The position numbers and the translations under genes are program-made. Shown in pieces: positions 1 through 34,530 of a stretch of DNA of 34,530 nt. The number at the start of each line of letters is the position of its first letter. Position 1 is the first letter of the stretch. This DNA comes from a bacterium (lineage in GTDB: Bacteria > Pseudomonadota > Gammaproteobacteria > Burkholderiales > SG8-41), in the NCBI GenBank assembly GCA_027310225.1, contig DAIDBG010000317.1, positions 1 through 34,530 on the forward strand. The letters are read 5' to 3'. Under the pieces are notes generated by a model. It did no database searches, had not been told where the DNA came from, and saw only the letters and a program-made list of their open reading frames with translations.

Positions 1-1
1 C

Positions 2-562
2 TATACGACGGCGAGGCTGGCGCGCACACCGTCCCCGCTTCCACGCCACGACGTGCTGCTCACCGTGCACCGCCGTGAGAACTTCGGTCCGCCGCTGGAA
101 AGCGTGTTCAGGGCGGTGCGGCGTCTCGTTGACGAGCATCCGGCGCTTTCCGTGCTCTACCCGGTACACCCGAACCCCAACGTGCAAAGGCCGGCACATG
201 CCCTGCTCGGCGGGCATCGTCGCATCACGCTCACCGAGCCTTTGGGCTACCCGGAGCTGGTGCATGCCATGCGGGACGCCCGCTTCATTCTTACCGACTC
301 GGGCGGCATTCAGGAAGAGGGCCCCGCTCTCGGCAAGCCCGTGCTGGTGCTGCGGAAGGTGACCGAGCGTCCCGAGGCAGTCGAGCTTGGCGTCGCCGAA
401 CTCGTGGGCACCGGGGAAGAAGCCGTTCTCACCGCATGCCGGCGACTGCTTGCGGATCCCGGGCACTACGCGCACATGGCGCGCGGCATTTCGCCGTACG
501 GCGACGGCCGCGCCGCCGAGCGCATCCGCGAGGCCCTCTGCGCAACGCTGAAGGGGCGGTGA
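2..562 (+). CDS. wecB: UDP-N-acetylglucosamine 2-epimerase (non-hydrolysing), C-terminal part
   Basis: The reading frame is open to the left edge, so the gene starts outside the window; the GTG at 53 is only an internal valine. The visible part matches the C-terminal half of WecB/MnaA, which interconverts UDP-GlcNAc and UDP-ManNAc for surface polysaccharide synthesis in the cytoplasm. Recognisable family blocks are the HRREN motif, HPNPNV, the EPLGYPELVHAM stretch and the DSGGIQEE UDP-binding motif followed by GKPVLVLR and TERPEA. The stop codon overlaps the ATG of the next gene (TGATG), so the two are translationally coupled. Together with the following membrane protein and glycosyltransferase it forms the end of a polysaccharide gene set. 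Confidence 0.93.
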   Translation, partial: YTTARLARTPSPLPRHDVLLTVHRRENFGPPLESVFRAVRRLVDEHPALSVLYPVHPNPNVQRPAHALLGGHRRITLTEPLGYPELVHAMRDARFILTDSGGIQEEGPALGKPVLVLRKVTERPEAVELGVAELVGTGEEAVLTACRRLLADPGHYAHMARGISPYGDGRAAERIREALCATLKGR

Positions 563-1572
563 TGAAGCCGGTCATGGTCGTTCTGGCCAAGTTGGTGATC
601 TCCGCGGTCCTGATCCTGCTGGTCGTGCGCGCATTCGATTTACGCGGGGTCGGAAGCCACCTCTTCCGGATTGATGCCGCCACCGCGGCGCTCGTCATCG
701 GCGTGGCGCTCGCCGTTGTCCCGCTGCAGGCCCTGCGCTGGATGATGGCGCTGCAACAGAGCGGAAACAACCTGCCGCTCAAGAGCGTGCTTTCGATCGT
801 CCTGATCGGGCACTTCTTCAACCAGACCCTGCCCTCTTCGGTGGGCGGGGACGCCGTGCGCATCTGGTGCGCCTACCGTGCGGGGATGAGGCCGGCCGAT
901 GCGGCGGTCACCGTCATACTGGATCGCGCGATTTCGTTGCTGGGCCTGCTCCTTTTCACCGCAGGCGGGCTGCCGTGGCTGTTCGAGCGGGTGCCGGACC
1001 CGGTGGCGCGTACGGCGGTCGTGGGGCTGGTTGCGGCCGGGACCGGCAGCTTCATTGCCTTCGTGGCGCTCGTGCGCTTTCCCCGGCTCTCCCTGAAGTG
1101 GCGCGTCGTGCGCGCGCTGTCGGCGTTGGCTGAGTTTGCCCGCCGCTTCACCTTCTCACCGCGGCGCATGCTGGCGGGCCTTGCGCTGAGCGTCGCCAGT
1201 ACGGTGTTCTTCTGCTACATGGTGTTTCAACTGGCCCAGGCGCTCGGCGCGCGGTTGAGCTTCGGCGAGAGCCTGCTGCTGGTGCCGCCGGTGCTGCTGG
1301 TGAGCGCGATCCCGGTATCGGTGGCGGGCTGGGGCCTGCGCGAGGGCGCCATGGTGGTGGCGCTGGGCTTCGCCGGCGTGGCGCCGGAGGCGGCGTTCGC
1401 GATCTCGGTGCTGTTCGGGCTCGGCCTCGCCGCAGCAAGCCTGCCCGGTGCCGCGCTCTGGCTGGCGAGCGGTTATTCGCTGAGGAACCTCGACCGGGCG
1501 GATCGGGCCACGGCGGCAGACGGACACGGCGGGACCCCGGACGGGACCTTCCCCGGCCGAGGACAACGTTGA
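562..1572 (+). CDS. Lysylphosphatidylglycerol synthase TM region / UPF0104-type flippase-like membrane protein
   Basis: I chose the ATG at 562, overlapping the wecB stop, over the longer ORF from 436, whose first 42 residues are Arg-rich shadow sequence. The protein of about 336 residues begins with a hydrophobic helix (MKPVMVVLAKLVISAVLILLVV) and has six or more further hydrophobic segments. It carries blocks typical of the MprF-N-terminal/AglD/UPF0104 family, such as the FFNQTLPSSVGGDAVRIW stretch and SVAGWGLREGAMV. Members of this family are proposed lipid or glycolipid translocases. There is no C-terminal aminoacyl-transferase domain, so it is not a full MprF. The neighbours suggest a role in moving or assembling a polysaccharide precursor; that is inference. 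Confidence 0.85.
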   Translation: MKPVMVVLAKLVISAVLILLVVRAFDLRGVGSHLFRIDAATAALVIGVALAVVPLQALRWMMALQQSGNNLPLKSVLSIVLIGHFFNQTLPSSVGGDAVRIWCAYRAGMRPADAAVTVILDRAISLLGLLLFTAGGLPWLFERVPDPVARTAVVGLVAAGTGSFIAFVALVRFPRLSLKWRVVRALSALAEFARRFTFSPRRMLAGLALSVASTVFFCYMVFQLAQALGARLSFGESLLLVPPVLLVSAIPVSVAGWGLREGAMVVALGFAGVAPEAAFAISVLFGLGLAAASLPGAALWLASGYSLRNLDRADRATAADGHGGTPDGTFPGRGQR

Positions 1573-1643
1573 CTGAAAAGGTGCGGTTTTACTGCGGCGA
1601 CATACGTTGGTATCCTTCGCCGGGAAAGAACCGGCAACGCGGC

Positions 1644-2378
1644 ATGATCAACGTCTTCATCGGCTACGATCCGCGCGAGGCGGTTGCCTTCAGCGTGCTC
1701 GCCCACAGCATTCAGGCGCGCGCCTCCACGCCGGTCGCGATCGCGCCGCTGATGCTGTCCCAGCTGAAAGGGCTGCTCACGCGGGAGCGCCATCCGCTGC
1801 AGAGCACGGATTTCTCGTTCTCGCGGTTTCTCACGCCGTATCTGTCCGGCTACAGCGGGTGGTCGGTATTCATGGACTGCGACATGCTGATGCTGGAGGA
1901 CATCGCCAACCTGTGGAAGCTGCGCGACGAGCGCTACGCGGTGATGGTGGTCAAGCACCACCACGTGCCGAGGGAGACAGTGAAATTCCTGGGCGAGCCG
2001 CAGAGCCGGTACGAGAAGAAAAACTGGTCGAGCGTGATGCTGTTCAACAACGCGCAATGCCGCGCCCTGACTCCCGAATACGTGAATACCGCCCCGGGAC
2101 TCGATCTGCACCAGTTCAAATGGCTGGCGGGCGACGCAAGCATCGGCGCGCTCCCCGGGCGCTGGAACCACCTCGTGGGCTACAATCCGCCGCGCCGCGA
2201 CGCCGCGCTCGTCCACTACACCCTCGGCGGGCCGTACTTCGACGAGTACCGCAACTGCGAGTACGCCGCGCAATGGTACGACGAGCGTCAGGCGATGCTC
2301 AGCACGGCGGCCTCCCGGAGTCTCGCAGCGCCGCGCACCCAGCAGCCTGTCGGAGCCTCAAGTCCGACACACTCCTAG
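1644..2378 (+). CDS. Glycosyltransferase, GT8-like with DxD motif
   Basis: The protein has about 244 residues if started at ATG 1644 (MINVFIGYDPREAVAF). The track's TTG at 1569 would add 25 residues with no family resemblance and would overlap the previous gene. It has an IGYDPRE nucleotide-sugar-binding start and FMDCDMLML, a DxD metal-binding motif with hydrophobic flanks, as in GT-A fold transferases. A later HHHVPRE segment and NWSSVMLFNN also resemble this family. The acceptor sugar cannot be read from sequence. It probably belongs with the preceding polysaccharide genes. The last dozen codons (QQPVGASSPTHS) are encoded by a dispersed palindromic repeat, so the C-terminus has probably been altered. 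Confidence 0.8.
   Translation: MINVFIGYDPREAVAFSVLAHSIQARASTPVAIAPLMLSQLKGLLTRERHPLQSTDFSFSRFLTPYLSGYSGWSVFMDCDMLMLEDIANLWKLRDERYAVMVVKHHHVPRETVKFLGEPQSRYEKKNWSSVMLFNNAQCRALTPEYVNTAPGLDLHQFKWLAGDASIGALPGRWNHLVGYNPPRRDAALVHYTLGGPYFDEYRNCEYAAQWYDERQAMLSTAASRSLAAPRTQQPVGASSPTHS
2341..2369. repeat. Dispersed palindromic repeat, copy A
   Basis: The segment starts with AGCAGCCTGTCGG and contains TGTCGGA (2348-2354) and TCCGACA (2363-2369), a perfect 7-bp inverted repeat with an 8-nt loop. The same 13-nt opening recurs at 31378-31390. It forms the 3' end of the glycosyltransferase reading frame. Confidence 0.7.
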
Positions 2379-2412
2379 GCACGGCGGGGCGGCCAACCCG
2401 CCGCGCACGCCA

Positions 2413-2919
2413 TCAGCGGCCGCGGGGACGCCGTCCGGCGCTCCAATGCCCTGATCTGCCCCCCCGCTTTTCGAGGAGCCGGACGCCGTCCAGGCGCATG
2501 CCGCGGTCCACCGCCTTGCACATGTCGTAGATCGTGAGCAATGCCGCCGTCACCGCGGTCAGGGCTTCCATTTCGACCCCGGTGCGCCCGACGGTGGCCG
2601 CCGACGCCGTGCATTCCACCGCGCCCGCCTTCCGGTCCACCGTGAAGTCCACCTCGACATGCGTGAGGGCGAGCGGGTGGCACAACGGGATGAGTTCCGA
2701 GGTGCGTTTCGCCGCTTGGATCGCCGCGATGCGGGCGACCCCGAGCACGTCACCTTTTCCGGCGCTGCCGGCAACGATGCTCCGGAGCGTTGCCGGCAGC
2801 ATGCGGATCCGCCCCGCGGCGCGCGCAACGCGCTGCGTTTCGCCTTTCGCTGCAACGTCAACCATGCGCGCCTGACCGCGCGCATCGAGGTGGGTGAGCT
2901 TCTTTACTTCCGCTTTCAC
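2413..2919 (-). CDS. moaC: Cyclic pyranopterin monophosphate synthase MoaC
   Basis: The 168-residue protein matches MoaC, which with MoaA turns GTP into cyclic pyranopterin monophosphate in molybdenum cofactor synthesis. Diagnostic blocks are [15 protein letters not shown] at the N-terminus, [28 protein letters not shown] in the middle, and [10 protein letters not shown] then YDMCKAVD near the end. Translation starts at a GTG; I see no convincing Shine-Dalgarno sequence before it. The C-terminal tail (after LLEKRGG) is slightly longer than usual. The gene stands alone between a convergent glycosyltransferase gene and divergent bepA; no other mo genes are in view. A 13-bp perfect inverted repeat lies inside the coding sequence at 2764-2800. 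Confidence 0.95.
2764..2800. other. Perfect 13-bp inverted repeat inside moaC
   Basis: GCTGCCGGCAACG (2764-2776) is exactly complementary to CGTTGCCGGCAGC (2788-2800) across an 11-nt loop. It encodes the conserved [15 protein letters not shown] part of MoaC, so it could be a chance effect of codon use; it would nevertheless form a very stable RNA hairpin. Confidence 0.6.
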
Positions 2920-2998
2920 TGTGGCTGCCCGGCCCGTATCATCGGGAATGTCATTAATGGCATTAGGAACTCTCGCACTGCCGAATTATCATAGCATC

Positions 2999-4432
2999 AT
3001 GTGGTTACGTGCATTCCTCATGCTGTTGCTGGCCGTTCCCGGCGCGTTCGCGGAGGGCCTGCCCGAACTCGGGGAGGCCGCGCAGGCGGGCCTCTCGCCC
3101 CAACAGGAACGGCAGCTCGGCGAGAGCATCATGCGCGAGATCCGCGCCGACCACGGTTTCCTCGATGACGCCGAGGCGACCGATTACATCAACAGCCTGG
3201 GCAACCGGCTGGCCTCACGCAGCCCGGACCCACGGCAGGATTTCGAGTTCTTCCTGATCCAGGACGCCCAGGTCAACGCCTTCGCGCTGCCCGGCGGCTT
3301 CGTCGGCGTCAACACCGGGCTGATCCTCACCGCGCAGAGCGAGTCGGAACTGGCGAGCGTGCTGGCGCACGAAATCGCGCACGTCGCCCAGCGCGACATC
3401 GCGCGCTTGATCGCGCAACAGAAGCAGAGCCAGATCACCTCGCTCGCGTCGCTCGCGGCGGCGATCCTGCTCTCGCGCGTCAGCTCGCAGGCCGCGGAGG
3501 CGACGGCGACCTTCGGGCAGGCGGCGGCGGTCCAGGGCCAGCTCAATTTCACGCGCGAGAGCGAGCGTGCGGCGGACCGCATCGGCCTGCAGATTCTCGA
3601 TCAGGCGGGCTTCGACCCCCGGGGAATGGCGGTTTTCTTCGAGCGGCTGCAGCGCGCTACCCGAATTTCCGATCCCGGTGTGCCGTCCTATCTGCGTACC
3701 CATCCGCTCACCTACGAGCGGATCGCCGATATCCAGAATCGCCTGCAGAGCCTGCCTTATCGCCAGGTTCCCGACACGATTGAGTTCCAGCTGATCCGCG
3801 CGAAGCTCAAGGCCCGCATCGAGCCGCCGCGCGAGGCCGTCGCCTTCTTCGAGGCGAGCCTTGCCGAGCGCAAGTTCCTGAGCGAAGCCGCGAGCCGCTA
3901 CGGGCTTGCCGCGAGCCTCATCCGCGTCAAGGACTACGCGCGGGCGCGCAAGGAGCTCGAGGCGCTGCGCAAGATCGTGCGCACGAACCCCATCGTGGAG
4001 ACGCTCGCCTGCACGCTCACGCGGGACGCGGGAGGACCGGAGGCGGCGCTCGCCTGCTATCGCGAGGCGCTGACGGCCCATCCCGGCTACCGGGCGCTGG
4101 TTTACGACTACGCCGATGCGCTGCTGCAGGCGCGGCAGCCCGAGGCCGCCTTGCGGCTGGTCGAGGACCGCCTGCGGGTGATTACCGGAGACTATCGGCT
4201 CTATCTGCTGCAGGCGCGCAGCTATGCCGCCCTCGACCGGCGCCTCGCCCAGTACCGCGCGCAGGCCGAGGCCTACGTGCGCATGGGCAACCTGACCGCC
4301 GCGGTGGAGCAGCTGCAGATCGGCCTGAAGAGCGGAGACGGAGACTTCTACCAGCTCTCGAGCGCTGAGGCGCGGCTGAGGGAGCTGCGCCGGCTCGATG
4401 AGGAACTGCGCAAGGAAGCCCGCAAGCAGTGA
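2999..4432 (+). CDS. bepA: M48-family metalloprotease/chaperone BepA (YfgC) with C-terminal TPR region
   Basis: The start is ATG 2999; the track's 2894 start lies inside the moaC 5' end. The 477-residue product begins with a signal peptide (MWLRAFLMLLLAVPGAFA, cleavage after AFA), so it is periplasmic. The zinc motif HEIAH is at about residues 124-128, and ESERAAD at about 187-193 supplies the third ligand. After about residue 270 (RTHPLTYERIADIQ) the sequence becomes helical, Ala/Leu-rich and TPR-like. Length and order match E. coli BepA (487 aa), which degrades or helps mature outer-membrane proteins such as LptD. It is divergent from moaC and followed after 19 bp by a kinase gene. Confidence 0.92.
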   Translation: MWLRAFLMLLLAVPGAFAEGLPELGEAAQAGLSPQQERQLGESIMREIRADHGFLDDAEATDYINSLGNRLASRSPDPRQDFEFFLIQDAQVNAFALPGGFVGVNTGLILTAQSESELASVLAHEIAHVAQRDIARLIAQQKQSQITSLASLAAAILLSRVSSQAAEATATFGQAAAVQGQLNFTRESERAADRIGLQILDQAGFDPRGMAVFFERLQRATRISDPGVPSYLRTHPLTYERIADIQNRLQSLPYRQVPDTIEFQLIRAKLKARIEPPREAVAFFEASLAERKFLSEAASRYGLAASLIRVKDYARARKELEALRKIVRTNPIVETLACTLTRDAGGPEAALACYREALTAHPGYRALVYDYADALLQARQPEAALRLVEDRLRVITGDYRLYLLQARSYAALDRRLAQYRAQAEAYVRMGNLTAAVEQLQIGLKSGDGDFYQLSSAEARLRELRRLDEELRKEARKQ

Positions 4433-4451
4433 ACCGTGGTATGGTGTTTGC

Positions 4452-5792
4452 ATGCCCCCTTCCCGCGCCAGCACCGTGCCTGGCCTGTCCGCCACGGTCA
4501 GGAACATCGGCAAGTACGAGATCATCAAGGAGATCGGCCGGGGCGCGACCGGCGCGGTCTATCAGGCCTACGATCCGTTCCAGAACCGCCAGGTCGCGAT
4601 CAAGGTGGTGTTTCCCGAGGCGCTCGGCGACAAGGAGCACGGCAAGCGTTACCGGAAGCTCTTCGTCACTGAAGCCTCGCTCGCCGGCAAGCTCTCGCAC
4701 CCCCACATCGTCGGGATCTTCGACGCCGTCGCGGAGGACGAGGCGAGCTATCTCGTCATGGAGTACGTGGACGGCACCACGCTCGAGCGTTACACGCACC
4801 CGGACACCCTGCTGCCGGTCCAGAAGATCGTCGAGATCGTCTATAAGTGCGCGCGCGCCCTCGACTACGCCTCGAAGCAGGGCGTGATCCACCGCGACAT
4901 CAAGCCCGCGAACATCCTGCTCGCGGGGGAGTCGGAGATCAAGATCTCGGACTTCGGCGCGGCGCTGACCCTTGCCGCCGAAACGACCCAGGTGACGGGC
5001 GTCGGCTCGCCCGCCTACATGTCGCCGGAGCAGGTGAAGGAGCAGCCGCTCACCTATCAGACCGACATCTTCTCGCTCGGCGTCGTGATGTACCAGCTGC
5101 TCACCGGGCGGTTGCCGTTCCAGGGCGCCAACAACTACAGCATGATCTACCAGATCATTCACGTGGACCCGCCGCCGCCGGGCGAGCTGAGGTCCGACCT
5201 GCCGCCGCGCATCAACGCCATCGTCCTGCGCGCGCTGCAGAAGGACACCGCCCGCCGCTACCAGACGTGGGAGGAGTTCGCGCACGACCTGGCGACCGCT
5301 CTCGGCACCGGGGAGAAGCTCGAGAAGGGCCTCGCCGAGAGCGAGAAGTTTGACACGCTGCGCAAGCTCGACTTCTTCCGCCGGTTCACCGACGTCGAGC
5401 TGTGGGAGGTGATGCGGCTCTCGTCCTGGCACAGGCAGCCGCGCGACACCGTGCTGATCCAGGAGGGCGACATCGGCTCCTCCTTCTTCATCCTCGTCGC
5501 GGGCGAGGTGAAAGTCGTCAAGCAGGAGCGGCTGCTCAACGTGCTCAAGGCCGGCGAGTGCTTTGGCGAGATGGCCTATCTCGGCAAGCAGAAGTTCCAG
5601 CGCTCGGCGAGCGTCGTGTCGCTCTCGGAGATCGCGGTGATCGAGATCCAGGCCGAAACCCTGGCCAAGGCCTCGGAGCTCTGCCGCCATCACTTCCACG
5701 GCGCCTTCCTGGAGCTCCTGGTGGACCGGCTGGCGATGGCCAACATGCGGCTGTCGCAGTTGCTCGCCGACCGCAATATCAGCATTTTCTGA
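4452..5792 (+). CDS. Serine/threonine protein kinase with C-terminal cyclic-nucleotide-binding-like domain
   Basis: With the ATG at 4452 the protein has 446 residues; the track's upstream in-frame start lies inside the end of bepA. Residues about 22-285 form a complete Hanks-type kinase: glycine loop GRGATGAV (29-36), lysine in VAIK (K51), HRDIKPAN (147-154), DFG (167-169), SPEQ in place of APE, and DIFSLGVV. Residues about 305-435 look like a CRP/cNMP-binding domain, with a GECFGEMAYL phosphate-binding-cassette-like stretch followed by RSASV. There is no transmembrane segment, so it is cytosolic. A plausible reading is a kinase gated by a cyclic nucleotide or other ligand. Substrates are unknown; no phosphatase gene is adjacent. 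Confidence 0.9.
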   Translation: MPPSRASTVPGLSATVRNIGKYEIIKEIGRGATGAVYQAYDPFQNRQVAIKVVFPEALGDKEHGKRYRKLFVTEASLAGKLSHPHIVGIFDAVAEDEASYLVMEYVDGTTLERYTHPDTLLPVQKIVEIVYKCARALDYASKQGVIHRDIKPANILLAGESEIKISDFGAALTLAAETTQVTGVGSPAYMSPEQVKEQPLTYQTDIFSLGVVMYQLLTGRLPFQGANNYSMIYQIIHVDPPPPGELRSDLPPRINAIVLRALQKDTARRYQTWEEFAHDLATALGTGEKLEKGLAESEKFDTLRKLDFFRRFTDVELWEVMRLSSWHRQPRDTVLIQEGDIGSSFFILVAGEVKVVKQERLLNVLKAGECFGEMAYLGKQKFQRSASVVSLSEIAVIEIQAETLAKASELCRHHFHGAFLELLVDRLAMANMRLSQLLADRNISIF

Positions 5793-5936
5793 TGCCCCGG
5801 CGGCCCGCCGGGCAAGGCGCCGCGCGCGCTGCCCGGACTGCGCCGCCGCTTGCGACGGCAGCAAAATCCCCGTAAATTCGAGCTTCATCAAGTTCAAGAC
5901 GGGGCCGCAGCAAACCCATCCACGGCACGAGGAGCC

Positions 5937-6164
5937 ATGCACTTCGACAAGGAACTCGACACGCGCGGGCTGAACTGTCCGCTGCCGATACTGCGCACGA
6001 AAAAGGCGCTGACCGACATGGCTTCCGGCCAGGTGCTGAAAGTCATGGCCACCGACCCCGGATCGGTGAAGGACTTCCAGGCATTCTCCAAGCAGACCGG
6101 CAACCCGCTGCTGTCGTCGGAGGCGGCCGACAAGGAATTCGTTTTTTTCATGAAGAAGCGCTAG
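5937..6164 (+). CDS. TusA-family sulfur carrier protein
   Basis: A 75-residue protein starting at ATG 5937, preceded by a good ribosome site (GAGGAG). It has the TusA signature RGLNCPLPIL with the CPxP cysteine at about residue 14, then the usual DPGSVKDFQAFSKQTGN stretch. TusA proteins carry a persulfide on this cysteine and pass sulfur to partners in tRNA thiolation, cofactor synthesis or, in sulfur oxidisers, to DsrE- or sHdr-type systems. The nearby SqrR-like regulator and the LbpA- and DsrE2-like fragments suggest this copy once worked in sulfane-sulfur oxidation; that link is inference. It may be the general housekeeping TusA instead. Confidence 0.9.
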   Translation: MHFDKELDTRGLNCPLPILRTKKALTDMASGQVLKVMATDPGSVKDFQAFSKQTGNPLLSSEAADKEFVFFMKKR

Positions 6165-6227
6165 GAATTGCCGGACCCGGCCCCGACAAACTCTGATTGA
6201 GCGCCGGCGCCGAGTGGAGAATACGAC

Positions 6228-6413
6228 ATGTTCCCGCGCGTCCTGATCCTGCCGGCATTGCTGCTCGTCGCCGCGTGCGACGGGAAGCCCAGGGAGCCGG
6301 CGCCGGACGTCCTGAAGAGCCAGCGGCAGATGCTGAACAAGGCGAAGGACGTCGAGCAGGTTCTGCAGCAATCGGCCGACCGGCAGCGCGAAGAGGTCGA
6401 ACAGCAGAAATGA
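6228..6413 (+). CDS. Small predicted lipoprotein
   Basis: A 61-residue protein with a GGAG ribosome site. A hydrophobic leader (MFPRVLILPALLLVAAC) ends in a clear lipobox, LVAAC, predicting lipidation at Cys17. The remaining 44 residues are charged and Gln/Glu/Lys-rich (LKSQRQMLNKAKDVEQVLQQSADRQREEVEQQ), likely one amphipathic helix or coiled coil. I do not recognise a named family. It follows the tusA-like gene by 63 bp on the same strand and may be cotranscribed. Confidence 0.7.
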   Translation: MFPRVLILPALLLVAACDGKPREPAPDVLKSQRQMLNKAKDVEQVLQQSADRQREEVEQQK

Positions 6414-6508
6414 GGCGCCATCGGCGCGGCGGGAGCGGCCGCCGGGGATGACCGTGAGGCAGTGGGGGAGCAAAGCCTGTTCCACGCCCGGCTCCTGCGC
6501 GAGGATAT

Positions 6509-6880
6509 TCAGGCGGGTTTTTCCCGCAGCCGGGCCGGACGCTTCTTCCTGGCCCCGGCGCAGAACACCCGGTAGAGCGTGGCCATGACCGCTTCGGCCT
6601 CCCGGCTCGCCAGCGAATAGAAGATCAACTGCGCCTCGCGGCGTGTCGTCACGATCCTCTTCCGCCGCAGCACGGCGAGGTGCTGGGACAGCCCGGACTG
6701 GCTCAAGCCGATCACCCGTTCCAGCGCGCTCACCGATTTTTCGCCCTCTGCGAGCTGGCAGAGGATCAGCAGGCGGGAAGGATTGGACATGGCCTTGAGC
6801 AGCGACGTCGCGCGGCTGGCATTTCTTTGCAGCTCGGCTATCTTCACGGAAACGTTGCCTTTCGATGTATTTCTGTTCAT
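6509..6880 (-). CDS. ArsR-family repressor resembling persulfide sensors SqrR/BigR/sHdrR
   Basis: A 123-residue winged-helix protein: SNPSRLLILCQLAEGEKSV, then the recognition helix region GLSQSGLSQHLAVLRRKRIV and the wing TRREAQLIFYSLA. Two cysteines lie at residues 41 (LILCQL) and 107 (YRVFCAGA). This is the number and spacing known for the persulfide-sensing SqrR group, whose cysteines form a polysulfide bridge in response to sulfane sulfur; sHdrR of sHdr/LbpA sulfur-oxidising bacteria has the same 66-residue spacing. It lacks an obvious metal-binding ELCVCDL-type motif. It lies 18 bp downstream of a truncated LbpA-like gene, in the same direction. The call is strong for family and good for the sensing mode. 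Confidence 0.88.
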   Translation of the reverse strand: MNRNTSKGNVSVKIAELQRNASRATSLLKAMSNPSRLLILCQLAEGEKSVSALERVIGLSQSGLSQHLAVLRRKRIVTTRREAQLIFYSLASREAEAVMATLYRVFCAGARKKRPARLREKPA

Positions 6881-6898
6881 CGGGGCGGACCGCCTCGA

Positions 6899-7090
6899 TC
6901 AGGTCTTGCCGGCATCCACCTTGCGGCCGACCTTCTTGGGCGTGAAGGCGACGAGGTTGCCGGCCATCGCGGTCGCGACAGTGGTCATGCCGAGCTTCAC
7001 GTTGCCGTCGGGAAGCTCCTGGAACCAGATGTGATTGTCCGCCTCGTAGAGCAGCTCGTCGGGGAGGTTGCAGCCGCGCGCGTTGGCCAT
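6899..7090 (-). pseudogene. Truncated LbpA/GcvH-like lipoate-binding protein (N-terminal half only)
   Basis: A 63-residue ORF with a good ribosome site (AAAAGGA). Its sequence (GCNLPDELLYEADNHIWF, then GMTTVATAMAGNLVAFTPKKVGRKV) matches the first half of GcvH-like lipoate-binding proteins. The GCNLPDEL and FTPKKVGRKV blocks resemble the LbpA subgroup linked to sHdr sulfur oxidation more than glycine-cleavage H proteins. The frame ends in TGA at GKT, just before the segment that should carry the lipoylated lysine (normally about 130 residues in total). As seen it cannot be lipoylated. The arsR gene follows 18 bp later, consistent with a deletion that fused the broken gene to the regulator. Confidence 0.75.
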
Positions 7091-7115
7091 GATCTATCCT
7101 TTTCCGCTGCGGATT

Positions 7116-7333
7116 TCACGGCGATTCTAAGCGCAGGGGCCGCGACGAGCAACAGAACCCCCCCAGCCCCGCGACCTGCAGCTTGCCCTCGATAAACAAG
7201 GCCAGGTGCTTGGCGAGCATCGCCATCATGCGCTGGCGCCGCGGAGCCAGCGCCGAGTGCACCGCGATCTTGAGGTGGGGGTGGAAAAGCGGATCTCGCG
7301 GCCGGTCACGGCGGCCGCCCCGCGCCCGCACTC
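7116..7333 (-). pseudogene. Possible 3' remnant of an unrecognised gene upstream of the LbpA-like fragment
   Basis: The minus-strand frame reading DPLFHPHLKIAVHSALAPRRQRMMAMLAKHLALFIEGKLQVAGLG has coding-like high GC at third positions and ends in a stop 25 bp before the LbpA-like start. I see no start codon with a ribosome site, and the frame upstream turns into a shadow of the DsrE2-like fragment. I do not recognise the family. It could be a gene tail left by the same rearrangements that truncated its neighbours, or merely a fortuitous frame. Confidence 0.25.
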
Positions 7334-7356
7334 CGCGACCAGGCCGGCATCGAGTC

Positions 7357-7569
7357 ATGAAGCAGACGATCAGGAACAAGGGTGTGGCCGGGGTCGGGGA
7401 GCTGCGCCAGTTGTGCGTCGAGGCGGGGGTCAATCTCATCGGCTGCCAGATGACCGTTGATCTGTTCGGCTTCACCCGGGACGATTTCATTCCCGAAGTC
7501 AAGGAGTACTGCGGGGCGGCGACCTTTCTGCCGATGGCAAAGGAGGCCGACGTCAGCCTGTTCATCTGA
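7357..7569 (+). pseudogene. DsrE2-like sulfurtransferase, C-terminal fragment
   Basis: The 70 residues from MKQTIRNKGVAGVGELRQLC to the stop match the C-terminal half of DsrE2-type proteins, including the cysteine in GCQMTVDLFGF, EYCGAATFL and the terminal ADVSLFI. Full-length members have about 150-170 residues with an N-terminal DsrE half; that half is missing. The track extends the frame to 7183, but those 58 residues are Arg/Pro-rich and unlike the family. Just before the ATG, another frame reads AGIES and then stops, where intact relatives have a similar segment running into MMKQT. This suggests a frameshift or deletion at about 7355. A short translated protein from ATG 7357 cannot be excluded. 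Confidence 0.7.
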
Positions 7570-7681
7570 GCGGTGTGCCCGCGGGCCGGAAGGGAAGAAG
7601 AACACGAATCAGCATGGACCGCTTCGACAAGTACCGGGGCCTGTTCGCCGTGCCACAGCCGCTCCGGCTCGCGCAGGCGCT

Positions 7682-8938
7682 TCACGCCGATTCCCCGTTG
7701 ATGATGCCGAGCCGCGCGTAGATCGGCCGCAGGTGCCGGCGCAGCTCGGGCAGCCGGCGCCACAGCCAGAGCGCTCCCAGCATGCAGGCGACGCCGCCGG
7801 CGGCCAGCGCGTGCGGGGCGCCGATCCAGGAGGCGAGCGCCCCGGCGGCGAGGCTGCCCAGCGGGGACATGCCGAGGAAGGCCATGGTGTAGAAGCTCAT
7901 GACACGGCCGCGCATGCCGTCCTCGACGATGATCTGGATGATGGTGGACACGCTCATGGCCGTGACGATGATGCCGAGGCCGACGAGCGCGATCATCACG
8001 AGCGAGAGCGCGAGCAGGCTCGAGTAAGAGAAGACGACGAGCGCGGCCCCGGCGGTGAAGGCCCCCGCCGCGGTCCAGCGCGTCAACCCGCGCAGGTTCT
8101 TGCGTGCGGCGAGGAACATCACGCCGGCAACGCCGCCGAGGCCCGCGGCGCCGATGAGAAAGCCGAGCGTGTCCGCGCCGCCGGCAAACACTTCCGCGGC
8201 GAAGATCGGCATCAGCGTCAGGTACGGCGTCGCCATGAAGCTCACCAGCGCGACGATCGGCAGCAGCCACCGCACCGGCGCCAGGTTCCAGGCGTAGGCC
8301 GCCCCTTCCCCGAGACTCGCCCACAGGCGCAGCGTCGCCGGCGCTTTCGCGCGGGGCGCGATCGTCATCAGCGCCAGGCTGGCGACGAGGGCGAGCTTGG
8401 AGAAGCCGTTCAGCAGGAAGCCGAAGGCCTCGCTCGACATCGTGAGCAGGACGCCGGCGACGGCGGGGCCGATCATGCGGCCGCCGTTCTGCATCGCTCC
8501 GTTGAAGGCGATGGCGCTCGGCAGGTCCTGCCTCGAGGGCACCATTTCGAGCGTGAACGACTGGCGGACCGGCGCGTCAATGGCGAGGATCACGCCGAAC
8601 AGGGCCGCCGTCGCGATGACGTGCCACGCCTCGATCACGTTCAGGTAAGCGAGCGCGGCGAGCGCGAAGGCCGGCGCCATCGCCGCCGCCTGCGTCGCCA
8701 GCAGGAGCTTCCTGCGGTCGAAGCGGTCCGCCCACAGGCCGCCGAAGGGCGCGAGCACGAGGATCGCGAACTGGCCGGCGAAGCCGGTCACGCCCAGCAG
8801 CCACGCCGAGCCGGTGAGGCGGTAAACCAGCCAGCTCATGGCGATCTGCTGGACCCAGGTGCCGATGACGGACAGGGACTGGCCGGCGAAGAACAGCCGG
8901 TAGTTGCGGTGGCGGAACGCGCGCAGCGAATGAATCAT
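7682..8938 (-). CDS. Major facilitator superfamily transporter (MFS_3/EntS-like)
   Basis: A 418-residue integral membrane protein starting LRAFRHRNYRLFFAGQSLSVIGTWVQQIAMSWLVYRLTGSAWLLG, a start typical of the MFS_3/enterobactin-exporter EntS-like group. GGLWADRFDRRKLL is the loop-2/3 MFS signature (GxLxDRxxRR type). About twelve hydrophobic segments follow. Family members are proton-driven exporters of siderophores or drugs; the substrate here cannot be read. The start ATG is well placed by homology, but no Shine-Dalgarno sequence lies directly before it; instead a perfect 15-bp stem-loop ends one base upstream. Confidence 0.85.
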   Translation of the reverse strand: MIHSLRAFRHRNYRLFFAGQSLSVIGTWVQQIAMSWLVYRLTGSAWLLGVTGFAGQFAILVLAPFGGLWADRFDRRKLLLATQAAAMAPAFALAALAYLNVIEAWHVIATAALFGVILAIDAPVRQSFTLEMVPSRQDLPSAIAFNGAMQNGGRMIGPAVAGVLLTMSSEAFGFLLNGFSKLALVASLALMTIAPRAKAPATLRLWASLGEGAAYAWNLAPVRWLLPIVALVSFMATPYLTLMPIFAAEVFAGGADTLGFLIGAAGLGGVAGVMFLAARKNLRGLTRWTAAGAFTAGAALVVFSYSSLLALSLVMIALVGLGIIVTAMSVSTIIQIIVEDGMRGRVMSFYTMAFLGMSPLGSLAAGALASWIGAPHALAAGGVACMLGALWLWRRLPELRRHLRPIYARLGIINGESA

Positions 8939-8939
8939 C

Positions 8940-8976
8940 TAAGGAATTCGGCGGCTCGGGACCGCCGAATTCCTTA
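8940..8976. promoter_or_regulatory. Perfect 15-bp stem-loop abutting the MFS start codon
   Basis: TAAGGAATTCGGCGG (8940-8954) pairs exactly with CCGCCGAATTCCTTA (8962-8976) over a 7-nt loop. On the minus-strand mRNA the 3' arm ends one base before the MFS ATG, and the only AAGGA sequence is locked in the 5' arm. There is no U-run on either strand, so it does not look like an intrinsic terminator. It could be an operator or a translation-controlling hairpin. Confidence 0.7.
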
Positions 8977-9076
8977 CAGGATCTGTGCCAGGCACGGAAC
9001 TTTGGTCACGCGGCGGAAAGAACACACTGCGAGCGCGCGTTGTCATCCTGGTTGGGTAAAGTGGCCCGGCAGAATC

Positions 9077-12000
9077 CTAGAGCTTGCGCAGCTGCTCGTT
9101 GACTTTGTCGAGCGTGGCGGTGAAGCGGGCGAGCCGTTCCTTCTCCTGCGCCACGATGAGCGGCGGGGCGCGCTGGATGAAGCCCGGATTGTCGAGCTTC
9201 GCCTGCGCCCTGGCGATCTCCGCCTCGAGCCGCGACACCTCTCTGGCGAGGCGGCCGCGCTCGGCGGCGACATCAATTTCCACCTTCAGCATGAGCTTGT
9301 GCTCCCCGACGATGGACACCGGCGCGTCGGCTTTGGGCAGCTCGTGGTCGGTGATCATGACCTCGGAGAGGCGCGCCAGCGCCATGAGATAGGGGGCGTA
9401 CGAGGCCATCTGCTGGCGCCTGCCCTGGACCAGCAGCGGCAGCCGCTGGCCGGGCGCGATGCTCATGTCGCTGCGGAGCGTGCGGCAGGCGTTGACGAGA
9501 TCCTTCAGCACCGCCATCTCGCGCTCGGCCGCCTCGTCAATTTTTTCCGGCTGCGGCTGCGGGTAAGGCTGGACCATGATCGAGACCCCCCCTTCGGTTT
9601 CCCCCCTTGTGCGAGGGGGGGATAAGGAGGGCTTGCCGGCGAGCGGCGCCACCTTCTGCCACAGCTCCTCGGTGATGAACGGAATCACCGGGTGCGCGAG
9701 CCGCAGGATCGTCTCCAGCACGCGCGTCAGCGTGCGGCGCGTAGCGCGCTGCTGCGCCTCGTTGCCGCCTGCGAGCTGGACCTTGGCGAGCTCCACGTAC
9801 CAGTCGCAGTACTCGTCCCACACGAAGCGGTAGATCGCGCTGGCGACGTTGTCGAGACGGTACTCCTCGAAACCCTTCGCCACTTCGGCCTCGGTGCGCT
9901 GAAGCAGGCTCACGATCCAGCGATCCGCCACCGACAGCTCGGCGGGCAGCCGCTCGTCCAGTCCCACATCCCTTCCCTCGCAATTCATCAGCACGAAGCG
10001 CGCCGCGTTCCACAGCTTGTTGCAGAAGTTGCGGTAGCCCTCGCAGCGCTTGAAGTCGAAATTGACGTTGCGGCCGAGCGTCGCGTAGGCGGCCATCGTG
10101 AAGCGCAGCGCGTCCGCACCGTAGGCGGGAATGCCTTCCGGGAACTCCCGCTTCGTGCGCTCGGCGATCTTCGGCGCGTCCTCCGGCTTGCGCAGGCCCG
10201 TGGCGCGCTTCCCGAGCAGCGGCGCGAGCGCGATGCCGTCGATCAGGTCCACCGGGTCTATGGTATTGCCTTCCGATTTCGACATCTTCCTGCCGTCCGC
10301 GTCGCGCACGATGCCGTGGATGTAGACGTCGCGGAACGGCACGCGCCCCGTGAAGTGAGTCGTCATCATGATCATGCGCGCGACCCAGAAGAAGATGATC
10401 TCGTAGCCGGTGACGAGGACCGAGGACGGCAGGTAGAGGTCGTACGCGGTCCGGTCCTCGCCCTGCGGGTCGGGCCACCCGAGCGTCGAGTGGCAGACCA
10501 GCGCCGAGGAAAACCACGTGTCGAGCACGTCCGGGTCGCGCGTGAGCTGCGCGCCGCCGGCCTGCCTGCGCGCTTCCTCCTCGCTGCGCGCGACATGGAT
10601 GTTCCCGCGTTCGTCGTACCACGCGGGAATCCGGTGGCCCCACCACAACTGGCGCGAGATGCACCAGTCCTGGAGGTTCTTCATCCACTGGTAGTAGGTG
10701 TTGACCCAGTTTTCCGGATAGAAGCGGATGGCGCCCTTCTCGACCGCCTCGAGCGCGACCTGCGCCATTGATCTCCCGGGGTGCAGCGTGCCGGCCGGCG
10801 CGGGCCTGGTGACCGCGACGAACCACTGGTCGGTAAGCATCGGCTCGACCGCCGCTTCGGTGCGCCCGCAGCGCGGCACCGTCATGCGGTGCGGCTTCAC
10901 CGATTCCAGCAGCCCCAGCTTGCCGAAGTCCTCGACGATGCGCTTGCGCGCCTCGTAACGGTCGAGCCCGCGGTACGCCGCGGGCAGCAGCTCGGAGACC
11001 GACTTGCCCTGGATTCCCGTTGCATCGTCCGCGTGCGCTGCGCCGCCCGCCGCGGCCCGCTGCCCGAACTCGAAGTCGTCGAGCGGCGAGTCCTTGAGCT
11101 GCGCGTTTTTCTTGAAGATGCCGGGCGGGTAGAGCTGCAGGTAGTTCGCCGCCTTGAGCGTCTGGGCGATGACCGCGCGATGACGCAGCCAGACGTTGAA
11201 GTCGTTGAAATCGTGCGCCGGCGTGATTTTCACGCAGCCGGTGCCGAACGTCCTGTCCACGTACTCGTCGGCGATGACCGGGATCTCGCGCTCCGCAAGC
11301 GGCAGCACCAGCGTCTTGCCCACGAGGTGCCGGTAGCGCCCGTCATCCGGATGCACCGCGACCGCGACATCGCCGAGCATCGTTTCAGGGCGGGTGGTCG
11401 CCACCGTGAGATGGCCTTTGCCGTCCTTCAGCGGGTAGCGGATGTGCCACAGGCTGCCTTCCTCCTCCTCGGCTTCGACCTCGAGATCGGACACCGCGGT
11501 GAGCAGCACCGGGTCCCAGTTGACGAGCCGCTTGCCGCGGTAGATGAGCCCCTGCTCGTAGAGGCGCACGAACGTTTCGGTCACCACGCGCGACAGCCTC
11601 TCGTCCATGGTGAAGTACTCGCGCGTCCAGTCGCAGGAGGCGCCGAGGCGCCGCATCTGCTGCGTGATCGTGGAGCCGGACTGCTGCTTCCACTCCCACA
11701 CCTTCTCGATGAACTTCTCGCGCCCAAGCTGCTCGCGCGAGGTGCCCTCCTGCTCGAGCTGGCGCTCCACCACGATCTGCGTCGCAATCCCGGCATGGTC
11801 GGTGCCGGGCAGCCACAGCGTGTTGCGGCCGCGCATGCGGTGATAGCGCGTCAGCGCGTCCATGATGGTCTGATTGAACGCGTGGCCCATGTGCAGCACG
11901 CCGGTGACGTTGGGCGGGGGCAGCTGGATGCAGTAGCTGCCGGGATTCGCGGCGTCGAGGCCAGCCTTGAACCAGCCGTTGTTCTCCCAGACCTGATACC

Positions 12001-12625
12001 AGCGCCTCTCGATTGCCGCCGGCTCGAAACTCTTGGCGGGCTCCATGTCGGAAGAGGCGGGGGACGAACCGGAAAAAACGGGCATTATAGCGGAGGCGGG
12101 GGCGGCGGCCGGCTCCTGCGTGGCCTTCATTTCCACGGTGTGACGCAGGTTCTTCGGCTGGGTGCGCAGCGTTTCCTCGATCAGGGCGCGCACCGTGCCG
12201 CTGATGTCGGATTTGAGGTTCTGGCTGACTCTGGCGAGCGCCGCATCGAGCGCGGCGCCGATGTCGGGCATGAAGCGCTCCTGCACGACCTGAGCGATCT
12301 GCTGATCGAGGTCGCGCTTCAGCTTCTGGTAGACGCTGTGCTCGAGGTTCTGGACCTGTACCCGGGAAATCACTTCACCGGCCGCCGCCGGCGCTTCGGG
12401 GGCCGCCTCCGCCGGCGCGGCGGGCTCCCGCCGCAGCGGCACGATTTCGGTCAGCGTCGGAATGTCGGCGCCCGCGGCGTGTTCTTCGACCGCTTCGGTC
12501 AGCGTCGGAATGTCGGGCGGGACGGAAGCGGGTTGAGGCGGTGCCGTCCTGCGATGGCGACCGAGCAGCGCGTCCGCGCGTCTGAGCAGATCGTCGTCGT
12601 CGTGCCGGATCGGGTGCTCTGCCAT
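9077..12625 (-). CDS. valS: Valine--tRNA ligase with in-frame N-terminal extension
   Basis: The frame is open from ATG 12625 ([12 protein letters not shown]; the track's TTG 12643 is six codons further up) to 9077, 1182 residues. ValRS proper starts at ATG 12046 ([17 protein letters not shown]), giving 989 residues against 951 in E. coli. Class-I motifs are visible: HMGH in [20 protein letters not shown] in [14 protein letters not shown], the editing domain ([17 protein letters not shown]), and a C-terminal coiled coil ending EQLRKL. Two unusual segments stand out: about 40 extra residues in the editing domain (about 10990-11190) and [15 protein letters not shown] from a repeat (9586-9632). 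Which start is used in the cell is undecided. It follows pepA and holC in the usual betaproteobacterial order. Confidence 0.93.
9586..9632. repeat. C/G-rich repeat inserted in frame in valS
   Basis: The stretch contains CCCCCCTTGTGCGAGGGGGG (9601-9620), an 8-bp stem with a 4-nt loop, flanked by further C-runs and by GATAAGGAGGG. It encodes [15 protein letters not shown] between the normal ValRS segments APLAGK and [10 protein letters not shown]. Low complexity, palindromy and absence from the family pattern suggest insertion of an intergenic-type repeat that kept the frame. Confidence 0.7.
12047..12625 (-). other. N-terminal extension domain of ValS (PTLTE repeat plus helical segment)
   Basis: Residues 1-193 of the long ORF. 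DIPTLTE occurs twice (DIPTLTEAV and DIPTLTEIV), encoded by an exact 23-bp direct repeat at 12446-12468 and 12494-12516. An Ala/Pro-rich linker follows, then about 80 residues predicted to be helical ([28 protein letters not shown] and on). Similar small stand-alone proteins upstream of valS occur in betaproteobacteria as far as I recall (DUF2486-like; unverified). Here there is no stop codon between it and ValRS. Confidence 0.6.
12084..12089 (-). promoter_or_regulatory. Possible internal -10 element for valS
   Basis: The minus strand reads TATAAT, a perfect sigma70 -10 sequence, 38 bp upstream of the canonical ValRS start codon at 12046. No recognisable -35 sequence lies 16-18 bp before it and there is no extended -10 TG, so it is suggestive only. 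Confidence 0.3.
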
Positions 12626-12631
12626 TAAGTC

Positions 12632-12713
12632 GGTGAACGGCAAAACGGTGAACGGCGGCAGGTCGGACCGGCTGCCCGGCGTTCTTCACTGATCACTGTT
12701 GACCGTTCGCCGT
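12632..12713. repeat. Inverted GTGAACGGC-type intergenic repeat
   Basis: Between holC and valS, CGGTGAACGGC occurs twice (about 12631-12657) and faces CGCCGTTCACTG at about 12708-12719, which overlaps the holC stop. The layout resembles the other gene-end repeats in this window (13146-13226, 16955-17033). Confidence 0.45.
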
Positions 12714-13145
12714 TCACTGGTCCTGGGGCTTGCTCAGATCGTGCGTGCGGATATCGTAGCCGCGGTCGCGGTAGAAGCGGAAACGCTCACGGGCCCGCGA
12801 GCGGTCCTCCTCGTCGAGGCTGACGATCTCGATCAGCCGCTGGAAACGGCTGAAGAACGGCGGCCATTCCGCGCGCAGGTTCAGCAGCACCTCGTCGTGC
12901 AGCAGCTTTTCTCCCCGGCAGTCAACGATCACCGGCGTTACCGCGGCCAGCGGATCCTCCGGCGCGCAGTGCGGCACGAAGGCGATCGCCGGCGTGGTCC
13001 ACAGCATGCGGTCGAAGCGATGCGCCGTGTCGGCATCGGGACAGAACACCGCGACCTTGAGGCCGTGCGCGAAAGCCTTGGCCGAGAGCGCGCACGCGGC
13101 CCTCAATTTGTCCGGGACGTGGGTGTAGAAATCAATCTGCGTCAT
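12714..13145 (-). CDS. holC: DNA polymerase III subunit chi
   Basis: A 143-residue protein starting MTQIDFYTHVPDKLRAACALSAKAF, the usual HolC opening, with LWTTPAIAFVPHC, DPLAAVTPVIVD and a C-terminal FRFYRDRGYDIRTHDLSK. Chi links the clamp-loader psi subunit to SSB at the replication fork. Length agrees with the family (about 140-150). Its place between pepA and valS is the classic proteobacterial arrangement and supports the call. Confidence 0.93.
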   Translation of the reverse strand: MTQIDFYTHVPDKLRAACALSAKAFAHGLKVAVFCPDADTAHRFDRMLWTTPAIAFVPHCAPEDPLAAVTPVIVDCRGEKLLHDEVLLNLRAEWPPFFSRFQRLIEIVSLDEEDRSRARERFRFYRDRGYDIRTHDLSKPQDQ

Positions 13146-13226
13146 AACCTAATGATGAATGCGGAAAGATGAGTGATGACAGCCTGCGGCTTAGTTTCAA
13201 TTCTGCATTTTGCACTCATCATTCAT
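13146..13226. repeat. ATGATGAAT-type inverted intergenic repeat (holC-pepA gap)
   Basis: The arm AATGATGAATGCGGAAAGATGAGTGATGA faces TTCTGCATTTTGCACTCATCATTCATCG, an imperfect inverted repeat filling the gap between pepA and holC. The same words recur at 16955-17033 and 22366-22395. Confidence 0.65.
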
Positions 13227-14719
13227 CGCTGTCCGCGCTTGACCCGGTTCAGCAAGAACTGGGTCAGCAGCGGAACAGGGCGGCCGGTGGCGCCTTTTTC
13301 CTTGCCGCTCTTCCACGCGGTGCCCGCGATGTCCAGATGGGCCCACCGGTACTGCTTCGTGAAGCGCGCGAGGAAGCACGCCGCCGTCACCGCGCCCGCG
13401 GGGCGGCCGCCGATGTTGGCGAAATCGGCGAAGTTGCTCTTCAGCTGCTCCTGGTAGTCGTCCCACAACGGCAGGTGCCAGACGCGGTCGCAGGCGGTCT
13501 CTCCCGCGTTGAGGACCTCGCGCGCGAGCGCGTCGTCGTTGGCGAACAGGCCCGTCGCCACGTGCCCGAGCGCGATCACGCACGCTCCGGTGAGCGTGGC
13601 GACGTCCACCACCACCGCCGGCTTGAAGCGCTCGACATAGGTGAGCGCGTCGCACAGGATCAGCCGGCCCTCCGCGTCGGTGTTGAGGATCTCCACCGTC
13701 TGGCCCGAGAGGCTTTTCACGATGTCGCCCGGCCGGCTGGCACGGCCGCCCGGCATATTCTCGGTGGCGGGAATAACACCCACTACGTTCACCGGCAGGC
13801 GCATCTCGCCCACCGCCTTCAGCGTGCCGAGCACGCTGGCGGCGCCGCACATGTCGAACTTCATCTCGTCCATCTCGGCGGCGGGCTTGAGCGAGATGCC
13901 GCCGGTGTCGAAGGTGATGCCCTTGCCCACCAGCACCACCGGCTTCATCTTCTGCGGGCCGCCGCGGTGCTCGAGCGTGATGAATTTCGGCGGCTGGCTG
14001 CTGCCGCGCGCGACCGACAGGAGCGTGCCCATGCCGAGCTTCTCCATGTCCTCGCGCTCGAGCACCGTCAGCTTCATGCGGTAGCGTTTCGCCAGCTCGC
14101 GCGCCTGGTCGGCGAGATGGGCGGGGGTGCAGACGTTGGGCGGCAGGTTGCCGAGATCCTTGGCCAGGTTCATGCCGTGCGCGACGGCGAGCCCGTGCTC
14201 GAGCCCTGCGGCGGCGCGCCGCTGCGCGGCACGGTCCACGTTGAGCGCGAGCCGGCGCAGGGCCGGCTCCTCGTCGTTCTTGCTCTTCATCCGGGTGAAG
14301 CGGTAGGCGCACTCGCGCGCGACCATCACGGCGTGCGCCACCTTCCAGGCGACATCGCGCCGGCCCACGGCGAGCTCGGTCAGGTGCAGCGACGCCTCTT
14401 CCGCACCGGTGGCGTTGAGCGCACGGATCGCCGCCGCCACGGCGTCCCGGTACTGCTTCTCGCGGAACCCGGCCTCACGCCCGAGCCCGACCAGCAGCAC
14501 CCGTTCGGCCGCCACGCCGGGCACGTTGTGGAGCAGCAGCGTCGTGCCGGACTTGCCCTGCATGTCGCCGTGCCGCAGGATCCCGCTCAAGTAACCTTTC
14601 GCCACGCGATCGAGACTGACGGCGGCGGCAGAGGGCTTGCGCGGCTCGAACACGCCCACCACCAGGCAGCCGCTGCGGCCCGTCTGCGGCGCGCCGCTTT
14701 TTATGCTAAATTCCACCAT
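13223..14719 (-). CDS. pepA: Leucyl aminopeptidase (cytosol aminopeptidase, M17)
   Basis: A 498-residue protein. The M17 signature NTDAEGRLILCDAL is present, together with the metal-binding stretch VGKGITFDTGGISLKPAAEMDEMKFDM. It ends in the usual DIAGTAW and GATGRPVPLL blocks. PepA removes N-terminal residues from peptides using two metal ions; in E. coli it also binds DNA as a repressor/architectural protein. It is the first gene of pepA-holC-valS and is divergent from lptFG. A GGAG ribosome site precedes ATG 14719, and a good promoter lies immediately upstream (14746-14775). Confidence 0.96.
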   Translation of the reverse strand: MVEFSIKSGAPQTGRSGCLVVGVFEPRKPSAAAVSLDRVAKGYLSGILRHGDMQGKSGTTLLLHNVPGVAAERVLLVGLGREAGFREKQYRDAVAAAIRALNATGAEEASLHLTELAVGRRDVAWKVAHAVMVARECAYRFTRMKSKNDEEPALRRLALNVDRAAQRRAAAGLEHGLAVAHGMNLAKDLGNLPPNVCTPAHLADQARELAKRYRMKLTVLEREDMEKLGMGTLLSVARGSSQPPKFITLEHRGGPQKMKPVVLVGKGITFDTGGISLKPAAEMDEMKFDMCGAASVLGTLKAVGEMRLPVNVVGVIPATENMPGGRASRPGDIVKSLSGQTVEILNTDAEGRLILCDALTYVERFKPAVVVDVATLTGACVIALGHVATGLFANDDALAREVLNAGETACDRVWHLPLWDDYQEQLKSNFADFANIGGRPAGAVTAACFLARFTKQYRWAHLDIAGTAWKSGKEKGATGRPVPLLTQFLLNRVKRGQR

Positions 14720-14745
14720 GTGCTCCGTGTCGGATTAGGTCCCTG

Positions 14746-14775
14746 ATTATTTGCGGATTCCCCGCAAATTGTCAA
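14746..14775 (-). promoter_or_regulatory. pepA promoter with palindrome in the spacer
   Basis: On the minus strand, TTGACA (14775-14770) is separated by 18 bp from AATAAT (14751-14746), leaving about 20 nt of leader before pepA. The spacer and the edge of the -10 hold a perfect inverted repeat, CCGCAAAT/ATTTGCGG (14762-14769 and 14749-14756, 5-nt centre), well placed for a repressor. Confidence 0.6.
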
Positions 14776-14794
14776 AACGGCGCGCGGATTCCCG

Positions 14795-15877
14795 ATGATC
14801 TTTCATCGTAGCCTGCTGCGAGAGCTCATCATCGCGGCACTCGCCACCTTTTTCGTGCTGCTCGGCATCGTGCTCACCATGCAGCTGGTGCGCCTGCTGG
14901 GGCAGGCGGCGAGCGGCGCCATCACTTCCTTCGCGATCGCCACCCTGCTCGGTTTCTCGATCGTCAATTACCTGCCGGTGCTGCTGTCGCTCACCCTGTT
15001 CATCTCGGTGCTGATGACGCTGACGCGCAGCTACCGGGATTCCGAGATGGTGGTCTGGTTCTCGAGCGGCGTCAGCCTCATGGAATGGGTGCGCCCGGTG
15101 CTGGTCTTCGCCGCCCCCCTGGTGTTCGTCATCGGGCTGCTGTCGCTCGCGCTGTCGCCGTGGGCGGTGACGAAGAGCGAGGAGCTGCGCCGCCAAATGG
15201 ACAGCCGTGACGATGTTTCAGCCGTCTCGCCCGGCGTGTTCCGCGAATCGCGCCAGGCCGAGCGGGTGTACTTCGTGGAGGAGGTCTCTGGCACCCGGAA
15301 CCTCGTCGCCAACGTGTTCGTGAGCTCGACGCAGAACGAGAAGCAGGGCGTCATGGTGGCGGCGCGCGGTTTCCAGGAGACCGCCCCCAACGGCGACCGC
15401 TTCCTGGTGCTGATGAATGGCCGGCGCTATGAAGGCGAGCCCGGCACCGCACAGTACAAGATCTATCAATTCGACCGCTACGCGATGCGTATCGAGTCCG
15501 TGGAATCCTCGGCGCCGCGCGCGCCCACCACGAAATCGGTATCCACACCCGATCTGATGCGACAGCCGACGCCGTCCAACTTGGCCGAGCTCTCATGGCG
15601 CATCGGCCTGCCGGCAAGCGCGCTGATCCTCGCGCTGCTCGCGATACCGCTTTCCTTCGTCAACCCGCGCGCGGGCCGCTCGATGAACCTGGTCCTGGCG
15701 CTGCTGATCTACATGACCTACAGCAACCTGCTTTCGATCACCCAGGCTTCCATCGCCCAGTCGCGGCTCTCCCTCGCCGCCGGCCTGTTCGGCGTGCACG
15801 CCGCGATGCTCGTGCTGCTGGCTCTCCTGTTCTCCCGGCGGCTGATCGTGTTCTCGCCATTGCGCTTCATCCGATGA
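14795..15877 (+). CDS. lptF: LPS export ABC transporter permease LptF
   Basis: A 360-residue inner-membrane protein (MIFHRSLLRELIIAALATFFVLLGIVLTMQLVRLLGQAA). It has three hydrophobic helices before a roughly 160-residue periplasmic jellyroll-like domain and three after it (ASALILALLAIPLSFVNPRAGRS onwards), the LptF/LptG layout. With LptG and LptB it extracts LPS from the inner membrane. It overlaps lptG by four bases (ATGA). It is divergent from pepA, as in most proteobacteria. Confidence 0.95.
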   Translation: MIFHRSLLRELIIAALATFFVLLGIVLTMQLVRLLGQAASGAITSFAIATLLGFSIVNYLPVLLSLTLFISVLMTLTRSYRDSEMVVWFSSGVSLMEWVRPVLVFAAPLVFVIGLLSLALSPWAVTKSEELRRQMDSRDDVSAVSPGVFRESRQAERVYFVEEVSGTRNLVANVFVSSTQNEKQGVMVAARGFQETAPNGDRFLVLMNGRRYEGEPGTAQYKIYQFDRYAMRIESVESSAPRAPTTKSVSTPDLMRQPTPSNLAELSWRIGLPASALILALLAIPLSFVNPRAGRSMNLVLALLIYMTYSNLLSITQASIAQSRLSLAAGLFGVHAAMLVLLALLFSRRLIVFSPLRFIR

Positions 15878-16947
15878 GGACGCTGCGGCGCTATCTCGCG
15901 ACCGAGATCATCGCGGCGACCGGGCTGGTGTTCGCGGCGCTGGTGCTGCTGTTCGCGTTCTTCGATCTGGTGGAGCAGATCAAGGACCTCGGGCGCGGCG
16001 CGTACACCATGCGCCGCATCGCCCTCTACGTGCTGCTTTCAATGCCGGACCACGTCTATGCGCTGTTCCCGATCGCGGCGCTGATCGGCACGCTGTTCGC
16101 ACTCGCCCAGCTGGTGGCGGGCTCGGAGTACACCGTGATGCGGACCGCCGGCGTTTCGACCGCGCGCTTCGCGGCAACCCTCGCGACGATCGGTCTCGTG
16201 CTCGCGGTGCTTACCTTCGTCGTCGGTGAATTCGTCGCGCCGCCCGCCGGCCAGCTGGCCCAGCGCCTGCGCTCGCAGGCGATCACCGGGCTGGTGGCGC
16301 AGGAATTCCGCTCGGGCCTCTGGGTCAGGGACGGCAGGAGCTTCATCAACGTGATCGAGGTGCTGCCCGATTCCACGCTGCGTGGCGTGCGGGTCTACGA
16401 GTTCGACGGCGAGTACCGGCTGCGCTCGATCAGCTTCGCCCGGCGCGGAAGCTACCAGGGCGATCGTCGCTGGCTGCTGCAGGAGGTCACCCAGACCCGC
16501 TTCGAGGACATGAAGACCACGGTGCGCGAGGTGGCGGAGGCGAGCTGGCGGTCGGTGCTGGACCCCGGCCTGATCACCGTGCTGCTGGTCAAGCCCGAGC
16601 AGATGTCGGCGTGGAGCCTCTACTCCTTCACCCTGCTTCTCAAGGAAAACCGCCAGAAGGCGCTGCGCTACGAGATCGCGCTGTGGACCAAGCTGACCTA
16701 TCCGCTCGCAGTGCTGGTGATGATGGTGCTCGCGCTGCCGTTCGCGCACTTCCAGGGCCGGCAGGCGGGCGTGGGCGCCAAGATTTTCGCCGGCATCATG
16801 CTGGGGATCGCGTTCTATTTCCTGAACCGCCTGTTCTCCTACCTCGGCCTGCTCAACGACTGGCCGCCGTTCGCGGCCGCTTCCCTGCCCACGGCGATCT
16901 TCCTTACCCTGGCACTGGGGCTGATGTGGTGGCAGGAGCGGCGCTAG
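15874..16947 (+). CDS. lptG: LPS export ABC transporter permease LptG
   Basis: The start is ATG 15874, overlapping the lptF stop; the track's 15595 start is an out-of-frame shadow inside lptF. The 357-residue protein opens MRTLRRYLATEIIAATGLVFAALVLLFAFFDLVEQIKDLGRG, the standard LptG start. The central periplasmic domain (SGLWVRDGRSFINVIEVLPDSTL) and C-terminal helices (VMMVLALPFAHFQGRQAGVGAKIFAGIMLGIAFYFLNRLFSYLG) also match. It pairs with LptF as the second permease of the LPS exporter. Confidence 0.95.
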   Translation: MRTLRRYLATEIIAATGLVFAALVLLFAFFDLVEQIKDLGRGAYTMRRIALYVLLSMPDHVYALFPIAALIGTLFALAQLVAGSEYTVMRTAGVSTARFAATLATIGLVLAVLTFVVGEFVAPPAGQLAQRLRSQAITGLVAQEFRSGLWVRDGRSFINVIEVLPDSTLRGVRVYEFDGEYRLRSISFARRGSYQGDRRWLLQEVTQTRFEDMKTTVREVAEASWRSVLDPGLITVLLVKPEQMSAWSLYSFTLLLKENRQKALRYEIALWTKLTYPLAVLVMMVLALPFAHFQGRQAGVGAKIFAGIMLGIAFYFLNRLFSYLGLLNDWPPFAAASLPTAIFLTLALGLMWWQERR

Positions 16948-16954
16948 TACGCCG

Positions 16955-17033
16955 AATGATGAATGCAGAATGCAGAATGATGAATTGACTCGCGTTTCTC
17001 CGCTCATCGTTCATCACTCATCATTAATTACTT
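16955..17033. repeat. ATGATGAAT-type inverted repeat between convergent lptG and RDD genes
   Basis: The arm AATGATGAATGCAGAATGCAGAATGATGAATT faces CTCATCGTTCATCACTCATCATTAATTA. The right arm supplies the last codons and stop of the RDD gene (VINDE). As an imperfect hairpin between convergent genes it could end transcription in both directions. Confidence 0.65.
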
Positions 17034-17403
17034 TGGTGCCCGCCACCCGGTCGTGCAGAAACAACCCCTCGCGGTCGAGCAGCGCCCAGAAGAACCCGGC
17101 GCCCAGCAGGAGAGTCCCCGCCAGTGCCATCACGTAACGCACCCCGACGTGCCGCAGGGCGAGCGGTCCGCCGTCACGGGTAACGAGCTTCAGGCGCCAG
17201 GTTTTCATCGCTAGCGTCTGCCCGCCGCGCCGCCATTGCCAGATGAAATAGGCGCCTGCGAGCGCAAGCAGGTAGAACTGGAGCAGGGGGCGCGCGACGG
17301 TCCGCTCGATGCCGTGCGCGACCAGGACGAACGGCAGGGCGCCGATCATCAGCACCGCGGCGAGCAGCAGGCTTTCGTAGAGCAGGCTGAGCAGGCGCCG
17401 CAT
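17014..17403 (-). CDS. RDD family membrane protein
   Basis: A 129-residue protein with three or four hydrophobic segments. It has the RDD hallmarks: GGQTLAMKTWRLKLVTRDGGPLALRHVGVRYVMA and a C-terminal LFLHDRVAGTKVI. The usual first motif (an Arg with two Asp in helix 1) is weak, as in several betaproteobacterial members. The function of the family is unsettled; ion exchange has been suggested for a few. It is the last gene of the sigma-factor operon, 13 bp after the DUF3106 gene, and its final codons come from a dispersed repeat. Confidence 0.8.
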   Translation of the reverse strand: MRRLLSLLYESLLLAAVLMIGALPFVLVAHGIERTVARPLLQFYLLALAGAYFIWQWRRGGQTLAMKTWRLKLVTRDGGPLALRHVGVRYVMALAGTLLLGAGFFWALLDREGLFLHDRVAGTKVINDE

Positions 17404-17416
17404 CGTGCTTGCAAGG

Positions 17417-17947
17417 TCACTGGGTGGCGGTTGGAGCCGGGGAAGTGGGCGCTTCAGCGGTGGGCGCCTCCGCAGCGGGCACCTCGGCGGGCGGCGCCGG
17501 CTCCGGCGGCTCGGTGAGCGAGGGGTCGAGCGGCGCTCCCTGCCGCTGCTGCTGCCGAACGAGCGACTGCCGATAACGTTCCCATTCGGTCCTGATTTCC
17601 TGGCGCTTTTTCGGTGGCAGCTTCTTCAGGGACTGGTATTTCTCGCGCGCCGCCTTGCGCTGCGCCGGCGTCAGCTTGGCCCAGTCCGCCATTCTTTTCT
17701 GGAGGCGCTGCTGCTCCTGCGGCTTCATCTTGGGATAGCGCTCGGCGATCGCGATCCACTGCTTGCGCTGGGCAGCGCCCAGCTCGTCCCACTCCGGCGC
17801 GAGCGGCGCGAGGACCTGCTTCTGGGAGGCCGTGAGCTCCGACCACGCGGGCCGTAATGGCTTCTTGGTATCCGTCTTGCTTTGTGCGGCGACTACCGGG
17901 AACGCGAGACATAGCCAAACGATCAGCGTGAGGAGCGTTTTAGCCAT
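17417..17947 (-). CDS. DUF3106-family exported protein
   Basis: The start is ATG 17947; the track's longer ORF is a shadow of the preceding gene. The 176-residue protein has a signal peptide (MAKTLLTLIVWLCLAFPVVAAQ). A Trp/Lys-rich repeat-like core follows (RPAWSELTASQKQVLAPLAPEWDELGAAQRKQWIAIAERY and KRMADWAKLTPAQRKAAREKYQSL) that is characteristic of DUF3106. The tail is a low-complexity Pro/Ala/Glu/Thr stretch. It is probably periplasmic; its role is unknown. It overlaps the DUF3619 gene by 25 bp and so belongs to the sigma-factor operon. Confidence 0.85.
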   Translation of the reverse strand: MAKTLLTLIVWLCLAFPVVAAQSKTDTKKPLRPAWSELTASQKQVLAPLAPEWDELGAAQRKQWIAIAERYPKMKPQEQQRLQKRMADWAKLTPAQRKAAREKYQSLKKLPPKKRQEIRTEWERYRQSLVRQQQRQGAPLDPSLTEPPEPAPPAEVPAAEAPTAEAPTSPAPTATQ

Positions 17948-18327
17948 GAATCGAAGTCTTTGTCGAGATAGGCGCGAATCGGCAGCTCGTCGGTCAGCAG
18001 AGAGACGTCGATGTCGGCAAGATCGTTGTTCATGTTTACCGACCCGTTGCTCTGCCAGTAAGCGACGCCGACCAGCCCGAGCACGAGCACGGCAATGGCG
18101 ATCAGATGGCGCACGCTGTAGAAGCGGGAATCGGTGACCCGCGCCAGCGCCAGCGCCTGCCCGGCCCATGCAAGACCGAACACCGGTTCGGGCCGTTCGC
18201 GGTAGCGCGAAAGGGCGTTCTTGCGCGCCGCGAGCAGGCGCGCCCGCGTAGCCGAGTCGAGTTGAGCCACGCCGTAGTCGAGGTGCTGGACGATCCTTGT
18301 CGCCAGCTCGTGTTCCGGCTGGTTCAT
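17923..18327 (-). CDS. DUF3619-family membrane protein, possible anti-sigma partner
   Basis: The start is ATG 18327, overlapping the sigma-factor stop by four bases (ATGA). The 134-residue product has a cytoplasmic N-terminal part (MNQPEHELATRIVQHLDYGVAQLDSATRARLLAARKNAL), one transmembrane helix (LIAIAVLVLGLVGVAYW) and a short outside tail ending DKDFDSWLKRSSR. This matches DUF3619 as I know it. Coupling to an ECF sigma gene and the single-helix topology suggest an anti-sigma-like role; that is inference, since no zinc-anti-sigma motif is present. Confidence 0.8.
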   Translation of the reverse strand: MNQPEHELATRIVQHLDYGVAQLDSATRARLLAARKNALSRYRERPEPVFGLAWAGQALALARVTDSRFYSVRHLIAIAVLVLGLVGVAYWQSNGSVNMNNDLADIDVSLLTDELPIRAYLDKDFDSWLKRSSR

Positions 18328-18890
18328 AACTTGATCCCCTGTTTTCTCAGCATTGCCGCAAGGGCGTGGGCCGCCCGTGAGCAGTGCGTTTTCACGCTCC
18401 CCTCCGAGCAACCCATGATTTTCGCCGCTGCCGCGACGTCCAGTTCCTCCCAGTAACGCAGCACGAAAGCCTGACGTTGACGGGCCGGCAGCTTTTCGAG
18501 CGCTTTCTCAATCAAAGCAATAACTTGAGACCGCTCCAGTTGCTTTGCCGGGGGTTCCGAAAATTTGGAGTGGTCCTCGAGCTCCAAAGTTTCCAGAGGG
18601 TCGGCGTCCTCGTCGGCTTCGGGGCCGAACAGGCTCGAGATCGGCATGGTCCACAGCGAACGCACCCTCTGGCGGCGGTAGAAGTCGCGAATCGTGTTCT
18701 GCAGAATGCGCTGGAACAGCAGCGGCAGCTCGGCGGGCGGACGCACGGAGTACTTCTCGGTCAGCTTCAACATGGCGTCCTGAACGATATCCAGAGCAAG
18801 ATGGTCGTCCCGCACTGCGAACAGCGCCTGCTTGTAGGCGCGGCGCTCGACTTCGGCGAAGAAATCCGAAAGTTCTTTATAAGTGGCCAG
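18324..18890 (-). CDS. ECF-type RNA polymerase sigma factor, probable CTG start
   Basis: Region 2 (DDHLALDIVQDAMLKLTEKY, then LPLLFQRILQNTIRDFYRRQRVR) and region 4 (LEKLPARQRQAFVLRYWEELDVAAAAKIMGCSEGSVKTHCSRAAHAL) are clear. The track starts at GTG 18815, but the frame continues upstream as ATYKELSDFFAEVERRAYKQALFAV, which is the conserved N-terminus of these sigma factors. The only start-like codon there is CTG 18890, with AAGGCGAG just before it, giving 188 residues. It heads the operon with DUF3619, DUF3106 and RDD genes. The stimulus it responds to is unknown. Confidence 0.85.
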   Translation of the reverse strand: MATYKELSDFFAEVERRAYKQALFAVRDDHLALDIVQDAMLKLTEKYSVRPPAELPLLFQRILQNTIRDFYRRQRVRSLWTMPISSLFGPEADEDADPLETLELEDHSKFSEPPAKQLERSQVIALIEKALEKLPARQRQAFVLRYWEELDVAAAAKIMGCSEGSVKTHCSRAAHALAAMLRKQGIKL

Positions 18891-19052
18891 TGGTCTCGCC
18901 TTTATTGGTTGGCGCGGGGCCGCCCGCGGAGCGCTGCTCCAGGCTCGCCGGCCGAGGTCGGGGGCATCTTAGCAAAAAAACGGCCCGCGCAAACCCCGCC
19001 CCATTCGATCCCGGGCTGTGGCTCTATCCTGCTGTTTACAGGGATTTTTTGC

Positions 19053-19081
19053 TTGACCTGAACGGCCGCAACCGGTAACGT
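19053..19081 (+). promoter_or_regulatory. Candidate sigma70 promoter for ilvIH
   Basis: TTGACC (19053-19058), a 17-bp spacer and TAACGT (19076-19081) precede ilvI by about 31 bp. The -35 is good and the -10 poor (3 of 6). No leader peptide with Ile, Val or Leu codons fits in the remaining space. Confidence 0.4.
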
Positions 19082-19112
19082 TACACGTTTCCGTGTTTGC
19101 TCGGATCAGATC

Positions 19113-20810
19113 ATGGAACTGAACGGCGCCGAGATCGTGGTGCGCTGCCTCCAGGAAGAGGGGGTCGAGTACGTGTTCGGCTATCCCGACGGCGCCGTGC
19201 TGTTCATCTACGACGAGTTGTTCAAGCAGAACAAGGTGAAGCACGTCCTGGTGCGGCACGAGCAGGGCGCGGTGCATGCGGCTGACGGCTATGCGCGCTC
19301 CACCGAGAAAGTCGGCGTGTCACTCGTCACCTCCGGCCCGGGCGTGACCAATGCCGTGACCGGAATCGCGACCGCTCACATGGACTCGATTCCGCACGTC
19401 GTCATCACCGGCCAGGTACCGACTCACGCCATCGGCCTGGACGCGTTCCAGGAATGCGATGCGGTGGGCATCACGCGCCCGTGCGTGAAGCACAACTTCC
19501 TGGTGAAGGACGTGAAGGACATCGCTTTCACCATGAAGAAGGCGTTCTACATCGCCGCCACCGGCCGTCCGGGCCCGGTGGTGGTGGATATTCCGAAGGA
19601 CGTGACCACGGCCAGGGCCGAGTTCCACTATCCGGCGACCATCGCCATGCGCTCCTACAACCCGGTGGTCAAGGGGCACGCCGGCCAGATCAAGAAGGCA
19701 ACCCAGACGCTGATGAAGGCGAAGCGCCCGATGATCTACACCGGCGGCGGCGTGATCCTGGGCGGTGCCGCGGAAGAGCTCGCGCAGATCGTGCGCCTGC
19801 TGGGCTTCCCGTGCACCAACACCCTGATGGGGCTCGGCGCGTATCCCGCGACCGACCGCCAGTTCTTGGGCATGCTCGGCATGCACGGGACCTACGAGGC
19901 GAACATGGCGGTGCAGCATTGTGACGTGCTGCTCGCGATCGGCGCGCGCTTCGACGACCGCGTGATCGGCAATCCCAGGCACTTCTTCGCGGAGCAGCGC
20001 ACCATCATCCACATCGACATTGATCCGTCCTCGATCTCCAAGCGCGTGAAGGTGGATATCCCGATCGTCGGCAACGTGCGCGAGGTGCTGCGCGAGCTGA
20101 TCAGGCAGCTCGAAGCGGGCGGGGAGAAGCCCGACCAGGAGGCGCTCAAGACCTGGTGGACGCAGATCGAGCTGTGGCGCTCCCGGGACTGCCTCAAGTA
20201 CGACCGCTCGAGCCCGATCATCAAGCCGCAGTACGTGATCGAGAAGCTCTACGAGGTCACCCGGGGCGATGCGTTCGTGACCTCCGACGTCGGTCAGCAC
20301 CAGATGTGGGCGGCGCAGTTCTACAAGTTCGACAAGCCGCGGCGCTGGATCAATTCCGGCGGGCTCGGCACCATGGGCTTCGGGCTCCCGGCCGCGATGG
20401 GCGTGCAGCTTGCGCATCCCGGGGCGCCGGTGGCGTGCGTCACCGGCGAGGCCTCGATCCAGATGTGTATCCAGGAGCTCTCTACCTGCAGGCAGTACCG
20501 GCTGCCGATCAAGGTGGTGAACCTCAACAACAAGTACATGGGCATGGTGCGGCAGTGGCAGGAATTCTTCCACGGAAACCGCTACGCCGAGTCGTACATG
20601 GACGCCCTGCCCGACTTCGTGAAGCTCGCCGAATCGTACGGCCACGTCGGCATGAAGATCGAGAAGCCGGAGGACGTGGAGCCCGCGCTCAAGGAGGCGT
20701 TCTCGCGCAAGAAGGACCTCGTGTTCATGGATTTCGTGACCGACCAGACCGAGAACGTGTTCCCGATGGTCCCCGGCGGCAAGGGACTCTCGGAGATGAT
20801 CCTGGTATGA
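19113..20810 (+). CDS. ilvI: Acetolactate synthase large subunit
   Basis: A 565-residue TPP enzyme that condenses pyruvate with pyruvate or 2-oxobutyrate, the first common step of valine and isoleucine synthesis. It shows the N-terminal MELNGAEIVVRCLQEEGVEYVFGYPDGAV and the catalytic glutamate in VRHEQGAVHAADGYAR. FAD-region blocks and the TPP-Mg segment GEASIQMCIQELSTCRQYRLPIKVVNLNNKYMGMVRQWQEFF follow. Glu in place of Asp at the start of the TPP motif is, to my knowledge, normal in betaproteobacterial copies. It overlaps ilvH by four bases, so subunit synthesis is coupled. Confidence 0.96.
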   Translation: MELNGAEIVVRCLQEEGVEYVFGYPDGAVLFIYDELFKQNKVKHVLVRHEQGAVHAADGYARSTEKVGVSLVTSGPGVTNAVTGIATAHMDSIPHVVITGQVPTHAIGLDAFQECDAVGITRPCVKHNFLVKDVKDIAFTMKKAFYIAATGRPGPVVVDIPKDVTTARAEFHYPATIAMRSYNPVVKGHAGQIKKATQTLMKAKRPMIYTGGGVILGGAAEELAQIVRLLGFPCTNTLMGLGAYPATDRQFLGMLGMHGTYEANMAVQHCDVLLAIGARFDDRVIGNPRHFFAEQRTIIHIDIDPSSISKRVKVDIPIVGNVREVLRELIRQLEAGGEKPDQEALKTWWTQIELWRSRDCLKYDRSSPIIKPQYVIEKLYEVTRGDAFVTSDVGQHQMWAAQFYKFDKPRRWINSGGLGTMGFGLPAAMGVQLAHPGAPVACVTGEASIQMCIQELSTCRQYRLPIKVVNLNNKYMGMVRQWQEFFHGNRYAESYMDALPDFVKLAESYGHVGMKIEKPEDVEPALKEAFSRKKDLVFMDFVTDQTENVFPMVPGGKGLSEMILV

Positions 20811-21298
20811 GGCACATCGTGTCCGTCCTCCTCGAGAACGAGGCCGGCGCGCTGTCGCGGGTGGCGGGCCTGTTCTCCGCGCGCGGCTACAACATCGAGT
20901 CGCTTACCGTGGCGCCGACCGAGGACCCGACGCTCTCGCGCATGACCATCGTCACCGGCGGGTCCGACGAGGTGATCGAGCAGATCACCAAGCAGCTGAA
21001 CAAGCTGGTTGACGTGGTGAAGGTGGTCGATCTCTCCGACGGCGATCACATCGAGCGCGAGCTGATGCTGGTCAAGGTGCGCGCGGTGGGAAAGGACCGC
21101 GAGGAGATGAAGCGCATGGCGGACATCTTCCGCGGGCGCATCATCGACGTAACCGACAAGGATTACACCATCGAGCTGACGGGCACCGGCTCCAAGCTCG
21201 ACGCCTTTCTCAAGGCGATCGACCGCAGCGCGATACTGGAGACGGTGCGCACCGGCGCCTCCGGCATCGGCCGCGGCGACCGGGTATTGAGAGTCTAG
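20807..21298 (+). CDS. ilvH: Acetolactate synthase small (regulatory) subunit
   Basis: The start is ATG 20807 within the ATGA overlap with ilvI; the track's 20156 start is a shadow. The 163 residues equal the E. coli IlvH length. The ACT domain is plain: MRHIVSVLLENEAGALSRVAGLFSARGYNIESLTVAPTEDPTLSRMTIV, followed by the C-terminal half (ELMLVKVRAVGKDREEMKRMADIFRGRIIDV). It binds valine and confers feedback inhibition on the large subunit. Confidence 0.96.
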   Translation: MRHIVSVLLENEAGALSRVAGLFSARGYNIESLTVAPTEDPTLSRMTIVTGGSDEVIEQITKQLNKLVDVVKVVDLSDGDHIERELMLVKVRAVGKDREEMKRMADIFRGRIIDVTDKDYTIELTGTGSKLDAFLKAIDRSAILETVRTGASGIGRGDRVLRV

Positions 21299-21322
21299 CT
21301 TTCAACGACCGGCCGCTGATAA

Positions 21323-22365
<1,043 letters not shown>

Positions 22366-22366
<1 letters not shown>

Positions 22367-22395
22367 CGATGAGTGATGACTGATGAGTGATGAAT
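22366..22395. repeat. Tandem GATGAGTGATGA repeat at the psd start
   Basis: GATGAGTGATGA occurs twice, separated by CT, between ilvC and psd. The psd ATG (22383) lies inside the second copy. The sequence is one arm of the ATGATGAAT repeat family seen at 13146-13226 and 16955-17033. Confidence 0.6.
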
Positions 22396-23090
22396 CGAAA
22401 ACCCTGGGTGGTGAGCCCGGCGCATCGCACCTGACGCCCGCCGGCGCGGCTTATTATCCCCACCCCATCATTGCCCGCGAGGGCTGGCCGTTCATCGCGG
22501 CGGCGGCCGCCGCTGCGCTGCTGGTTCACTGGCTGGCGGGCCCGTGGTGGGCCGCGCCGCTGTGGGTCGTCGTCGCCTTCGTGGTGCAGTTCTTCCGCGA
22601 CCCCCCGCGCACGGTGCCGCAGGAGCAGAAGGCGGTGCTCTCGCCCGCCGACGGCCGCATCGTCACGGTCGAGCGCGCGCGCGACCCCTACCTCGAGCGC
22701 GACGCGCTCAAGATGAGCGTGTTCATGAACGTGTTCAACGTCCATTCCAACAGGAGCCCGGTGGACGGAGAGATTCACAAGACCTGGCACCATGCCGGCA
22801 GGTTCTTCAACGCCGCGCTGTCGAAGTCCTCGCTTGAGAACGAGCGCGCGGCGCTGTGGATCAGGACCCCGGGCGGGGCGGACGTGACCTGCGTGCAGAT
22901 CGCGGGGCTGATCGCGCGCCGCATCCTGTGCTACGTCGGGACCGGCCAACGCCTGGCGCGCGGCGAGCGCTACGGCTTCATCCGCTTCGGCTCGCGCGTG
23001 GACGTTTACCTGCCGCCGGCGTCGCGACCGGTCGCGGCCGTGGGCGACAAGGTGTACGCCACGGAATCCGTGCTGGCGCTGTTGCCGTGA
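22383..23090 (+). CDS. psd: Phosphatidylserine decarboxylase proenzyme (short type)
   Basis: A 235-residue protein. The core starts at [16 protein letters not shown] and continues through two adjacent hydrophobic helices, [29 protein letters not shown], and the C-terminal [11 protein letters not shown]. The GS pair in RFGSRVD is the self-cleavage site that creates the pyruvoyl group. It makes phosphatidylethanolamine from phosphatidylserine. The first 23 residues before YYPHP are not family-like, and their ATG sits in a repeat; no better start is visible. It is followed by pssA, the preceding step of the pathway. Confidence 0.93.
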
Positions 23091-23169
23091 ATATGAATAG
23101 TAAAAACGGAGAAAAAAAGTAGGGTGCATGCTTTACTGTTCGCCGTTCATCATTTACCGTTAACCCGCC

Positions 23170-24006
23170 GTGTACGAGCCGCGCGAACACAAGCTTTTCA
23201 TCAAGTCGCGCTTTGCCCGGCGCGGCATCTACTGGCTTCCCAACCTGTTCACGACGGTCGCCCTCTTCGCCGGCTTCTACGCCATCGTGCAGGCGATGCT
23301 CGGCCGCTTCGAGCAGGCGGCGATAGCGATCTTCGTGGCGATGGTGTTCGACGGGCTCGACGGCCGCGTTGCGCGCCTGACGCACACGCAGAGCGCCTTC
23401 GGTGCCGAGTACGACAGCCTCGCCGACATGGTGTCCTTCGGCGTGGCGCCCGCGCTGGTGGTTTACGTATGGGCGCTCAAGGATTTCGCGGCGATAAAGG
23501 AGATCGCGATGCTCGGGCCCTGGCTCAGCACCAAGCTTGGCTGGATCGCGGCCTTCATCTACACCGTCTGCGCCGCGCTGCGGCTCGCGCGCTTCAACAC
23601 CACGCTCGATATCGCCGACAAGCGCTTCTTCCAGGGCCTGCCGAGCCCGGCGGCGGCGAGCCTCATCGCGGGGATGGTCTGGGCGCTGAACGAGTACCAG
23701 ATCAAGGGTACCGACGTGAGGTGGCTTGCCTGGGCGCTGACGATGTTCGCCGGCCTCACCATGGTGAGCAACTTCAAGTTCTACAGCGGCAAGGACATCA
23801 ACCTGCGCAAGAGCGTGCCGTTTTCCGCCGTCGTGGCCATCACGTTCGGCCTGGTGGCGCTGTTCATGTTCTCGAGCACGCTGCCCGAGATGCTGTTCCT
23901 GCTGTTCGCCGGCTACGGCGTATCGGGATACGTGATCTGGATCTACGAGCAGGTCCGAAACCGCACCATCGGCCGCACCCCGCCGCCCTCTGCCCCCGGC
24001 GCCTGA
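23170..24006 (+). CDS. pssA: CDP-diacylglycerol--serine O-phosphatidyltransferase
   Basis: A 278-residue membrane protein with a GTG start (MYEPREHKLFIKSRFARRGIYWLPNLFTTVALFAGF). The CDP-alcohol phosphotransferase motif is complete: DGLDGRVARLTHTQSAFGAEYDSLADMVSFGVAPAL, supplying the four aspartates. About seven hydrophobic segments follow. It makes phosphatidylserine, which Psd then decarboxylates. No strong ribosome site is visible before the GTG, and the 79-bp gap after psd contains more repeat-like sequence (TTCGCCGTTCATCATTTACCG). Confidence 0.93.
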   Translation: MYEPREHKLFIKSRFARRGIYWLPNLFTTVALFAGFYAIVQAMLGRFEQAAIAIFVAMVFDGLDGRVARLTHTQSAFGAEYDSLADMVSFGVAPALVVYVWALKDFAAIKEIAMLGPWLSTKLGWIAAFIYTVCAALRLARFNTTLDIADKRFFQGLPSPAAASLIAGMVWALNEYQIKGTDVRWLAWALTMFAGLTMVSNFKFYSGKDINLRKSVPFSAVVAITFGLVALFMFSSTLPEMLFLLFAGYGVSGYVIWIYEQVRNRTIGRTPPPSAPGA

Positions 24007-24017
24007 GGGCGCAGGCC

Positions 24018-24046
24018 TTGCCGGGGACGCGGAATGCCTATATATT
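24018..24046 (+). promoter_or_regulatory. Candidate sigma70 promoter for leuA leader
   Basis: TTGCCG (24018-24023), a 17-bp spacer and TATATT (24041-24046). A transcript would start about 24053-24054, that is, at or next to the AUG of the leucine-rich leader peptide. Confidence 0.55.
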
Positions 24047-24053
24047 TCACGTT

Positions 24054-24131
24054 ATGCATTGCAGGGCCCAAGTCGATCCGTCGCCCCGTTCCGCCAGCCT
24101 CCTGCTGGCCCGCCTGCTGCTGCGCCGCTAG
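24054..24131 (+). CDS. Leucine-rich leader peptide of leuA (attenuation candidate)
   Basis: A 25-codon ORF missing from the ORF track: MHCRAQVDPSPR then SASLLLARLLLRR and stop. Six of the last ten codons are leucine (CTC CTG CTG ... CTG CTG CTG), in two runs of three, the arrangement expected for ribosome-mediated attenuation of a leucine-synthesis gene. It lies 135 bp before leuA and follows a plausible promoter by only 7 nt, so it would be leaderless. It has no Shine-Dalgarno sequence, consistent with that. The codon runs overlap an RNA hairpin. Confidence 0.6.
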   Translation: MHCRAQVDPSPRSASLLLARLLLRR

Positions 24132-24227
24132 GGCGCACATCACACTTTTCCCACAATCTGTTGTTGGTCCGGCGCGGCAGGTACCGCGGCGGGAAGACTA
24201 CTTATCGAAGGCGCGTGCTTCCGGACC
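24093..24227 (+). promoter_or_regulatory. Successive hairpins of a putative leuA attenuator
   Basis: GCCAGC/GCTGGC (24093-24098, 24104-24109) covers the first Leu run. GCGCC/GGCGC (24122-24126, 24132-24136) encloses the leader stop codon. CGCGG/CCGCG (24173-24177, 24184-24188) sits inside a longer pairing, GGTCCGG/CCGGACC (24166-24172, 24221-24227). No U-run follows, so termination would have to be Rho-dependent or control could act on translation. Confidence 0.45.
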
Positions 24228-24266
24228 GGGCGGGGACGGCAGGCCGCAGAAACCCTGGAGACCTCC

Positions 24267-25808
24267 ATGGCCAAGGAAAAACTGATCGTTTTTGACACGA
24301 CGATGCGCGACGGCGAGCAGAGCCCGGGCGCATCCATGACCAAGGAAGAAAAGCTGCGCATCGCGCGCCAGCTCGAGCGCATGCGGGTGGACGTGATCGA
24401 AGCGGGCTTCCCTGCCGCGAGCGACGGCGACTTCGATGCGGTGCGCGCGGTCGCCTCCATCATCAAGGACAGCACCGTGTGCGGGCTCGCGCGCGCCAAC
24501 GAGAAGGACATCCGGCGCTGCGGCGAGGCCGTGAGGGTGGCGAAGCGCCCGCGCGTGCACACCTTCATCGCGACTTCCCCGATACACATGGAGAAGAAGT
24601 TGCGCATGGAGCCCTCGCAGGTGATCGAGCAGGCGGTGCGCGCGGTGGGGTGGGCGCGCGGCTACACCGACAACGTCGAGTTCTCGCCCGAGGACGCGGG
24701 GCGCTCCGACATCGACTTTCTCTGCCGCATACTCGAGCGGGTGATCAAGGCCGGCGCCACCACCATCAACATTCCGGACACGGTGGGCTATACGCTGCCG
24801 GAGCACTTTGGCAAGCTCATCCGCACGCTCCGCGAACGCATCCCCGGTTCCGACAAGGTGGTGTGGTCCGTGCACTGCCACAACGACCTCGGGCTCGCGG
24901 TCGCCAACTCGCTCGCCGCGGTGCTGAACGGCGCGCGCCAGGTCGAGTGCACCGTGAACGGGCTGGGCGAGCGCGCCGGCAACGCAGCGCTGGAGGAGAT
25001 CGTGATGGCGGTGCGCACGCGCCAGGACATGTTCCCGTGCGACACCGACGTTGATGCCACCCAGATCGTACCCGCGAGCCGCCTCGTCTCCGGCATCACG
25101 GGCTTCCCGGTGCAGCCCAACAAGGCGATCGTGGGGGCGAACGCCTTCGCCCACGAGTCGGGCATCCACCAGGACGGCGTGATCAAGAGCCGCGAGACCT
25201 ACGAGATCATGCGCGCCGAGGACGTGGGCTGGAACGCGAACCGCCTGGTGCTCGGCAAGCACTCCGGCCGCAACGCCTTCCGCCAGCGGCTCACGGAGCT
25301 CGGCATCGTACTGGAGTCGGAGGAAGCGCTGAACGCCGCCTTCAAGCGCTTCAAGGACCTTGCCGACAAGAAGCACGAGATCTTCGACGAGGATCTGCAC
25401 GCGCTGATCACCGAGGAAAACCTCGAGCACGCCGTGGACGAACATTACCGGCTGGTTTCGCTGATCGCGCATTCCGAGACCGGCGAGTCGCCGTACGCGA
25501 GGATCGTGGTGACCGAAAACGGCAGGGAGCGGAAGGCCGAGGCGAAGGGGAGCGGCCCGGTGGACGCCTCGTTCAAGGCGCTCGAGGCGGTCGCGAAGAG
25601 CGGTGCGGAGCTGCTGCTCTATTCGGTCAACAACATCACCACCGGCACCGATGCCCAGGGCGAGGTCACGGTGCGCCTCTCCAAGGGCGGGCGGATCGTG
25701 AACGGGCAGGGCGCCGACACCGACATCGTGGTCGCTTCGGCCAAGGCCTACATCAATGCGCTCAACAAGCTGCACTCCAGGCTGGAACGGGTGAACCCGC
25801 AGGTCTGA
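24267..25808 (+). CDS. leuA: 2-isopropylmalate synthase
   Basis: A 513-residue enzyme, the first committed step of leucine synthesis (acetyl-CoA plus 2-oxoisovalerate). The catalytic barrel shows [16 protein letters not shown] and the metal-binding [31 protein letters not shown] and HESGIHQDG lead into the linker and a C-terminal LeuA regulatory dimer domain that binds leucine (from about residue 390). GGAG at 24257 is the ribosome site. It ends the ilv-psd-pssA cluster but has its own promoter and leader peptide upstream. Confidence 0.96.
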
Positions 25809-25852
25809 TTCATCATGGCGCCGGAAGCACGCCTCACTGGAGCGGCCAAGAC

Positions 25853-26053
25853 ATGGCAAAGTGGCTGATTACAATCGGGATCGTGCTGGTGGCGCTGGGG
25901 CTTTTGTGGCCGGTGCTCGCCAAGCTCGGGTTGGGCAGCCTCCCGGGAGACATCAAACTCGAACGCAAGGGCTTTACCTTCTACTTCCCGGTCACGACCG
26001 GCATCCTGGTATCGCTGGTCATAACCCTCGTCCTGTGGATTTTCCGGCGCTGA
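25853..26053 (+). CDS. DUF2905-family small membrane protein
   Basis: A 66-residue protein: MAKWLITIGIVLVALGLLWPVLAKLGLGSLPGDIKLERKGFTFYFPVTTGILVSLVITLVLWIFRR. Two transmembrane helices flank the conserved LGxLPGDI and FYFP block that defines DUF2905. Function is unknown. It follows leuA by 44 bp on the same strand and may be read through from it. Confidence 0.85.
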   Translation: MAKWLITIGIVLVALGLLWPVLAKLGLGSLPGDIKLERKGFTFYFPVTTGILVSLVITLVLWIFRR

Positions 26054-26145
26054 CCGGTACCGCCGCGCCGGGGCGGGGGCGAGCCACGCGGTCACGCTCC
26101 GCGTAAGGGCCGGGCCATGGCGGCAAGCGCAGCGCGCGCCGCCGT

Positions 26146-26787
<642 letters not shown>

Positions 26788-26804
26788 TCATCGAGGACAG
26801 CGCG

Positions 26805-28070
26805 TTGCTGAAGCTGAGGAAGACTCCGCCGCTCGTCGATTTCGCGCGCATGGTCGCGCAGCGCTTCAGTGAAGACCGCTGCCTTCAGGTCGCCTCCAGT
26901 CTCACGTTTACCACGCTGCTCGCGATCGTTCCGATCGTCACCGTCGCGCTGACGCTGATCTCGGCGTTCCCGGTGTTCCGCGAGCTGATCGAGCTCGTCC
27001 AGCAGTTCCTGGTAAAGAACATGCTGCCGGAGTCGGCGGAGGTCGTCGCCGTCTACACCCGGCAGTTCACCGAGAACGCGGCGAAGCTCACCACCGTCGG
27101 CATCGTTTTCCTGTTCGTCACGGCGATGATCGTGTTGATGACGATAGACCGCGCCTTCAACCAGATCTGGCGCGTGCCCCGTCCGCGCACCACGGTGCAG
27201 CGCGTGTTCATTTACTGGGCGCTCCTCACCATCGGCCCGATCCTGATCGGCGCCAGCCTGTCGCTCACTTCGTGGCTGGTGAGCCTCTCGTTCGGGCTGG
27301 TGAAGGACGTGCCCTACGCGGGCTTCGTGCTGCTCAAGATCGTGCCGATGCTGCTCACAGGATTCGCGTGCACGCTGCTCTTCATCACGGTCCCCAACCG
27401 GCGCGTGCTGGTGCGCGACGCCCTGTCCGGCGGTTTCCTCGCGGCTCTGGGGTTCGAGGCGATGAAACAGGGGTTCGCGCTCTACCTCACGCAGTTCGCG
27501 ACCTACAAGCTGGTCTATGGTGCGTTCGCGAGCGTGCCCATTTTCCTGCTCTGGATCTACCTCTCCTGGCTGGTGGTGCTGTTCGGGGCGGTGTCGGCGG
27601 CGGTGATGCCGGAGTGGCGCGAGCGCGCGGCGCAGGCCGAGGCGGTGCCCGGGTCTCAGTTCCTCGACGCGCTGCAAATCCTGCGCATCCTGTCGGAAGC
27701 GCACCGCAGCGGCGAGATCGTGACGGTGTTTCGCCTGCACGCCGCGGTCAAGCTTCCCATAGACCGGATCGAGGCGATCCTGGATGCCATGAGCACGGCG
27801 CACTGGGCGGGCAGGGTGGCGCACGGGTGGGCGCTAATCAAGGACGCCGCCGAGGTGAGCGTCGCCGACGTCTATCACCTCTTCGTGTTCCGCGCCGGCG
27901 CGAGGCTGCCCACGCGGCAGTCGGGCCAGGAACTCGATCGGCTCGCGCTCGACCTGGCCGGCGGCATCGAGAAGGATCTCGGGCTCTCGCTCGAGGAGCT
28001 GTTCAGCAGGGTCGCGCCGGAGGCCGCGGTCGCCCCGATCCGCATCCAGGCCGCCAGGGACAAGGCGTGA
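26805..28070 (+). CDS. YihY/UPF0761 family inner-membrane protein
   Basis: A 421-residue protein with a TTG start (MLKLRKTPPLVDFARMVAQRFSEDRCLQVASSLTFTTLLAIVPIVTVALTLISAFP). About six transmembrane helices span residues 30-270, including the family block YKLVYGAFASVPIFLLWIYLSWLVVLFGA. The last 150 residues are soluble and probably a winged-helix-like domain. Older annotations as ribonuclease BN are wrong for this family; its role is unknown. The stop overlaps a GTG (GTGA) that starts a short YqhA-like remnant. Confidence 0.88.
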   Translation: MLKLRKTPPLVDFARMVAQRFSEDRCLQVASSLTFTTLLAIVPIVTVALTLISAFPVFRELIELVQQFLVKNMLPESAEVVAVYTRQFTENAAKLTTVGIVFLFVTAMIVLMTIDRAFNQIWRVPRPRTTVQRVFIYWALLTIGPILIGASLSLTSWLVSLSFGLVKDVPYAGFVLLKIVPMLLTGFACTLLFITVPNRRVLVRDALSGGFLAALGFEAMKQGFALYLTQFATYKLVYGAFASVPIFLLWIYLSWLVVLFGAVSAAVMPEWRERAAQAEAVPGSQFLDALQILRILSEAHRSGEIVTVFRLHAAVKLPIDRIEAILDAMSTAHWAGRVAHGWALIKDAAEVSVADVYHLFVFRAGARLPTRQSGQELDRLALDLAGGIEKDLGLSLEELFSRVAPEAAVAPIRIQAARDKA

Positions 28071-28150
28071 ACGACGGCGGGCGGTGGTTCGAGCGCGTGC
28101 CGTGGAACAGCCGCTTCGTGGTGATGATCGCGGTCACGGCAAGGAGGTGA
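28067..28150 (+). pseudogene. Possible 5' remnant of a YqhA/UPF0114-like gene
   Basis: The GTG in the GTGA overlap opens a 27-codon frame, [23 protein letters not shown] then TARR and stop. [18 protein letters not shown] resembles the start of YqhA-family membrane proteins just before their first transmembrane helix. The frame ends where it meets the 3' end of the convergent lytic transglycosylase, as if the rest was deleted. Short length makes the identification tentative. Confidence 0.35.
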
Positions 28151-28796
28151 CCCGGGAGGCGCGATCGCGCGTGCGCTCGACCGTCCGCACCGGGTACTGC
28201 CACTGCCAGTCGCGCTGCCAGGCGCGCACCACCATGGTCGGGTACTCGGGACTGCCGAGGCTGCCGTTGTAGCGCCCGAGCGCGCGGTAGAGGTCCCCCT
28301 TTTCTAAGTCGAGGTAGTAGCGCAGGATCACGCTGCCGTAGCGCAGGTTGGTGCGCAGGTGGAAGAGATTTTGGTCCCCGGCCCCGATCAGCTTCACCCA
28401 GAACGGCATCACCTGCATGTAGCCGCGGGCGCCGGCGCGCGAGACGGCGTACTTGCGGAAATTGCTCTCGACCTGGATCAGCCCCAGCACCAGTTGCGGA
28501 TCAAGGCCGGCGCGCTTGGCTTCGTAGTGGACCGTGATCAGGAACTCGTCGCGCGCGACGCGGTCGGGCATCTTCTTCGCGAGACGGCGCGACATGGCGG
28601 AGAGCCAGGCCCTAGCCTCGGACTCGGTGTCGAACGCGAGGTATGGCGCCGCCTGATCCGAGATCGCCTTGTTCAGCGCGGCCCGCACGCTCGCCGCGAG
28701 CGGCTCGTAGGCCTGCGCGCCGGAGAACGCCGTCGCCGGCGCCACCAGCGCCAGGGCGCACGCGAACCTGCCTCCCATGCGGACTAGTTTTCGCAC
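28134..28796 (-). CDS. Lytic murein transglycosylase (SLT domain)
   Basis: Up to 220 residues from GTG 28796, which overlaps the proS stop. An ATG six codons in ([23 protein letters not shown]) starts directly at the signal peptide and is an alternative. The SLT core has the catalytic glutamate in [27 protein letters not shown], then [37 protein letters not shown]. It would cleave peptidoglycan in the periplasm to 1,6-anhydromuropeptides. It belongs to the small single-domain class rather than to Slt70. It follows proS directly, so the two are probably cotranscribed. Confidence 0.9.
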
Positions 28797-30496
28797 ACCT
28801 TTGATTTTACGTATTTAACCGCGTCCTGCAAGGCGACGGCCTCGGCCTTTGCCTTGCGCCGGCCCTGGTACTCGATCTGCCCGCTCTTCAGCCCCCGCTC
28901 GCCGATCACGATGCGGTGGGGGATGCCGATCAGCTCCATGTCGGCGAACATCACGCCGGGGCGCTCCTCGCGGTCGTCGAACAGCACGTCAAGGCCGGCC
29001 TCTCTGAACTCGCGGTGGAGACGTTCCGCGGTTTCCCTGACCCGCGCACTCTTACCCATGCCGATCGGCACCAGCGCCAGCTCGAACGGCGCCAGCGCGC
29101 GCGGGAAGATGATGCCATGCTCGTCGTGGTTCTGCTCGATCGCCGCGGCGACGATGCGCGTCACCCCGATGCCGTAGCAGCCCATCTCCATCATGCGCGA
29201 CTGCCCCGACTCGTCGAGGAAGCTGAGGTTCATCGCGCCCGAATACTTGGTACGCAACTGGAAGATGTGGCCGACCTCGATACCACGGCAGATCTCGAGC
29301 GTGCCTGCGCCGTCGGGACTGGGATCGCCCGCAACGACGTTCCGGAGGTCGGCGACGGCCGGCTCGGGAAAGTCGCGACCGATATTGGCTCCGGCGTAGT
29401 GGTGGTCGTTGCGGTTGGCTCCGACGACGAAGTCGGACAATGCCGCCACGGCGCGGTCGGCGACGACGGCGCCCTTGAAGCCGATGGGACCCAGCGAGCC
29501 AGTATCCGCTCCGAACAGCTCATGAATCGCCGCGCCCGAGGAGAACGTGACCGGCCTCTTCACCTGCTCGAGCTTGCTAGCTTTGACCAGATTCAGCTCG
29601 TGGTCACCGCGGATCATCAGCAGCACCGGCCGGCCCTCGGCGCCGTCCACCACGACGGCTTTCACGGTCTGCTGCGCGGGGATCTTCAGGTATGCGCAGA
29701 GTTCGGCGATCGTCTTCACGCCGGGGGTGCGCACTTCGTGCAGGGGGTGCCGGGGAGCCGGACGCGGCATGGGCGGAGCCACGGCCTCGGCCAGCTCGAC
29801 GTTCGCGGCATAATCCGAGGCCGGGCAGTAGGCGATCGCATCCTCGCCGGAATCGGCGAGCACGTGGAACTCGTGCGAGCCGGTGCCGCCGATTGCGCCG
29901 GTATCGGCGGCGACCGCGCGGAACTCCAGGCCCAACCGCGTGAAGATGCGCGAGTAGCAGTCGTACATCACCCAGTAGGTCTCATCCAGGCTCGCCTTGT
30001 CCGCGTGGAAGGAATAGGCATCCTTCATGATGAACTCGCGCGCGCGCATCACGCCGAAGCGCGGCCGGATCTCGTCACGGAACTTGACCTGGATCTGGTA
30101 GAGATTGAGCGGCAGCTGGCGGTAGCTCTTCACCTCGCGCCGGACGAGGTCACTCACCACCTCCTCGTGCGTCGGGCCGAAGCAGAAGTCGCGCTGGTGG
30201 CGGTCCTTGAAGCGCAGCAACTCCGGGCCGTACTGCTCCCAGCGCCCCGATTCCTGCCACAGCTCGGCGGGCTGCACCGCGGGCATCATGACTTCGATCG
30301 CGCCGGCCGCGTTCATTTCCTCGCGCACGATTGCCTCCACCTTGCGCAGCACCCGCAGGCCCAGGGGCATCCAGGTATAGACGCCGCTCGTGAGGCGCTT
30401 GATCAGGCCCGCGCGCAGCATGAGCCGGTGGCTCACCACTTCGGCTTCGGCCGGCGCCTCCTTGAGTGTGGACAGAAAGAACTGCGAAACGCGCAT
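28784..30496 (-). CDS. proS: Proline--tRNA ligase (bacterial type)
   Basis: A 570-residue class II synthetase. It opens [62 protein letters not shown]. Motif 2 is [26 protein letters not shown]. The inserted YbaK-like editing domain runs from about residue 240 ([26 protein letters not shown]) to 380. Motif 3 lies in [20 protein letters not shown], followed by the anticodon-binding domain. Length matches bacterial ProRS (572 in E. coli). It is divergent from the spermidine-synthase-like gene. Confidence 0.96.
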
Positions 30497-30558
30497 GGCA
30501 GTTACGGATCGGGCAAAATCGCTATTCTACCGAAGGCGATGGTGCCAAGAACAACGGC

Positions 30559-31344
30559 ATGAATTTTTTCGACAGGTGGCGCCTGCACTGGCGCGCCGAA
30601 GACGAAACGGTTTACGTGACGGAGAGGTTCGGTGTGCGCTCGCTGCACATCGGCAGCGACACCATCCAGAGCTCGATGCGGCTCGCGCGCCCCAACGACC
30701 TGGAGCTCGCCTACACCCGCAGCATGATGGCGTTCCTGCTGTTCAACAGCGAGCCGCGGCACGTGCTCATCGTTGGCCTGGGCGGCGGCTCGATCGTCAA
30801 GTTCATCTATCACCGCATGCCGGAGGTGAAGATCGAGGTGATCGAGATCAACCCGCAGGTGGTGGCCGTCGCGCGGCAGTATTTTTACGTGCCGCCGGAC
30901 GACGGGCGGCTTACGGTGCGCATGGGTGACGGTGCCGAGCACGTGGCACGGGCGGCGGCGCCCGCGGACGTGATCGTGGTGGACGGCTACGACGGCGAAT
31001 CACAGGCGGAGGAGCTGTATTCCAGGGTGTTCTATGGAGCGTGCCTGCAGCGGCTCGGCGGGGGCGGCGTGCTGGTGGTGAACTTGTGGGGCTCAGATCG
31101 CAAGTTTAACGATTATCTCGATCGCATCGAGGCGGCGTTTCCCGCGGGAACGCTCTGCCTGCCGGCGGAAAAGCCGGGCAACATCATCGTGTTCGCGTTT
31201 CGCGATCCACCGGGCAGGCCGCGCTGGGACGATCTTGCTGCGCGGGCGCACGGGCTGGAGGCACGCTACGGGCTCGAGTTCGTGAAGTTCGTGCAGGGGC
31301 TGCACAAGATGAACCGCTGCGACGCGCAGTGCCTCTATCCCTAG
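30559..31344 (+). CDS. Spermidine synthase-like protein (polyamine aminopropyltransferase fold)
   Basis: The start is ATG 30559; the longer track start overlaps the proS promoter region. The 261-residue protein has the AdoMet-type glycine loop HVLIVGLGGGSIVKFIY, acidic ribose site EVIEINPQVVAVARQYF, and a DGYDGESQAEELYSRVFYGACLQRL segment. The last resembles the SpeE catalytic loop (Asp-x-x-Asp), but without the usual DPxGP. The N-terminal domain is short and has ELAYTRSMM where SpeE has EFIYHEM-like residues. It is a SpeE-superfamily member, but aminopropyltransferase activity is uncertain. Confidence 0.78.
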   Translation: MNFFDRWRLHWRAEDETVYVTERFGVRSLHIGSDTIQSSMRLARPNDLELAYTRSMMAFLLFNSEPRHVLIVGLGGGSIVKFIYHRMPEVKIEVIEINPQVVAVARQYFYVPPDDGRLTVRMGDGAEHVARAAAPADVIVVDGYDGESQAEELYSRVFYGACLQRLGGGGVLVVNLWGSDRKFNDYLDRIEAAFPAGTLCLPAEKPGNIIVFAFRDPPGRPRWDDLAARAHGLEARYGLEFVKFVQGLHKMNRCDAQCLYP

Positions 31345-31350
31345 GGGTTT

Positions 31351-31410
31351 GTCGGACTTCGGGCCGACTAACTCCTTAGCAGCCTGTCGGGAGGCCAGGT
31401 CCGATAGGCT
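31351..31410. repeat. Dispersed palindromic repeat, copy B (two units)
   Basis: Unit 1: GTCGG/CCGAC (31351-31355, 31364-31368). Unit 2: AGCCTGTCGG/CCGATAGGCT (31381-31390, 31401-31410), 9 of 10 bp paired. Unit 2 opens with the same AGCAGCCTGTCGG as copy A at 2341. It lies directly after the spermidine-synthase-like stop codon. Confidence 0.7.
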
Positions 31411-31425
31411 CCCGGCCCTTCAGGT

Positions 31426-31471
31426 TCAAGGTTCCGGATTCAACATTCAAGGTCTTGACCCGGAACCTTGA
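31426..31471. repeat. 12-bp perfect inverted repeat before rppH
   Basis: TCAAGGTTCCGG (31426-31437) pairs exactly with CCGGAACCTTGA (31460-31471) over 22 nt that itself contains ATTCAACATTCAAGG. No U-run follows directly. With copy B it fills most of the 206-bp gap upstream of rppH. Confidence 0.6.
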
Positions 31472-31550
31472 GGCGGTTTGGCGCGCAAGGCTTTTTTTTG
31501 CGTCCAAATTGTGAAAAAATCATGACAAGAAACTCGGTTAGGGGATTTCC

Positions 31551-32090
31551 ATGATTGATCGTGACGGATATCGCCCGAACGTCGGCATCATTCTATGTAA
31601 CTGGAAGAACGAGGTTTTCTGGGGCAAGCGGGTCAGGGAGCATTCATGGCAGTTTCCCCAGGGCGGCATCAAGCCGGGGGAAGCCCCGGAGGCGGCGATG
31701 TATCGCGAGCTCGAGGAGGAAGTCGGTCTTGGCCCGCATCACGTGCGCATACTCGGGCGTACCCGTGACTGGCTGCGCTACGACGTGCCGGAGCGGTGGA
31801 TCAAGCGCGATTGGCGCGGCAATTATCGCGGCCAGAAGCAGATCTGGTTCCTGCTGCGGCTGATCGGCCGCGACTGCGACGTTCGGCTGCGCACCTCGAG
31901 CAAGCCCGAGTTCGATGCCTGGCGCTGGAACGCCTACTGGGTGCCGATGGAAGTGGTGATCGAGTTCAAACGAGAGGTGTACCAGAGGGCGCTCGAGGAG
32001 CTGGCGCCGTATCTTTACCGCCGCTTCGAGCGCAAGCCGCGGCGGCAGGCGAACGAGCGGGAACGGATCGGCGCGTTGGGGCGCGGATAG
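31551..32090 (+). CDS. rppH: RNA pyrophosphohydrolase
   Basis: A 179-residue Nudix hydrolase starting [44 protein letters not shown]. The Nudix box is complete: [34 protein letters not shown] and the following [28 protein letters not shown] are RppH-specific. It removes pyrophosphate from 5'-triphosphorylated mRNAs and so starts RNase E-dependent decay. No clear promoter was identified; GGGGATTTCC precedes the ATG. Confidence 0.95.
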
Positions 32091-32230
32091 CCGTTCCGCG
32101 ACGGCTGCTGCGTGCTCTCGCACAGCGTCCACCCCCGCCGGACCACGCGGCACGGCCGGAAAACCCGGCCAGCCCGCTCAGGTCTAACGGTCAAGATCAC
32201 CGGTTGCCGCGCAAGAGACAGGAGCAGGCC

Positions 32231-32824
32231 ATGCTCAGGAGCTACCCGCCGTTGGCGTCCGCCAGACTGCAGTCCGGTGTCGGTTACGCCCAGCCTACCC
32301 AGGCCTTCCCGGAAAAAGTCACGCTCGATGACGCAGCGGTGAATGTGATGACCGACCTCACGCGCGTGACCGCCGTCATCATCCTGCCCGCTGACACCGT
32401 GGATGAGGCGCACCGCCGCATGATCCAGCGCGGGGTGCGCATGCTCCTGGTGGTGGATCAGAACCGCAGGATGCTGGGACTCATCACCGCGACCGATATC
32501 CTGGGTGAGCAGCCGGTGCAGGCGGCGGTCCAGCGCGGCCTACGGCGCGAGGAGATCCTGGTGCGTGACATCATGACGCCGCAGGAGCACCTCGACGTGC
32601 TGAATATGGACGACTTGCGGGCGGCCAAGGTCGGCCACGTGGTCACCACCCTCAAAAGGTGGGGGCGGCAGCACGCGCTCGTGGTCGAGTGCGACGCCAA
32701 GGGCCGGCAGACGGTCAGGGGGTTGTTTTCCGCGACCCAGATCGCACGCCAGCTCGGAGCCTCGATCCAGACCAGCGAAATCGCGCACACGTTTTCCGAA
32801 ATCGAGGCGTTGCTCGCGCGTTGA
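32231..32824 (+). CDS. CBS-domain protein
   Basis: The start is ATG 32231 with a CAGGAGCAGG ribosome site; the track's 31796 start is a shadow of rppH. The 197-residue product has two CBS motifs: VTAVIILPADTVDEAHRRMIQRGVRMLLVVDQNRRMLGLITATDILGE, and VRDIMTPQEHLDVLNMDDLRAAKVGHVVTTLKRWGRQHALVVECDAKGRQTVRGLFSATQIARQLG. There is no attached enzyme or transporter domain. Such proteins usually sense adenine nucleotides; the partner is unknown. Confidence 0.88.
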   Translation: MLRSYPPLASARLQSGVGYAQPTQAFPEKVTLDDAAVNVMTDLTRVTAVIILPADTVDEAHRRMIQRGVRMLLVVDQNRRMLGLITATDILGEQPVQAAVQRGLRREEILVRDIMTPQEHLDVLNMDDLRAAKVGHVVTTLKRWGRQHALVVECDAKGRQTVRGLFSATQIARQLGASIQTSEIAHTFSEIEALLAR

Positions 32825-32913
32825 ATGCTTGATCTGCATATGACCTGGATCAATCAACCGGCGCACAAGGCGGTTAGCGTGCAACGTTGGCAAGGAGACC
32901 GGCAGATCGAATA

Positions 32914-32942
32914 TTGACAGGCCGGGAAGGCTTGATTATATT
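32914..32942 (+). promoter_or_regulatory. Strong sigma70 promoter of the rubrerythrin gene
   Basis: TTGACA (32914-32919, perfect), a 17-bp spacer and TATATT (32937-32942, 5 of 6). It is the best promoter in the window. Transcription should begin around 32949-32950, leaving a roughly 100-nt leader. Confidence 0.8.
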
Positions 32943-32950
32943 CTTTCCAT

Positions 32951-32971
32951 AAATCAGACTTAGTCTAATTT
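32951..32971. promoter_or_regulatory. 21-bp palindromic operator candidate downstream of the rubrerythrin promoter
   Basis: AAATCAGACTTAGTCTAATTT is symmetric about the central T at 32961, with one mismatched pair (C/A). It covers about +1 to +21, where a bound repressor would block transcription. The GACT-AGTC core recalls Rrf2/IscR-type sites, but spacing differs, so the regulator is unassigned. Confidence 0.6.
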
Positions 32972-33000
32972 CTGTTTTGACAGCAGAAAGGAGTGAGTCT

Positions 33001-33039
33001 TTGCACAATTCGATAATGAGTTATCAACCATTTGATTGA
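33001..33039 (+). CDS. Possible 12-codon upstream ORF in the rubrerythrin leader
   Basis: TTG 33001 is preceded by AAAGGAG and encodes MHNSIMSYQPFD. Its TGA (33037-33039) merges with the AAAGGAG ribosome site of the rubrerythrin gene (TTGAAAGGAG). That geometry would couple the two translations. There is no protein-level support. Confidence 0.25.
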   Translation: MHNSIMSYQPFD

Positions 33040-33051
33040 AAGGAGTAATCC

Positions 33052-33471
33052 ATGCAACTCAAAGGTTCCAAAACACATGAGAATTTGAAGGCTGCCTTTG
33101 GCGGCGAATCAATGGCGAACCGGCGCTACCTCTATTTCGCTGCGAAGGCCGACGTCGAAGGTCAAAACGACGTTTCCGCAGTTTTTCGCTCCACCGCCGA
33201 GGGAGAAACTGGCCACGCCCACGGCCATCTCGAGTACCTGGAATCTTGTGGTGATCCGGCGACCGACCTGCCGTTCGGGAAGACCCGCGAGAACCTCAAG
33301 GCGGCGATTGCGGGCGAGACCCACGAATACACCGACATGTATCCGGGGATGGCCAAGACCGCGCGCCAGGAAGGGTTCAGCGAAATTGCCGACTGGTTCG
33401 AGACGCTGGCCAAGGCCGAGCGCTCCCACGCCAACCGCTTCCAGAAGGCGCTGGACGCGCTGGTCGACTGA
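33052..33471 (+). CDS. Rubrerythrin-family diiron protein without rubredoxin domain
   Basis: A 139-residue protein with an excellent ribosome site (AAAGGAG). Helix motifs [69 protein letters not shown] and [11 protein letters not shown] provide the glutamates and histidines of the diiron site (two ExxH). It has no C-terminal CxxC rubredoxin module, so an outside electron donor is needed. Family members reduce hydrogen peroxide. The strong promoter, operator and terminator show independent, probably stress-linked control. The Fe-S protein downstream may be its partner. Confidence 0.93.
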
Positions 33472-33488
33472 TTGAAAGCGGAAGAAAG

Positions 33489-33524
33489 AAGGCGGGAGAC
33501 GGAAACCCGGCTTCCGCCTTTTTT
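33489..33524 (+). terminator. Rho-independent terminator after rubrerythrin
   Basis: AAGGCGGGAG (33489-33498) pairs with CTTCCGCCTT (33511-33520), 10 bp with one G-U, 12-nt loop, followed by a run of six T. It lies 18 bp after the rubrerythrin stop. Confidence 0.9.
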
Positions 33525-33555
33525 CATCCCTCATTCCTCGTATTAGAGGTTCCAG

Positions 33556-34530
33556 ATGACGGTACGCGAGGGGAGCATCGAGGCTCCCACCCGCCATCCA
33601 CTCGACTGGAAATCGCCGAGCTTCTACGACGAGGCCAAAGTCGAGAAAGAGCTCGAGCGGGTTTTCGAAATCTGCCATGGCTGCCGGCGCTGCGTGAACC
33701 TGTGCACAGCGTTCCCGACGCTGTTCGACCTGGTCGACGAGAGCGAGACCATGGAGGTCAATGGGGTCAGGAAGCAGGACTACCGGAAGGTGGTTGAACA
33801 GTGCTATCTGTGCGACATGTGCTACATGACGAAGTGCCCGTACGTGCCACCGCATCCCTGGAACGTGGATTTCCCGCACCTCATGCTGCGCGCAAAGGCG
33901 GTCAAGTTCAGGAAGGGCGGGGTGACGTTCCGGGACCGGCTGCTTTCCAGCACCGACGCCGTGGGCAAGCTCGCGACCATTCCGGTGGTGGTGCAACTGG
34001 TGAACGCCGTCAACAAGGCCCCGGCTGCACGCGCCTTCATGCATGCCACGCTCGGCGTTCACAAGGACCGGGTGCTGCCGGAGTACGCGAACACGCGGTT
34101 CCGGGCCTCGGCGCGGCCGCAATCATCGTCCGCACCGCGCGACGGCAGCCGCACGCCGGGCAAGGTGGCGCTGTTCTCAACCTGTTACGTCAATTACAAC
34201 GAGCCCGGCATCGGCCATGACCTGCTGAAGATCCTCGCCCACAACGAGATCCCCGCGGTCGTGGTGGAGAAAGAGGCATGCTGCGGCATGCCCAAGCTCG
34301 AGCTCGGCGATCTCGAGGCCGTCGCCCGCAACAAGGAGGTCAACCTTCCCGTACTCGCCGGTCTTGCGCGCGAGGGCTATGCCATTTTGACAGCCGTGCC
34401 CTCCTGCACGCTGATGTTCAAGCAGGAGCTGCCGCTGATGTTCCCGGATGACGCCGAAGTCGGGGCGGTGGCGGAGGCGGTGTTCGATCCTTTCGAGTAC
34501 CTGATGCTGCGCCACCGCGATGGCCTGCTC
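33556..34530 (+). CDS. Fe-S oxidoreductase (GlpC/HdrD-like, two 4Fe-4S clusters plus CCG domain), 3' end outside window
   Basis: ATG 33556 opens a frame that runs off the right edge, 325 codons so far; it is absent from the ORF track for that reason. Cluster 1 is CHGCRRCVNLC (Cys 40, 43, 46, 50) and cluster 2 is CYLCDMCYMTKCPY (Cys 83, 86, 89, 94). A cysteine-rich CCG-type domain follows, with FSTCYVNY at about 207-214 and EACCGMPKLELGD at 240-252. This is the layout of GlpC and HdrD-like subunits that pass electrons to a partner. In betaproteobacteria I recall it with rubrerythrin and a DUF3501 gene. It may be partly read from the rubrerythrin promoter. Confidence 0.9.
   Translation, partial: MTVREGSIEAPTRHPLDWKSPSFYDEAKVEKELERVFEICHGCRRCVNLCTAFPTLFDLVDESETMEVNGVRKQDYRKVVEQCYLCDMCYMTKCPYVPPHPWNVDFPHLMLRAKAVKFRKGGVTFRDRLLSSTDAVGKLATIPVVVQLVNAVNKAPAARAFMHATLGVHKDRVLPEYANTRFRASARPQSSSAPRDGSRTPGKVALFSTCYVNYNEPGIGHDLLKILAHNEIPAVVVEKEACCGMPKLELGDLEAVARNKEVNLPVLAGLAREGYAILTAVPSCTLMFKQELPLMFPDDAEVGAVAEAVFDPFEYLMLRHRDGLL

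Follow-up and report, generated by a model that had tools for sequence, protein, structure and literature searches.

The leuA gene in this Burkholderiales genome is preceded by a short leucine-rich open reading frame (ORF). We read it as the leader peptide of a leucine-sensing attenuator of leuA, in which the leader ORF would be translated from a leaderless transcript; we put the probability of this reading at roughly 0.6. Leader-peptide control of some kind is very probable, and a role for Rho as the terminator, taken alone, stands at slightly under even odds. Coordinates refer to the window, the whole 34,530-nt stretch of DNA that was analysed. The leader lies in the 260-nt gap between pssA and leuA, within a branched-chain amino-acid cluster (19113–25808) made up of the acetolactate synthase large and small subunits, ilvC, a psd-like gene, pssA, the leader and leuA. 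The features of the locus are as follows.

23170–24006, forward strand: pssA (TIGR00473), the upstream neighbour, outside the device.
24018–24023, forward strand: −35 element TTGCCG, mostly (C)TTGC at the same place in relatives.
24041–24046, forward strand: −10 element TATATT, 17 nt from the −35 element; transcription is predicted to start at about 24053.
24054–24131, forward strand: leader ORF of 25 codons plus TAG, encoding MHCRAQVDPSPRSASLLLARLLLRR, without a Shine-Dalgarno sequence and ending 135 nt before leuA.
24093–24109, forward strand: hairpin P1, GCCAGC-CTCCT-GCTGGC, −10.5 kcal/mol; 4 of 200 shuffles fold equally well.
24099–24107, forward strand: Leu run 1, codons 16–18 (CTC CTG CTG), in the loop and 3′ arm of P1.
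24114–24122, forward strand: Leu run 2, codons 21–23 (CTG CTG CTG), adjoining P2 on its 5′ side; alignments A1 and A2 show no variation in the final CTG-C.
24121–24137, forward strand: hairpin P2, UGCGCC-GCUAG-GGCGCA, starting in the last Leu codon, with the stop codon in its loop.
24138–24159, forward strand: linker, G-free, C-rich and unstructured (0 kcal/mol); it may form part of a Rho loading site.
24168–24193, forward strand: hairpin P3, −20.1 kcal/mol, z −2.5, not followed by a U-run in the window.
24257–24260, forward strand: Shine-Dalgarno sequence GGAG of leuA, read from the sequence.
24267–25808, forward strand: leuA, 2-isopropylmalate synthase (NCBIfam NF002087, 919.9 bits), the regulated gene.

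No further leader was seen by eye before the first gene of the cluster, in the ilvI upstream region of the window, and the genome holds no second copy of this one (next match E 0.035).

The initial annotation had described a 25-codon ORF with two triple-leucine runs and taken it for a leader peptide ahead of leuA, to be compared among relatives. The ORF is as described, and it has the make-up of a leader-peptide attenuator: a short ORF, enriched in codons for the end product of the pathway (leucine), placed before a pathway gene (leuA). In members of the same genus and family, ORFs that close with LLLAGLLLR and a few more residues stand before leuA, and each has TATATT a few nucleotides ahead of its ATG; DNA similarity among relatives is focused at about 24089–24178. 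Because matches of a covariance model run across the class were weak and mostly due to chance, we read leuA upstream regions directly. In 131 such regions from the family and order (Burkholderiales), a rule blind to the promoter, which asked for a Leu-rich ORF ending 55–170 nt before leuA, detected such an ORF at the leader position in 80, so that the proposed leader and its Leu codons are borne out over many families. Other orders of the class have a Leu-rich ORF in 54 of 71 leuA upstream regions, with the leaderless spacing described below in 25 of these. A pattern scan of an independent collection of named genomes, with TATATT-(5–9)-ATG-(40–70)-CTGCTGCTGCGC, returned 80 readable loci; 56 lie about 90–150 nt before leuA, among them loci in Candidatus Nitrotoga, Gallionella, Sulfuricella, Sulfurimicrobium, Methylophilaceae and Sterolibacterium, and the remainder look like chance matches. 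By this comparison, a leuA leader appears to be present in many betaproteobacteria and in other gammaproteobacterial orders.

Among the 77 leaders anchored to leuA the median length is 28 residues, and leucine makes up 26% of the peptide overall and 40% of its last 12 residues, although a few leaders have merely two or three Leu near the end. In one genome (G068, locus L046) the promoter and ATG are retained (TATATTTCCCCGATG) and the Leu run has been lost from the ORF, which is possibly a decayed leader.

The promoter assigned by the initial annotation, TTGCCG-17-TATATT with the leader ATG 7 nt downstream of TATATT, is correct and is the sole sigma-70-like site found between 23900 and 24400 (shuffled sequences average 0.1). 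The usual spacing rule predicts transcription from about 24053, one base before the A of the leader ATG, so the promoter match predicts a leaderless transcript with a putative 5′ untranslated region of 0–4 nt. The spacing recurs across many families: an in-frame ATG lies 5–10 nt after a TATAAT-like box (TATATT or TATAGT) in 72 of the 80 Leu-leader Burkholderiales, compared with 0 of 160 cases in the two other frames. A Shine-Dalgarno-like motif was found in none of 97 leaders with this spacing (72 from Burkholderiales and 25 from other orders).

The hairpins that had been noted over the Leu codons and the stop codon are indeed there, P1 over Leu run 1 and P2 over the last Leu codon and the stop. 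The arms of P1, which lies 5′ of the final Leu run, coevolve (z about 6; 0 of 2,000 arm permutations), with two-sided changes in 8 of 9 pairs. Across 130 genomes the arms of P2 pair better with each other than with arms swapped between genomes (z = −14.7). In Burkholderiales P2 takes the form CUGCGC-loop-GCGC, the loop being UUCG, GCAA or another sequence, and the stop codon falls either 3′ of the stem or, as in this genome, within the loop; other orders of the class have CUGCCC-UGA-GGGGCAG, CUGCCG-UAA-GGCAG or CUACCC-UAC-GGGUAG. Since the stem is rebuilt by compensation across orders and arm swapping weakens its pairing, the constraint on P2 appears to be mainly on the RNA and not on the peptide. 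The arms of P3 also coevolve (z about −5). In several other gammaproteobacterial orders a further motif, CCTGGCGAGG, follows the leader stop codon, often succeeded by AAACGCA (L159, L161, L163, L169, L172, L188, L190, L191, L197, L209, L220 and others); its outer pairs covary and it looks like a small conserved hairpin.

The RNA constraint also bears on the idea that the leader works in trans, either as an RNA or through its hydrophobic peptide, like rnTrpL and peTrpL of Sinorhizobium meliloti (PMC7298713). Beyond this precedent, recurrent peptide ends within Burkholderiales (LLLAGLLLRxRAR and LLLRxAR) would fit such a role. However, peptides also end in LLLRR, LLLRP, LLLRLRGA, LLLRASAN or LRLLP while the hairpin is retained, and therefore the constraint lies on the RNA and the Leu codons; we consider action in trans improbable.

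The full 217-nt leader folds no better than shuffled sequence, so the evidence for the device is comparative and not energetic: most relatives share the ORF, the spacing of the promoter, the Leu run and the hairpins. The poor overall fold, and the frequency of CTG as a codon in such genomes, are what would be expected of a chance ORF in a GC-rich stretch full of Leu codons. Against this stand the conserved link between promoter and in-frame ATG, the compensatory changes in the hairpins and the position of 56 of the 80 independent pattern matches just before leuA. Conservation already refutes the chance reading, which we give next to no probability, and the ORF at 24054–24131 is best taken as a conserved leader.

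How translation of the leader would be read out was considered in three forms. The initial annotation saw the layout of classical leu attenuation, in which ribosome stalling favours an antiterminator at the expense of an intrinsic terminator (here P2 or P3). The Leu codons do lie between covarying hairpins, and terminator-like sites occur in 12 of 77 relatives against 4% in shuffles, an enrichment of about fourfold, with several at P3; in some of these species T-rich sequence comes after P3, a hint of an intrinsic terminator in them. The window, however, has no U-run or intrinsic terminator, as the initial annotation itself had correctly remarked of the U-run, and within 14 nt after P2 the longest T run is at most 4 nt in 76 of 77 genomes. 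The covariation of alternative pairings that it had proposed examining did not appear: a search of 11 segments found no coevolving antiterminator or mutually exclusive pairing, P1 and P3 alone coevolving, and it is P1, P2 and P3 themselves that covary. Rfam, its leader families included, gave no match at the gathering threshold in the window, nor at E up to 1 in 23950–24330. Because a U-run terminator, alternative pairings and an Rfam match were each sought and none was found, we place the device outside the classical leuL type, although it would work like an attenuator, and classical attenuation is unlikely.

A translational readout, in which stalling on the leader alters access to the leuA ribosome-binding site, would suit the short distance between leader and leuA (72–147 nt in most relatives), and the leuA start is predicted to be somewhat less open with the leader than without it (0.41 versus 0.535). 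The leader of another genome gives an equal effect (0.405), however, and no segment of the leader coevolves with the leuA ribosome-binding site. Sequestration of the leuA start by the leader was rejected on the grounds of this same drop with a foreign leader, and we regard translational attenuation as quite unlikely.

The initial annotation had also allowed for a non-canonical terminator, either Rho-dependent or translational; access to the leuA start being independent of the leader, the translational option finds no support, and the Rho-dependent option fits a strong excess of C over G. The ratio of C to G in the leader plus 30 nt exceeds 1 in all 77 anchored leaders (median 1.69, compared with 0.95 upstream and 0.94 downstream), and the first 15 nt after P2 are about 50% C and 3–5% G in 77 genomes. 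A rut-like pattern occurs in 74 of the 77 leaders and in 34 of 77 upstream controls. A C-rich, G-poor, unstructured Rho loading region is thus present as a purely compositional signature. Since leader and linker are richer in C than in G in every anchored leader, we infer that the readout with the best support is Rho-dependent attenuation in which a ribosome held at the Leu codons acts as the gate. C-richness could instead serve leaderless initiation by keeping the 5′ region unstructured.

In Escherichia coli tnaC and other Rho-dependent leaders, a ribosome on the leader peptide decides the access of Rho. tnaC senses free tryptophan through nascent-chain arrest, unlike the run of Leu codons in the leader described here. 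In the Rho-gated model, whose 5′ end, translation, stalling and Rho termination we infer from the sequence, RNA polymerase would start at about 24053 and a 70S ribosome would load on the 5′-terminal AUG. With ample Leu-tRNA the ribosome would pass the Leu codons, reach the stop codon inside P2 and depart; P2 would then close, the C-rich, G-poor leader and linker would be left bare, and Rho would load and halt transcription ahead of leuA; P3 may serve as a pause site or a protected 3′ end. When leucine is scarce the ribosome would stall at the Leu codons that adjoin the 5′ arm of P2 and reach into it, holding P2 open, occupying the loading region and excluding Rho, so that leuA would be transcribed. 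A ribosome halted at these codons would leave the linker itself uncovered, so protection from Rho would require a loading site that extends into the ORF. More tentatively, and with odds somewhat below even, the device may stand for a class of leaderless Rho-gated attenuators in Betaproteobacteria and other gammaproteobacterial orders that dispense with terminator and antiterminator hairpins, the stop-codon hairpin and G-free tract reporting the arrival of the ribosome at the end of the leader.

The leader travels with leuA and not with pssA: when 450 nt were searched for pssA, it was detected beside 40 of the 77 anchored leaders and undetected beside 37. In one genome (G235; L142, 1450–1850) a leader, MNIQQTRLLPSPLRQSLLPGLGLLLRLART, and P2 precede a distant LeuA of the yeast/actinobacterial-like type and not that genome's leuA ortholog. 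A leader ahead of a different type of leuA suggests that the device moved, or was kept, during gene exchange.

Two kinds of locus without the leader were also seen. In L067, L070 and L071 (G153, G115 and G072) pssA abuts or overlaps leuA and the leader is absent, so leuA is probably read there from a promoter further upstream. About 18 Burkholderiales genomes that lack the leader have an HTH-like ORF (MQLDIERLI.DFGGP..LAEA...VSRAAIYKWRERGSLPL) directly before leuA (L099, L101, L102, L104, L109–L111, L114–L116, L118, L121, L126–L128 and L138–L140). It mostly lacks a stop codon before leuA, giving open frames of about 600 amino acids, and its Pfam matches are sub-threshold HTH/Cro matches alone; it may have taken the leader's place as a regulator coupled or fused to leuA.

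Attenuators of proteobacteria were reportedly surveyed in 2004. In the openly accessible literature searched, we found no leuA leader described for these groups, and an earlier report is possible. The E. coli leuL leader (Rfam leu leader) also places a run of Leu codons before leuA; it has a 5′ untranslated region with a Shine-Dalgarno sequence and a U-run terminator, and the leader here has no match to its Rfam family. Closer in its 5′ end is S. meliloti trpL, a leaderless attenuator peptide whose RNA begins with the leader ATG, before an amino-acid biosynthesis gene (PMC7298713); here the 5′ end is predicted. It differs in sensing Trp and not Leu, in belonging to the Alphaproteobacteria and in having a transcription terminator in its attenuator, and the two have no known sequence kinship. 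Corynebacterium glutamicum ilvL, the ilvBNC attenuator, resembles the predicted form of the leader in its near-leaderless start, with +1 one nucleotide from the start codon, and in the branched-chain amino-acid codons of its peptide (PMC11857589), but this is an actinobacterial system with a terminator-hairpin model that controls ilvBNC and not leuA. Judging from a cited title, the leaderless polycysteine upstream ORFs of mycobacteria are likewise short ORFs with a run of the sensed residue and an attenuator role (PMC13236596), differing in residue (cysteine) and in host. Start-site mapping has found leaderless mRNAs in the betaproteobacteria Burkholderia cenocepacia (PMC4603805) and Cupriavidus metallidurans (PMC7563307); the main texts of these two papers do not mention leuA. 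In Pseudomonas putida, LeuA is 4.2-fold higher when the tRNA modifier TruA is lost (PMC7822408), which would fit attenuation at Leu codons if that species carries the leader.

These observations suggest a mode of leuA control for much of the Betaproteobacteria and for several further orders, carried by devices of a kind that escapes terminator-based scans. Leaderless leader peptides, few of which are known, would gain a leucine-sensing member, and the device offers a clean test of whether a stalled ribosome can control Rho when no terminator hairpin is present.

Follow-up and report, generated by a model that had tools for sequence, protein, structure and literature searches.

A conserved box at the transcription start of a rubrerythrin operon and its putative repressor, an Irr-clade Fur-family protein of Beta- and Gammaproteobacteria

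The rubrerythrin operon at the end of the window, by which we mean the whole 34,530-nucleotide stretch of DNA analysed here, raises the question of which regulator acts at its promoter and to what signal it responds. The original prediction described a near-consensus promoter, the strongest in the window, followed by a 21-bp palindrome overlapping the first transcribed bases, and both elements are present (Table 1). In a consensus scan of the window, this promoter is the only site on the forward strand that matches the consensus at 10 or more of 12 positions, and the congeners carry TTGACA-17/18-TATACT at the same location. A second promoter-like site, also scoring 11/12 (TTGACA-18-AATAAT), lies on the reverse strand at 14775. 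In the palindrome, 9 of 10 positions pair. Symmetry of this degree is by itself no rarer than chance, with five equally palindromic 21-mers in the window against 2.95 expected from shuffles; the reality of the site is shown by conservation.

Table 1. Features of the rubrerythrin promoter, leader, and operon (positions in the window)
Feature	Position	Strand	Remarks
Sigma70-type promoter, TTGACA-17-TATATT	32914..32942	+	11/12 consensus
Operator palindrome, AAATCAGACTTAGTCTAATTT	32951..32971	+	Candidate binding site for a Fur-family repressor of the Irr clade; spans the first transcribed bases
15-bp conserved core, TCAGACTTAGTCTAA, consensus TTAGAnTnAnTCTAA	32954..32968	+	11 bp past the −10 hexamer
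AAAGGAG ascribed to the mini-ORF	32987..32993	+	Without conservation in congeners
12-codon TTG frame (mini-ORF), TGA at 33037-33039	33001..33039	+	Judged a chance frame
Rubrerythrin Shine-Dalgarno, AAAGGAG	33039..33045	+	Lies in the TTGATTnAAAGGAG-like stretch conserved in the family
Rubrerythrin, short form, 139 aa, diiron domain match only	33052..33471	+	PF02915, 101.9 bits, 4.7e-29
Cysteine-rich (CCG domain) Fe-S protein, GlpC-like	33556..34530, runs past the window end	+	

Rubrerythrin homologues with their upstream DNA were collected from 86 relatives and 80 named genomes. A homologue of the Fe-S protein is found in 78 of the 80 named rubrerythrin loci. Between the two genes of the window, a terminator-like hairpin at 33500-33516 is followed by CCTTTTTT, so the Fe-S gene may be partly transcribed or have its own promoter. 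Four records titled Bordetella parapertussis, Mycobacteriaceae, or Phycisphaerales (L055, L074, L064, and L098) contain rubrerythrin loci of the beta-proteobacterial type, and these assemblies are probably mislabelled or contaminated.

When up to one mismatch is allowed, 62 of the 86 relatives have a core, TTAGAnnnnnTCTAA, upstream of rubrerythrin, and so do many named loci. Ten of its positions are near-invariant, and inner positions 7 and 9 favour T and A. The box of the window deviates from the core once, with C at 32955 where the other 61 box-bearing relatives have T. The distance at which the box begins behind the −10 hexamer, taking the promoter that scores best, is exactly 11 bp in 55 of the 62. 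This fixed spacing places the box over the transcription start, which corresponds to a repressor geometry, and the predicted role of the palindrome as a repressor operator is thereby strongly supported. At some more distant loci (L088, L093, and L100), the box lies within the −10 element or between the −35 and −10 elements, and L093 and L100 contain it in two copies. Such positions inside promoter elements fit DNA recognition and led us to reject an RNA hairpin as the meaning of the box. An Rfam scan of the rubrerythrin leader returned no credible family; the leader shows a moderate tendency to fold (z −2.6), but the leaders are without conservation. At one locus (L024), approximately 119 bp before rubrerythrin, the box is central in a perfect 41-bp palindrome, CTCGAGCCCAAGTTTAGACTCAGTCTAAACTTGGGCTCGAG; its genome, G052, is 99% complete, yet no gene for the Irr-like protein described below was found in it.

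When defined more strictly, the box is close to single copy in the whole genomes of the relatives and is located mostly at rubrerythrin; most relatives in the family of the window show the box at rubrerythrin only. A genome-wide search found one copy in the genome of the window, again at rubrerythrin. The original prediction had expected such a search to define a regulon, and had named a unique and unconserved palindrome as the outcome that would count against it. That outcome applies only in part, the site being unique in this genome but highly conserved across relatives; a multi-gene regulon is not seen here. Class-wide, rubrerythrin is the commonest gene behind the box. According to Pfam assignments, the box elsewhere in Gammaproteobacteria also precedes katG (L212 and L220), di-haem cytochrome c peroxidase genes (L203 and L206), a peroxiredoxin gene (L221), and ahpC (L114), the last in a genome without a rubrerythrin match; a ferritin-like gene (L141) is a further target. 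Nearly all box targets belong to peroxide defence, with the qualification that some matches of the loose class-wide pattern are due to chance, as judged from reversed-pattern controls. A box at 2501-2517 of L208 (G215) lies before an oxyR-type LysR gene, so that in some Gammaproteobacteria OxyR may itself be a target of the repressor. Separately, a perfect box at 1501-1517 of L116 (G108) lies immediately upstream of an rpoS-like sigma factor gene.

Alongside Fur, the search for Fur-family proteins revealed a second group whose members are some 140 aa long, lack CxxC, and have PHHHFYNVDTGELTDI-like sequence. The profile of this Irr-like group is matched by 164 of the 377 genomes sampled from the class. 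Its nearest NCBIfam models are IrrA and Irr, with scores below the cut-offs (NF045677/NF045678, 118-134 bits where 150 is required and 111-125 where 170 is), and the closest solved structure is 5nl9, the atypical Leptospira PerR (63.2 bits with a single sequence, 94.8 with a profile). A maximum-likelihood tree splits 63 Irr and Irr-like rows from 11 Fur rows with support of 98/86. The Irr-like rows group with alpha-proteobacterial Irr, on a long branch of their own. All Beta/Gamma rows but one form a single branch (100/99) together with one long alpha row, although the alignment has few columns and the fine branching order is unsure. His93 and His95 are present in 35 of 35 Irr-like rows and His94 in 34 of 35, these being the HXH haem-site histidines, while a Cys-Pro pair near the N-terminus, of the haem-regulatory-motif type, occurs in only two of the 35. 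The structural zinc site formed by two CxxC motifs is absent from the clade, and the one row of 35 with a CxxC is probably the Zur-like row L261. All five PerR-type metal ligands (H39, D87, H93, H95, and D106) are invariant in the group. Their match coordinates against 2fe3 differ by a constant offset of 2 from the regulatory ligands of B. subtilis PerR (His37, Asp85, His91, His93, and Asp104). The recognition-helix Asn typical of PerR and Irr is likewise retained. The Asp and the Asn are features common to PerR and Irr, and the absence of CxxC is common to Irr and the Leptospira PerRs (PMC8638967). Because the group misses the curated cut-offs for Irr and lacks the structural zinc site of PerR, we classed it as neither; judged from sequence, it is best described as a putative peroxide repressor of Beta/Gammaproteobacteria that belongs to the Irr clade and resembles PerR.

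The distribution of this gene follows that of the box. Among the 86 relatives, 54 have both the Irr-like gene and the rubrerythrin box, 2 the gene only, 8 the box only, and 22 neither (Fisher, p ~7e-12). When any box is counted across the class, the corresponding numbers are 96, 68, 32, and 181 (n=377, p ~5e-19). The concordance holds within genera (5/5 versus 0/9 in g9 and 9/9 versus 1/5 in g2), so deep shared ancestry alone is not a sufficient explanation. The promoters of the Irr-like genes contain the box themselves, in 18 of 49 cases when up to one mismatch is allowed (0.1 expected) and in 33 of 49 when up to two are allowed (2.3 expected), mostly 20-50 bp ahead of the start. In the congener G002, the box TTAGACTCAGTCCAG is located 22 bp ahead of the start of the Irr-like gene. 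No Irr-like gene was found in the window's own assembly (G000, 88% complete), nor, even at a loose threshold, in seven further box-bearing genomes, including G001 (98%) and G052. These eight box-only genomes exceed what incompleteness alone would predict. The Irr-like gene of G002 adjoins pilY1/pilE, and contig C333 of the window's assembly ends inside its pilY1 match; the gene's other neighbour in G002 is found here on contig C94, adjoined by a different gene. The end of C333 at pilY1 perhaps explains the missing gene in G000, but not those in the other genomes. The two Fur-family proteins of this genome were rejected as binders: its Fur (L112), Fur being near-universal with or without the box, and a second protein (L113), which is Zur-like and encoded beside a ZIP-type transporter.

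The relatives without the box provide a further clue. Upstream of rubrerythrin, OxyR-type sites (AT[AT]G-N7-C[AT]AT) occur in 42 of 73 loci without the box and in none of 93 loci with it, against a chance expectation of about one per set; the p value of this exchange, ~9e-20, is approximate because two sources were pooled and some genomes were counted twice. Many of the sites are paired 22 bp apart, and most lie 80-200 bp before the start codon. We infer OxyR binding at these sites from the known OxyR pattern. In the wider family, OxyR homologues are present in genomes of both kinds, and at a threshold of 1e-60 none was found in the ten genomes of the window's genus (G000-G009). Many other genomes of the family have OxyR, in several of them (e.g. 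G014 and G020) beside a second rubrerythrin-like paralogue. OxyR itself was considered as the binder of the present box and rejected: the box resembles its sites in the TAG-N7-CTA spacing, but it has other conserved inner bases and is located at the start site, not upstream. The exchange between the box and OxyR-type sites is the best indirect evidence for a peroxide signal and makes induction by peroxide likely. The original prediction had named peroxide, oxygen, or iron-sulfur status as possible inducers; of these, peroxide gains indirect support from the target set and the exchange.

From these sequence comparisons, the palindrome is very probably the operator of a Fur-superfamily repressor from a Beta/Gammaproteobacterial sister clade of Irr. 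The repressor that was originally left unidentified thus acquires a named candidate, based on co-occurrence and own-promoter boxes. In the proposed mechanism, the dimeric regulator would occupy the transcription start and block RNA polymerase. Peroxide, or haem or iron status, would inactivate it, whereupon rubrerythrin would be made and peroxide removed. The Irr-like regulator would thereby fill the role that OxyR apparently plays at this operon in relatives lacking an Irr-like gene. We incline slightly towards a broader proposal, in which a large Beta/Gamma branch of the Irr family would be a dedicated peroxide-sensing repressor, often controlling only rubrerythrin and itself, and repeatedly swapped with the activator OxyR at this operon, the enzyme remaining peroxide-controlled throughout but with the sign of control inverted.

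The main competing account retains the same regulator and operator but, on the model of rhizobial Irr, takes the signal to be haem or iron status and relief by peroxide to be only secondary. The clade is a sister of Irr, which senses haem (PMC7762939), and it conserves the HHH stretch that holds the haem site of Irr. Its targets, however, are almost all peroxide scavengers rather than genes for the uptake of haem or iron. In addition, OxyR-type control takes the place of the box at the rubrerythrin operon of other relatives, the PerR metal site is complete, and the N-terminal Cys-Pro pair is rare; a haem or iron signal is possible but doubtful. It is improbable that a different repressor, either Fur or a member of another family, binds the palindrome and that the Irr-like gene merely travels along. 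Such a repressor would account for the eight genomes with a box and no detectable Irr-like gene; against it stand the boxes in the irr-like promoters, the concordance within genera, the near-universal occurrence of Fur irrespective of the box, and a comparison of the rubrerythrin loci in which no regulator gene recurs next to rubrerythrin.

The least credible alternative concerns translation. According to the original prediction, a coupled TTG-started mini-ORF with its own AAAGGAG runs up to the ribosome site of rubrerythrin and adds a further layer of control. As a leader peptide or through translational coupling, it would govern rubrerythrin translation. The frame exists as described, its stop overlapping the rubrerythrin Shine-Dalgarno, and a longer TTG frame of 20 codons from 32977 shares that stop. 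Its coupled role is not supported, the 12-codon frame being found in none of five congeners. Shuffled leaders contain comparable frames at least as often (24 of 62 real leaders against 30.5 ± 3.5; 4 against 4.9 when a Shine-Dalgarno is included), and the Rfam scan lends the leader no regulatory family. The conserved TTGATTnAAAGGAG-like stretch before the start codon supplies the TGA by coincidence. Translational steering of rubrerythrin by this frame is accordingly most unlikely, layered control through it is abandoned, and the repressor mechanism proposed above would assign it no role.

The proposed system resembles several known ones. In R. sphaeroides, Irr represses the rubrerythrin-like gene mbfA, whose transcription start lies inside the box, and also binds the ccpA promoter (PMC3413700); a box over the start of a rubrerythrin-like gene and the control of cytochrome c peroxidase are points in common with the present system. 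Irr has been described as confined to the Alphaproteobacteria with few exceptions and as a regulator of haem and iron (PMC7762939). The present clade shares with the Irr of Rhodobacter sphaeroides and Bradyrhizobium its position as a sister clade, the lack of CxxC, and the HHH stretch. It differs in its NCBIfam scores (111-134 bits against cut-offs of 150 and 170), in its occurrence in Beta/Gammaproteobacteria, in a predicted regulon of peroxide defence rather than haem and iron, and in the single rubrerythrin target shown by many genomes. The alpha-proteobacterial Irr-box consensus is TTTAGAAnnnTTCTAAA, and scanning alpha irr loci for the present core gave a weak result. With the PerRs of Bacillus and Leptospira (5nl9), the clade has in common the five metal ligands and the recognition-helix Asn; the structural zinc site is likewise missing from the Leptospira protein, whereas Bacillus PerR differs in having the structural CxxC site. 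The Bacillus PerR box has T/A at the fourth base of each arm, in contrast to G/C here. OxyR is similar in that it apparently controls the same rubrerythrin operon in relatives, through ATAG-N7-CTAT-type sites that are often paired, and differs in the activator-type position of these sites, most of which lie 80-200 bp ahead of the start codon and none of which occurs together with the box (0/93).

We found no published Irr or PerR regulon of Beta/Gammaproteobacteria that includes rubrerythrin in the open-licence literature. These findings point to a sister clade of Irr, with its own operator and a target set in peroxide defence, that is widespread in Beta/Gammaproteobacteria. Its exchange with OxyR-type control at one orthologous operon would constitute a clean, directly testable case of regulator replacement, and the single operator sequence makes the putative regulon readable in uncultured groundwater and soil bacteria.
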